Source: a virus
DNA: 50,946 nt
Reading direction: 5' to 3' (one strand)
Virus record (IMG/VR): IMGVR_UViG_3300005265_000006
Location: 1 to 50,946 of that record
Part shown: in pieces, positions 1 to 50,946 of the stretch
How positions within the stretch are numbered: position 1 is the first letter of the stretch
Layout of the letters: each line of letters opens with the position of its first letter
Program-made: the position numbers and the translations under genes
The notes under the pieces: generated by a model
The model's database searches: none
What the model was told of the DNA's origin: nothing
Seen by the model: only the letters and a program-made list of their open reading frames with translations

Positions 1-77
1 ACCTCATAATCCAAAGAATTATCTTTTCTCTCTACCTTATCTAACTCATCAAACTTTCTAACTAAAATATCTGACAT
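1..77 (-). CDS. 5' end of a gene running off the window (hypothetical)
   Basis: An open reading frame starts with ATG at 77 and runs without a stop to the window edge, so only the first 25 codons are visible. It has a good AGGAGG-type ribosome binding site at about 81-86 and directly follows the 464-residue gene upstream. The visible peptide is charged and begins MSDILVRKF. Nothing can be said about its function. Confidence 0.6.
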   Translation of the reverse strand, partial: MSDILVRKFDELDKVERKDNSLDYE

Positions 78-88
78 AAAACCTCCTT

Positions 89-1483
89 TTATTCAATATC
101 CATTAGATCTTTTACTTTTTCTTTTATAATAGGACATATATCTGAAGCAAGGAATTCATTTAAATCCATTGCTATCATATCATAAGTATCAGGCATCTCC
201 TTTATTTGTAAAACAAATCCTAATTCTGGGTCAAAGTAATACATAAATCCTTCTGGATCATCTCCTACATATATTGGTTTGTCAGATCTACCATAAACTG
301 TCTTTATAGCACTATATACCTTTATACCACTCTTTTTCCAGAAATTGGGTGTATCTTCTATTTCTGGCAATAGACTTTCTAATTTCATAAGTAACTCAGG
401 ATCCATTTCTAATTTCTGTAATAACTTCTTTACTACTCTTGGTGCAACTTCTGGATCTGTAAGTATATCCATTATAAAATCCTTATACATTCTACCAATA
501 TCAGGTTCTTTCTTACCTTCTTTTACATCTTTTTCTTCTACTCTTTTCTCAGGTTCTTCTTCTAATTTATCTTCTTCTACAACAACATCTGGTTTGTCCA
601 TCTTAGGTGTCTTAGAAACCTCTTCTGGTTTATTTGGAGAAGGCATATCACCTAATGTCTGTGCAGTCTTTACTGAACCTTGTTTCTTTTTCTTTTCTAA
701 ACTTTTCATATAATTTCGTCCTCCTCTGGTATATTTCATATAAAGTGATTCTAAATCAAAATTCTCTGGTTTACCCATTCTAACCCACTCATTATATATA
801 TCTTCTACTTCAGAATCTAAACAATGTATAAAGTAATAACTATTCTTCGGGTTAGCCTCCATCATCTCCTTAACCAATTCAACTCTTTCTCTTGTTGTTA
901 TTGCTACTTTCTTACTTGCTTCTTTAATTATGGACATAACAATCCTTGAATCAAATTCATTCAATGTATTCCTAAATTCAAGATAATCATATAACCAATT
1001 CTCATTATTTTCATACTTCTCCATAAATGAAGCAAATTTACTTGACATATGCTCTATGTATTCCTTTTTAACTTTCTTCTTGGTTCCTTCAGGAGTTTCA
1101 ACCTCAACTACATCACTTCCAGGTTCTGTTTTTGTAACTGTCATAGGTTTCTTAGTTGGATCTTCTTTTTGTGTTACTACATCACCAGGTGCTACATCTG
1201 TTGCTATCTTTCTCGGTCTTCTAACTACATCATCATAACTAACTCTATAATCACTATCTACATCATAATCAGTTCTATATTCTGTCTTTTCTGTACTTGG
1301 TGTAATAGAAGAAGAACTAACATCTGCAAACTTTATCTCTCCATCCTCTTCCCATTTACCTAAATCAAGTTCACTTTGAACTATCTTACCATAACCTGTT
1401 AAATCACTCTCATCATTAGCAATATTTATTAACTCTTCCATATCAATATCAAAGAAGTCTTCCATTTCTTCTTTACGTGGCAT
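89..1483 (-). CDS. hypothetical acidic protein, 464 aa
   Basis: I do not recognise this protein. It is rich in Lys and Glu. A low-complexity linker lies around residues 265-325, with KPEE, VVVEEDKLEEEPEKR and similar runs. A more ordered C-terminal part (about 330-464) contains YYFDPELGFVLQI. Residues 95-145 have a short beta/KOW-like look (APGDVV followed by VVEVETPEG), but this is weak. The start is supported by AGGAGGTGAATT just upstream of the ATG. It lies at the distal end of the long minus-strand operon, among other unrecognised proteins. The linker shares SPNKPE with the 309-residue protein at 6511-7440, which hints at a related linker or a shared partner. Confidence 0.75.
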   Translation of the reverse strand: MPRKEEMEDFFDIDMEELINIANDESDLTGYGKIVQSELDLGKWEEDGEIKFADVSSSSITPSTEKTEYRTDYDVDSDYRVSYDDVVRRPRKIATDVAPGDVVTQKEDPTKKPMTVTKTEPGSDVVEVETPEGTKKKVKKEYIEHMSSKFASFMEKYENNENWLYDYLEFRNTLNEFDSRIVMSIIKEASKKVAITTRERVELVKEMMEANPKNSYYFIHCLDSEVEDIYNEWVRMGKPENFDLESLYMKYTRGGRNYMKSLEKKKKQGSVKTAQTLGDMPSPNKPEEVSKTPKMDKPDVVVEEDKLEEEPEKRVEEKDVKEGKKEPDIGRMYKDFIMDILTDPEVAPRVVKKLLQKLEMDPELLMKLESLLPEIEDTPNFWKKSGIKVYSAIKTVYGRSDKPIYVGDDPEGFMYYFDPELGFVLQIKEMPDTYDMIAMDLNEFLASDICPIIKEKVKDLMDIE

Positions 1484-1486
1484 AAT

Positions 1487-2041
1487 TCACCTCCTATTTT
1501 TCTTATTAACTACATAACTATAAAACATTTCTACTAATTTACCTTCAAGTTTTCTACCAAACTTACTTTCTATATAATCAATCAATCTAACAAAATTTAC
1601 AGGTTCTGCATAATCTATTTTTGAATTCTTTTTGATTATATTATCTATCTCAGAAAACCCTTTAGAAATAGTAAAACTTTCTTCTTTTTCAATCATCTGG
1701 TCAAATACTTCCCCTAACTCTTCACTTATTTCATCCGAAACTGTCTGAAAATCTCCTTTCTGTATGTTATCTATATTTTCAAGTATCTTATCATACCTTT
1801 CCTTCACTAACTTTAGAAGCCATTTTCCAAATTCCTCTGTAGGAAAAACATTAGTTTGAAATTCATTCAATATCTCTATCTGTTCTTCTTCCTGTAAATT
1901 TTCAAAATCTTCAACAGACATTTCATTGTTTGTCATCTCTAAAACAACTTCAAGTGGAACATCTTCTATAGGCAAACTAAACAAAACATTAGACCCTTCC
2001 TTTACTACCCATCCTTTACTTTTATAATACTCTGCAATCAT
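1487..2041 (-). CDS. hypothetical protein, 184 aa
   Basis: This is an unrecognised acidic, largely helical protein. Residues 25-130 are rich in Glu, Asp, Leu and Ile, and the protein ends in a basic VNKKNRR tail. The start has an AAAGGAGGAATT ribosome binding site, and the gene ends three bases before the 464-residue gene. No signal peptide, membrane segment or cysteine motif is visible. Position in the phage operon is the only context, so no function is proposed. Confidence 0.7.
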   Translation of the reverse strand: MIAEYYKSKGWVVKEGSNVLFSLPIEDVPLEVVLEMTNNEMSVEDFENLQEEEQIEILNEFQTNVFPTEEFGKWLLKLVKERYDKILENIDNIQKGDFQTVSDEISEELGEVFDQMIEKEESFTISKGFSEIDNIIKKNSKIDYAEPVNFVRLIDYIESKFGRKLEGKLVEMFYSYVVNKKNRR

Positions 2042-2051
2042 AATTCCTCCT

Positions 2052-2528
2052 TTATTTCGTTAGACCATATGCCTTATCAAATATATAATCAACTATTCTT
2101 GCAATAGTCCAATCATCCACTTCTATATGTTTTTCTTCAAAATAATTTTTTATATCTTCAAATAAATCATTCTGATACTCTTCTATCCTCTTTTTGATAC
2201 TCTTTGGTAAATCTGAATTAAGATAGTAATTCCAAGCCAAATCTCTTATATCCATATCTTTGCCTCCTCTAAAAGTTAATCTATCCAACCCCGTATGTTC
2301 ATATATAACATTAGAATCAGGAACTTTTCCAACTGTAGTTGGTTGCATCTTATAATACTCTGGACCTAAAACACCTTTATTCTTTATATACCAATCTTTT
2401 ATCCATTTAAGTCTCTTATTCTGTGAAGGGATATGATATTTTTCTGGTGGAAATAACTGTGGTAATATAGAATCTTGACCTGGAATAATAGGAGTATTAA
2501 ATGTGTTATCAAAGGATTTCTTTTTCAT
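2052..2528 (-). CDS. hypothetical protein, 158 aa
   Basis: I do not recognise this protein. The N-terminus (residues 1-60) is rich in Pro, Phe and Tyr and looks extended. The C-terminal half (about 95-158) is predicted helical, with LPKSIKKRIEEYQNDL and a following amphipathic stretch. An AGGAGG site five to six bases upstream of the ATG supports the start. It sits ten bases from the next gene, so it is part of the same operon. Confidence 0.7.
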   Translation of the reverse strand: MKKKSFDNTFNTPIIPGQDSILPQLFPPEKYHIPSQNKRLKWIKDWYIKNKGVLGPEYYKMQPTTVGKVPDSNVIYEHTGLDRLTFRGGKDMDIRDLAWNYYLNSDLPKSIKKRIEEYQNDLFEDIKNYFEEKHIEVDDWTIARIVDYIFDKAYGLTK

Positions 2529-2536
2529 ATAACCTC

Positions 2537-2698
2537 CTACATCATCTCCATTGTAACCATATCATTGAAACTCATCTCTTTTGGTAATAAATCATCTTTC
2601 AAACCATATACTGGATATAAAACATTCTTATACTTTATGAAGTAATTACCAAAGTTATCTTTATACAATTCCACATGTTTCACATAGTATAAAACCAT
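2537..2698 (-). CDS. small protein, 53 aa
   Basis: A complete 53-codon frame (ATG at 2698, TAG at 2537-2539) fills what would otherwise be a 180-base gap. It starts with MVLYYVKHVELY and ends TMEMM. An AGGAGG-type site at about 2703-2708 is well spaced. Upstream and downstream genes flank it tightly, and its stop lies directly beside the ribosome binding site of the next gene, as elsewhere in this operon. Composition (aromatic and charged residues, no repeats) resembles a real protein. Function is unknown. Confidence 0.65.
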   Translation of the reverse strand: MVLYYVKHVELYKDNFGNYFIKYKNVLYPVYGLKDDLLPKEMSFNDMVTMEMM

Positions 2699-2710
2699 GT
2701 TATACCTCCT

Positions 2711-4681
2711 TTAATCATACCAAGTCCAATAAGTTTTTCCACAATCCTCACATTTAAAATAAACTTTTGCCTTACCTCTATTTACCCAATACTGTTTGGG
2801 TATTCTTTTCTTTAGCCCTTTACCATAATCAACACCTATCTCTTTTAGGTGGCCACCGCATTTAGGACAAGTTTCTTCAAATGCTTGTGGTAAACTTATA
2901 AACTCAACATTATCTACATCTTTATTTTCCGAATATATCTCTATACTTGCTAATTTAACAGGTTCTACATAAGAACCTCTTTCATAAACTACTGATGCTA
3001 TATGTTCACCATTCTTATGTAATGTCAGATAAACTTTATTCCCTTTTATCTCATTCACCTTATATACAATACTATCACCAAAGTTCTCTTTAATTATATC
3101 TTTGACTACAATATCTTCATACATAGAAAGTTTCTGAATAGAAGATTTCTTTTTCTCTACTAACTCAAGATGAACACATTGTACATTTTCCTCATGACCA
3201 TCATCGTATCTAACTACAGCCATCTGAACATCTTCATCACTATATGTCCAAGATGTTAAATATAATTCCTTGATAAAACCATAACTATCTTCTTCCTCAT
3301 CATAAACTCTATCTCCAACTTCAATAGTGGCGCCATTCTTATCAACAAAATCATCTTCAATAGAAGATTTCTTTTTCTGTCCTGTAAACTCAACAATAGC
3401 CTTTATACCTTTCCCAAATTCTATAGTTCTTTTTCTCTTTCCTTTACTTGGATCTTTCTGTCTGAATCTTAAATACTTTTCTGTTTCATCCAAATCGCCA
3501 TATTTATATCCATGGTCTTTCAACCATTTCTTTGCCTCTCCAACTGTCCATCCCTCTTCTTTACTGAATAAAATAGATTGAATTTCAGAAGATGCTATCT
3601 TTGGTCTTATTTTACTCGCTCTTCTACCATATCCTTCCTCTACTAACTCCTCAGGTGTTTTACCTTTAACATAATACTTCTTAACATATGGTATTAATTT
3701 GTCTACTACAATTTCTGGTGTTAAATGAGAATACCTCTTATAAACTTCATCTGCAATATCCATTTCAAATTCACCATCTGCTAACATATCTAATATCATT
3801 GTTAGTAGTTCCTTATTACTTTCAAATATATCTTTAACATCTTCCTCTGTCAAATCTTCTGCTCTTAAAGCCTTCACTCTTTTAGATGCTGTAGTCCCTA
3901 ATATTCTCATTGCAACCTCCTCTACCTTCTTCGAACTATCAAAGAAACTATCTAATGTCTTCAAAAGTTCTTTTGTCTTCTCAGCCAACCACATCAAACC
4001 TCTCTTAATCTTCTCCCATATGTTCTTTATCCAATCATATTTTGCAAATAACTTCATCTTCAAAACTGTTGATATCTTTGGTTCTTTTATCTCCTTCGGT
4101 TCAACCTTAATCATCTCCTTAGCACCTTTTATGTCCTGTTTATATAACCTCAGTTTGGTAATGAAATTAAATGCTTTTTCTTCTGACTCACCAAGATATT
4201 TGAGAAAATTCAATAAATCTTCTTGAGAAAAACTGGTACTTCTATCATATTTACGATATATTTCTGTTGCAAAATCTTTGAATTTAATGATATCTATATG
4301 TGCTTCATCCATCTTTTTTACAAGTTCTTCTATCAACTTCTTTCTTTCTTTAAGGTAATCAATCACACCATACTGTTGCGCTTTCTCTTTCCATTTCTCC
4401 TTCAATGCTTCTTCTAATCCTTCTATAGTTTTAATTAAATGCTTTACATCTTCATCTTCTTCAAATTCCATCTTTGCTTTAGACATTTCTCTATCAAGTT
4501 CTCTTATTCTTTCAATAACTTGTTTCATTATTTCAAGAACTTTATCCTTTGTATCCTTTTCTGTCAAATCAACAACTTTACCTTTGTACTTATACTCTAC
4601 ATCTCTTAATTCTCCAGATTTCAACCATTCTCTTAATTTCTGCATCAATCTTTTGATATCAAAACCTTTTTCTTCTGCCAT
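2711..4681 (-). CDS. large coiled-coil / zinc-ribbon protein, 656 aa
   Basis: This is a multidomain protein of unknown role. Residues 1-200 are strongly helical and charged, probably coiled coil. Around residues 365-435 there is a segment with WTVGEAKKWLKDHGYK followed by LRFRQKDPSKG and FGKGIKAIVEF. I recall this pattern recurring in phage and virion-associated proteins, but I cannot confirm a family name. Two KKKSSI segments bracket an SH3-like beta region (about 445-520). The C-terminus has a CPKCGG...CEDCGK zinc ribbon followed by an aromatic tail. A GAGGAGGTGTAAT site supports the start. A structural or DNA-associated role is possible, but this is inference. Confidence 0.75.
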   Translation of the reverse strand: MAEEKGFDIKRLMQKLREWLKSGELRDVEYKYKGKVVDLTEKDTKDKVLEIMKQVIERIRELDREMSKAKMEFEEDEDVKHLIKTIEGLEEALKEKWKEKAQQYGVIDYLKERKKLIEELVKKMDEAHIDIIKFKDFATEIYRKYDRSTSFSQEDLLNFLKYLGESEEKAFNFITKLRLYKQDIKGAKEMIKVEPKEIKEPKISTVLKMKLFAKYDWIKNIWEKIKRGLMWLAEKTKELLKTLDSFFDSSKKVEEVAMRILGTTASKRVKALRAEDLTEEDVKDIFESNKELLTMILDMLADGEFEMDIADEVYKRYSHLTPEIVVDKLIPYVKKYYVKGKTPEELVEEGYGRRASKIRPKIASSEIQSILFSKEEGWTVGEAKKWLKDHGYKYGDLDETEKYLRFRQKDPSKGKRKRTIEFGKGIKAIVEFTGQKKKSSIEDDFVDKNGATIEVGDRVYDEEEDSYGFIKELYLTSWTYSDEDVQMAVVRYDDGHEENVQCVHLELVEKKKSSIQKLSMYEDIVVKDIIKENFGDSIVYKVNEIKGNKVYLTLHKNGEHIASVVYERGSYVEPVKLASIEIYSENKDVDNVEFISLPQAFEETCPKCGGHLKEIGVDYGKGLKKRIPKQYWVNRGKAKVYFKCEDCGKTYWTWYD

Positions 4682-4682
4682 A

Positions 4683-4892
4683 TTACACCTCCTCTATTTT
4701 TACTAAATGTTTCTCAATATCTTTTTTCAATAATATAATATTTCTCTTACCATCAGATAAAATCATAAATGGTAACTTTGAACCATCATCTTTAATATCT
4801 ATTATCTCAAGATCATCACCTGTCATAATATATCCGTCTGATAAACCATAACCTACATCAAGAGTTACTTTTTGACCAATTTTAAAATCCAT
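4683..4892 (-). CDS. small beta-rich (KOW/SH3-like) protein, 69 aa
   Basis: This small acidic protein begins MDFKIGQKVTLDVGYG. The opening resembles the first strands of an SH3 or KOW-type barrel, and a similar look occurs in the middle of the adjacent 656-residue protein (EVGDRVYDEEED). The family is not certain. A GAAGGAGGTGTATT site precedes the ATG, and the stop lies one base from the next gene. It is the first gene after a roughly 120-base non-coding stretch, so it may head its own transcript. Confidence 0.65.
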   Translation of the reverse strand: MDFKIGQKVTLDVGYGLSDGYIMTGDDLEIIDIKDDGSKLPFMILSDGKRNIILLKKDIEKHLVKIEEV

Positions 4893-5014
4893 AATACACC
4901 TCCTTCAATTTTTTAACATATCCTTTAATATATATCATTTTTATTTTCATTTTATTATCAAATATACTATCTATCATTTTTAACATTTTTATGTTTTTAT
5001 TTTTGTTAAAAATT
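4893..5014. other. AT-rich intergenic stretch with possible promoter
   Basis: This 122-base gap is one of only two sizeable non-coding stretches in the window. It is almost entirely A and T. Its 3' side carries the ribosome binding site for the 69-residue gene. A 15-base perfect palindrome (GTTAAAA-A-TTTTAAC read as GTTAAAAATTTTAAC) covers 5005-5019 and overlaps the stop codon of the LRV gene. TTGATA-like and TATATT-like hexamers can be found on the minus strand, but in such AT-rich DNA they carry little weight. No GC-rich terminator stem is visible. Confidence 0.35.
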
Positions 5015-6499
5015 TTAACATTTTCTCATTCTTTTTAATTGATTACTGAATTTCTCGAATAAATATTTTCTTTTTCTTGAACTTTCTATTTCTATACCTT
5101 TTCTCACCAGATTTCCTTCTGCCTTCCACACAACCCAATCCTTATCATCATTTAATAACATCTTCAATACATCTACAGGAGTATTTGGATTTTCTGCTAC
5201 ATCTGACCTAACCCATAAATCTTCATCTTTTGCCAATTGTCTTAAAATATCTACTGGAGTATCAGGATTCTGTGCTACTCTACCTCTAACACTTTCATCT
5301 TCATCTTTCGCTAATTCTTCTAATACATCAATTGGTACATTAGGATTTTCTACCACTGCAGCTCTAACATGCCAATCTTCATCCTTTGATAATTCTCTTA
5401 AAACATCTACTGGAGTATTAGGATTTTCTGCTACACGCTCTCTGATCAATCTACTTTCATCTTTTGCTAATTCTCTTAAAATATCCTCTCCTACATTTTT
5501 ATTTTTTAATAATTCTGATCTCACTTCAGTTTCTTCATCCTTTACTAATAATTTTAATACATCAGATGGAGTATTTTTATTATTTGCTACACCCCATCTA
5601 ACTATATCTTCTTCATCTCTTGTTAATTCTTCTAATACATCTACTGGAGTATTTGAATTTTGTGCTACTTCCTTTCTAACCTTAGGATCTTCATCCTTTG
5701 ATAATTCTCTTAAAACATCTACTGGAGTATTAGGATTTTCTGCTACTCCCGCTCTAACCTTAGGATTTATATCTTTTGCTAATTCTTCTAATATATCTAC
5801 TGGAGTTCTTTCATCAGATGCTACATTCTCTCTAACTATATCACTTTCATCTTTTGCTAATTCTCTTATAAAATACTCAGGACAGTTTGGATTATTTACT
5901 ACATCCTTTCTAACTATATCTTCTTCATCTCTTGTTAATTCTTCTAATACATCAATTGGTGTATTAGGATTTTCTGCTACTTTTGCTCTAACAAAATCAT
6001 TTTCATCTTTTGCTAATTCTCTTAAAATACTAACAGGAGTTCTTGGATCTTCCGCTATTCTTGCCCTATCTACCCAATCACCACTTTCTATCCGTCGTCT
6101 TAAATAAACCTCTTCATCTTCTTCTCCTATCTCCCCCACTTTCTCTTTTATCCAATCTAATAACTCTCCTAATACATCATCTACACCAGAAGTATCACCA
6201 TAATCGAGAAACATATTAAAAGCATCTGAAGTTTCTACCCATAATGTTGGGAAATCTTCATGATCTAATGGAAACTTATCTTCTGGTATCTTATCGATGG
6301 TCCATAAAATTTCTTTTATCATAGGTTCTGTATAATTAGCAAGATCTTCATAACAATAAGCTTCCCCGCAATCATTATCATATATCTCAACTGCCTTCCA
6401 ACCATATGTCTCATCTAAATAATCCTTAACCCATTGTTTGAAATCCTCCTTCGAAGAAAACATATCTTCTTCGAAAAGATATGATTTTTTTCTGAACAT
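5015..6499 (-). CDS. leucine-rich-repeat-variant (LRV) repeat protein, 494 aa
   Basis: An N-terminal domain of about 148 residues is followed by twelve consecutive 26-residue repeats of the form A-x-NPNTPVDVL-x-EL-x-KDED-x-x-VR-x-x-V (residues about 149-460), then a basic tail. The pattern (NPNTP turn, VDVL helix, KDED-xx-VR helix) matches the leucine-rich repeat variant (LRV) alpha-solenoid fold, normally a protein-binding scaffold. The typical N-terminal Fe-S cluster cysteines of some LRV proteins are not seen. I chose ATG 6499 because GGAGGTGTAAT precedes it. A TTG at 6514 in the same frame lies within the upstream leader. N- and C-termini share a similar (K/R)KxYLFE element. The role is unknown; a partner-binding or decoy function is inference. 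Confidence 0.85.
   Translation of the reverse strand: MFRKKSYLFEEDMFSSKEDFKQWVKDYLDETYGWKAVEIYDNDCGEAYCYEDLANYTEPMIKEILWTIDKIPEDKFPLDHEDFPTLWVETSDAFNMFLDYGDTSGVDDVLGELLDWIKEKVGEIGEEDEEVYLRRRIESGDWVDRARIAEDPRTPVSILRELAKDENDFVRAKVAENPNTPIDVLEELTRDEEDIVRKDVVNNPNCPEYFIRELAKDESDIVRENVASDERTPVDILEELAKDINPKVRAGVAENPNTPVDVLRELSKDEDPKVRKEVAQNSNTPVDVLEELTRDEEDIVRWGVANNKNTPSDVLKLLVKDEETEVRSELLKNKNVGEDILRELAKDESRLIRERVAENPNTPVDVLRELSKDEDWHVRAAVVENPNVPIDVLEELAKDEDESVRGRVAQNPDTPVDILRQLAKDEDLWVRSDVAENPNTPVDVLKMLLNDDKDWVVWKAEGNLVRKGIEIESSRKRKYLFEKFSNQLKRMRKC
5120..6055 (-). repeat. twelve in-frame 78-bp tandem repeats (LRV coding)
   Basis: The coding DNA repeats with a 78-base period (for example the ACTGGA/ACAGGA copies at 5253 and 5175). 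Copies have drifted, but several keep near-identical blocks, for example the NPNTPVDVLRELSKDED copies. The strong similarity between non-adjacent copies suggests duplication or recombination between units. This is a protein-coding repeat and not a CRISPR array. Confidence 0.85.
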
Positions 6500-6510
6500 A
6501 TTACACCTCC

Positions 6511-7440
6511 TCAACTCTTATACTCTTCATACCATTCCTTCATTTTCTTTTTGTCTATATAATCAAACAACTTAACTATTCCAGCAGTATCAAAATTCAA
6601 CTTTCTCCCAAAACTATCATACATAAACATTGTATCAGAATTTTCATATACATCTACTTCTATATTTTTTGAAAATGGAATACCTGCTTTTCTTATAAAC
6701 AAATTATATGTAACTCTCTTATTATCTAAATCAACCTCACTTACAGAACCAGATTCAATTAAAACACCAACTCTTCTTAAAGCAGTTAACAACCTTGAAC
6801 TGGTCTTTTGTATTAATTCATCATAACCTCTTTTTAACATTGTATGAGCTTTCAGTTTTCTTGCTACAAATGCTTCAGGAGTCATTTCTTTTGGAATCAT
6901 ATCTTTATTGATATACTTCTTCAATAAATTTATAATAAGTTCATTATAATACTCAACTTTTTCAATATCACCACTTCTTTCTGCCATATTTCTATCCCTA
7001 ATTAAAGATGTGTACATCTGTAAATCCATTGGTGTTAACTCTTTCAATAAATCTCTTTCAAACTCATCTTTCTCTATTGGTCTTTCTTCCATATAACCAG
7101 GAATATCAGTTTCAAATAAATCTTCATCATAATCTTCTTCTGGATATCCTTTGATATCTTCTAACTGCTCTGGTTTGTTTGGAGATAATTCTTGTGGCTT
7201 ACCTTCCTCTGGATAACCTGTGTAAGGTTCTTCTTGTGCAAACTTTTTTGTTGATATTTTTATATCAGTCATTGAAAATAATTCATCATTCAATCTTTTA
7301 CTCAAATAAAGTAAATCAACTATAACAGAATTAACCTTTCCTTTCTCTAAATATTCTCTATACATATCAATCTTACTGTCAATATCTTCAATCAAAGATT
7401 TCAATTTCTCATATTTTTCTGAATATGCTTTTGTTTTCAT
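6511..7440 (-). CDS. hypothetical protein, 309 aa
   Basis: I do not recognise this protein. Residues 1-65 are helical, followed by a Pro/Glu/Gly/Tyr-rich acidic linker (about 75-130) with two GYPEE segments and SPNKPE. A helical middle and a mixed beta C-terminus (about 215-309) follow. The start has AAGGAGGATAA directly upstream. Its ATG overlaps the stop of the HAD gene (ATGA, 7437-7440), so the two are translationally coupled. The linker similarity to the 464-residue protein suggests they may be related in role, possibly virion proteins (inference). Confidence 0.7.
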   Translation of the reverse strand: MKTKAYSEKYEKLKSLIEDIDSKIDMYREYLEKGKVNSVIVDLLYLSKRLNDELFSMTDIKISTKKFAQEEPYTGYPEEGKPQELSPNKPEQLEDIKGYPEEDYDEDLFETDIPGYMEERPIEKDEFERDLLKELTPMDLQMYTSLIRDRNMAERSGDIEKVEYYNELIINLLKKYINKDMIPKEMTPEAFVARKLKAHTMLKRGYDELIQKTSSRLLTALRRVGVLIESGSVSEVDLDNKRVTYNLFIRKAGIPFSKNIEVDVYENSDTMFMYDSFGRKLNFDTAGIVKLFDYIDKKKMKEWYEEYKS

Positions 7441-7949
7441 TTATCCTCCTTATACTTTAATTGTTCTACAGTTATTGATTTTACAATTGGTTTTACATAA
7501 TCTACAATATCTTTCCTATCATCTACATAAAACAAAATATCATAATTTTCCTTTAATGATTGTAAAACCATATACTTATACTTTTTTACATCCAACATAT
7601 CAGGAAAAGGATTATCAAAATAATCAATCACATTCATACCCAACTCCTTCAAAAACTTAATCTCTCTCTCTGTACATTTATCAAAATCAGATTCTCTTCC
7701 TGTCAGAATAACAACATCTAATCTATACGAAATAATTTTATCAATATTACCAAACAAAAACATATCTAAATAACACAATGAAATATCAAAATACAAATTA
7801 TAGAACTCTTTTATTTCATCTTCTGTAAAATATTCATGTATATCTTCATCAAAATAGGCCTCTTTACCCATCATTTTCAATACATTATATCTTCTTTTCC
7901 CCTCATCTATTAAAACACCATCCATATCAGAAACTATTATCTTTTTCAT
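7437..7949 (-). CDS. HAD-superfamily phosphatase, 170 aa
   Basis: The haloacid-dehalogenase core is clear. Motif I is SDMDGVL at residues 7-13 (nucleophile Asp and acid/base Asp), motif II is ILTGR near residue 81, a Lys-rich motif III candidate (KKYKYM) lies near 122, and motif IV is YVDDRKD near 140. The small size resembles 5'-nucleotidase or polynucleotide 3'-phosphatase HAD domains. Substrates could be a nucleotide, a DNA 3'-phosphate or a small metabolite; the sequence alone does not decide. It follows queE by 47 bases, so a pathway link is possible but not shown. AAAGGAGTTAT precedes the start. Confidence 0.8.
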   Translation of the reverse strand: MKKIIVSDMDGVLIDEGKRRYNVLKMMGKEAYFDEDIHEYFTEDEIKEFYNLYFDISLCYLDMFLFGNIDKIISYRLDVVILTGRESDFDKCTEREIKFLKELGMNVIDYFDNPFPDMLDVKKYKYMVLQSLKENYDILFYVDDRKDIVDYVKPIVKSITVEQLKYKEDK

Positions 7950-7996
7950 ATAACTCCTTTCATCTTAATCCTTTTTGTTATATAAAATCTTTATTT

Positions 7997-8695
7997 TTAA
8001 ACACCTCTTTTGTTACCATAAATAAACTTATGAACCTGTGGTATAACTCGAAAATCAGTAATCTTACTCATTATACTTTCAACTATCTTTGAATAATCTC
8101 TATCTTCATACCAAACAGGTTGTATTACAATCTTGTCTTTAGGAACATCAAACAACTCCATAAAGATTTTTAACTGATTCATATCTTTATCAAACCTGGT
8201 ATCATCAACTAAAAACTTAATTTGATATTTCATAGTAACATTTAATAACTTCTTCAAATTATCTATATATCCTTTGACTTCACTCAAATAATCCATTTTA
8301 GGTGATATACTCAGAAACAAATTACCTCTCAATATCTCCAGATTTTTATGATACAAACTACCATTAGTCTCTATATTTATTTCATCAAAGATACCCATTA
8401 AACTACAGAATAATCTGTCCATATACTGAACAAATAATAAAGGTTCACCACCAGTCAAACTAATCCTTCTATAATCAGAATATTTAGATAATTCCTGATA
8501 TAAACTTCCATCATCATATAAAGTAGGTTTAACAGAACCATCCCAAGCATATTTAGTATCACAAAATGGACAATCTAAATTACATCCTGAAAATCTAACA
8601 AAAACCTGAGGAGTTCCTACAAACAACCCCTCACCTTCAAATCCTGGATAAATTTCAATAATAGGATACACTGTCTTTATTTCTTTATATGACAT
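7997..8695 (-). CDS. queE: 7-carboxy-7-deazaguanine synthase QueE
   Basis: This radical SAM enzyme converts 6-carboxy-tetrahydropterin to 7-carboxy-7-deazaguanine (CDG), the third step of preQ0 synthesis. The [4Fe-4S] motif CNLDCPFC has C38, C42 and C45, preceded by the family's N-terminal GFEGEGLFVGTPQVFVR region. TGGEP at 81-85 binds the SAM amino group. Length (232 aa) is normal for QueE. A GAAGGAGGTGTGAT site supports the start. It lies beside the primase gene and about 17 kb from the dpdA cluster, so the pathway genes are scattered through the replication operon. Assignment is firm. Confidence 0.93.
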   Translation of the reverse strand: MSYKEIKTVYPIIEIYPGFEGEGLFVGTPQVFVRFSGCNLDCPFCDTKYAWDGSVKPTLYDDGSLYQELSKYSDYRRISLTGGEPLLFVQYMDRLFCSLMGIFDEINIETNGSLYHKNLEILRGNLFLSISPKMDYLSEVKGYIDNLKKLLNVTMKYQIKFLVDDTRFDKDMNQLKIFMELFDVPKDKIVIQPVWYEDRDYSKIVESIMSKITDFRVIPQVHKFIYGNKRGV

Positions 8696-8696
8696 A

Positions 8697-9548
8697 TCAC
8701 ACCTCCTTCAAACATTTTTCTTTGAACTCCATGAATCTTTCTCTATCATCAACATAAAACTCATTTGCATCTTTGTATTCCTTAGGTATTTTTTTAATAA
8801 AAACTTTAAACCATGGTTGCAAACTATTGTATAACTTAAAAGCATCTGAAAATGCATCATTATCCAAAACTATAAAAATTCTATCAATCTTATCTCGTAA
8901 ACTCAATAACTGTTCTCTTTGAAACTCTGATATAAACTTACCTAACAAAGCAACTCCATTATCACCAAAACTCAATGCATCAAAAATACCTTCTGTTATA
9001 AATATATCTCTAACATTAAACTTTATTATATTGTAGATATTATATATACCTTTACCACCCTTAGATAACCTATAATCACCACTAACTAAACTTCTATACA
9101 TATAAAACATTTCTTTACCATCTATATCATATCCTGGAAATACTAATCTTAAATTATCATCTACATACACACCATATCTTTTCAAATCAGAACCAAACCC
9201 TCTCTTTTTCAAATATCTTACTGCTAACTTACTTATGAAAGAGTCTGATTCTAAATCTATTCTACTTTCTTTTCTTTTAGAAATTACATTTTTCTTCTGT
9301 TGTTCTTCTTGTTGCTCCCCATCCTTTACATCCAAATCTATATCAAATCCATAAACTAATCTCTTTAAATCTCTTTCACTTAATTTACCAGAATAATTAC
9401 ATCTGAAACAATGATAAAGACCTTTTGTTAAATTAACATACAAATGATACTTATAATCACCACATTCTGGACAACAATACCTAACCTCATCTTTTCTACC
9501 TGTTTTCTTATAAGGTGAATATACAAGATAATCTATAAGATTCCCCAT
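8697..9548 (-). CDS. DNA primase (zinc finger + TOPRIM)
   Basis: This is a short DnaG-type phage primase of 283 aa that would make RNA primers for the lagging strand. The N-terminus has a CHC2-like zinc site (CPEC near residue 26 and CFRC near 47). The middle and C-terminal part carries the TOPRIM fold: FITEGIFDAL (catalytic Glu) and FIVLDNDAF (metal-binding Asp pair). There is no helicase domain, and a separate DnaB-like helicase is encoded at 33846-35105, as in T4 gp61/gp41. The gene overlaps the sigma-like gene by 16 bases and has AAAGAGGATAAT upstream of its ATG. Confidence 0.9.
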   Translation of the reverse strand: MGNLIDYLVYSPYKKTGRKDEVRYCCPECGDYKYHLYVNLTKGLYHCFRCNYSGKLSERDLKRLVYGFDIDLDVKDGEQQEEQQKKNVISKRKESRIDLESDSFISKLAVRYLKKRGFGSDLKRYGVYVDDNLRLVFPGYDIDGKEMFYMYRSLVSGDYRLSKGGKGIYNIYNIIKFNVRDIFITEGIFDALSFGDNGVALLGKFISEFQREQLLSLRDKIDRIFIVLDNDAFSDAFKLYNSLQPWFKVFIKKIPKEYKDANEFYVDDRERFMEFKEKCLKEV

Positions 9549-10138
9549 ATTATCCTCTTTATAACAGGTTTAAGTTGTTTTAACATTTTATCTATTTTAT
9601 AAAAACTAATTCCTGTTTTCTCTTCAATCTCTTTCTTTGTGTAACCTTCTAATAACATATCAATAACCTCTGGATAATCAACTTTATTTTTTATTTCATC
9701 TATTACAACTGCTATATCTGGACGATCTACAATTCTTGGAATATAACCAACCGAATCTTGTTTCATATATTTCTTAACAACACTTAAGAAATCATGTATC
9801 GCATTTGAAATCATCTTATTTATGAAAACATTTACATTCACATTTTTATTTGGGTTAAAGAATCTCAAAGAACTATATAATGAATCCACAATATAACTCA
9901 CCATATCCTCTCCATATTTAGGGAACTTACTATAAACAATACCTCTAACATAAGCATATATCTGTGAAAATACTTTATCACAACTTTTTTGGTCATTTTC
10001 TTTTATACATTTCAGTACATCATTAACATCTAATTCAAGTCTTGAAATAATTATTAAAGAACTTTCTATCTCTATATTTCTTTTTTTCAATCGTATTAAA
10101 TTATTCATTAGTGAATTTAAATCTGAATATCTTCTCAT
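9533..10138 (-). CDS. sigma-70-like factor, probable late sigma (gp55-like)
   Basis: The 201-residue protein looks like a divergent sigma factor. Residues about 60-135 resemble region 2 (a helix, then FFNPNKNVNVNVFINKMI, then a basic helix), and the C-terminus has a region-4-like helix-turn-helix (YTKKEIEEKTGISFYKIDKML, about 166-186). Size is close to T4 gp55 (185 aa), which works with the sliding clamp at late promoters. A clamp is encoded here as well. Early transcription would then need another factor. A GGAGGTAATT site supports the start. The late-sigma role is inference. Confidence 0.7.
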   Translation of the reverse strand: MRRYSDLNSLMNNLIRLKKRNIEIESSLIIISRLELDVNDVLKCIKENDQKSCDKVFSQIYAYVRGIVYSKFPKYGEDMVSYIVDSLYSSLRFFNPNKNVNVNVFINKMISNAIHDFLSVVKKYMKQDSVGYIPRIVDRPDIAVVIDEIKNKVDYPEVIDMLLEGYTKKEIEEKTGISFYKIDKMLKQLKPVIKRIIWGIL

Positions 10139-10147
10139 AATTACCTC

Positions 10148-11458
10148 CTAAATATTATTGTATCTCAATATATCCATATAACCAGTATTAAATAATATAT
10201 CTTTCTGTTCCTTCAATCTTATACCAATATCATTCCTATAATATCCATCAATAGTATACACACCATCATCTTTCAAATAATCATAAACTATTCTATACAC
10301 CTCATCAAACTTTTCATGTTTTCCACTAACTGTAAGAATTCTTCCATTATTAGGAACAACTCTTAACTTTCCATCATCATCTTTATATACTCCATAGAAA
10401 TCAATATTTATATCCTCATTTTCTTTTACATAAACAACTTTGTTTGCACCTCTCTGATTAACTACATCCATAAAAGGATAACCACAAGCATTATAACCAA
10501 CAGTTATTCCAATATCATCATAAACATCTATATCTTCATCAATACCATAAGTTACATTATACACTAATTTACTGAATTCATCTTTTATCAACAATAAATA
10601 AAGACTCATGGTTGGTGCACCAAATCTTGGAGTAGGTTCTAATATATAAGTATTTCCTTCTTCATCAACAATACCATTAAAATCAAAAACACCATGAAAT
10701 CTTGTTCTTGATAACTCATGTTCTATCTTTCTCAAAGTTTCATCAAACAATTTACTTTCATACTCGAAATATCCAGTTGTTCCCATTTCACCTGTAAATG
10801 GTCCTATGTTACCTGGAAACATCCTTTTCTCTTCATAATTTATTAGATAAGGTTTCAAAAACTTTGTCCCATTATAAAACCCTGTTATAGCAATTTCAAC
10901 ACCGTCAATCTTTTTCTGTAATATAAGACTTGCGTCAGGCACTTTCTGTAAAAGATATTCTAAATGGTCTCTGCAATCCTCCTCACTAAAAGGAACATAA
11001 GTTTTTATACTCGAATCTCCAATCTTATCAACCTTTATCACATAAATACCTTTATTCTCACCAAAAAAATCTATTGCCTCTTGTACAGAATCAAAATGAT
11101 ATGTCTCTGGATAATTCAAAAAAGGATAAATCTTTCTGATATATTCTCTGTCATTCTCCATCTCCTCTACAAAATAAGGTGCACCAAATACCTTATAACC
11201 TCTACTAACCAAAGTATCAATCTCTTTACCAAAATTTATATCAGTATAAAGAATTATATCAGCCCAATCATAATATCTCAATACATCATGTACTCTTTCT
11301 ATACCATACTCCTCATAAATACCTTTACCAAATAGTTCTTTTTCTACTGATGGATGAGCCTCACCCTCTGGTATAAATACTTTCACCTCATTCTGTTCCT
11401 GACCTAATCTCATTATAACTGGCATAGCAAAACATGTATCTATAACAAGTATTCTCAT
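10148..11458 (-). CDS. PurD-like ATP-grasp ligase with altered metal site
   Basis: This ATP-grasp protein is related to phosphoribosylamine-glycine ligase (PurD). Similar regions are IDGVEIAITGFYNG (about 184-197), PGNIGPFTGEMG (215-226; PurD has an NTGGMG-type motif) and FHGVFDFNG...ILEPTPRFGAPT (254-283). PurD normally has E-x-N-x-R-F-G-D here, whereas this protein has E274-P-T276-P-R278-F-G-A, so the metal-binding Asn and the following Asp are replaced. ATP-dependent carboxylate-amine ligation is expected, but the substrate may not be glycine. It starts with a strong GAAGGAGGTGCTAT site and overlaps the nuclease gene by ATGA. No other purine genes are visible nearby. Confidence 0.75.
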   Translation of the reverse strand: MRILVIDTCFAMPVIMRLGQEQNEVKVFIPEGEAHPSVEKELFGKGIYEEYGIERVHDVLRYYDWADIILYTDINFGKEIDTLVSRGYKVFGAPYFVEEMENDREYIRKIYPFLNYPETYHFDSVQEAIDFFGENKGIYVIKVDKIGDSSIKTYVPFSEEDCRDHLEYLLQKVPDASLILQKKIDGVEIAITGFYNGTKFLKPYLINYEEKRMFPGNIGPFTGEMGTTGYFEYESKLFDETLRKIEHELSRTRFHGVFDFNGIVDEEGNTYILEPTPRFGAPTMSLYLLLIKDEFSKLVYNVTYGIDEDIDVYDDIGITVGYNACGYPFMDVVNQRGANKVVYVKENEDINIDFYGVYKDDDGKLRVVPNNGRILTVSGKHEKFDEVYRIVYDYLKDDGVYTIDGYYRNDIGIRLKEQKDILFNTGYMDILRYNNI

Positions 11459-11961
11459 ATAGCACCTCCTTCTCTAACAAACATTTTAATATGGTTATAA
11501 GTATAATAATCAAGAAAATATTTAAATTTCATAATAACATAATCCTTCTTCTTCAAAAAAGGAAACGAATAAGTCTTCATCCTCTTAAAAAATGCATAAC
11601 TTATAACACAATAGTCATCATCATAATTACTTGAAAATATCATTATAGGAAACTTATAATATCTCTTGTTATCCACAACACATGTCTCTTTTGTCTCTTT
11701 TAATTTTTTCCAATATACATCTATAAAAACATCTAAATTATTATCTAATAAACTCTTCAAACTATAAGAATTCTCCCATTTCTTTGTATCAACTATCATT
11801 ACAAAATCATCAGGATTTTTAGTTGTTAAATCAGATTTAGTAGATAACCGATACCCTCCAGATAACGGTGTTCTAAATATCTTCAGTCCAGACCAATCAG
11901 ATAACATTTTTGCTATTCTTCTTTCATATCCAGAACCTTTTGTTTTACTTTTTCTACTCAT
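11455..11961 (-). CDS. PD-(D/E)XK-like nuclease, possible Holliday junction resolvase
   Basis: The N-terminal 60 residues match the pattern of small resolvase-type nucleases: KSKTKGSGYERRIAKML (conserved Glu in the first helix), FRTPLSGG, then SDLTT and a beta strand ending in VDTKKW, giving E...D...D-x-K. The rest (about 65-168) is less clear and rich in Tyr and Phe. Phages use such enzymes to resolve branched DNA before packaging, which fits its position just after terL. It is coupled by ATGA overlaps to both neighbours. The nuclease fold is likely; the resolvase role is inference. Confidence 0.6.
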   Translation of the reverse strand: MSRKSKTKGSGYERRIAKMLSDWSGLKIFRTPLSGGYRLSTKSDLTTKNPDDFVMIVDTKKWENSYSLKSLLDNNLDVFIDVYWKKLKETKETCVVDNKRYYKFPIMIFSSNYDDDYCVISYAFFKRMKTYSFPFLKKKDYVIMKFKYFLDYYTYNHIKMFVREGGAI

Positions 11962-13844
11962 CTCTTAAAACTCCCTATTGGAAGATCATGCCCTTCTGAA
12001 TAACCTCTACCAACTTTCCTACCAAATAATCTTTCTCTATATTTAGAAACTCTTACTAAACTCTCCAAATCTTCCTTTTGTCTCAAAGTTCTTATATCAG
12101 TAGGACTATACATTGCTTTCGGTCTTGCACCAACTGGTATATCTTCTGTTCGAAATGTCTCCAACCATAATTCATCTACCAACTCAACAACAGTATCAAC
12201 AATATCCTGTTTTCCATACAAAACCTTTGGTTTCTGACTACCTTTGGGTGGTTTTAATGCTGAAAACTGTTTGGTAAACTCTAAGGAATAAGGAGAATCT
12301 GGTAAAATCAATAGATTTGAATACAATAATGTTTTCGTATTATTATAAGCATTCAAATTAGCATTTTTCCTATAACATTTTACATTCGGAAATTCCTTGT
12401 TTATACTTTGAACCAAAGAAGCCGAATTCCAAAAGTCTGCCCTAACCACCTTTACATTAAAGTTTCTACATAAAAACCTAACAAAATCTGTTATATTATC
12501 TATATCAACAACTATCTTTTTTCTTTCATCAGGTCTCCAAACATATATACCATCAACAACCACTTTAAAATACTTATATTCATCTTCAAAAAATTCTTCA
12601 CGATGACCAACTGTTAATGCTGCATCACAATGACTTTCACCAGCATCTATTGTAACTACTAATGGATATTTAACATATCTATTTATTTTTGTTACCGTCA
12701 AACCAAGAAAAGTTTTATCTTCTGTTTGATGGTAAACTTCCTCAACAGATAGTATCGGAACATCACTGACTTGTATAGAATCAAAATCAAAATACTCCAT
12801 AAATTTACCGCTAACTCCTGTTGGAATTGCAAGTATCATCGGAATTGCACCTTCTGGATTGTTTTCAACTTTACTTCTTAATTCAATAGGTATCTGTATA
12901 ACTATATTTCTTCTCTTATCAACTACAAAATCAAAATATTTCCCTGATTTATAAAATCTCTTCGGTTTTATATACCATGTTGGATACATAGAACCAATTC
13001 TATTCTCTAATATTCTGAAATCATCTGAATTCTTTGAAAACCATTCTCTATCATCTTCTATATCTACGATCTTTTCATAATCAGGATACAAAACAATATT
13101 TTTACTCTTTAAAAATTCAATATAAGTAAAATCATTCTTATTATCCAATCTTGGATAACTTGCCATAATACCTATATAATTCACCTCTCTTGTAGATGTC
13201 AATAAAGTTTTATATATCTTTCCTGCATTAAAAACACCTTCAGAATTAGTAAATGAAGAAGACTCATCAAAGAAAAAGAATACTAATGTCTTACCTTCAT
13301 ATGTTTCATTTCTTGAATGCAAACTAAACGCTCTTAAACCTTTCGGAAATAAAATTTCGTTACTACCTATTTTTATAATCCCTTTCTTGCCTTGATTAAC
13401 TTTCGTTCCAGATTCATAAATAGTATATTGTTTGAAATAAGGAGAATTTTTTACTTTCTGTACTAACCTATCAAAAAATTCATTCTTTGACTGTTTTCCA
13501 GATGAACCTACATTAACTAAATCAAGAAAATCAGTTGAAGAAACACCAAAGAAATTTCTTGGATCATCATATTTCTCAAGCAAAAGATATATCAGATATA
13601 ACTCTATCAATACTCCTATTAAACTTTTACCACTCCCTTTACCCCATAACCAAACAGATTCTTGTGGTCTATCAAAATTTTCATATACATCATCTCCTGT
13701 AATTATCTTTGAAATTTCTTCATAAGCATTCTCTGACAATGATTCATGATTAAGATATTCAGGAGATTCTATAAACTTCTTCAAACCGACTATATTTTCT
13801 TCATTATCTACTGTATAATTCTCTATTATATCAACCCATTCCAT
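11958..13844 (-). CDS. terL: terminase large subunit TerL
   Basis: The DNA-packaging motor ATPase and nuclease. The Walker A motif is WGKGSGKS near residue 67, Walker B is VFFFFDESSS, and the C-terminal RNase H-like nuclease has VTIDAGESHCDAAL and a late acidic segment (IVDTVVELVDELW). Length of 628 aa is near T4 gp17 (610). I chose ATG 13844 because AAAGGAGAAATT precedes it and it avoids overlap with the upstream gene. An upstream in-frame start at 13886 would add 14 residues and lacks support. It is followed by a nuclease and preceded by two HTH proteins, either of which could be the small subunit. Confidence 0.93.
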   Translation of the reverse strand: MEWVDIIENYTVDNEENIVGLKKFIESPEYLNHESLSENAYEEISKIITGDDVYENFDRPQESVWLWGKGSGKSLIGVLIELYLIYLLLEKYDDPRNFFGVSSTDFLDLVNVGSSGKQSKNEFFDRLVQKVKNSPYFKQYTIYESGTKVNQGKKGIIKIGSNEILFPKGLRAFSLHSRNETYEGKTLVFFFFDESSSFTNSEGVFNAGKIYKTLLTSTREVNYIGIMASYPRLDNKNDFTYIEFLKSKNIVLYPDYEKIVDIEDDREWFSKNSDDFRILENRIGSMYPTWYIKPKRFYKSGKYFDFVVDKRRNIVIQIPIELRSKVENNPEGAIPMILAIPTGVSGKFMEYFDFDSIQVSDVPILSVEEVYHQTEDKTFLGLTVTKINRYVKYPLVVTIDAGESHCDAALTVGHREEFFEDEYKYFKVVVDGIYVWRPDERKKIVVDIDNITDFVRFLCRNFNVKVVRADFWNSASLVQSINKEFPNVKCYRKNANLNAYNNTKTLLYSNLLILPDSPYSLEFTKQFSALKPPKGSQKPKVLYGKQDIVDTVVELVDELWLETFRTEDIPVGARPKAMYSPTDIRTLRQKEDLESLVRVSKYRERLFGRKVGRGYSEGHDLPIGSFKR

Positions 13845-13854
13845 AATTTCTCCT

Positions 13855-14373
13855 TTATAAATCATTTCTATATCTTCTACCAGCACATCTAAATAAATAA
13901 GTATATAGTCTGTATATTATTTTATCATCCATATTATCCTTAAAAAATTTCTTTACTCTATGAAACATAACATATATCGTAGAAGTTTTTAGATTCATCA
14001 TCTTTGCTATATCTGACATCCTTCTATACGGATCCTCTACTAAAATACTGAAAAACTCATATAATCTACCATTCTCAATCTTATTACTTTTTCTCTCTTT
14101 TAGATACATCTTAAATTTATTATGTAGATATTTACCGTACTTTTTATAATAATACAAATAGGTAAAGTAATTCTTTAATATACGAAATCTATTCTTCAAA
14201 GACATATAAGAAAGACCAATATACTTTGAACTAAGATAACTAACATCAGAATATATCCTCTTACTACCAGAAAACCCAATATATCTAAAAAAAATCACTA
14301 ACTTATCCTCTTCATCTAATCTATTTAAATACTCTTTTATAAAATCTATAAACTCTTTATCATAATAATTCAT
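13855..14373 (-). CDS. helix-turn-helix protein, 172 aa
   Basis: This basic protein is rich in Tyr, Lys and Arg and has two helix-turn-helix-like parts. Residues about 15-65 (LDEEDKLVIFFRYIGFSG, then SSKYIGLSYMSLKNR) resemble sigma region 4. Residues about 110-150 (MSDIAKMMNLKTSTIYVMFHR) form a second HTH. It lies directly before terL, where small terminase subunits are common, but the sigma-like pattern leaves a transcription role open. The start overlaps the upstream gene by 14 bases and has GGAGTTGAG upstream. Confidence 0.6.
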   Translation of the reverse strand: MNYYDKEFIDFIKEYLNRLDEEDKLVIFFRYIGFSGSKRIYSDVSYLSSKYIGLSYMSLKNRFRILKNYFTYLYYYKKYGKYLHNKFKMYLKERKSNKIENGRLYEFFSILVEDPYRRMSDIAKMMNLKTSTIYVMFHRVKKFFKDNMDDKIIYRLYTYLFRCAGRRYRNDL

Positions 14374-14917
14374 CTCTCAACTCCATCAACTTCGGTTTCA
14401 ATTCATTCTCAAGAATATCTTTCTTTTTCGATTTCTCTATATCTAAATTCTCAAGTATTGATATAACTATAACTACAAATCTCATAAATAACTGATCTAT
14501 AAAATTCTCTCTATCTTGTATATACTTTTGTATCTCCTTTTCAATTTCAAATAAAGTTTTAGTAAATTGATTAAGAGCTACTAATTCTCCAGGTCTCTTA
14601 TTAGGTATCATACTTAACCTATCTACTTCTTGTTTAAGTATCCCTTTTAACTCTAACAAATTATTATAATATGTTTCATCAATCTCAGAATCAGTTCTCT
14701 CTTTACCAATAATAACAGAATCTACTTTCTGTTCATCTTTCTTTCTATTTTTCAAGAAAAAATTCTCATAATAAGCCTTAACAGTTGGATAGGTTATATG
14801 AAAACCAAATTTCTCGGATAGTAAAGTTGTTACTCTTGCTATACTAATACCTTGATCAAAAAGACTATCCACTAATTTTCTTAATTCTGGTCTTGAATAT
14901 ATTTTTCTACCTTCCAT
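14360..14917 (-). CDS. HTH / coiled-coil protein, candidate terminase small subunit
   Basis: The N-terminus (residues 8-55) looks like a DNA-binding HTH (ELRKLVDSLFDQGISIARVT, then a second helix around YPTVKAYYENF). A Lys/Asp-rich linker and long helical coiled-coil segments follow (about 85-185). HTH plus oligomerising helices is the usual plan of small terminase subunits, and terL is two genes downstream. No sequence match is claimed. The ribosome binding site is weak (GGGTGGATG), and the ATG lies inside the end of the nusG-like gene, so translation is probably coupled. Confidence 0.55.
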   Translation of the reverse strand: MEGRKIYSRPELRKLVDSLFDQGISIARVTTLLSEKFGFHITYPTVKAYYENFFLKNRKKDEQKVDSVIIGKERTDSEIDETYYNNLLELKGILKQEVDRLSMIPNKRPGELVALNQFTKTLFEIEKEIQKYIQDRENFIDQLFMRFVVIVISILENLDIEKSKKKDILENELKPKLMELRDELL

Positions 14918-15410
14918 CTACTACATCCACCCAGTTTCTTGGCACCTCAAGTTTCATAGAAAAGTAATTAAAATCTATCAGTACAATAACTTTATATTTA
15001 CGGACCTCTATAACATCTCCATAATAACCATTAAAGAAACCATCAACAATATAAACCTTATCACCAACCTCTAAATTTTTATTCTTCTTTCTTACAACAA
15101 AATCATTAACCCTATTCCTTAACTCATTTATCTCCTTATCACTAACAGTCAAAAAACTATCACCACTACGATATACTCTATAAACATAAGGTTCTAACTT
15201 GAGAAACAAAAGAAAATCAAAATCACTTCCTGGTTTAAGAAACAAATAACCTGGTAAAACAATCCTTTGTATACCTTTCTCATCTCTGTAAGAAACAAAG
15301 TAAAAATCTTTAACATCTCCAACAAAATTATGTAAAAATCTCTCGTATCTCAAAATGATATTAGGTTGAGAATAACTTTTAACTCTAAACACAGCCCATT
15401 TTCTATTCAT
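14907..15410 (-). CDS. NusG/RfaH-like transcription elongation factor
   Basis: Residues 1-105 resemble an NGN domain: WAVFRVKSYSQPN at the start and VLPGYLFLKPGSDFDF near 51-67, the position where NusG has a PGY element. Residues 113-160 form a KOW domain (LEVGDKVYIVDGFFNGYYGD, then the strands of the barrel). Length of 167 is near E. coli RfaH (162) and NusG (181). Such factors bind the RNA polymerase clamp and suppress pausing or termination. A phage copy could drive the very long operon seen here. AAAGGAGGTTGAG precedes the start. Confidence 0.82.
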   Translation of the reverse strand: MNRKWAVFRVKSYSQPNIILRYERFLHNFVGDVKDFYFVSYRDEKGIQRIVLPGYLFLKPGSDFDFLLFLKLEPYVYRVYRSGDSFLTVSDKEINELRNRVNDFVVRKKNKNLEVGDKVYIVDGFFNGYYGDVIEVRKYKVIVLIDFNYFSMKLEVPRNWVDVVDGR

Positions 15411-15679
15411 CTCAACCTCCTTTTTATTCTTAAAACATATAGTTTTGATTCTCCTCTTTTTTCAAAAGAAACTATTTTCTTCAATAAATTATGATAGTAA
15501 TACACCTCTGAATCATCCGCATAAAGAATACCCCCCTTCTTAGATAAAAGAAAAACCCCAGTAGGAATATCTTTTATCTGTGTAAAAGATTTATGAAAAA
15601 TATCTAAATTATCCTCTATGAATCTCCTCTGTTTCAAGAACCACTTTTCCGTAAAAGGTATCTTTAACTTTCTTTTCAT
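15407..15679 (-). CDS. small basic protein, 90 aa
   Basis: Unrecognised. I chose ATG 15679, which has GGGGTGATATA upstream and lies five bases beyond the queD stop; a start at 15742 would overlap queD by 59 bases. The protein is basic and has a beta-rich centre (TGVFLLSKKGGILYADDSEVY) and a basic C-terminal tail. It overlaps the nusG-like gene by four bases. Small size and charge would suit RNA or protein binding, but no function is claimed. Confidence 0.65.
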   Translation of the reverse strand: MKRKLKIPFTEKWFLKQRRFIEDNLDIFHKSFTQIKDIPTGVFLLSKKGGILYADDSEVYYYHNLLKKIVSFEKRGESKLYVLRIKRRLR

Positions 15680-15683
15680 TATA

Positions 15684-16226
15684 TCACCCCTTATACCACA
15701 ATCCATTCTCTTTATTTTCAGCATATGATTTCTCCGTCTCATGAACTCTTACTATAATCTTAACAGGCATATGTATATCCAGTAAATCTATTACCGAACT
15801 GGTAAGCAACAAAGATAAATTCTCGCATGTTGGTTCCATTCTTGTTATAACTATATCACTTGTTAGAAAAACTCGGCCATCTACATCATAAACTTTACCT
15901 TTATCTTTTGGTTGTAGAAAAGACATAGATTTCTTATTTACATCCTTTGGATAGAACAAATCATCTAAATCACTCGGAAACAAAGTACCTCCTTGTTCAT
16001 ACTCAATCCTATCAATCTGATACATTGAAATCAAGGTCTTATGGTCTAACTCATCTATAAGATTCTTAATCACATTAAAATCTACTACTACATCATCTTT
16101 GCCCATATCTTCAACTTCTATCTCTACAATCACCTTCCAATTATGTCCGTGTAACCTATGACATTTTCCAAACCTTTCTGGTAATATATGGGCAGCACTG
16201 AAAACTCTTTCAGTACCAATTTTCAT
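15684..16226 (-). CDS. queD: 6-carboxy-tetrahydropterin synthase QueD
   Basis: Converts 7,8-dihydroneopterin triphosphate to 6-carboxy-tetrahydropterin, the second step of preQ0 synthesis. Zinc and catalytic residues are in place: H13, C22, H26 and H28 in KCHRLHGHNW, D61-H62 of LDHKTL, EPTCEN at 131-136 and E163 of VHETEK. At 180 aa it is longer than the usual 120 or so. The extra residues form an insert of about 45-50 aa between LDHKTL and EPTCEN. The start has AAAAGGAGGTAGAAA upstream. It is flanked by an unknown gene and the small basic gene, away from folE. Confidence 0.92.
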   Translation of the reverse strand: MKIGTERVFSAAHILPERFGKCHRLHGHNWKVIVEIEVEDMGKDDVVVDFNVIKNLIDELDHKTLISMYQIDRIEYEQGGTLFPSDLDDLFYPKDVNKKSMSFLQPKDKGKVYDVDGRVFLTSDIVITRMEPTCENLSLLLTSSVIDLLDIHMPVKIIVRVHETEKSYAENKENGLWYKG

Positions 16227-16741
16227 TTTCTACCTCCTTTTATATTAAAAACTGAAACATCACTCAACAAAAGTCTATCTACTGTTTCCTTATATCTTTC
16301 AAAATCAAAACGATATATAAGATTTTTAAATCTCTTCAATATGAAATCAATTTTTACTTGATCTAAATCCCTGATTCTCGTTCTGAAATCAGAAACTATT
16401 ATATGATCCTCACCAAAAATATCTATAAATTCAGTTCTTGGAGAAGAAATAAATCTTTTTAATACAGAATATTCATCTTTATTCACCTTAAACTTATATC
16501 TCTTTCCTATATCGATATACAACTTATCATAACAATCTAATTCTATTGTAAAATAAAACCACAAAAAATATAAATCCCTTACTGGATCATCTGATAGAAA
16601 CAGAACTGAATTATCAATATTACTTACATCTATTTCTCTATCATCTATAACTATCTCAAGCATAGTTTTCCTCTTAGGTTTTCTTCTTAATAATAAATAT
16701 ATATTATTTTCGTAAAAAATCAAGTATTCTTCTAATTTCAT
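16223..16741 (-). CDS. hypothetical protein, 172 aa
   Basis: Not recognised. It is a mixed alpha/beta protein with many Tyr, Phe, Asp and Arg residues and no cysteine motif. It lies between queD and the gp46 homologue and overlaps both by four bases (ATGA-type), so expression is coupled. A short AAAGGTAG site precedes the start. The position beside the gp46/gp47 pair might suggest a recombination partner, but there is no sequence support for that. Confidence 0.65.
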   Translation of the reverse strand: MKLEEYLIFYENNIYLLLRRKPKRKTMLEIVIDDREIDVSNIDNSVLFLSDDPVRDLYFLWFYFTIELDCYDKLYIDIGKRYKFKVNKDEYSVLKRFISSPRTEFIDIFGEDHIIVSDFRTRIRDLDQVKIDFILKRFKNLIYRFDFERYKETVDRLLLSDVSVFNIKGGRK

Positions 16742-18450
16742 TCTACTACCTTTGAGATTCCACCTTCTTTTATGATTTCAATATAATTACAATCTAAATC
16801 AAATTCTGGATTATGAGATATAACAAAAATAGAAGAAATCTCTTTCTTTAATTCTTCAAGTATATCAACCACAATACTATCTATACCTGTTCTATCTAAC
16901 GGATCAAAAACTTCATCCAAAACAATCATATTAACATTATATCTTCTTCTTAAAATAGAATTAAAACTCAATAATAAAGCAACATCTATTCTTCTTCTTT
17001 CACCTGAAGAACAACTATCATAATCCTCATAACCTGTAAGTTTGAACTGCCATTTATCTCTAACTTCTCCTGACTTCAATATAGTAAAAGGTATAAATTC
17101 CCCTTGAACACCACCACCTATCAATATAGACAGATACTTATTCAATTCATTGTTTATTTCGGGTAAATACATTTTCATAAGAAAACTTATGATACCGTCA
17201 TATCCAAATCCTTTCTTCCAGAAATCGTACACTTCTTTTTCTTTACTTATATCTTCAATGTTTTTCTCAAGTAAATTTATTTCTTTACTTAACTCTTTTA
17301 TTCTTTTATTCTTTTCCTTCAAATCATCTTCATATTTATCCCTTGATACTTTATACTCATTTAGTTCAAACTTTATCGTTTGTAATTTATCTTCTAACTC
17401 TGAAACCTCAGATTCTATAGAAGTTATTTCATCAACTAACTTATCCACTTCTTTTTGTTTCTTATCTACCTGTTCTGATAACTTAGACTGTTTCTTTTCT
17501 AATTTCTCAATTTCTTTTTCAACAGAAGAAAAATCATAACTTATATCTTTTTCATCTTTAATTTCTCTCAAACATGTAGGACATTTACCTGATTTAACCA
17601 GTTTCTGTTTTTCACCGTACTCTTTTTTCAATGTTTTAATCTTGAAACTTATATCACTTAAATTCTTTTCCAAATCATTCTTCTCTTTAATCTTTTCATT
17701 AAACAACTCTTTCTTACTATCTAACTCAGTATTTAATTCATATAACTTCTTCTTCATAGATCTTCTTTCTTTTTCTAATTTCTCTATATCCACTTCTTCA
17801 TTAAGATCCTTTATCTTCTCTTCAATATCTTTAATCATACTTTTTAATTCTTCTTTCAATTTCTTGCTTGATTCTAAATCTACTTCCAACTCCCTCAATT
17901 TTCTATCAAACACCTTAACCTTCTCTTTGGCCTTCTCTTGTGCTTTAATAAAAATATCAAGACCAAACATTTTCATCATAATATCTTTTCTTTGTGCATC
18001 AGTTCCATTCAAAAAAGACTGTGTCAAAGAACCTGAAAACAATACTGTATTTACAAATACATCTGGATGTATAATATCATTTATCAAACTTTGTGTTTTT
18101 CTTATATCAGGTAAAGATATATCTTCATCATTCTGATATAATTTTAATTTATGTATTTTACCTTTTTCTCTAACAATCAAAAACTCATCCTTATTAACCT
18201 TAAATCTCAACTTAACAATACATTTATCTTCACCTTTTCTAACAGGGCCTCTTTTACCTTTTCTTAATAAACTTCCATATAAAGCAAAATATATTGCTTC
18301 AAATAAAGCAGATTTACCACTACCATTACTATCAAACTTAGGTGAATCATTATTTATCCCTTTTACAAAAACAATACCTCTTTTATCAAGATTAAAACTT
18401 ACTTTATCATAAGACAAAAAATTCTCAATATCAATCTCCAAGAACCTCAT
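16738..18450 (-). CDS. 46: SbcC/Rad50-like recombination ATPase (gp46-like)
   Basis: The ATPase half of the gp46/gp47 end-resection complex. Residues 1-110 hold the N-terminal lobe with Walker A NGSGKS at 42-47. A long coiled coil spans about 180-390, and its apex carries the zinc hook CPTC near residue 293. The C-terminal lobe has the signature SSGERRRIDVA and Walker B MIVLDEVFD. Length 570 is close to T4 gp46 (560). The gene overlaps the nuclease partner by 20 bases, as expected for a stoichiometric complex. GGAGGTGTTGA precedes the ATG. Confidence 0.93.
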   Translation of the reverse strand: MRFLEIDIENFLSYDKVSFNLDKRGIVFVKGINNDSPKFDSNGSGKSALFEAIYFALYGSLLRKGKRGPVRKGEDKCIVKLRFKVNKDEFLIVREKGKIHKLKLYQNDEDISLPDIRKTQSLINDIIHPDVFVNTVLFSGSLTQSFLNGTDAQRKDIMMKMFGLDIFIKAQEKAKEKVKVFDRKLRELEVDLESSKKLKEELKSMIKDIEEKIKDLNEEVDIEKLEKERRSMKKKLYELNTELDSKKELFNEKIKEKNDLEKNLSDISFKIKTLKKEYGEKQKLVKSGKCPTCLREIKDEKDISYDFSSVEKEIEKLEKKQSKLSEQVDKKQKEVDKLVDEITSIESEVSELEDKLQTIKFELNEYKVSRDKYEDDLKEKNKRIKELSKEINLLEKNIEDISKEKEVYDFWKKGFGYDGIISFLMKMYLPEINNELNKYLSILIGGGVQGEFIPFTILKSGEVRDKWQFKLTGYEDYDSCSSGERRRIDVALLLSFNSILRRRYNVNMIVLDEVFDPLDRTGIDSIVVDILEELKKEISSIFVISHNPEFDLDCNYIEIIKEGGISKVVE

Positions 18451-19462
18451 TCAACACCTCCAATCCTTTTTCAATAAAAACTTTATCTTTCTTTTTGTAT
18501 TTAACAAACTCTTCTATTGCTTCTTCATAATCATAATTCATATTAACAACTTCATTTTGTTCATTTTCTTCTACCTTATATTCAACTATAATATCCATCA
18601 AATTAAAACTGACCTTTCTTCTATCATACTTTTTAAGTAAACTATCAACCAGATCCTCTTTCACAATAAATCTATAATAATCATAATCATTAAAATCTAA
18701 ATCTTCTTCTAAATCAAAATTATCTTCAAATCTATAAGTTATAAACCTAAAGGACTCTGATTCTCTAAACATAATCTTATCTTCATCCAAAACATAGTAT
18801 CCTCTTTCACCAACCTCAGACCATTTCAGATAAAACAAAGAACCAATATTTCTCAAATTACCTTTTTCTTGATGCAAATGGTTATGACCTGAGAAAACAT
18901 ACTCATAATGAGATATATCTTTTTCGGAGATAACATACTCATCAGCATTTGTAAAATCAACCTCATTACCATTCTCTATTTTGTTGAAAACATCTATATA
19001 GTTGTGAACAAACAGATAACCGTCATTCTTTCTTAAAAAATTTTTTAATAATTTCAAATCCTCTTTACTATTTATCTCTTTGATATAGGGTAAGAAAACA
19101 AAACTATCACCATTTATATCTATTACTTTTCTTTTCTTAAACACTCTATTCAATCCTGATACAACCTCTATTGAATTAATGAAACTCATTCTATATAAAT
19201 CATGGTTACCAACTAAGAAATAAAACTTAACTCCTTTTCTCGTATATTTATTTATAACTTTAGATACAAAATAAGACACAACAACATCTAACTTATATCT
19301 TTTATCAAATAAATCACCACAAAAGATAACAATATCTGGACTTTCTTTATCTATTATTTCATCGAAAATTGTTATTTGTTTGAAGAAAAACTCATTTAAT
19401 CCATTAACCAACCTATTACCATATGTCCTGAAATGTGTGTCTGTCATAACTAAAATCTTCAT
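18431..19462 (-). CDS. 47: SbcD/Mre11-like nuclease (gp47-like)
   Basis: A metallophosphoesterase nuclease that works with the Rad50-like ATPase to resect DNA ends for recombination-dependent replication. Motifs in order: MTDTHF (D8, H10), FCGDLFD near 48, LVGNHD near 92 and FSGHNHLHQ near 190. Length 343 matches T4 gp47 (339). A GTAGGAGGAAAAG site supports the start. It overlaps the exonuclease gene upstream by four bases and gp46 downstream by 20, the same order as in T4. Confidence 0.93.
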   Translation of the reverse strand: MKILVMTDTHFRTYGNRLVNGLNEFFFKQITIFDEIIDKESPDIVIFCGDLFDKRYKLDVVVSYFVSKVINKYTRKGVKFYFLVGNHDLYRMSFINSIEVVSGLNRVFKKRKVIDINGDSFVFLPYIKEINSKEDLKLLKNFLRKNDGYLFVHNYIDVFNKIENGNEVDFTNADEYVISEKDISHYEYVFSGHNHLHQEKGNLRNIGSLFYLKWSEVGERGYYVLDEDKIMFRESESFRFITYRFEDNFDLEEDLDFNDYDYYRFIVKEDLVDSLLKKYDRRKVSFNLMDIIVEYKVEENEQNEVVNMNYDYEEAIEEFVKYKKKDKVFIEKGLEVLNEVLGD

Positions 19463-20301
19463 CTTTTCCTCCTACCTAATCTTCTAAAAGGTTTTACAAA
19501 ATTATAGAACCTCTTTAATATAGAACTAAATCCATATGTAAAAAGAAGAGTCCTAACCATATCAACATTCAAAGAACCCTTTTCAAAAAATATCATATCT
19601 GAACCAAGTTCATCTACCTTAAGATTAACCATATCATAATAAAAGTCTATCGTATCCCTATACTCTTTTTTAAGATAATTTATACCTTTCTCATCTAACA
19701 TAGAAAAAAACCTTTTTGGACCAACACCTCTCACACCCTTAATATTATCTGACATATCACCAACTATACATTTATAAAGTAAATATTCCTCAAGATTAGA
19801 ACAACCAGTTACATCCTTAAAATTATCCGAATTAACTTTCTTTTTAGAAATAACTATAGAATCTGAAAAACAAACCAACTGATATAAATCACTATCAAAA
19901 GATAAAACTCTAAATGAAAAATCTCTTAATAATCTATTGACTACATAACCAATTACATTATCTGTTTCAACCCCTAAAACTTTTACTATGTTGAAACCAA
20001 GATTTTTCATGAAAACATTCACCAGAGAAATCTGTTCTAATTTCTCTTTTATTTCATTATCAAAGGTTCTATTCTCATAGTTCTTATAATTAGAAAACTT
20101 ACTGATCTTACGTTTATCCCTTGAATCCCAAATAAGTAAACCATAATCAATATCATTATACTCTGATAAAACTTTACTAACATATTGTAAGAATAAAATA
20201 ACCCCTGAAACTCTCCTACCATCTTTATATAAACCATCACCCCAATCCTTACTCAAAAGTATACTATTACCATCCAAAAGATACATAACCCTGTTACGCA
20301 T
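19459..20301 (-). CDS. FEN-type 5'-3' exonuclease (T4 RNase H-like)
   Basis: Removes RNA primers and flaps on the lagging strand. The N-terminus has LLDGNSIL (first active-site Asp), the middle has VETDNVIGYV and LSFDSDLYQLV (further metal-binding Asp residues), then VGDMSDNIKGVRGVGPKR, the helix-3-turn-helix DNA-binding element. Length 280 is near T4 RNase H (305). ATG 20301 is preceded by GAGAGGTGTAA; an internal ATG at 20286 would start just before LLDGN and is a weaker choice. The gene overlaps the 66-residue gene by eight bases. Confidence 0.88.
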   Translation of the reverse strand: MRNRVMYLLDGNSILLSKDWGDGLYKDGRRVSGVILFLQYVSKVLSEYNDIDYGLLIWDSRDKRKISKFSNYKNYENRTFDNEIKEKLEQISLVNVFMKNLGFNIVKVLGVETDNVIGYVVNRLLRDFSFRVLSFDSDLYQLVCFSDSIVISKKKVNSDNFKDVTGCSNLEEYLLYKCIVGDMSDNIKGVRGVGPKRFFSMLDEKGINYLKKEYRDTIDFYYDMVNLKVDELGSDMIFFEKGSLNVDMVRTLLFTYGFSSILKRFYNFVKPFRRLGRRKR

Positions 20302-20494
20302 TTACACCTCTCTCAACCAAAACAGTATGATAAAGAAATTTCGAAAACTTAACAAACTCCTCAGAACTCATGATATGCATGGTCGAATCAATAAATAAAA
20401 CATAATAACCAGAAAGCGTCTTATAAATTTTCACCTCTATATTACCTAATGTTGTACTTGCAAGTAGATTCATCTTACTATCTTCTTTTTTCAT
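20294..20494 (-). CDS. small protein, 66 aa
   Basis: A short protein between the RecA and exonuclease genes, overlapping both by a few bases. It has a beta-hairpin look in the middle (LGNIEVKIYKTLSGYYVLF) and a helical C-terminus. The AAGGAGGTTAC site is strong. Not recognised. Tight coupling to recombination genes suggests it is a real gene with a role in replication or recombination, but that is inference. Confidence 0.6.
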   Translation of the reverse strand: MKKEDSKMNLLASTTLGNIEVKIYKTLSGYYVLFIDSTMHIMSSEEFVKFSKFLYHTVLVERGVNA

Positions 20495-21450
20495 GTAACC
20501 TCCTTCATTAGTTGTTTAAGTTCTACCTCATTCTCTTTAAAATAAGAAACTAAATCTACAACTCTATATTTCTTATTTTTATATTCAACCCACCCAGAAC
20601 TTTTCTTCAAAACACCTTTCTGTAAAAGATACTCCACAGAAGAATAAAAATTATCAAAACCTTTTTCAAAATCAAGATAAATATAACATTCTTTAAAAGG
20701 AGAATAAACCTTATTTTTCACCGTTTCCGCTCTTATTTTAACACCTACAACCTCATCTCCTTTCTTAATCTTTTCAGATACTCGCATTCTTAATCTTATA
20801 CTTGAGTAGAACTTCAAAGCCTTCCCACCAAATGTAACATAAGAAGGACCGAAATAACCAGTATTCATCGCCTCCCTGGTCTGATTTATAACCACCAGAG
20901 TAACATTATATTCAGACATAAGTCTCCTATACATTCTAAAACCTTGCGATAAAAGTCTTGCGTGTAAACCATACTGCTGGTCTCCAACCATACCTTCCAA
21001 TTCTGCTTTCGTAGTAGTCGCTGCAAGACTATCCCATACAATAACAGTTCTGTAATTACCTTTACTTTTTATCTCCTTTGCTATATTCTTCATGAAATCA
21101 AAAATATCTTCTATAGTATCTAAATCAACATACAACAATCTACCAACATCTAAACCAAGTTCCTCCGCTCTTTTAGTATCAAAACTGGCTTCTGTATCTA
21201 TTAAAACAGGAATATAATTGTCACCTTTTAACTGAACCTGTCTCAATATAGATAATCCCAAAGTAGATTTACCAGTAGATTCATCACCAAAAATTTCCAC
21301 TATCCTACCTTCAGGAACACCTTCTCCCATTATACTATCCAAAACATCTACTCCTGTTGATATCCAACTATCAACATCTGATATAGTATTATCATTCAAC
21401 AAAATAACATCTTTCAAAGATCTGGTTATGCTCTTAAAAATATCATCCAT
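20491..21450 (-). CDS. uvsX: RecA/UvsX recombinase
   Basis: Strand-exchange recombinase. Walker A is GDESTGKST at 55-63, Walker B-like strand is TVIVWDSLAA, followed by QQYGLHARLLSQGFR, and VVINQTREAM is the L2-side motif. The chain is 319 aa, close to bacterial RecA core and shorter than T4 UvsX (391). ATG 21450 is preferred because GAGGTGATT precedes it; a GTG two codons earlier lies within that site. It follows a UvsY-like mediator and an SSB, a complete recombination set. Confidence 0.93.
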   Translation of the reverse strand: MDDIFKSITRSLKDVILLNDNTISDVDSWISTGVDVLDSIMGEGVPEGRIVEIFGDESTGKSTLGLSILRQVQLKGDNYIPVLIDTEASFDTKRAEELGLDVGRLLYVDLDTIEDIFDFMKNIAKEIKSKGNYRTVIVWDSLAATTTKAELEGMVGDQQYGLHARLLSQGFRMYRRLMSEYNVTLVVINQTREAMNTGYFGPSYVTFGGKALKFYSSIRLRMRVSEKIKKGDEVVGVKIRAETVKNKVYSPFKECYIYLDFEKGFDNFYSSVEYLLQKGVLKKSSGWVEYKNKKYRVVDLVSYFKENEVELKQLMKEVT

Positions 21451-21457
21451 AATCACC

Positions 21458-21889
21458 TCACTCCATAGAACTTTCTATTCTTTTCATCGAAACTAACGAT
21501 ATCAACATATCTTTCTTTGTAGATAAAGAATCTACTACCTTTTGCAATATAAGAAAAACCTCTCTTAAATTCTGATAGAACTCCTGTTTATCTATATATC
21601 TTTCATCTGTTATTATAGAACTTTCTATCATCTTCTCCGTAAACTTAGTTCCTTCTTCCCTGAATTTACTTCTATATGCAGAATCCAACTCTGCCTGCAA
21701 TTTACCCAATTCAAACTTCGCTTTCTCCATAAGACTCTGATATTTCGCAAGTTTTGTAGAAAAATAACCATAGACTGAAGAAAATCTGGATAAATCCTTC
21801 TCCAAATTCTCTTCATCTATCTCAAAATATTTATCTACTTTCATCAACATTTTATGCAAATCAGAATCCATATCTTTCAGAAAACTCAT
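21458..21889 (-). CDS. UvsY-like recombination mediator
   Basis: 143 aa, close to T4 UvsY (137). It is nearly all helical and charged: IDEENLEKDLSRFSS, then a long Lys/Glu helix (AKYQSLMEKAKFELGKL), a conserved-looking IITDERY segment and a C-terminal helix (LILQKVVDSLSTKKDMLISL). This pattern and the position between the gp32-like SSB and RecA/UvsX match a mediator that loads the recombinase on SSB-coated DNA. Family assignment is by pattern and context, so it is moderately sure. GAGGAGGCTATT precedes the start. Confidence 0.65.
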   Translation of the reverse strand: MSFLKDMDSDLHKMLMKVDKYFEIDEENLEKDLSRFSSVYGYFSTKLAKYQSLMEKAKFELGKLQAELDSAYRSKFREEGTKFTEKMIESSIITDERYIDKQEFYQNLREVFLILQKVVDSLSTKKDMLISLVSMKRIESSME

Positions 21890-22869
21890 AATAGCCTCCT
21901 CTTTTTCTTATGACTCTTATACTTCTTAAACAATTCATCAAGTTCTTTATCTTCATCTTCAGAAACATTATCTTCTTTTTCGTCCTCATCATCAACAACA
22001 TCTTCGTTATCATCCTCTTCATCATCCTCCACATCTTCAACTTCCTCAGAAACGTATTTCTTACATTTTTCAGCATATTCACATTCTTGACATTCTTCAT
22101 CATTCTCATCATATTCACCAAAACATTCTGGTAATCTGGATCTCTTTCTGAATTTCTTTTTTGTCCCCTCTTCTTCATCAATCCCTTTAACTTTCTTCTT
22201 CTTTTTCTCTTCATCCTCTACATCTTCAATTTCAATATCCTCTTCATCCACAAATCCCTCTAAAACATCTCTAAGATCATCATAACTTTTTGTAACAAAA
22301 CTATCCAAATCAGGAAGGCTCTCTAAAAGTTCTTTAATCTTCTTCTTGCTTTCATATATAGGTTCTGGATCTAAAAATTGAACTGTATATCTCGTTATAC
22401 CATTCTTTGGAGTTTCTCTCTTCAATATAATATCTCTCCCTTTGAATGGATCGGTGAAATCTCCGAAATCTCCATCCGCAAGATAATCTATCAAATCTTC
22501 AAAAACTCTCTGTGAAGAAGTCCATACTTTCACTTTATTATCTTTTCTGTCTAATATTATCCATGCACCTCTTATATAAACTCTAAGTTTATTAGCAAGT
22601 TTGATATCTTCACTATACTTGCTTTTCTCCAACTTATCTACCATCTCACAAATCGGACATCTTTCATTATTAGTAACTTGTGGACAAAGGTAAGTTTTAT
22701 CCAAAAAGTGATATCCTACCTCCTTAAACGGAACTTTTCTACCTGGTGGTGCAATAATTCTTATTCTATTCTTACCTTCCTCAGGACTGAAAAAATCAAA
22801 TTCACCAGATCTGCGACTCATCTTCTTTAGTTTCTCACGGACATTTTTAATTTTCTCTAAGTCTATCAT
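21886..22869 (-). CDS. 32: gp32-like single-stranded DNA-binding protein
   Basis: 327 aa with an N-terminal basic arm and an OB-fold core containing a zinc site (H54, C62, C71, C74; H-x7-C-x8-C-x2-C, like T4 gp32). The C-terminal third is acidic low complexity (VEDVEDDEEDDNEDVVDD), the type that contacts partner proteins. Two things are odd. A second Cys group (CFGEYDENDEECQECEYAEKC, about residues 254-274) lies inside the tail, and the extreme C-terminus is basic (KSHKKKRRLL), where SSBs usually end acidic. AAAAGGAGGTTGGT precedes the ATG. Confidence 0.85.
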   Translation of the reverse strand: MIDLEKIKNVREKLKKMSRRSGEFDFFSPEEGKNRIRIIAPPGRKVPFKEVGYHFLDKTYLCPQVTNNERCPICEMVDKLEKSKYSEDIKLANKLRVYIRGAWIILDRKDNKVKVWTSSQRVFEDLIDYLADGDFGDFTDPFKGRDIILKRETPKNGITRYTVQFLDPEPIYESKKKIKELLESLPDLDSFVTKSYDDLRDVLEGFVDEEDIEIEDVEDEEKKKKKVKGIDEEEGTKKKFRKRSRLPECFGEYDENDEECQECEYAEKCKKYVSEEVEDVEDDEEDDNEDVVDDEDEKEDNVSEDEDKELDELFKKYKSHKKKRRLL

Positions 22870-22884
22870 ACCAACCTCCTTTTT

Positions 22885-22896
22885 AATAAAAACTAA
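22885..22896 (-). promoter_or_regulatory. leader element upstream of ssb (shared with clamp leader)
   Basis: On the minus strand the ssb leader reads TTAGTTTTTATT followed by AAAA and the AGGAGG site. The sliding clamp leader (33825-33836) has TTAGTTTTTATAAG in the same position. Only a dozen bases are shared, in AT-rich DNA, and the same string also occurs inside genes, so this is a weak candidate for a shared operator or promoter piece. Confidence 0.25.
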
Positions 22897-22905
22897 TTAG
22901 TATAA

Positions 22906-25158
22906 CTAAAACAACTTATTTCTCGTAAGACCACTCTCAAATTCTGAGTAATCAAAACCTAAAGCTTCAACTATATACTTTATCTTCATCTTTGTTCTCT
23001 CTATTATTCTATCATAATCTATTTCAAAACCATCTGGTATTTTATCTACAAAAGCAATAACATCAGTATCTGGATAACCACGAGGAACTTTCTTTATAAA
23101 GATATATCTAATTCTATCACCTCTGGTTATATTCATACTCAAATATTTATTACTATATTTTATTGCTCGAACATGTATTGGATTACCCTTGTAACTTTCA
23201 ATATCTTTATTTACTCCAACTGGAAACCCAATACTTTCTACATCTTGTTCCTTTATCGCATTAAAATATTCTTGCATGAATTCTCTAATATAATCTATAC
23301 TAACATCCTCTCTCAACAATTTTTCAAGAATCAAACTCTGTAATTTCTTTATGAATTCAGGATTATCAGATCTTCTAACTTCTAACCCAACAAATTCTAT
23401 CTCATCTACATCCTGTCCATTATCCCAAACTAATAAACCAGAATATCTTTTCTTGTTAAGAAAGATTATTCTCCTGTAAACTTTCTCAAATTTAATATTG
23501 AATATATGAGAGTCTACATTAAATTCTTTTTTCATAAAAGAATCAAAAGAACTATTTATCTTCTTCTTCAATTCATAACCTAACTCAATGCAATCATCAA
23601 GATTATCTAAACCTGACAAAACAAAAATGGAATCTGTATCAGAATAAATAACTTCATAACCCATATCTTCTACTAAAGAAATAACAAATCTAATAATAGA
23701 TCTGGCGGTATAAGTAACAGATGAAGCCAATCTCTTGTCAAAAAACCTTGAATTCTCAAAAGCAAAATATCCATACAATGAATTTATTAGCGCCTTCATT
23801 GCGAATTGTTGATTATACAAACTAACATATTCTGTACTACCATACTCATGTTTTTTCATTTCTTTCTTTAATCTATTTCTTTCGTTAAATAGATATTCTA
23901 TAACTTCTTTCAAAAAACTATCTCTATCCTTTCTAAATCTATATCTATCTATTTTTATACAATTACTACACTCTATTTCTTCACCAATAAAAGTTTCTGG
24001 TGATATATTCATGGAATACATAATTGATGGATAAAGAGAAGTCATATCTAATTCTACTACCCATTTACTAACTCCTTTCTTAGGTTCAAGAACAAATGCT
24101 CCTTTGAACTTCTTACCAGAAGAATCATCCAATTTCTTTCTATTAGGTAAAACAACTGATATCTGTTTAGCATAGTTCAACAAAAAATTATCAATCATCC
24201 TCGAATTCATCAATACCTGATCCCAAGTACTTTTTGTTTTTCTTCTTAGATTATCAAAAAATTGGGTTATAGAAATCTTTGTATCTAATTCTAACATAAT
24301 TTTAACATCTCTACGATTATATCTCAACATATCTTTCAGATCTTCAAAATCATCTATCTTATCTTTGAATTCATAATCAATTTTACCATAACCTAATTCA
24401 TATTTAGCAACATAATCTAACGCATAACTCTCTCTCATACCAGAACCAACAGTCAGGTATCTATATAACTTCAACATATCAAGAAAAGAACAACCCGCTA
24501 ATTCATACCAACCTTTATCTGATACAATACGTTCTAATGGTGAAATCTTTCTTATCAAACTATGTCCTATTCTATTAAATAAATAAACAAAATCATAGTT
24601 ATCTCCATTCCAAGAATATACTATATCAGGTAAATTTTTCCTCATAAATTTTACAAAATATCTATACATCCTTCTTTCATCATTAAACAAGAAAATTTGC
24701 CAGGACTTACTATCTATTACATCTTCATCAAGAAAATCAAGATAAACAAAACTAAAATACTTATCTAAAATATCATCATATATTCCTATTATGTTTATAG
24801 GATGATTCGCTTTATTCGGGTCTGCAAAACTACTTGAAACTATTTCTATATCTAAATACCATATTCTCAAATAAGTTTCTTCTATTTCATCTACTCTATC
24901 TATCAAAAATCTATTTCTATACAAAACATCTGATTCATAAGTTTCATCATACTTCTCTCTTTCTTCTCTAACTTCAGATGGATGACCAAGAACTATTTTC
25001 TTCAATCTTTTACCAGATAGAGAAACATATTTACCATTTTTAGTAGGAACAAAAAAATAAGGATAGAAATCATCAATTTTCTTAATTTCCAATTTATTTC
25101 CATCTCTCAAAAATAAATATACTATATGACCATCTGCATAAATATTAGCAATCTTCAA
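22906..25158 (-). CDS. 43: family B DNA polymerase
   Basis: Replicative polymerase of 750 aa (T4 gp43 is 898). The 3'-5' exonuclease has YLDIEIV (Exo I), YSWNGDNYDF (Exo II) and YNRRDVKIM (Exo III). Polymerase motifs are LDMTSLYPSIM (A), the NSLYGYFAF region (B) and YSDTDSIFV (C). The start appears to be TTG at 25158, with AGAGGTCTATT upstream, and it overlaps the dpdA stop as TTGA, so translation is coupled to the modification enzyme. Domain order is complete and the enzyme should be active. Confidence 0.95.
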   Translation of the reverse strand: MKIANIYADGHIVYLFLRDGNKLEIKKIDDFYPYFFVPTKNGKYVSLSGKRLKKIVLGHPSEVREEREKYDETYESDVLYRNRFLIDRVDEIEETYLRIWYLDIEIVSSSFADPNKANHPINIIGIYDDILDKYFSFVYLDFLDEDVIDSKSWQIFLFNDERRMYRYFVKFMRKNLPDIVYSWNGDNYDFVYLFNRIGHSLIRKISPLERIVSDKGWYELAGCSFLDMLKLYRYLTVGSGMRESYALDYVAKYELGYGKIDYEFKDKIDDFEDLKDMLRYNRRDVKIMLELDTKISITQFFDNLRRKTKSTWDQVLMNSRMIDNFLLNYAKQISVVLPNRKKLDDSSGKKFKGAFVLEPKKGVSKWVVELDMTSLYPSIMYSMNISPETFIGEEIECSNCIKIDRYRFRKDRDSFLKEVIEYLFNERNRLKKEMKKHEYGSTEYVSLYNQQFAMKALINSLYGYFAFENSRFFDKRLASSVTYTARSIIRFVISLVEDMGYEVIYSDTDSIFVLSGLDNLDDCIELGYELKKKINSSFDSFMKKEFNVDSHIFNIKFEKVYRRIIFLNKKRYSGLLVWDNGQDVDEIEFVGLEVRRSDNPEFIKKLQSLILEKLLREDVSIDYIREFMQEYFNAIKEQDVESIGFPVGVNKDIESYKGNPIHVRAIKYSNKYLSMNITRGDRIRYIFIKKVPRGYPDTDVIAFVDKIPDGFEIDYDRIIERTKMKIKYIVEALGFDYSEFESGLTRNKLF

Positions 25159-26288
25159 AATAGACCTCTCTTTTTCACCTCTGGACTGAAACTAAAATCA
25201 TTATTATCATAGATACTCAATAATCTAACAGAATCCTTTATATTCGTTCTAAATAACTCTATAAACTCCTCGTCTTCACAATTTCTTAGATAATCTATCA
25301 TGTCAAGTATTGTAGCAACATTACAAAGATATAGAAAAACATTCAAATCTGTTTCTTTCTTAAACTTTCTGTCCATATTCCTAATCATAAAATTCTTCAA
25401 CCTTGTATTATCATAAATCAAATTCTTGTTTTCCTCATATATCTTTTCAACTTTTATGTCCTTCACTTTAATACCTTTCAGATTTCTATCCACCAACAAA
25501 CTTCTACCATTCCAGAAAATAATAGTTCTCATAGATGAATATCTTATAGGAGTAGATGAATCAAAAGTAATATATACATCTTTGTAAAGAAACCTCTGAT
25601 AGTAAAGCAAAAACAATATTGCTCTAACTCCTGAAACTGCCAACAAATGTATTGATTTTATTTTCTTTTCTTCAATAAATTTAAGAAACTTTGTTAATCT
25701 AAACAAATCATTCGGTGGCTTTATACCAAGACCCCAAAACTTGAAATCGTATAAATCCATAATAGAATCATACCATTTATTCATAGTATCATAACTAACT
25801 CCATGTATTATTCCACCCAAAGAAAATTCACTATCATCTAAATCTTCTAACATCATTTTTGTCCATCTAATAGTTTTCTGTAAATGTTCATCAAAATTAT
25901 CAAAATCAAATTCTGATATCAATCCCTTATTCTTACCTTCTATTGGTCTATAAGGGGGAGAATCAAGTATGAAACCCATATTAGTTAACTTCGTTTGGTA
26001 TCTAACAAGCTTTCTTGGATTAATAAAAGCACCAAAAGAAAAGACCTGGAATCCACCAGAATCTGACAAAAATAAACCTCTTTGTTTGATATATTCAAAA
26101 CAATCTATTTGTTTCAACATGCTCTTATCAAACTCATAACCAGAAATAAGATAGTTAAAGTAGAACATAGTCTCTCTCCACTCCTCAAAATAACTTTTAT
26201 TCAACAGAGATCCAAAAATAACAGGAAGATAAATGAAATTATCTCTTTCTTCCCACTTCTTCCAAAAATCTCTCTTTATCTCTTTCAT
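25155..26288 (-). CDS. dpdA: DpdA-type DNA guanine transglycosylase
   Basis: A TGT-fold enzyme that swaps guanine for a 7-deazaguanine in DNA. Visible signatures are SDSGGFQVFSFG (75-86), LGGIIHGVSYD (157-167), FWGLGIKPP (184-192), HLLAVSG (214-220) and the presumed nucleophile in TFDSSTP (D243). The C-terminal CxCxxC zinc site of bacterial tRNA TGT is absent, as in DpdA proteins. The neighbours gat-queC, queC and folE support the DNA assignment over a tRNA one. The gene starts 50 bases inside the gat-queC gene, with AGGAGGTTAAGG upstream. It overlaps the polymerase start. Confidence 0.9.
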   Translation of the reverse strand: MKEIKRDFWKKWEERDNFIYLPVIFGSLLNKSYFEEWRETMFYFNYLISGYEFDKSMLKQIDCFEYIKQRGLFLSDSGGFQVFSFGAFINPRKLVRYQTKLTNMGFILDSPPYRPIEGKNKGLISEFDFDNFDEHLQKTIRWTKMMLEDLDDSEFSLGGIIHGVSYDTMNKWYDSIMDLYDFKFWGLGIKPPNDLFRLTKFLKFIEEKKIKSIHLLAVSGVRAILFLLYYQRFLYKDVYITFDSSTPIRYSSMRTIIFWNGRSLLVDRNLKGIKVKDIKVEKIYEENKNLIYDNTRLKNFMIRNMDRKFKKETDLNVFLYLCNVATILDMIDYLRNCEDEEFIELFRTNIKDSVRLLSIYDNNDFSFSPEVKKRGLF

Positions 26289-27792
26289 CTATCCTTAACC
26301 TCCTTACTAATGATTCAATATCTTCTTTTATTATATCTTTTTCCGTAAATCTAATATCCTCAACAAGTCCTTTAAACTCATAATCTGTTCTATCTTCGAT
26401 ACCAGATCTGATGAAAGCAACCTTCTTTAACCAACAAGCGCCACATTTTCCGCATTGTTTCTCACCTCCTCTATCACATGACCAAGCCAACTCATAAGGA
26501 ACACCAAGATAACTTCCTAATTTAACAACTTCTGGTTTCATCAAATTACCAAGAACCATCTTAACTTTAGGTCTACTCAAAGTTCCAAAATCACTAACAT
26601 AATTCATTGCTCTAAAAAACGAAACTGAATTATCAGGATATGCACCTTCTTCTTCTAATGTAAAACCATTATATATCTCTGAATAACCTTCTGCCTCCGC
26701 AAGGCCCATTAAGATAGATAACATAATCAAATTCCTTGCTGGTGTCCAACACACAGTAGATTTAAGACCTTCTCTATAAGCATCTGGTGGTTCCAGATTA
26801 CTATCTGTCAAAACAGAAGCACCAAAATCTTTGAAAAAATCTAAATCTATAAATTTAACTGGAACCTTCAAATCTTCTGCTATTAAACTAACTGCCTCTT
26901 TCTCTCTTTCTTGACTCTTCTGTCCTATATTAAAATGTACTAATAAAACATCTTTCTTTTCTATCTTCTTTGCAACATACGCCGCGGTTGTTGAATCAAC
27001 CCCACCAGATGCAAGAACTATAACCTTATTTTTATCTTTCTTTGGAAGATAAGAAATATAGTAAGGTTCAAATCTATATTTCTCAATATCTCCTTTCTCA
27101 GATATATTGACCTTATATATCGTAAACTGTTCAAGTTCTCCCCACCAAAAATCCTCCCAAACCATGATATTCATTTCTCCTAATAATCTATGTAATTCAT
27201 CAACATCCGATACTCCAAAATATCCTTTGCCACAAACATAACCATGAGCCAAAGGTTTAAAATCTCTAACAAGATACAAAACATTACTTGTTATATCATA
27301 TACTATATACGCACTACCACCAGACACCATACTTAAAACATGTTTGAAATCAAAATCATATTTTTCCAACAATTTCTGAGTTACCTCTGAATCCAAATTT
27401 GTTTTAAATATAATATCTGGAAAATACTCTTTCTTTAATTCTTCATCATTTGCTACAACCCCATTATGAACAAGAACACTCTTATCAGAAACTAATGGCT
27501 GAATATCTTTCTCATCTATACTTGCTACTTCTGTCATGGGCTGTGCTCTGTTATTCCATATAACAAGCTTATCTTTACAACCATTATATCTACTAAGAAT
27601 ATCCAGAACCGCATCTATATTAGAACTGAAAGATCCTCTCGTTTTATACAACTCTAATATATCACGATTCTCCGTATCAATCAAAACAAAACCAAAAGCA
27701 TCTTTACCTCTCCTTTCTGTACTTAACATCAACCGTGTTACAAATACACTATCAAGACTCTCTTTAGCCCAATAAAAACCTATTCCACACAT
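26239..27792 (-). CDS. gat-queC: Gat-QueC: class II amidotransferase fused to QueC (archaeosine-type synthase)
   Basis: A 517-aa fusion. Residues 1-230 are a class II (Ntn) glutamine amidotransferase with catalytic Cys2 (MCGIG after Met removal), NNRAQP near 81-86 and VHNGVVAN near 108-115. Residues 257-500 are QueC, with P-loop SGGVDST at about 262-268 and the zinc set CDRGGEKQCGKCGAC. In archaea and in phage 9g, Gat-QueC is linked to turning preQ0 into archaeosine. Starting at ATG 27792 puts Cys at position 2, and GGAGGTGTTT is upstream; a GTG two codons earlier is not credible. This predicts dG+ in the phage DNA. Confidence 0.92.
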   Translation of the reverse strand: MCGIGFYWAKESLDSVFVTRLMLSTERRGKDAFGFVLIDTENRDILELYKTRGSFSSNIDAVLDILSRYNGCKDKLVIWNNRAQPMTEVASIDEKDIQPLVSDKSVLVHNGVVANDEELKKEYFPDIIFKTNLDSEVTQKLLEKYDFDFKHVLSMVSGGSAYIVYDITSNVLYLVRDFKPLAHGYVCGKGYFGVSDVDELHRLLGEMNIMVWEDFWWGELEQFTIYKVNISEKGDIEKYRFEPYYISYLPKKDKNKVIVLASGGVDSTTAAYVAKKIEKKDVLLVHFNIGQKSQEREKEAVSLIAEDLKVPVKFIDLDFFKDFGASVLTDSNLEPPDAYREGLKSTVCWTPARNLIMLSILMGLAEAEGYSEIYNGFTLEEEGAYPDNSVSFFRAMNYVSDFGTLSRPKVKMVLGNLMKPEVVKLGSYLGVPYELAWSCDRGGEKQCGKCGACWLKKVAFIRSGIEDRTDYEFKGLVEDIRFTEKDIIKEDIESLVRRLRIDERDKERFLEEVGRKR

Positions 27793-27820
27793 AAACACCT
27801 CCTACTTCATATATATGAAC

Positions 27821-28873
27821 TCAACCTCTATCCCCATTAACTCTTCTTACTACATCTAAATCAAATCTAAAATCACCCGTTTTCTCACTATAATCTAACA
27901 TCCAAATACACTCCCAAAAACAACCAGCACAAAACAACATTTCCTTGTATTTTCTATCTACAAATTCTTCCAACTTCTCTTTACTTCTCATTATATCAAA
28001 TATTGTAACTTTATAATCAACGAACTTTCTGTAAGCACAAACTCTCATACTACCATCAGAATCTATAGAAATCGAACCCATGCCATATATCCACTTATGT
28101 CTTTGTTCTACTCCATACAAATATATATCTCTAAAATATTCTTTAGGTGGTTGTATGTATTTACCCAAAGGAGAATCTATCATCTCTATTATCTCTTCCA
28201 ACTGTTTCTTAAGAACAACATCTCTTTTTGGAACAAAAAATTTCGAATATTCACTAAAAAAATCAAAATAATCCAAACCCTCTGGTTTGTAATGTAAAAC
28301 ATTTACATCAACAAATATTTCTTCAAAAGATAGTTTTCTAACTATACTACTAAGCTGATCCACATTGTAGTTAGCAAGAGTAAAAGTAGCAAAAACATCT
28401 CTAACACCTCTATTTTTCGCTTCAACTAATGCTTGATAAACTCTCTTTGATTTTCGTAAAGTTTCAACTGGTATTTTTCCATTCTGAAAAAAAGTATCTA
28501 CTGCACCAGAAACAGAAACAGTTACATCAAAAACCTCATGCATAAAACTCTTATCGATAGTTTCTGGAAATGATGTATAAAAATTATACAAATAACCTCT
28601 ACTGTTCATAAAATCCAGTATATCTAACAACTTTTCACCCATACTTAAAGGTTCATTACCAAGTATCAAGAAAAAACTAATTTCAAATTCTTCTTTCAAA
28701 TAATCAAGAATATCAAACCAATCTTTAGCACTTAATTCACCTTCTGGTTTTGCATCATCTTTTCTTATAGCACAATAAGGACATTTGTAAGGACAATATC
28801 TGTTAAAATACAATACAGCCACTGGTTTTTTTGGATAAAGAATACCTTTCTTTTCACAAATTTCTCTAACCAT
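27821..28873 (-). CDS. radical SAM enzyme with SPASM-like C-terminus, in the dpdA cluster
   Basis: 350 aa. The radical SAM motif is C27-x3-C31-x2-C34 (CPYKCPYC), followed by LGNEP (71-75) in the place of the usual GGEP. The C-terminal quarter has C279 (RVCAYRKF) and C315-x2-C318-x3-C322 (CAGCFWEC), the spacing expected of an auxiliary Fe-S (SPASM or twitch) domain. It is separate from QueE, which is encoded elsewhere. It lies between gat-queC and queC with an AAGGAGGTGAGTT site and is clearly part of the modification cluster. No known preQ0 or archaeosine step needs it, except that archaeal RaSEA also is a radical SAM enzyme. Substrate unknown. Confidence 0.85.
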   Translation of the reverse strand: MVREICEKKGILYPKKPVAVLYFNRYCPYKCPYCAIRKDDAKPEGELSAKDWFDILDYLKEEFEISFFLILGNEPLSMGEKLLDILDFMNSRGYLYNFYTSFPETIDKSFMHEVFDVTVSVSGAVDTFFQNGKIPVETLRKSKRVYQALVEAKNRGVRDVFATFTLANYNVDQLSSIVRKLSFEEIFVDVNVLHYKPEGLDYFDFFSEYSKFFVPKRDVVLKKQLEEIIEMIDSPLGKYIQPPKEYFRDIYLYGVEQRHKWIYGMGSISIDSDGSMRVCAYRKFVDYKVTIFDIMRSKEKLEEFVDRKYKEMLFCAGCFWECIWMLDYSEKTGDFRFDLDVVRRVNGDRG

Positions 28874-28913
28874 AACTCACCTCCTTATCTAAAACAAATA
28901 CAATTAACACACA

Positions 28914-29618
28914 TCACAACTTACCATATTTTCTGAATACATACTCCATTTCTTCTGCTCTTCTACCATGATATCTACCTTCTTTCCATTTCTTAAAATA
29001 ACTATCAAACACTTCACTCTTTCTTATATCATTCTCAAATTCCAATAAATACTCAAGATTATTAACGGAATAAGCCGTAAATAATCTAAAACAAGCAGGA
29101 CAATTACCACACATTTTTTCCTCCCCTCTAAAACAAGAATAAATATAATTCAATGCATCTGGTTCAATTTTTTCTATATACTTTACTTCATCTCCCTTTG
29201 TCATATTTTTCGTAAAACTATCTATAACAGGATTCTCATACTTTAACTTCAAAACCTCTGTTAATCTTCTTCTAAACTCCTCATTGTTATCATATATATT
29301 ATCACCATCTACATTACCTATTATAACAGTCTTATCTAAAGTATGTTCCATAGCATACAAAATATAATAAGCATTACGAAAAGGAATCTCACCGTCCTCT
29401 TTAACAATAAGATAAAAATTAAAAACACTTTCAACTACTAACAACTCCATACTATCAAAAAATCTATCATGCAATTCAATAACTCTTCTCTCCTGTACGT
29501 CAGAATAATCTACTCTTTCGTTAAAAAATATCAACTTCTTTTCCTTAACATCTTTTCTTTCTCTTAACATCAAAGCATTGGTAAAAGAATCTAATCCACC
29601 AGAAAATAATACTATCAT
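28914..29618 (-). CDS. queC: QueC-like 7-cyano-7-deazaguanine (preQ0) synthase
   Basis: 234 aa, PP-loop ATPase. SGGLDS at 6-11 binds ATP, PFRNAYYILYAM near 79-90 replaces the usual RN-x-LFL helix, and the zinc cysteines are C162, C170, C173 and C176 (CFRGEEKMCGNCPAC). The usual YPDCR segment is changed to IYDNNEEF, a feature shared in part with the Gat-QueC here (YPDN). QueC converts CDG to preQ0 with ATP and ammonia. It overlaps folE by four bases. It could instead be a variant with a changed product; the family call is firm, the exact reaction less so. Confidence 0.82.
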   Translation of the reverse strand: MIVLFSGGLDSFTNALMLRERKDVKEKKLIFFNERVDYSDVQERRVIELHDRFFDSMELLVVESVFNFYLIVKEDGEIPFRNAYYILYAMEHTLDKTVIIGNVDGDNIYDNNEEFRRRLTEVLKLKYENPVIDSFTKNMTKGDEVKYIEKIEPDALNYIYSCFRGEEKMCGNCPACFRLFTAYSVNNLEYLLEFENDIRKSEVFDSYFKKWKEGRYHGRRAEEMEYVFRKYGKL

Positions 29619-30208
29619 TTTAGAACTCCTTTATCTATCAATTTAAGAAACTCCTGTTTAACACTATCTTCGTAGAATATACCTCTCAAAGAAGTAGTTC
29701 TAACAATACTGTTTTCTTGCTTCACTCCTCTCATTATCATACAAAAATGTTGCGCCTCTATATAAACTCCAACTCCTTTTGGTTTCAACTTTTCAAATAA
29801 GTAATCTGCAATTTGTTCTGTCATCAATTCTTGTATCTGCGGTCTTTTTGCAATCCAATCTACAATTCTTGATATCTTAGATAGACCAATCACTTCCTCC
29901 TCTGGAATATATCCAACCCAAGCAATATATCTTATAGGAACTAAATGATGTGCACAAAGACTATATCCATCTGTTCTAACTACTATCATACCATCATAAG
30001 AAACATTACTATCACTATTAGGAAACAAACGCAAATCAGGCTCTTCTGTAACTATACCTCTAAATAACTCTTTTTCAAACATCCTCACTACTCTTTCAGG
30101 AGTATCTTTCAACTGAGGATCATTTAAATCAATACCAAAAGATTCAAGAAATTCTCTTACCAACCCAACTCTATAACTAAATTTATCATCTTTTTTTAAT
30201 GTAAACAT
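29615..30208 (-). CDS. folE: GTP cyclohydrolase I FolE
   Basis: Makes 7,8-dihydroneopterin triphosphate from GTP, the entry step to 7-deazaguanines (and folate). The zinc ligands C85, H88 and C156 are present (CAHHLVP; AQHFCMIMRG), as are DTPERVVRMF (35-44) and IGLSKISRIVDW. Length 197 is slightly short of the E. coli enzyme (222) but complete. It heads the modification cluster, directly after the Cys-rich 435-residue gene, with AAAGGAGGAACAAACG before the ATG. Confidence 0.95.
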   Translation of the reverse strand: MFTLKKDDKFSYRVGLVREFLESFGIDLNDPQLKDTPERVVRMFEKELFRGIVTEEPDLRLFPNSDSNVSYDGMIVVRTDGYSLCAHHLVPIRYIAWVGYIPEEEVIGLSKISRIVDWIAKRPQIQELMTEQIADYLFEKLKPKGVGVYIEAQHFCMIMRGVKQENSIVRTTSLRGIFYEDSVKQEFLKLIDKGVLK

Positions 30209-30229
30209 CGTTTGTTCCTCCTTTCTTTT

Positions 30230-31537
30230 CTATTTCTTCATAAACTTTTCTTCAAAGAATTTTTTAACACCATCACCTCTAACCACAATATAGTACTTTG
30301 TCACTGACACTTTAAACTTACCAAACAATTTTAACACCTGTTTCTTCAATTTCTCATTGTACTTCCAAAATTCTACCTTATCTTTATTTTTGAACATAAG
30401 AACAAAGTAATCTTCAAAAATAATCTTGTATTTATCTTCCATTTCTCTTATTTCATATTTTTCATTTAACTCCACTTCTATCTTACCTGTTTTCTTTTCT
30501 TCTTTAACCTCTTTTTTTCTTGGTTTCCTTTCAGAAATATTTTCGGAAAAAGATTCTCCAAAAGTATCCTGTGTATAACATTTACATAAATCTTTTAAAT
30601 AACAATTTCTACATTGTTCATCTACCCCAGAATGAAAACCAAAACAATCTACAACCAACTCTATTTTATCCGAATTAACAGCCAATCTCTCTACTAAATT
30701 TAGTTCATCTTCCTCTTTCTGTTGTAAAACTTCTTTCAAATCTTTCAGTCCTTTAACCTCTATTCCTTCTTTTTGTAATTCATGTTGTAAAAATCTAAAC
30801 TTACTGAATGAAAAAACATCTTTCGGACTTCTACCGTAAAGATAAACATTTTGAAAATAACTACTTGCTACCATACATTCCTCCTTCAGATCGCAATCCT
30901 TACATTCAATTTCATCATATGCTCTTGCAAAACAATCAACATCGGATTCTGCAACTCCACTATCAACATTACTTTCGATGTATGAAGTAAACTTATTACT
31001 TTTACCTTTTCCCTTATACATAAGATTATACCACCAAATTTCATTTTTTGTTAACATATCAACCTCCTTCTTTTTCCTCTTTCTTTTATAAAAACTATCC
31101 CTCTTATTCTCTAAAACCATTGAAACAACTTCTAATATTTCATCCGCTCTTTTTTTAAAGACTCTCCTTAATCCTTTCAAACTAATTGAATGTGTCCTCA
31201 AATACTCTATTTCTTCATCAGTAAGCACAATATTATTGCCTTTACAACTTTCTTCGTATTTCGTTACATCAACCCCATATCCCGATTCACTGAATAATAC
31301 CTCAAAATTCTGTGCGGTTCTACATTTTCTGAATTCATCTCTAACTCTATTGACAAAACTCATAAGAAAATACTTCTTATTGTCTTTCTTCGAATCTCGT
31401 TCTGCATGTCTTACAAAATCACTGTAAGAGAGAAACATCATTGAGACTAACTCATCTCTACTGAAACCTAATTTCATCAATCTGGACACTGTTCTTTGAA
31501 CATACTCATCTTCATAAATTTCACTAAAAGAGATCAT
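30230..31537 (-). CDS. Cys-rich protein with possible sigma-like N-terminus, 435 aa
   Basis: Not a recognised family. Residues 10-75 (LMKLGFSRDELVSMMFLSYSDF, then VNRVRDEFRKC) resemble sigma region 2 helices. Two copies of a Cys module follow: CFARAYDEIECKDCDLKEEC (about 203-222) and CFGFHSGVDEQCRNCYLKDLC (about 300-320), pattern CF-x(8,9)-C-x2-C-x5-C. The same module occurs in the gp32-like SSB tail. The C-terminus (about 360-435) is a beta-alpha domain with a basic end. It lies between the clamp-loader gp62-like gene and folE. A replication or transcription-linking role is inference. AAAAGGAGGTTAA precedes the ATG. Confidence 0.6.
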   Translation of the reverse strand: MISFSEIYEDEYVQRTVSRLMKLGFSRDELVSMMFLSYSDFVRHAERDSKKDNKKYFLMSFVNRVRDEFRKCRTAQNFEVLFSESGYGVDVTKYEESCKGNNIVLTDEEIEYLRTHSISLKGLRRVFKKRADEILEVVSMVLENKRDSFYKRKRKKKEVDMLTKNEIWWYNLMYKGKGKSNKFTSYIESNVDSGVAESDVDCFARAYDEIECKDCDLKEECMVASSYFQNVYLYGRSPKDVFSFSKFRFLQHELQKEGIEVKGLKDLKEVLQQKEEDELNLVERLAVNSDKIELVVDCFGFHSGVDEQCRNCYLKDLCKCYTQDTFGESFSENISERKPRKKEVKEEKKTGKIEVELNEKYEIREMEDKYKIIFEDYFVLMFKNKDKVEFWKYNEKLKKQVLKLFGKFKVSVTKYYIVVRGDGVKKFFEEKFMKK

Positions 31538-31997
31538 TTAACCTCCTTTTCTTAGTGTTTCTCTTTTCAGTTGTATCCTCCTCTACATAATATCTCCTCA
31601 GTTTCTGCTTGTCCTCAAAACCAAACTTCATAATATAATACTCAATTTCTTTCAAAAAATTCGAATAAAAAACTTTGAAATCATTTTTTGACAATTTCAG
31701 ATACTTTCTAACCCTTTCCTCAAATCTATCCACATAATCAGAACGACTTATCCTTTCTTTCTTCAAAATATTTATGTATTTAGAATAACCACTCAACAAA
31801 GAAAAAGTAACAAGATACTGTAATCTTTTATCTAACTTAAAAATAGAAAAACGATTCAAATATTCAACTAAAGGTAACAAACTATCCTCCATTGAAAAGA
31901 ATCTATTCAAAGTATACTGGTTATACTCTTTTAATTCTGAATCATCATACTCTGCTTTAAGTATAGAGTTCATTAACTGAAATATATTTCTTCTCAT
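31524..31997 (-). CDS. 62: clamp loader small subunit (gp62-like)
   Basis: 157 aa. The N-terminal half has the pattern of gp62 in T4-like phages: YTLNRFFSMEDSLLPLVEYLNR, then FKLDKRLQYLVTF, then a basic YSKYINILKKE segment. A helical C-terminus and a basic tail follow. With the RFC-like large subunit two genes upstream and the clamp before it, the order 45-44-62 is as in T4. Its ribosome binding site is weak (TAGAGA), and it overlaps the 74-residue gene by four bases. Assignment rests on the pattern plus synteny. Confidence 0.72.
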   Translation of the reverse strand: MRRNIFQLMNSILKAEYDDSELKEYNQYTLNRFFSMEDSLLPLVEYLNRFSIFKLDKRLQYLVTFSLLSGYSKYINILKKERISRSDYVDRFEERVRKYLKLSKNDFKVFYSNFLKEIEYYIMKFGFEDKQKLRRYYVEEDTTEKRNTKKRRLNDLF

Positions 31998-32218
31998 TTC
32001 TCTAACATTTGAGAAACTTTTTCAATTCCCTTATTCAACTGTTTTTCTACCTGTTCCCATAGTTCTTCAAAAACATCATCTACTTTCTCATCATCATCCA
32101 AAGGTCTTGATACAAAAGGTTCAAATTTAAAAAAATTACCATCACCCAACGATAGAGTCATAGAACATCTTAAACCAACAATCTTCTTACCAAACAGTTC
32201 CAAAACAAACTTTTCCAT
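31994..32218 (-). CDS. small protein, 74 aa
   Basis: Sits between the two clamp-loader genes and overlaps gp62-like by four bases. The N-terminal half is beta-like (KFVLELFGKKIVGLRCSMTL), then an acidic helix (DDDEKVDDVFEELWEQVEKQL). T4 has the RNA-polymerase-binding RpbA gene between 45 and 44, but there is no sequence case for equivalence. AGGAGGTTGTT precedes the ATG. Function unknown. Confidence 0.6.
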   Translation of the reverse strand: MEKFVLELFGKKIVGLRCSMTLSLGDGNFFKFEPFVSRPLDDDEKVDDVFEELWEQVEKQLNKGIEKVSQMLEK

Positions 32219-32227
32219 AACAACCTC

Positions 32228-33088
32228 CTATAAATATTCAAAAAGTTTAAGAACCATTCCTATAAAGTTTATCATAGGATCAACAACAAAATAAGACCTA
32301 TACATATACTCAGAGATAAGTATAAGTATTTCTGGTTTATTCATCTCAAAAAATTTCTCAAAAAGATTTTTATACAAAACATTATAATCCACACTGTAAT
32401 TTATCAAAACCTTTCTTATCTTCTTCAAATCTTTACTCTTTATCAAATCAAAAATAACATCAGATACTGTATCCATAATCTGTATATCATCCTGTAACTT
32501 ACCATCTTTAACATTAAACTGTAATACATTCACCATCCTTCTTATATCTGGATAACAATTATCAATTATAGATAAAATTAATTCCTCATCGTACTCAACC
32601 TCTTCACTATCTAATATATATTTCAATCTCTTCAAAATATCCTTCGGTTTCGCAGGATGAAATTCTATAAGCGTAGTTCTGGACCTCAAAGGTTCTATTA
32701 TTTTACCTACATAATTTGCCGTAAAAATAAATCTCGTATTAAAATGATATAATTCCATTAATCTCCTCAACGAATCTTGCGCATCACTGGTCAAACCATC
32801 TGCCTCATCAAGAAGGATTATCTTCAATTTATCACTTTTCATTCTTGCAAAATCCTTGACCTTATTTCTTATAACATCGATACCTCTTTCATCAGAAGAA
32901 TTCAACTCTAAAAGTACACTATCTAACTTATCTGCTATTATTCTCGCAGTGGTAGTTTTACCAACACCTGGAGGCCCAACAAATAAGAAATGTGGTATAT
33001 CACCTTTTTCTACAATTTCTTCTATACCAGGTTTCAAACCCACCACATCCTTAAATTCTCTTGGTCTGTACTTCTCAACCCATATCAT
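32228..33088 (-). CDS. 44: RFC-like clamp loader large subunit (gp44-like)
   Basis: AAA+ ATPase that opens and loads the sliding clamp. MIWVEKYRP at the start is the RFC box, Walker A is GPPGVGKT (38-45), Walker B is ILLDEADG, sensor 1 lies near FTANY, and LRSRTT is the arginine-finger (SRC-type) region. The sequence looks closer to archaeal/eukaryotic RFC small subunits than to T4 gp44 (for example ELNSSDERGIDVIRNKVK). Length 286 is a little short of T4 gp44 (319). The start has GGAGATATAATT upstream and follows the clamp gene by two bases. Confidence 0.92.
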   Translation of the reverse strand: MIWVEKYRPREFKDVVGLKPGIEEIVEKGDIPHFLFVGPPGVGKTTTARIIADKLDSVLLELNSSDERGIDVIRNKVKDFARMKSDKLKIILLDEADGLTSDAQDSLRRLMELYHFNTRFIFTANYVGKIIEPLRSRTTLIEFHPAKPKDILKRLKYILDSEEVEYDEELILSIIDNCYPDIRRMVNVLQFNVKDGKLQDDIQIMDTVSDVIFDLIKSKDLKKIRKVLINYSVDYNVLYKNLFEKFFEMNKPEILILISEYMYRSYFVVDPMINFIGMVLKLFEYL

Positions 33089-33090
33089 AA

Positions 33091-33807
33091 TTATATCTCC
33101 ACTGTTACCGTACTGACATGTCCTATAAAAACATAACCTTCACCTTCTTCTCTTATAGACACCATATTCTCGTCGATATTCATATCTACTTTACTCTCCT
33201 GAATATTTCTAACTACTTCAATAAATTCATTTGAAACAAAAACCTCTGGAACTTCTATATCTATTTTCTTTATAACACCTTCTATAACATCTCTTTCTCC
33301 AGCTCTATACTTCAAAACACCATCTTCTGTAAATAGTTTCATATACTCCGCAGAAACATAAGAATATGATTTTATTGTATCTTTCAATAAATCAGTCTCT
33401 ATTTCCTTGATTTTAAAATCTACATCTTTCTTAACAATAAAAGTTTTATCAAAATACTGTTCATCAATAAGAAATACATTAACTTTTTTCTTATCATCAT
33501 GTAAAATTATCTTCATATCCTCATCATCATAAGTTATAGACACATCCGAAAAAAGATTCAGATACTTAACGAACATATTAATATCATGGACAATAACAGA
33601 AAACGGTTTCTTAACCGAATACTCCAACACGTTCTCATTCTTATCAGTTACAATTAACTGAAGTATCTTACTCCTGTCTTTACTACCCTGTTCGATTCTT
33701 ATTCTGTTCTTATCAAAATTTATCATAACCTCCTCAAAACCAGAACCAACAAGTTTGGAAAAATATTTCTTTATCTCCGAGTCAAAAGATATCTTAACAT
33801 CTTTCAC
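33091..33807 (-). CDS. 45: sliding clamp (PCNA/gp45-like)
   Basis: 238 aa, near T4 gp45 (228). Alternating beta strands and short helices match the two-domain PCNA fold, with a connecting loop around EIETDLLKDTIKSYSYVS in the middle. Immediately upstream of the clamp loader genes, which makes the call firm despite low motif content. The start is GTG (33807) with AAAAGGAGGTGAATT before it. In T4-like phages the clamp also activates late transcription with gp55, and a sigma-like factor is present in this window. Confidence 0.85.
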   Translation of the reverse strand: MKDVKISFDSEIKKYFSKLVGSGFEEVMINFDKNRIRIEQGSKDRSKILQLIVTDKNENVLEYSVKKPFSVIVHDINMFVKYLNLFSDVSITYDDEDMKIILHDDKKKVNVFLIDEQYFDKTFIVKKDVDFKIKEIETDLLKDTIKSYSYVSAEYMKLFTEDGVLKYRAGERDVIEGVIKKIDIEVPEVFVSNEFIEVVRNIQESKVDMNIDENMVSIREEGEGYVFIGHVSTVTVEI

Positions 33808-33824
33808 AATTCACCTCCTTTTCT

Positions 33825-33836
33825 TATAAAAACTAA
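33825..33836 (-). promoter_or_regulatory. leader element upstream of clamp gene (shared with ssb leader)
   Basis: The clamp leader on the minus strand reads TTAGTTTTTATAAG and then the AGGAGG site. The ssb leader has the same TTAGTTTTTAT in the same place. It may be a shared control element for two abundant replication proteins, or chance in AT-rich sequence. Confidence 0.25.
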
Positions 33837-33845
33837 CCAACTCTT

Positions 33846-35105
33846 CTATAAATCTAAAGAAACCGTTCTAACATCACCCGAACTGTTCTCAACTATAACA
33901 CCCACCGAATAATCAACACTTAACTTAATGTACTTACCTCTGAAATTACCAGGTCTTCTTAACTTCAATATCTTTAATCTTTTTAATTCTGAATTCTTAC
34001 TAATTAAACCAAAAGCGTGGTCCGCTATATTTATTTTCTCTATAGATCTACCAACAGATTTATTACTATAATCAGAACCAAAATCCTCTCTTCTTATCTG
34101 AGACGCTGTCCAGATAACCATATCATATTTCACTGCAAATCCCCTCAAAACAGAATATATTCTACTTAAACTTATCCAATCATCTTTTGCTTCAGGACTG
34201 AACAAATCTGGATAATCAACAATCATCATATCTATTTTACTACCATCCATTTCAAATTCTTGTATATCTCTTTCCAACGTATAAACACTTTTGGCACCGC
34301 TGGGGTATCCCAGTATATATAATTTACTTTTGTTATAATTCTGTATTCTCTTAAGAAACTTATTCTTCTTTTTCATCATCTCTTCAAACGTAAATCCTGA
34401 TAGTATACTACCTAATCTAACTTTCAGGTCTTCTGGTTGTATCTCCAAAGTTATATAAAGAACATTCTTTCCGATAATCAAAGCGGGTTTAACGAGATTC
34501 AATAAAAACATAGTTTTACCTATATTCGTTTCACCAAGTACCATACATAACTCACCATAAGATACACCACCTCTCAGATATTTATTCAAAGTGGGAAAAG
34601 GAGTAGGAATTTTCATTTCAGATTTCGTAACAATTTCGGGATTCTCAAAATAATCTAAAAACTTTTCATCTCTTGTTTCTTCTATTCTCTTCAACTCAAG
34701 TAATCTTGCCATATAACTATTTATGTTTAATTCTCCTCTAACTACATCATCAGAAACATCTAACAATAGAAACTTAAGTTTCTGAACCTGTATAAATCTT
34801 ATTATCAGATTTTCTATCTCCTCTGGATTTATTTCAAGACTTGATATTTCATCCACCAAACTAACTATATCCTTTTTTCTACTTGTAAATTCTGACTCAT
34901 TTTCAAAGATACCACCACATTCAAATCTTATCATATCAAAACCAGGAATCATCATTTTCTCTTTGGAATACTTTCTAATATAAAGAAATATTTCTGAAAG
35001 TAAATCATCATCAAATAAAGTTTCATCAAGAAGATTCAATAAATCCATTCTCCTATAGTTAACCAGAAACTTTATTATTTTCTTCTGTAACTCTATATCA
35101 AACAT
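33846..35105 (-). CDS. 41: DnaB-like replicative helicase (gp41-like)
   Basis: 419 aa RecA-fold helicase. The C-terminal ATPase has Walker A GETNIGKTMFL (around residue 196), a Walker B strand MMIVDYPDLF, and TASQIRREDFGSD as motif H4-like. The N-terminal 150 residues are the helical primase-interaction domain. It pairs with the separate primase at 8697-9548. An AGGAGGTTAA site precedes the ATG, and the gene overlaps the upstream unknown by eight bases. Confidence 0.9.
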   Translation of the reverse strand: MFDIELQKKIIKFLVNYRRMDLLNLLDETLFDDDLLSEIFLYIRKYSKEKMMIPGFDMIRFECGGIFENESEFTSRKKDIVSLVDEISSLEINPEEIENLIIRFIQVQKLKFLLLDVSDDVVRGELNINSYMARLLELKRIEETRDEKFLDYFENPEIVTKSEMKIPTPFPTLNKYLRGGVSYGELCMVLGETNIGKTMFLLNLVKPALIIGKNVLYITLEIQPEDLKVRLGSILSGFTFEEMMKKKNKFLKRIQNYNKSKLYILGYPSGAKSVYTLERDIQEFEMDGSKIDMMIVDYPDLFSPEAKDDWISLSRIYSVLRGFAVKYDMVIWTASQIRREDFGSDYSNKSVGRSIEKINIADHAFGLISKNSELKRLKILKLRRPGNFRGKYIKLSVDYSVGVIVENSSGDVRTVSLDL

Positions 35106-35847
35106 TTAACCTCCTTCTCAACAAATCTCTAAGAAAAGGATTTCTATCAAGTATATATATACATGCAATTAAAGAATTCCAAGTTTCATAATCATTCTTT
35201 TCAAACCAATTATAATAACTTTTAGGTAGTTTTCCTAAGAAAAAATATTTATACACTCTATCATCAAATAACCACAGAAATAGATTACTCTTTTCGTTGA
35301 AAAAATCCTGTAGTTTAGTATCTTCCATACCTTTTAACCACTCATCTTCTACATCAAAAAATTCACCCTTTTCAATATACTTATAATCATTCAGAATCTC
35401 TTTAGGATTAGGAAAATAATTCTTTGTATTATTAAAAACAAAACCCAAATAAGTTTCAAAAGATATTCCTTTACTTCTTATCTTTTTTTCTACTCTTTTG
35501 AATTCATAAACATACTTATCATCAATATATATCGAAACACCTATATACAACGAAAGATATTTTATATACAAATTGAATAACTCTGATTTTGTTTCTCTGA
35601 AATATAACACCAATCTTTCTCTACTTGGAAAGAATGGAATTTCTTTAACGAAAAAACCATAAGAATCACATATTTTTCTTTTATTCAAATCAACATAGTA
35701 TTTAGAGTTAATTTTAAGAAAAACACCTTTTCTCTTAAATTTCATTTCTTTCTTATTCAAATAACCGTTTCTGACTTCAAAACATTTTTTACCGTTATTT
35801 ATATACAATCTATTCCTCGTAAATAACTTTAAATCCTTCCTTTTCAT
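35098..35847 (-). CDS. hypothetical basic protein, 249 aa
   Basis: Not recognised. It is rich in Lys, Phe, Tyr and Arg. The N-terminal 75 residues look beta-rich (KKCFEVRNGYLNKKEMKF), the rest helical with many aromatics. It lies between the UvsW-like and DnaB-like helicases and overlaps both genes. T4 has a helicase loader gp59 (217 aa) of similar size and charge, so a loader role is worth testing, but no motif match is seen. AGGAGGAAAAGT precedes the start. Confidence 0.6.
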   Translation of the reverse strand: MKRKDLKLFTRNRLYINNGKKCFEVRNGYLNKKEMKFKRKGVFLKINSKYYVDLNKRKICDSYGFFVKEIPFFPSRERLVLYFRETKSELFNLYIKYLSLYIGVSIYIDDKYVYEFKRVEKKIRSKGISFETYLGFVFNNTKNYFPNPKEILNDYKYIEKGEFFDVEDEWLKGMEDTKLQDFFNEKSNLFLWLFDDRVYKYFFLGKLPKSYYNWFEKNDYETWNSLIACIYILDRNPFLRDLLRRRLNV

Positions 35848-37156
35848 ATATACTTTTCCTCCTCATACTATGTTCATAAAAGTAATTTATACCCTTATCT
35901 ATAAAATCAAGTACAATAACCTTCTTCTTCTTACCATCTATTCTCATACCTCTACCCAACCTTTGTAACGTTTTAATCATACTTTCAAATGGAGACGCAA
36001 AAACAAGAACTTCTATATTAGGTATATCTATACCTTCATCAAAAAGAGTTGTAATTAGAACCTTAACTTTACCTTGTATAAATCTTTCTTTAACTTTTAA
36101 CCTATGTTCACTTCTTGTTTCACCATTTATAAAAACAGAACCTTCAATTAATCTATTCAGAATTTCACCTTGTGATATTCTATCTGTTAATACCAATATA
36201 GATTTATTCTTATACTTCTTAACTCTTTCTACTATACATCTATTTCTTTCAGGGTTCATAATCAAAGCATTGTAATAATCATGATAATTTTCGAAACCAC
36301 TTGTATCTATCCTACTATAAAAAACTTTCATATGTATCTCAGGTTCAACCGAATATCCTAATTCTATCAAATATTTGTTTGAAATAGAACTAATAACAGG
36401 ACCAGTTAATCCTATCAGAAACCAATCTTGTATAACATTATCTCTTAATGGTGTTGCAGATAAACCTATTCTCACTCTTGCGGGAATCTTTTTAACATAT
36501 TTTGTCCAATTATTATTTGTATAATGATGGCACTCATCAAGTATAAGAACTTCTACCTTTTTGAATTCATTATTGAAATCTCTCATTAAACTCTGTATAG
36601 TAGTAACAGTAAAATCCCTAATTTGTTTTTTACCATCTCCATAAATGCCTAATTCCATATATTCACCCAATCCTCTCAACTTATATCTATCAACTACTTG
36701 ATAAAGTAAATCTTTGTTGTTTACAACAAATAAAGTTTTTGAACCAAACGCTTTTACAATACCTAAAGCAACCTCTGTTTTACCAGCATTAGTAGGCAAT
36801 TGTATTATTCCCCTTCCTTTACTTAAAACTGTTTCAATCATATTTTTCTGATAATCTCTTAATTCAATACCTTTTAACTCGTAACTATTTTTTACTTCTG
36901 GGAATTTATACCTAATGATTTTAAACTCTATGCCATTTTTCTTGATATATGGTAAAACAATCTCATAAAATAAACCCGTAAAGAATTTTTTATATCTATA
37001 GAATCTGAAATAACCATCCCATCTACCTTCTTTATAACTCTTATAGAAATAGTAATTTTCAGGTCGTACTTTTAGTAACTCTGATATCTCAGATTCTAAT
37101 TTTGTATTCAGACCATCTATTATTCTGGTGAAGATAGGTTCAACAAGAAATTTCAA
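35810..37156 (-). CDS. uvsW: UvsW-like SF2 helicase
   Basis: About 448 aa. The N-terminal ~100 residues are a DNA-binding domain. Then come LRDYQKNMIETVL (Q-like), LPTNAGKTEVAL (motif I), ILDECHHY (II), LSATPLRDN (III), VLITTLFDEGIDIPN (V) and LQRLGRGMR (VI), the set of UvsW/RecG-class branch-migrating helicases. The start needs care. The ATG at 37168 has no Shine-Dalgarno, while GGAGGTAAAT lies directly before a TTG at 37156, so TTG is the better choice. It is the first gene after the main non-coding junction. Confidence 0.9.
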   Translation of the reverse strand: MKFLVEPIFTRIIDGLNTKLESEISELLKVRPENYYFYKSYKEGRWDGYFRFYRYKKFFTGLFYEIVLPYIKKNGIEFKIIRYKFPEVKNSYELKGIELRDYQKNMIETVLSKGRGIIQLPTNAGKTEVALGIVKAFGSKTLFVVNNKDLLYQVVDRYKLRGLGEYMELGIYGDGKKQIRDFTVTTIQSLMRDFNNEFKKVEVLILDECHHYTNNNWTKYVKKIPARVRIGLSATPLRDNVIQDWFLIGLTGPVISSISNKYLIELGYSVEPEIHMKVFYSRIDTSGFENYHDYYNALIMNPERNRCIVERVKKYKNKSILVLTDRISQGEILNRLIEGSVFINGETRSEHRLKVKERFIQGKVKVLITTLFDEGIDIPNIEVLVFASPFESMIKTLQRLGRGMRIDGKKKKVIVLDFIDKGINYFYEHSMRRKSIYEKEGFKVIYEE

Positions 37157-37192
37157 ATTTACCTCCATTTACATGTTATCTTATCTTTGTTC

Positions 37193-37256
37193 TCTGGACA
37201 TATTTAATAACTTTATAATAATAATTATAAATATTATTTATTTATATATGTCCAGA
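37193..37256. repeat. 11-bp inverted repeat with 42-bp AT-rich spacer
   Basis: TCTGGACATAT at 37193-37203 is exactly mirrored by ATATGTCCAGA at 37246-37256. The spacer is nearly pure A and T. This lies in the gap between the tail genes and the replication genes. The arms are the only GC-containing part. The loop is too long for a simple rho-independent terminator and there is no U-run. A protein operator pair or a large hairpin is possible. Confidence 0.6.
37239..37246 (-). promoter_or_regulatory. TATAAATA, T4-late-promoter-like element
   Basis: The minus-strand octamer TATAAATA lies about 83 bases before the uvsW TTG and overlaps the inner edge of the inverted repeat arm. It matches the T4 late promoter core used with gp55 and the clamp. 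The same octamer also occurs inside some genes by chance, so this is suggestive only. The replication genes would not normally be late genes, so a different promoter type is also possible. Confidence 0.3.
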
Positions 37257-37275
37257 AAATGAAATTTTTAAGAAT

Positions 37276-37974
37276 TTAAATTTGTAAAAGAATAGATAAA
37301 GATATCTCTGATTTATGTATTGTTACTCCTACAACGAAAGGCTCAAATCTATAACCTACAAAAACACCATGACCAGAAAATGATGAATATTCATAACCAA
37401 AAACATACCCTTTATTTTTCTTGTAAAATAATGATTCTTTCGTTACAATATTTACTTTTGATATAATTATTGTAGTATCTGAAACTTTTATCCAAGACAC
37501 TACTGGTTCATTTTTGTATCTTTCTAAAGCAATAGTTATCTCTAAAGGTTCGTATAGAAGATTAAGATTAACCTCTGCTTTTTTGTTTTTCAAAATATAT
37601 TTCACCAAACCATCTACAGTAAGTATACCATATTTCTTGTTAAATTTTATGTAAAAAGTGTCTTTAAAAACTGTTACATTTGTTAAAATTTTGAAGTATT
37701 TATTTTTCCATTTAAGACTAACATTTTGATATTGAATAACTTCATGTTTTAAAAATTTTAAACTATCTTTTAAAAAATTCAAATTGTTTGTCAATAAAAC
37801 ATTAACAGTATATAGGGAATCATTCACTTGCTCTATATGATTGTTTTGTAACTGAAGTTTTAATATCTGTCTTCTAAGATCAGAGATAATATTCCTTTGT
37901 ATCTGATAAACAGATACTGTTATAACAATTATAACGAGTATTGTAATACTAAGATATAAGTTTAGTTTTTTCAT
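37276..37974 (-). CDS. membrane-anchored coiled-coil protein, 232 aa
   Basis: One N-terminal hydrophobic segment (about residues 6-24, LYLSITILVIIVITVSVY) is followed by a Gln/Asn-rich and Leu-rich coiled coil (about 25-95) and a beta-rich C-terminus (100-232) ending in YRFEPFVVGVTIHKSE. N-in/C-out topology with a coiled coil resembles an i-spanin, but the beta tail is long and there is no lipobox partner visible. It is the last gene of the tail module, where lysis genes often lie. There is no Shine-Dalgarno: the ATG overlaps the previous stop (ATGA), so it is translated by coupling. Confidence 0.6.
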   Translation of the reverse strand: MKKLNLYLSITILVIIVITVSVYQIQRNIISDLRRQILKLQLQNNHIEQVNDSLYTVNVLLTNNLNFLKDSLKFLKHEVIQYQNVSLKWKNKYFKILTNVTVFKDTFYIKFNKKYGILTVDGLVKYILKNKKAEVNLNLLYEPLEITIALERYKNEPVVSWIKVSDTTIIISKVNIVTKESLFYKKNKGYVFGYEYSSFSGHGVFVGYRFEPFVVGVTIHKSEISLSILLQI

Positions 37975-38363
37975 GATGAAACAAATTGTATTACTTTGTT
38001 CGTATCATCATAAGAGATTTTGATAGTATAACCTATCTTTGTATCCAAATCAATACTTACAGAAACCGCATCTGAAGAGTAGTCTGTTATATCCTTATTT
38101 TTATTAAGATCATTTTGTGTATCACTATAGTCATATTTGTACAAAACATTATTATCACTATCTCTAACATACAAAAATAAAAAATTTTTTGAAAAACCAA
38201 ACTCTATTCTAAGATCTGTCCCATCACTGATATAAACATCATAAGTATCAGTATTAATGGAAATTGAATTACTATTTGAACCAATATAAAAAACATAAAA
38301 TGCTGAAACAGAAGTATCTTTTGCTATATATTTTGTTATTTTAAAAGAAGTTGAGATTTTCAT
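37971..38363 (-). CDS. small beta-rich structural protein, 130 aa
   Basis: I chose ATG 38363, which has GGAGGTGTAAT upstream; a start at 38396 would overlap the fibre gene. The protein is rich in Ser, Thr, Asp and Tyr, with an alternating beta pattern. It shares the short ITDYSSDA/G segment with the N-terminus of the 1102-residue fibre (KITDYSSDGD). That suggests a common beta module, perhaps a fibre-associated head or tip protein. Function unknown; structural role inferred from composition and place. Confidence 0.6.
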   Translation of the reverse strand: MKISTSFKITKYIAKDTSVSAFYVFYIGSNSNSISINTDTYDVYISDGTDLRIEFGFSKNFLFLYVRDSDNNVLYKYDYSDTQNDLNKNKDITDYSSDAVSVSIDLDTKIGYTIKISYDDTNKVIQFVSS

Positions 38364-38385
38364 ATTACACCTCCTTTTTAGTATG

Positions 38386-41300
38386 TTAAAATACATAATA
38401 ACCTGGTGTTACAGTGTTAAACTGATCCAATTGACCATTATTAGGAATCAAAGGACTTTCATCAGGTGGGTTTTCATTATCATAATACATCCAAATAAAC
38501 CAATAAGCTGCTCCAGGTAAACGATTAGCAAAAAATTCAATACAAAAAGTAGCTACAAATCCTGAAGATGGTTGAGTATCAGAAAATTTTGAATAGTAAA
38601 CCAAATAAAAATCACCATCAGCTTGTGGGATATCATCACCTCGTAATAAATTACCTACTACTCTTGTTAGATGATTTCTTTGTAAACCAATAGGTATTCC
38701 AATACAAGCAATATTTGGTGTTGAATTAAATATTGTACCTTTAGTATAAAATACATTGCCTTCAATAGTTATATCAGCATTAAATTCTGTATAACCACCA
38801 GATCCATCAGTTTTTACAATAAATTGTAATATTTCTAAATTTCTGCTCAAATCGATATCACCTTTTGGATAATAAAAAGTATTATTACATATTTTGATAG
38901 ATGTAGACCAAGGTGGATACTGTTGTGAAATTCTTGGTTTTATAAATAAAAAACCATAATCATTCCAAGAGAGTTGTCTTGAACGATCCATTGTAATAGG
39001 ATAAAGACTTGAAGGAACTATTGGTTCATATGTTATATCTTCGTCTTTTATGTTAAATCTACAATTTTCAATAATACTTGGTAATCTTTCAAACAATAAA
39101 TAAAATTTCTTAGGTTCAGAAGTATAATCAAGAAAATCACAATTTCTTATTTCAAATCCATTCATTTCAGCAAATAATATATCTTGCAATTTTATCTTAC
39201 TATTTAAAATAACCAATTTTTCACCATATATCTGCATATTATGCAATCTATTTAAAATACAATTATCAATAACAAAATCATTACTTAAAGATAAATATTC
39301 TTCAGTTTTATCTGTATATCCAATAAAATTGATAGCTTCCAATTTACTATCAATCACTTTTATATTAGAAACTGTTATATTTATTCCTATATTAAATCTG
39401 GTACTAACATATGTTTTTTCAATTCTTATTGTATCAAATTTATATGTTTGTGTTCCATCTTCATTATATCCGTAAGTATAAATTCCTCCATTGACATTTA
39501 CTCCTTCAATATTTATAGAAGAACCTTCAATAGGAGTAGCCGTAGTAAGGGCAGGACTGTAAAAATCACTGCCGAATTCATAATGACCTAAAAGATACAA
39601 ATCTGTTAGTTGTTCAGTATCTTCAATTTCAAATCTTGTCGGTGAATTTAAACTTGTATTCGGTGAAGACAATTTATATCTGCTTTCCCTCAATTCAATA
39701 TGTATAGCACCTCCAGAACCTTTCATATATACTTCTTCTCCTCTAATAGTTTGTCCATAGAAATAACCACCTTCTATATACATTGTTTGTCCTTGAATAA
39801 CCTGTATATCCTTATCTAATGTAGAACCAGGAGTCCACCAAAATACTCTTCCACTATTTATATATAATCTTCCGTGACATATCAGTGTTAGAGGATCACT
39901 TCCTAAGTTCAAAGTCGTACCTCTAATCATCAAACTACCACCACCTATATGGTCTAAATAACTAAAAGCATCGATTAATGCTTGTCTATCTTTAGTTTCA
40001 TCACCTGTTGCTATTATTACATAATCATATGCTGCATGATATTTTACATATTCAACTAATTTGTTTAATGCTGAATCAACATCTTCTTCTGCATAAGGAT
40101 TATCGTCATCTAAAACTGTATACCCATCATTTCTTTTTATTTGTGATGCATCATGACTATATATAATAGGATTTTCTGTAGATTCATGTTTTTCTATCCA
40201 TTCCGTCAGTTTGTTCCTGAAATATCTATTTGTAGTTGTAGCATTATCAATTTTCTTTCCTTTTCTTTCTAACATATCGAATAAATCATAATCCAATGTT
40301 ATTATATCAAATGCTTTTAATTCTGTACCTCTTATAGAATCTGTCGGCTGATAATAAGGAACATAATTTGTATTTGTTATACGTCCAGTTGATTCAGGCC
40401 ATATTTTACCATCATCTACAGTATCTTGATAACAATTATAAATCTTTAAAGCACCAACTCCAGGTCCAGGTTGTATAACAACTGTTTTTGCAAAAACTAT
40501 TTCATCATTTCCATCACTATCAACATCAGTATGATCTACCCAAATAAATGCCAACGGCAATCTCTTTTTATTATACCACCATTCATAACCATTACCCATT
40601 TTATGTGTCATATATTCTAATAAACCTGGTAATCTAACATAAGTAATTGTAACTCTTTCTTTCCAATCAAAAAATGGTGGGTGTGGATTATATTCTTTAA
40701 GTATAACACTGTATTGATATAAATCATAAGGATCATCAACATCATACTCAAAAATCAATTCTCTTCTTATAACAAAAGGAGGATTTTGTGTTTCATCATA
40801 TTCAATATAAACGAACCATAGTCCTTTTGATGCTAAATTAGTTCCATCATAAAATGATACACTATAATCATTCCCACTTCCACCTGGAACAGGATAACCA
40901 GTTTTTATATCTGTTGATTCCTCTATTTTAGTGTTATTAATAATTATTGTTGACGGGATTACTATATTACCTACTTTCTTAACATAAGAATAACTTATCT
41001 GTAAATATTGATTATTATCACTATCAACTAAATAAAATCCACCTTCATAAATATAAGGACTTAATGGTTTAACATCACTACCATCATCTTTCTTTGCAAA
41101 TGTAACAAAATTACCAGTTACTTCAGTATAATCACTTAATTTTGTTTTTGCTGAAACTTTTATTGAAAAATACTTTCTATAAGGTGGATTGCCAATATAA
41201 GTTAAGTCTGAACCATCCCACTTAAACATTCCTAAAATTATTACATCATTTATATCACTTAAATCAGTATCTTCAAATGTTACTATAGAAGAATCAGAAA

Positions 41301-41694
41301 CTCTTTCTACAGAAACATCAATTGTTTCACCAGTTGTTGTTTTTATTGTTTGTAAAGAACTTGTAGTCTGTGTTTGATAATTCAATGTTATATACTTGTT
41401 ATTCCAATTACTTAATCCACTAACATTTACAGTTATAACAGATGGAATTACTATTATTTTACCTGTAAACGTAACACCTATTCCTGGTTGTATCTTGAAA
41501 CTTAAATTGTCACCATCCGACGAATAATCTGTAATTTTTAAATCGTCGGAATTCTTATTACCAACTATTCCAGGTTGTTCACCTAAGTTTGATAAAACTT
41601 TTCTGATAGTATCAAGACTATTTTCCAATATACTTTCAAGTTGTTCAGTTTTTACAATAGTATGATTAGGAAAAAGTATCTTTACATAAGCCAT
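38386..41694 (-). CDS. tail fibre/spike with beta-helix domain, 1102 aa
   Basis: Largest gene in the window. The N-terminal ~110 residues look like a virion attachment part, followed by several beta-rich segments. Residues about 580-990 show repeated short strands of the type I-x-I-x-N/D-C-x-F (ADITIEGNVFYT, ITVSNIKVIDSKL, IRNCDFLD), as in right-handed parallel beta-helix tailspikes, which bind or cleave cell-surface glycans. Catalytic residues cannot be named. A GTG two codons upstream falls inside the AGGAGGTGAAC site, so ATG 41694 is the start. Probably host-range determining. Confidence 0.72.
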   Translation of the reverse strand: MAYVKILFPNHTIVKTEQLESILENSLDTIRKVLSNLGEQPGIVGNKNSDDLKITDYSSDGDNLSFKIQPGIGVTFTGKIIVIPSVITVNVSGLSNWNNKYITLNYQTQTTSSLQTIKTTTGETIDVSVERVSDSSIVTFEDTDLSDINDVIILGMFKWDGSDLTYIGNPPYRKYFSIKVSAKTKLSDYTEVTGNFVTFAKKDDGSDVKPLSPYIYEGGFYLVDSDNNQYLQISYSYVKKVGNIVIPSTIIINNTKIEESTDIKTGYPVPGGSGNDYSVSFYDGTNLASKGLWFVYIEYDETQNPPFVIRRELIFEYDVDDPYDLYQYSVILKEYNPHPPFFDWKERVTITYVRLPGLLEYMTHKMGNGYEWWYNKKRLPLAFIWVDHTDVDSDGNDEIVFAKTVVIQPGPGVGALKIYNCYQDTVDDGKIWPESTGRITNTNYVPYYQPTDSIRGTELKAFDIITLDYDLFDMLERKGKKIDNATTTNRYFRNKLTEWIEKHESTENPIIYSHDASQIKRNDGYTVLDDDNPYAEEDVDSALNKLVEYVKYHAAYDYVIIATGDETKDRQALIDAFSYLDHIGGGSLMIRGTTLNLGSDPLTLICHGRLYINSGRVFWWTPGSTLDKDIQVIQGQTMYIEGGYFYGQTIRGEEVYMKGSGGAIHIELRESRYKLSSPNTSLNSPTRFEIEDTEQLTDLYLLGHYEFGSDFYSPALTTATPIEGSSINIEGVNVNGGIYTYGYNEDGTQTYKFDTIRIEKTYVSTRFNIGINITVSNIKVIDSKLEAINFIGYTDKTEEYLSLSNDFVIDNCILNRLHNMQIYGEKLVILNSKIKLQDILFAEMNGFEIRNCDFLDYTSEPKKFYLLFERLPSIIENCRFNIKDEDITYEPIVPSSLYPITMDRSRQLSWNDYGFLFIKPRISQQYPPWSTSIKICNNTFYYPKGDIDLSRNLEILQFIVKTDGSGGYTEFNADITIEGNVFYTKGTIFNSTPNIACIGIPIGLQRNHLTRVVGNLLRGDDIPQADGDFYLVYYSKFSDTQPSSGFVATFCIEFFANRLPGAAYWFIWMYYDNENPPDESPLIPNNGQLDQFNTVTPGYYVF

Positions 41695-41696
41695 GT

Positions 41697-43619
41697 TCAC
41701 CTCCTTCTATAACCAGGAAAGGTTTGTAACCAGAATACAGAATCTTCTTCAACATCTAAATTTTCACCACTTGTTGTTATTATCGGTACATTTAAATTCT
41801 CTGGTATTATGGTATCTAATATTTTTTTACAATCTACAAAAAATACATCCATTCTATAAAGTCCTGTATAATCGTTTATAAATTTCTGATATATTCTGAT
41901 AGAACTCATATAACCAATACTCTTATATACTCTAAGTTCTAAGTCTGTATCAGTAACGGTATAAGAATCAGAAATGTAAGTTCCATTATGGAACAATATA
42001 AAACTACCACTATTCTGTAGAGAAATTCCGAAAAAGTGCCTTCCGAAATCATACGAATAAAGATATGTTCCTATATGTAGATTTAGACCTTGATTATTTA
42101 TATCAAAATATATATCATCACTAATCTTTATCTGATTTTGTAAATTAGTAACATCTGGATTGGTTACAAACAAAGAAAATACAAATGAATAGTCATTAGA
42201 ACTTAAATCCAATCCACTAACTAACTGTTTTTCTTCTTCAAATATAACCGCTTTTCCATTATAACCATCAGTCCATTTATAACTCATATCTATTTCTATT
42301 GTTTGTTGAGGTGTAAAATCATATAACTTATTTCTGTAAGTTTCAAAATCAAAATAATGTATTAAATTTGTTAGATCTTCTTTTTCTGTAACAATATATA
42401 TTTCATAAACACCGATATCATAATAAGGTCTAACATGATTCGGTTCATTATATGTTCTTATGATATCAGTTATAACACCACCTTCAACTTTAACAATACC
42501 TATTACAATTGGCCAATACAAACTATAATACTGTAGATCCAAACTATTTAGAGTAGAATCTACTGAATTTAATACAACGAGATTTGCTCTCTTCTTTTCA
42601 AAATCACTATAATAAGTTGCTGGATTCGGTGTTAATGATAAAACTTGTTCATATATATTTCTTTGTGTATAAAGATATCTATTCCCTTTTATTCCTGTAA
42701 CTAATCCTTCATCATCTGTAAATATATTAGTAACTCCTACTTCATTCACCAACTGATTAAGCATAAAAGGAATCGTATTAGTATAACTAACGGTAAACTT
42801 ATAACCACTTCTTGTTCCATCTAAATAAACATAATATATTCCATCACTACTGAAAGTTATCTCAGTATATTCAAGAAGGCCAGGCGTATCAAAATACCAA
42901 AAAGGTATCTCTTCAACTATCAACTTACTATTATCAAGAGGATCTGCATGTATATATTCAGTAGAAATTAAAAAAGTATTCAACGGTTGTGGATAAACTT
43001 TTAATTCAAGATTTATATCATCAAGTATTTTTTGGAATATTTCTTCAAGATCCATAATAGTCATTAATACGAATCCATTATACATAAATCTAAGTATCTT
43101 TTTTATTTCGTCAGTTGTATAATCTGTATAATTCAAATCATAAGGAATTTTATTTATATAATTTTGTGGATAATACAAATCAACATCAGATTTAAAGTTA
43201 CTTATACTATCACCTTTAACACTATCCAAAAATACATTTTGTTGTGTTTGTAATATATCAATCAAATTATTTCTAACCACTTCAGATAAAACATATACCA
43301 AACTATGAAAATTATAAGTTTCTACAGTTAAAGTTTCTGTTAGTATATTTCCAACAATATCTGTGACATAAATCTGATTTGGTTCTTCATAATACAATCT
43401 TAACATATATTTAAACTCTCCTGAAGAATCTGTTAAAATACTATAAATATTATTATTATGTACTAATTTATATGAAGTATTTGGAATAAACCCTATTCCT
43501 TTTATTTCTATGTCTATACGTGGTAAAGCATTGTAACTCTTATCATATACATATTCATCCAAGAGTTGCTTCAATCTTTCATATACTACTCGTGATACAT
43601 TAGTTATCTGTATCTTCAT
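41697..43619 (-). CDS. tail/baseplate protein with LamG-like C-terminal domain, 640 aa
   Basis: Between baseplate J and the fibre, so likely a baseplate-to-fibre or tail protein. Residues about 35-100 look like a carboxypeptidase-regulatory or Ig-like beta domain (YKLVHNNNIYSILTDSSGEF). The C-terminal ~190 residues resemble a laminin-G/concanavalin-like lectin fold (YNGKAVIFEEEKQLVSGLDL, then FVFSLFVTN). Such domains bind sugars or other tail proteins. No exact family is claimed. GGAGGTTATAGAATT precedes the ATG; its stop overlaps the fibre's ribosome binding site. Confidence 0.65.
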   Translation of the reverse strand: MKIQITNVSRVVYERLKQLLDEYVYDKSYNALPRIDIEIKGIGFIPNTSYKLVHNNNIYSILTDSSGEFKYMLRLYYEEPNQIYVTDIVGNILTETLTVETYNFHSLVYVLSEVVRNNLIDILQTQQNVFLDSVKGDSISNFKSDVDLYYPQNYINKIPYDLNYTDYTTDEIKKILRFMYNGFVLMTIMDLEEIFQKILDDINLELKVYPQPLNTFLISTEYIHADPLDNSKLIVEEIPFWYFDTPGLLEYTEITFSSDGIYYVYLDGTRSGYKFTVSYTNTIPFMLNQLVNEVGVTNIFTDDEGLVTGIKGNRYLYTQRNIYEQVLSLTPNPATYYSDFEKKRANLVVLNSVDSTLNSLDLQYYSLYWPIVIGIVKVEGGVITDIIRTYNEPNHVRPYYDIGVYEIYIVTEKEDLTNLIHYFDFETYRNKLYDFTPQQTIEIDMSYKWTDGYNGKAVIFEEEKQLVSGLDLSSNDYSFVFSLFVTNPDVTNLQNQIKISDDIYFDINNQGLNLHIGTYLYSYDFGRHFFGISLQNSGSFILFHNGTYISDSYTVTDTDLELRVYKSIGYMSSIRIYQKFINDYTGLYRMDVFFVDCKKILDTIIPENLNVPIITTSGENLDVEEDSVFWLQTFPGYRRR

Positions 43620-45052
43620 AATTCTATAACCTCCACATCAGCATCTTCATAATCAAGATATTCATTATATTTACAGATAATTTCAATATCATCAGGATAT
43701 TTATTATCCTTCCTTCTCAATATTAATTGTCCTAAATCTACAGCATCAACACCTTCTGTATTGATAACTATACTCAATAAATCTGATTTATCAACACTTT
43801 CAAATATTTTCTTTCTTTGATATGTTATACTGTTTACCGTACCACCTTGTATAAATTTCCTTAAGTTATCCTTGATTCTATCTCTTACATCAGAAAATGA
43901 ATAACCACTTTTTACAACAATTGGTATATACATATAAATAACAACACGAAACGCTTTTCTAACTAATACTGTCCCTGGAGAATAAAGTAGAAGATATTCA
44001 GGATCTTCTAAAACTCTTTGTAGATTTACAATTAATTCATCAGTATGATAACTAATTACATCTGAAGAACCTGGTGTTCCTGTTTTTACTTTCTTTTCAT
44101 ATACAGATCTTTCAGTTCCATCTGTAACTGTATAATCATATATACTATTATCATTATATTCTGAATCAACAATAGGTCCGTAACTTAATACTGCCTCACC
44201 ATCACTATTATAGGTAATTTCATCAGATATAGACAAAGGTTCTTCAATATTATGAACCCATATATCTATACCAGAATTTCTTTCCAAATAACCGTCATAA
44301 ATTCCATAAATTTTTGCATCATAAACTCTATTATCTTCCAACATTAAAGATCTAAACCAAGCCTTGGTTCCCACATTTTTTCCTTGTAGGTAAGTTTTAA
44401 TTCTATCAACAAAATCTTCTACTGATTCTTTATCACTACCATTTGAGACATCATACAAATTAGTTATACTAATCAAATTTGGAATAGAAACATTTGGATT
44501 AAAACTATGTACACCATATAGGTTATATTTACTTCCTGTATTAACAGATTTACAAAATAAATCTAATACATATTGATTATCTTTTAGTATGGGTGTTTGA
44601 GAAAAAACGTTCTCTCTTAATTCATATACAATAGTAGAATCATTTACATCAGTTATTTGTGTTCCTAAAGATATAGATACTGCATCTCCAGTACTAAACA
44701 GAAATCTAAAAACACCGACAGGATTTGTTGCATCTTTTCTTGTAATTGAATAATTTGATGCAAAGGCTTCTAAATCTTTTTCCAACTCTTCTTTTACCTC
44801 ATCTATTGTTATGTTAAAAGCTTCTGCAATTTTACTTAAAGAAGTTTCATCATTATATAGTTCAACTATCAAGTCAAGAACCTGTATTATCTGTGAGTAT
44901 TCATTTGCAATATAAAGATAATAGATAAGTGGTGCAAAGATACTAACTAAATCTGTTTGTGGTGTTTTAGGAACCCAATTCAAATCAGGAACAATTTCCT
45001 TTGCTGAATTGATTATATCATTTAGTATATCTTCTTTTGTTTTATTTATCAT
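43616..45052 (-). CDS. baseplate J-like wedge protein (gp6 family)
   Basis: 478 aa. The N-terminal TPQTDLVSIFAPLIYYLYIA, the VGVFRFLFSTGDAVSISLGTQI segment and the later SDKESVEDFVDRIKTYLQGK match the baseplate J / T4 gp6 wedge family of contractile tails (Mu gp47 and P2 J). A C-terminal domain (RDRIKDNLRKFIQG, then FESVDKSDLLSIVINTEGVD) is also typical. This is the strongest evidence for a contractile tail. GGAGGTTGAACT precedes the ATG. Confidence 0.88.
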   Translation of the reverse strand: MINKTKEDILNDIINSAKEIVPDLNWVPKTPQTDLVSIFAPLIYYLYIANEYSQIIQVLDLIVELYNDETSLSKIAEAFNITIDEVKEELEKDLEAFASNYSITRKDATNPVGVFRFLFSTGDAVSISLGTQITDVNDSTIVYELRENVFSQTPILKDNQYVLDLFCKSVNTGSKYNLYGVHSFNPNVSIPNLISITNLYDVSNGSDKESVEDFVDRIKTYLQGKNVGTKAWFRSLMLEDNRVYDAKIYGIYDGYLERNSGIDIWVHNIEEPLSISDEITYNSDGEAVLSYGPIVDSEYNDNSIYDYTVTDGTERSVYEKKVKTGTPGSSDVISYHTDELIVNLQRVLEDPEYLLLYSPGTVLVRKAFRVVIYMYIPIVVKSGYSFSDVRDRIKDNLRKFIQGGTVNSITYQRKKIFESVDKSDLLSIVINTEGVDAVDLGQLILRRKDNKYPDDIEIICKYNEYLDYEDADVEVIEL

Positions 45053-45417
45053 AGTTCAACCTCCAATTCTGAATCCACTATTATCTTTATCTTCATCTTG
45101 TTTATATCAGAACTTATATTAACGATTATATCTTTGAAATTCTTATCATATAATTTTTCAATAACTAATATATCATTCACTATTTTATACTTTATATAAT
45201 TCAGATAATCAGGTAACATTTTATTACCAATATATTGATTCAAATTAACACCATATTGATTTGAATATTCTGGTGAAATTAAGGATTTGGCAATAGCGTT
45301 ACTTAACATCTCAGTATCAGAACTTAAAAGTAATTTCTGTCCATCAAACACCAAGTCTATGTAATTTTCTGCAAAATTATCACCTCTTTTTGTTTTTATC
45401 TTTAAATCATATCCCAT
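45049..45417 (-). CDS. small baseplate protein (gp25/W-like by position)
   Basis: 122 aa, four-base overlap with baseplate J. It contains FDGQKLLLSSDTEMLSNAIAKSL and SPEYSNQYGVNL, which resemble the start and helix of small baseplate wedge or DUF2634-like proteins that partner baseplate J. The beta-rich C-terminus (IIVNISSDINKMKIKIIV) fits. The gp25-type EPR motif is not visible, so the family call rests on place and size. Confidence 0.5.
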   Translation of the reverse strand: MGYDLKIKTKRGDNFAENYIDLVFDGQKLLLSSDTEMLSNAIAKSLISPEYSNQYGVNLNQYIGNKMLPDYLNYIKYKIVNDILVIEKLYDKNFKDIIVNISSDINKMKIKIIVDSELEVEL

Positions 45418-45424
45418 ATTAACC

Positions 45425-45733
45425 TCATTCTGTTATAGTTGTATTCCAAGCAGAAATCAAACTGGCCAATACTGTTAGGGCAGTTCTACCACCATCCATC
45501 GTAACAGCAGAATTTGAAGCGGTTAAAATATCTTGTGCTAATCCTGTTTTTATACCTGTCAATATATCCTGAACTAATGCCTTTATTTCTTGTTCTGTCA
45601 CCTCATTTAGTTTATCTGGTAATGGATCATTATTAGGATTTCCATACTTATTATAGTATTCTTGCATCATATCTCTCAATGCATTCAAAACAGTTTGTTT
45701 TACTTGTTGATATATTACATTCGCATCTATCAT
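45425..45733 (-). CDS. small structural protein, 102 aa
   Basis: I chose ATG 45733 (AAAGGTGAAAGT upstream, ATGA overlap with the spike gene); a start at 45784 would overlap the spike gene by 55 bases. The protein is largely helical with a Pro/Asn turn (YGNPNNDPLPDKL) in the middle. It lies in the baseplate module between spike and wedge genes. No family recognised. Confidence 0.65.
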   Translation of the reverse strand: MIDANVIYQQVKQTVLNALRDMMQEYYNKYGNPNNDPLPDKLNEVTEQEIKALVQDILTGIKTGLAQDILTASNSAVTMDGGRTALTVLASLISAWNTTITE

Positions 45734-46686
45734 ACTTTCACCTTTGTTTGCATTGGCACTAATGGAGAACCTGTGAAAGGACAAACAGTTTGTGAATTAA
45801 TAACGAATCCTAATGCATCACCTATTTCAACTAATGTTCCATCAATCTTTACAATACCATTTTCTATAGTTACATGACCTCCATTCTTCAAAGAAATCGT
45901 GATTTTATTACTTTCGATAGATAATTTATCACCATTTTCATTTATAATATCAAAGTTATTTTTAATCTTTATTTTTAGAGAGTTATCATCTACTTCTTCT
46001 ATATCCTGATTAACAAAAATACCTAATTTTGTTGTTATCAATTCTGTTATTCTATTCTTTATCTCTAATCTATCAGAAACAAATCTTATAAATCTTCTTA
46101 CAATTATTTTGAACAATCTACCTGTAAATAAAGTTTCAAATAATTTTAATAATACACTTCCTTCTTTAGTAAACTTTATATCAAAATTATCTGATGAAAA
46201 AGAAAACAAAACCTCTTTCAGTGTAGTCATGTCCTGGTCTATTATACCACCAGATTTCATAGTAACAGGAATATGGTCACCTGTTTCAGGATCTATATTT
46301 TTTATAACTAATGTAACTTCTCCATTCTCACCGAAATAAATATAAGATTGATTATTACCATACAACTTTTCGGTATTTTTTATTTTAGGTACTTCTGAAT
46401 GAAGTCTTCCATAATTATCTATATCAAAATGTAATTTTCTAACAATAATAGCATAACCAGAAACAAGTGCAACTAAAACTAAATCTCCTTCATTGAATAT
46501 TTCATTTGTATCACAAACTACATTATATAGAATATCATTTCTGTTATGTAACCTGATATCATAAGAAATAGGAACAGACTCACTACCTTCAAAATCAGGT
46601 ACAGCTTCTAACTGACTGTAATTAACGGAAATTATCTCTCCTATTAATAACGAATCTCTATAACTTTCAAGTATTTCCTTATCCAT
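45730..46686 (-). CDS. baseplate spike-like protein (gpV/gp45-like), 318 aa
   Basis: The N-terminal ~100 residues look like an OB-fold (SYDIRLHNRNDILYNVV, EGDLVLVALVSGYAIIV), and the C-terminus (about 235-318) has repeated beta-helix strands (SIESNKITISLKNGG, VTIENGIVKIDGTLVEI) leading to NSQTVCPFTGSPLVP. This is the plan of P2 gpV/Mu gp45 tail spikes that pierce the outer membrane. The usual metal-binding HxH tip is not seen. Located between the hub and wedge genes, as expected. AAAGGAGATAGA precedes the ATG. Confidence 0.7.
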   Translation of the reverse strand: MDKEILESYRDSLLIGEIISVNYSQLEAVPDFEGSESVPISYDIRLHNRNDILYNVVCDTNEIFNEGDLVLVALVSGYAIIVRKLHFDIDNYGRLHSEVPKIKNTEKLYGNNQSYIYFGENGEVTLVIKNIDPETGDHIPVTMKSGGIIDQDMTTLKEVLFSFSSDNFDIKFTKEGSVLLKLFETLFTGRLFKIIVRRFIRFVSDRLEIKNRITELITTKLGIFVNQDIEEVDDNSLKIKIKNNFDIINENGDKLSIESNKITISLKNGGHVTIENGIVKIDGTLVEIGDALGFVINSQTVCPFTGSPLVPMQTKVKV

Positions 46687-46696
46687 TCTATCTCCT

Positions 46697-49567
46697 TTAT
46701 TTTATCTTTCTCAAAAATATTATATAATCATATTCAAAACTCTTAAAGTTAATGGTAAATTGATCAGTATCACTATTCCAATATTTGATGGCTGGATTAA
46801 ACATAATATAGTCTTTATCTTCTAAACTAAGAACCCAATTCTCTTTTATTATATCACTTCTTGTTTTTCCAAGTGTTTCACTACCATTTTCTGTTTCTCT
46901 TCTTACAGGTTTTTCTTCACAAGTTACAATATACTTTCCTGTTTGGTCTGGTGGTATTTCATAAAACATAGATTCGTAATACTTTGCATCTTCTACTAAT
47001 TTTATTTCTTCTTTTTTCTCTTTTTTCATCTGATAATTTTTATTTGCATTTATAATAGGATTTTCTTGATATGTTAAATAAGGAAAAATATCATTTATAC
47101 TATTTTTAATTTTCTCTTGTATCATTGTTGAAAGCATTTCAAGAAAGTTTTCTTCTTCTTTTGTTCGTGGATCAAAATCAACTTCATATATATCTCTTAA
47201 ACAATATCTTCTCACATCTATTTCTGTTTGTTTTTTATGTATTCCTTTTTTCTTTCCAAATACAACTAAATCGAATCCAGAAATCTTTCCCACTCTTCCT
47301 TCTCTCCCATGGAAATAACTTGAATTAGCTAAAGATACTGTAAGATTAAACTTTATATCAAATCTATCATCCATTACATTACCAATTTTATTTATTTCAG
47401 TTATTGTATAATCTCTTATCTCATCATCTTCATTTATTAACTTGTCAATCATTGCGAATATGTATATCATCCTTGGATCAACCTTAACCTTCGCTCCTAA
47501 TACTTCAGCAGATGCCTTTTGCAGTGTCAGAGTAACTTTTTGAATATAATCACATATATCAATTACCCTATTATACCAATTTACCCCATCATTATAGATT
47601 TTTTTCATAACGGTATTCATTGCTTTAGCAACCTGATTACAACTTATTACATCCACTTTCATTGCAGTACTTGTAGGAATCTTCTTAGATGGTGCTGGTT
47701 TTGCCGTATTTTTTAATTTATCAGCGTGCTTCAACCACGGATTATCCATATAATACCATATAGGATGACCATAAGTTGCATTTACTACAGTATTAAAATC
47801 ATTACCTATATTTATTGTATGATTTATACTTGTAATCATATACAAATATTCTTTTTGTGGTATATATACATTCCTTAACAATCTTAGGTCAAAACCACCT
47901 TTCAAAGTTATATTTGTTTCAAAAACTGTCGAATTGTACCTTTGATGTAATGCTTTTGCAATATCATTATACATATCTACTGGATCATCCATAGTATTAA
48001 AGTAAGTAACAAATACGTTATTCAAATCTCTTTTATTATACCCATAACTCCAGAAACTTTCTAAATTCATATAACTTCTACCTGTCATCATTCTACTCTT
48101 ATAATCCTGAGCAGAACCTAATATACTGTAATGATATTGAAATGGTACGGTTAATAGTTCTATTATATTACCTGTATTATTATTGTAGGTAAACGTACAT
48201 TTATCTCTCTCGAATATATATTTCTTATCATGATCTTCATAGGCCTTATCAATCAAAGGAATTCTATTTAACTGAGGATAATCCAGAACAACCTCACCAG
48301 TAACATCATCAAATATATGTAAAGAAAATGTAGATACAACTCTTCTAATCAATTCCATTACAGAAATAGATTCAATTTTCCATAATTGTGCAGAAGTTGC
48401 ATAAACTCTATTTATAGCCAAAAAAGCGTCAGTATTTGAAAAATTACTACCCATCTTAAAACTAAATATTGCACCATTATGTAAAAGATTTTTGAATTCT
48501 ATACTTTCACCTACTATATTCTCATTACCTTCATATTCAGAATCAGAAAAATTATTTTCTATGATAAAAGAATCATCAAAATACTTAAGTCTAAAAGGTT
48601 TATAGTTTTCTATCCTATTAAAATATTTATCAATAGAATCATTATCTTCTAATTCTGGAACAGGTTCTTTTTTCTTTGTTTGTGGAAAAGAACCAAGAAA
48701 TTGAGGTGCATTATTCATTAAATTTCTGAATAAATTTCTGTAATTATCATCAGTAGGAATTGTTACAAATGTCCTATTTACAACCGAAAGTATGTATTTC
48801 ATTAAAGTTCTTATATCTGTAGCGGATTTATCTAATGATTTTATTTCTTCTAAACTATCTCCAATAAAACACATAGACATCAAATAAATATAGTAAAGAT
48901 CTCTATCCTTTTTGGGTAATATATCTTTTACTAAAAAGTAAGTATATGCTTGTGTTATAACAGAAGTTCTTTTTAATAGACCAATCCCACTTATACAAGT
49001 AATACTTATATTCCTTTCATTTCCAGGTCTATCATTTTCAGAAATAGAAAAAATTAATCCTGTAAATAATCTGTAGTATTGTTTTTCAACCTTAACAAAA
49101 ATCCATATTGGTTGAAATGGTTGAAATATAGTTTCAGGTTCGTAATAAAAAGCAAAATTATTTAATTCAAAATATTCTTTCCAGAATTCTGATTTCTGGC
49201 TCGACTCAATAAGTAAATCTCTATTCGTATAATTTGATATAAGTTGACTGAAATTCAAGAATGAAGTATCGTCACCTTCAAATCTATTACCTTCTCTTCT
49301 ATTAAAAATAAAAGTATTATTTTCTGTTGTAATTGGAATTGTAAATGTACAAGTTGAATTATCATCAACTCTGTTACTAATAGAAACAGTTATAGGTGAA
49401 AAATCGGCTTGTATTATTTTTATTTCATCATTTACTGTTCTCTTATTGCTCAAAAAAGGAATATCGTTGAAAGATACATTCCTCTCTTCATCATTACCAA
49501 ATAAAACAAAACTATCTCCTGTAAAAACTATAAATAAATATTTTAGTTCATCTAAAGGATATAACAT
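46697..49567 (-). CDS. large baseplate hub / tail protein, 956 aa
   Basis: Lies between the tape-measure-like gene and the spike, where the hub (gp27/gpD-type) gene is expected. The N-terminal ~600 residues are beta-rich with segments such as VSISNRVDDNSTCTFTIPI and IWIFVKVEKQYYRLFTGLIF, as seen in hub and late-control D-like proteins. A Pro/Lys linker (KPAPSKKIPTS, about residue 640) separates a helical C-terminal part. No lysozyme or protease motif is visible. The hub call is by position and fold look. GGGAGATAAAT precedes the ATG. Confidence 0.6.
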   Translation of the reverse strand: MLYPLDELKYLFIVFTGDSFVLFGNDEERNVSFNDIPFLSNKRTVNDEIKIIQADFSPITVSISNRVDDNSTCTFTIPITTENNTFIFNRREGNRFEGDDTSFLNFSQLISNYTNRDLLIESSQKSEFWKEYFELNNFAFYYEPETIFQPFQPIWIFVKVEKQYYRLFTGLIFSISENDRPGNERNISITCISGIGLLKRTSVITQAYTYFLVKDILPKKDRDLYYIYLMSMCFIGDSLEEIKSLDKSATDIRTLMKYILSVVNRTFVTIPTDDNYRNLFRNLMNNAPQFLGSFPQTKKKEPVPELEDNDSIDKYFNRIENYKPFRLKYFDDSFIIENNFSDSEYEGNENIVGESIEFKNLLHNGAIFSFKMGSNFSNTDAFLAINRVYATSAQLWKIESISVMELIRRVVSTFSLHIFDDVTGEVVLDYPQLNRIPLIDKAYEDHDKKYIFERDKCTFTYNNNTGNIIELLTVPFQYHYSILGSAQDYKSRMMTGRSYMNLESFWSYGYNKRDLNNVFVTYFNTMDDPVDMYNDIAKALHQRYNSTVFETNITLKGGFDLRLLRNVYIPQKEYLYMITSINHTINIGNDFNTVVNATYGHPIWYYMDNPWLKHADKLKNTAKPAPSKKIPTSTAMKVDVISCNQVAKAMNTVMKKIYNDGVNWYNRVIDICDYIQKVTLTLQKASAEVLGAKVKVDPRMIYIFAMIDKLINEDDEIRDYTITEINKIGNVMDDRFDIKFNLTVSLANSSYFHGREGRVGKISGFDLVVFGKKKGIHKKQTEIDVRRYCLRDIYEVDFDPRTKEEENFLEMLSTMIQEKIKNSINDIFPYLTYQENPIINANKNYQMKKEKKEEIKLVEDAKYYESMFYEIPPDQTGKYIVTCEEKPVRRETENGSETLGKTRSDIIKENWVLSLEDKDYIMFNPAIKYWNSDTDQFTINFKSFEYDYIIFLRKIK

Positions 49568-49569
49568 AT

Positions 49570-50946
49570 TTATCTCCCTGTCTCAAGAATTAAACTACCT
49601 TTTACATCTGGAGATATATACTTCAAAGTTATAGGAACAGTATTACTGTTACCTGTTATCCAATTTTTCAACCAATCGAATCCACCACCAATCTTTTCTC
49701 CTATTGTTGAAAACCTTCTAAAGTTTTCATTTAAATTAGCCATAGCATCAACAGCTTCTTCTTGTAACTGTTTTCCTTTTTCACCAGTATCGGTCATCAT
49801 CCTCAAATTTAAATTCATTTGTTCAAGACCTCTTTGTAATGTAGTTGCTGAACCTAATGGACCATACCAAGGAATTTGTTGAGCCATTCTTTGTGCTACA
49901 AATATCTGAGTATATAAATCAGGACCTGCTACACCTCTAAGAAATTGTCCACCCATCCTGAAATATTCGGCTTCAAGTCTTCTCAACATCTCAGCGGTTC
50001 TTGTTTGACCATTTTGTATTGTCATTATAAATTCTGTTAAACCACCTGGACCTCTTGATGCTCTTTCAATTAAATCTCTAACTTCGCTCCATGCTTTATT
50101 CTGTTTTTCTAATTCACCAATATTATTTCTAACATAATCCAAGAATAACACATAAGGTGTTAAATTTCTTGCTGACAACATTTGTTCAATAGTTCTGGAC
50201 ATATTTTCTAATGAAACAACACCTGTTCTTAATTGGTCTTTGAACTGATATGCTACTCCATTTACATCATCTATAGTAAATCCGAAAAATCTTAATTTAG
50301 ATTCGGTATCCATTACCCACTTTACATAATCTTCAATAGATATTCTTGCTTCATTCGCAGTTCTTGCTAATGAATACCACTGAAATAATAAAGTATCTAA
50401 ATCTCTTGTTTGTGTTGTTGTATATCGAGATAAAGACATTGCTTGCCTTATTAATGCTTGTTCACTGGAACCAGTTGCAACTGCTAAATTTCTTATTCTT
50501 GCCGCTAACATACCCAATCGAGTCCCCATTTCTTCTGTTAAGGCACCGCCTGATTCTTCTAATTCTCTCATCATATCCACTACTCTCATACCTGAAATTG
50601 TAATCTCTTGAAATGCACCTGCTTGTCTGAATTGACTTAAAACCTGCATTGCTACTTTTCCACTATCAGCAAAATCTGTTAATACTCTCATTGTATAAGA
50701 AATTCTTGCATTTAATTGTGTCCATCCCATAACACTTAATCTTATTGTTTCAGCACCTGCAGTTGTTAGAGTCTGTCTTGTTCTTCTTGCAGCATCTATC
50801 AGTTTATCCATATTTTCAATAAAAGCACCTATAACTGCTGCTATTGCACCAACACTCAAACCTCCAGGAATTAATCTTGCTAACATACCTATAGGTTCTA
50901 ATCCAGGAATTCTACCTATCTGATATAAAGTTCTTGATATATTCTG
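49570..50946 (-). CDS. tape-measure-like protein, C-terminal part (runs off window)
   Basis: The reading frame stays open past the ATG at 50886 to the window end (about 20 more codons), so this is the C-terminal part (458+ codons) of a longer gene. It has a hydrophobic Gly/Ala/Ile segment (LSVGAIAAVIGAFI), long amphipathic helices with many Arg, Gln and Ala, and a C-terminal beta segment (VPITLKYISPDVKGSLILE). This suits a tape measure protein ahead of the baseplate hub. The helix-rich region has a somewhat higher Ala/Arg content than its neighbours. Confidence 0.65.
   Translation of the reverse strand, partial: QNISRTLYQIGRIPGLEPIGMLARLIPGGLSVGAIAAVIGAFIENMDKLIDAARRTRQTLTTAGAETIRLSVMGWTQLNARISYTMRVLTDFADSGKVAMQVLSQFRQAGAFQEITISGMRVVDMMRELEESGGALTEEMGTRLGMLAARIRNLAVATGSSEQALIRQAMSLSRYTTTQTRDLDTLLFQWYSLARTANEARISIEDYVKWVMDTESKLRFFGFTIDDVNGVAYQFKDQLRTGVVSLENMSRTIEQMLSARNLTPYVLFLDYVRNNIGELEKQNKAWSEVRDLIERASRGPGGLTEFIMTIQNGQTRTAEMLRRLEAEYFRMGGQFLRGVAGPDLYTQIFVAQRMAQQIPWYGPLGSATTLQRGLEQMNLNLRMMTDTGEKGKQLQEEAVDAMANLNENFRRFSTIGEKIGGGFDWLKNWITGNSNTVPITLKYISPDVKGSLILETGR

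Follow-up and report, generated by a model that had tools for sequence, protein, structure and literature searches.

A radical SAM protein family with Twitch-type motifs accompanies dpdA in viral 7-deazaguanine clusters

A radical SAM protein (rSAM) is encoded in a virus record of 50,946 bases (the window, meaning the whole stretch of DNA that was analysed), and its membership in the viral 7-deazaguanine DNA-modification pathway is strongly supported. In 34 of the 36 non-redundant loci of its close family, dpdA/TGT is found on the same strand as the rSAM gene and no more than 6.1 kb away from it. This upholds the preliminary description of this DNA, which had placed the protein in a 7-deazaguanine cluster as an addition to the known preQ0 and dG+ route. 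Since dozens of environmental viruses keep rSAM beside the genes for guanine exchange, it probably makes an undescribed DNA base. The pathway class is known; rSAM as a near-constant member of it is undescribed as far as can be told, and no description of the family was found in the searchable literature, outside which lie most subscription papers, among them a directly relevant one from 2023. If rSAM is such a near-constant part of these clusters in uncultivated viruses, the chemical space of DNA bases would be wider. Bases of this kind conceal the viral genome from nucleases, those of restriction included, and the clusters provide a definite set of genes for transfer to E. coli and assay by mass spectrometry.

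Gene Content of the Window

The window carries T4-like replication genes, including a family B polymerase, a clamp loader, UvsX/RecA and a DnaB-like helicase. The rSAM gene, preceded by a ribosome-binding site (Table 1), lies in a minus-strand operon in the order folE, QueC-like, rSAM, gat-queC, dpdA/TGT, polB, and queE, queD and a HAD gene are found elsewhere in the window on the same strand. With FolE, QueD, QueE, Gat-QueC and DpdA all encoded, the gene set of a DpdA-type 7-deazaguanine pathway is complete; a separate QueE is indeed present, as the first reading had noted. Base-shuffled copies of the window contained no ORF of at least 350 aa in 10 trials.

Two of these assignments require qualification. 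The true start of Gat-QueC is most likely the one at 27792 (MCGI...). The DpdA assignment is a weak one, drawn from low TGT scores, gene position and the Asp and His residues conserved in the alignment, and a tblastn search of 50,697 phage records with this protein gave no match. The window also encodes a PurD-like ATP-grasp protein at 10148-11458 (TIGR00877 84 bits, below cut-off). Joint action of rSAM with this protein had been suggested earlier, and no evidence of a tie to the cluster was found.

Table 1. Features of the window that bear on the rSAM gene and the 7-deazaguanine pathway.
Feature	Coordinates	Strand	Support
rSAM protein (350 aa), subject of this work	27821..28873	minus	PF04055 42.9 bits (curated cut-off 29.5); ATG start
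Codons of C27xxxC31xxC34, SAM-cluster motif	28772..28795	minus	36/36 family members
Codon of C279, second Cys of Twitch motif (DGx4C)	28037..28039	minus	36/36 family members
Codons of C315-x2-C318-x3-C322	27908..27931	minus	C315, C318, W320 in 36/36; C322 in 4/36
Ribosome-binding site AAGGAGG ahead of the rSAM gene	28880..28886	minus	Sequence
QueC-like paralogue, YPDC gone, SGGLDS and Zn motif retained	28914..29618	minus	PF06508 44.1 bits
FolE, GTP cyclohydrolase I	29615..30208	minus	PF01227 185.5 bits
Gat-QueC, class II glutaminase and QueC domain	26239..27792	minus	PF06508 166 bits; GATase_7 47 bits
DpdA/TGT-like base-exchange enzyme (weak assignment), overlaps gat-queC	25155..26288	minus	TIGR00430 32 bits and PF01702 18.7 bits, neither reaching its cut-off
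QueE, CDG synthase	7997..8695	minus	TIGR03963 101 bits; phrog_2076 126 bits
QueD	15684..16226	minus	PF01242 78 bits; TIGR03367 66 bits
HAD phosphatase-like, adjoins QueE	7437..7949	minus	HAD_PNKP 27.5 bits; homologues in 24/36 family loci

Cysteine Motifs and Fold of rSAM

The protein belongs to the radical SAM superfamily: CX3CX2C occurs in every one of the 36 family members, the Pfam Radical_SAM model scores above its curated cut-off (Table 1), and the AlphaFold2 model compared by Foldseek shows a partial TIM barrel. Cysteines stand at positions 6, 27, 31, 34, 279, 315, 318 and 322, so that the set recorded in the preliminary description (C27/C31/C34, C279 and C315/C318/C322) is present as listed; its last group holds across the family for C315 and C318 but not for C322. 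Residues R25, C27, C31, C34, W52, F67, E74, D126, T165, G274, C279, C315, C318 and W320 are invariant in all 36 members.

The description as radical SAM/SPASM-like stood in its first half only. The SPASM model (PF13186) reaches 15.7 bits, under its cut-off of 21.5, and of the SPASM motif CX9-15GX4C...CX2CX5CX3C...C the window protein shows just GX4C and CX2C. The Twitch motif, which holds one auxiliary cluster, is C-x9-15-GX4C...CX2C, and this four-cysteine pattern is found in 34 of 36 members. As read from the alignment, the C-terminal part of the family is a one-cluster Twitch pattern rather than SPASM, with the family motif W[HN]C-x9-14-DGx4C...CxGCxW. The cysteine of W[HN]C is missing only from the window protein, which has Y263 in its place and carries C322, and from the protein of viral contig L010. 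The window rSAM is thus an atypical member, having lost the first Twitch cysteine that 34 of its relatives keep; at a guess, C322 may serve as a substitute ligand, or one iron site may be left open.

Models of known enzymes did not claim the protein. QueE models of NCBIfam and PHROG gave no match to rSAM at E<=1, and the separate QueE of the window does match them. Models of MoaA, NirJ, AhbC and PqqE gave at best 34.2 bits (NirJ1) against a cut-off of 650. RaSEA is the radical SAM enzyme of archaeosine synthesis; NCBIfam TIGR01210, which we take to be its model, had no match anywhere in the window at E<=1 and scored over its cut-off in three control genomes.

The AlphaFold2 model (pLDDT 87.5, pTM 0.89, with 45 family sequences in the alignment) found its best PDB matches in SuiB, BlsE, MoaA, viperin, DesII and PqqE, and SkfB was also matched. 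Several of these enzymes use nucleotides or nucleosides as substrates. With TM scores of 0.5-0.63 by query length and identity of at most 17%, the predicted fold amounts to a class assignment, not an identity, and points to no specific relative. Among viral models, the fourth-ranked match was A0A8S5QS09, a protein of 571 aa named 7-cyano-7-deazaguanine synthase (QueC), which is possibly an rSAM-QueC fusion by its modelled fold.

Distribution of the Family and Linkage to dpdA

As a single query, the window rSAM found zero relatives among viral contigs. Against the 50,697 phage records it gave PqqE-type matches only, in a record that otherwise carries bacterial-looking genes, and against plasmids only weak matches of the PqqE/NirJ/KamA type; the family to which it belongs is without a match in those phage records. 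The record CAKLQF020000010.1, labelled as an Acinetobacter phage, carries pqq, ent and ppk genes and has the look of bacterial DNA. A strict DNA pattern search for relatives found none, and a looser one (CPxxCPYC...GNEP) led to the first relative, in L010 (27% identity over 345 positions, E = 6e-32). The gene block of the window recurs there, reading QueC-like, SDR, rSAM, gat-queC, dpdA. Alignment-based scans then added, in turn, L093 and L095, 55 loci and 40 loci, which were selected each time by rSAM sequence and never by neighbouring genes. The window clade so obtained comprises 36 non-redundant members (<90% identity to each other), which are about 20-33% identical to the window rSAM. Bacterial and archaeal genomes scanned with a mixed alignment gave PqqE/NirJ-type proteins matched over the N-terminal half, and 414 genomes from two phyla gave distant matches only, with no QueC, FolE or TGT within the 3-4 kb examined.

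The two loci in which dpdA was not seen nearby are L198, whose contig ends 664 bases past the rSAM gene, and L205, which has no dpdA within 10 kb and in which a fused QueC-like-HAD gene adjoins rSAM. At most one close relative (L205) among 36 lacks the cluster. A QueC-fold gene is present in all 36 loci, FolE in 32, QueD and QueE in 28 each, HAD in 24 and SDR in 14. Polymerase genes of the cluster-bearing viruses are of family B (window, L093), A-like (L101, L187) or C-like (L145, L181), which argues that the block moves as a unit.

The tree separates the window clade from a clade of large phages with 100/100 support. In contrast to the window clade, this sister clade (40 distinct rSAM sequences, from L095, L105-L127, L129-L131, L133, L135-L144 and L146-L149) has a recognisable dpdA/TGT in 0/40 loci. 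The preliminary description had proposed co-occurrence with dpdA as a check, homologues mostly away from dpdA clusters speaking against its view, and such homologues turn out to be confined to this sister clade. In most of its loci QueD lies about 5 kb upstream, QueE is present in some, and on contigs longer than 125 kb QueC is found in 7/8, one of the seven being weak. A Fisher test of dpdA linkage (34/36 vs 0/41, the distinct large-phage count being 40) gives 8e-20, which is not a true probability because of common descent; many loci have replication genes in common, and the co-occurrence partly reflects this shared ancestry. Since the sister clade has QueD and QueC with no recognisable DpdA near, the ancestral job of rSAM may not be DNA-specific.

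Cluster Types and the QueC-Like Neighbour

The family loci fall into three cluster types. Type 1 (L177-L180, L184, L185 and L192) has a canonical QueC with [YF]PDC and usually an SDR, along with two further recurring genes that lie mostly between queC and dpdA and that no Pfam model matched. One encodes a PHADDE motif that recalls the PIG-L/LmbE deacetylases. The second is glycosyltransferase-like and matches (E = 1e-13) a protein of Xanthomonas phage PhiXhv-12 whose gene adjoins gat-queC and is annotated 'glycoside transferase'. L185 has an additional family 2 glycosyltransferase. It is possible, to judge from these gene products, that type 1 viruses carry a glycosylated 7-deazaguanine in their DNA. 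Type 2 (the window, L010, L093, L101-L103, L176, L181-L183, L186 and L191) combines Gat-QueC or a YPDN-type QueC with a QueC-like paralogue, often with SDR and HAD. In type 3 (17 loci) the QueC homologue in the vicinity of rSAM is QueC-like, HAD is present in most loci and class I methyltransferases in some. The rSAM tree tracks these types, with type 3 in one clade (100/99) and types 1 and 2 in another (100/99).

The protein was originally said to lie between gat-queC and queC. The position is right, but the 'queC' is a divergent paralogue. Most members of this QueC-like group keep SGGxDS, an [IV]PxRN-type motif and the zinc cysteines, and YPDC is gone. In E. coli QueC the YPDC tyrosine is required to form preQ0, and the QueC paralogues QatC and Cap9 couple CDG to an amine (PMC13329287). 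In view of the missing YPDC and of this chemistry, the QueC-like protein may be something other than an ordinary preQ0 synthase. Nor is it tied to rSAM, because at three phage loci (L098-L100) QueC-like and TGT occur in the absence of rSAM. The idea that it is an obligatory partner of rSAM was rejected, as seven clusters have canonical QueC instead.

The earlier suggestion of a link to the HAD protein gained ground from the recurrence of its gene and from its fusion to the QueC-like gene in six loci (L145, L188, L189, L202, L204 and L205). Fusions of FolE to a phosphoribosyltransferase (PRTase) number nine among the non-redundant loci and include L101, L102, L145, L176, L181, L190, L191 and L195; L093 has a separate PRTase gene at 7964-8395. 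HMM-based PRTase counts were set aside, being contaminated by the FolE fusions. As no more than an idea, the PRTase might salvage the guanine released by DpdA to GTP for FolE. L103 carries at 6401-8005 a QueE with a HINT and HNH insert, an intein. In-frame stops in queE, queC or TGT genes (TAG in L101 and L128; TGA in L132, L134, L178, L180 and L192) suggest stop-codon reassignment in these viruses.

Proposed Role and Alternatives

In the known phage route QueC with DpdA gives dPreQ0 and Gat-QueC with DpdA gives dG+ (PMC6884629), and rSAM is therefore surplus to both. Given its linkage to dpdA clusters, the simplest reading is that it modifies the base, or a precursor of it, at the 7-substituent. 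We favour, with moderate confidence and from gene content and motifs, a dedicated Twitch-type enzyme that would tailor the 7-substituent of 7-deazaguanine, or a group attached there, to yield a hypermodified base that DpdA puts in DNA. FolE, QueD and QueE would supply CDG, as in the established pathway, and QueC, Gat-QueC or the QueC-like protein would activate its carboxylate, as is established for QueC and presumed for the QueC-like protein. The motifs suggest that rSAM would use a 5'-deoxyadenosyl radical to abstract a hydrogen atom, with an auxiliary cluster that helps to transfer electrons or to bind the substrate. A group specific to each virus may be completed by SDR, HAD, methyltransferase or glycosyltransferase-like enzymes, either ahead of the exchange or following it; in the exchange DpdA would swap the base into DNA, as it is established to do. 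A more tentative extension is that rSAM functionalises 7-deazaguanine as the core of all three cluster types, providing a chemical handle from which undescribed bases are built by SDR, methyltransferase and glycosyltransferase-like partners.

Alternatively, rSAM might act on a small molecule (a sugar, an amino-alcohol or a phosphorylated precursor) whose product a QueC-like ligase joins to the 7-deazaguanine carboxylate, HAD and SDR serving the same branch. Sugar-like substrates are used by Twitch enzymes, BtrN among them; in several loci HAD and QueC-like genes stand side by side or are fused, and subsets of the loci carry SDR, methyltransferase or glycosyltransferase-like genes. The lack of YPDC in the QueC-like protein and the joining of CDG to an amine by QatC and Cap9 (PMC13329287) would fit as well. 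We nevertheless regard this as unlikely: the seven type 1 clusters have rSAM and a canonical QueC without QueC-like ligase or HAD, so that rSAM is independent of that ligase. Modification of another cluster protein such as DpdA or Gat-QueC, with rSAM as a maturase or activase, is less probable still. The peptide maturases SuiB and SkfB among the best fold matches speak for it, as do proteins modified by QueC paralogues. However, no precursor-peptide-like gene recurs among neighbourhood ORFs of at least 80 aa, and rSAM has one auxiliary-cluster motif, whereas most peptide maturases typically have a SPASM domain with two clusters.

Support for G+ formation or the preQ0 route, whether rSAM works as a lyase like RaSEA or takes the place of QueE or QueC, is very improbable. 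In its favour, RaSEA is also a radical SAM enzyme and the rSAM gene adjoins gat-queC. The RaSEA-like role named in the preliminary description lost ground with the absence of a TIGR01210 match and the presence of a separate QueE. Furthermore, 17/36 clusters form a subclade without Gat-QueC, so that many have no evident G+ step, and in E. coli deleted for queC, Gat-QueC and DpdA of phage 9g are enough to give dG+ (PMC6884629). We give equally little weight to the view that rSAM has some other task, RNA modification for instance, and merely hitch-hikes as cargo where viral replication genes are conserved. In several loci the cluster is indeed flanked by shared helicase, clamp and primase genes, and the sister clade exists without dpdA; against this, the cluster stays intact in viruses of three polymerase families, with rSAMs whose identity is often 30% or lower, and the rSAM subclade follows cluster type.

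Comparison With Known Systems

To our knowledge, all known phage 7-deazaguanine bases derive from the preQ0 route, setting aside four further 7-deazaguanine derivatives that the 2023 paper reportedly describes. Like the dG+ pathway of phage 9g, the window has FolE, QueD, QueE, Gat-QueC and DpdA, and folE, gat-queC and dpdA share the rSAM operon. Unlike phage 9g, whose locus shows none of the three, it adds rSAM, the divergent QueC-like enzyme and HAD.

Among radical SAM enzymes, the family resembles BtrN and other Twitch proteins in joining a radical SAM core to one auxiliary-cluster motif in 34 of its 36 members. The window protein differs in lacking the first cysteine and in having conserved W261 and W320, and matches no sequence family of this kind. 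Likeness to the GTP 3',8-cyclase MoaA lies in the predicted fold (TM 0.59 by query length), in three conserved auxiliary cysteines and in a guanine-type substrate, as proposed for rSAM, whereas the score with TIGR02668 is 20.3 bits against a cut-off of 325 and the cysteine spacing differs. The predicted fold also recalls BlsE (TM 0.63) and viperin (TM 0.54-0.58), both by query length, and both enzymes act on nucleosides or nucleotides; the identity is at most 17%, and viperin is not known to have an auxiliary-cluster domain of this kind. Finally, QatC and Cap9 of defence systems reuse the QueC scaffold beyond preQ0 synthesis (PMC13329287), as is proposed here for the QueC-like paralogue, which, unlike them, is encoded alongside DpdA and rSAM in a viral cluster for DNA modification.
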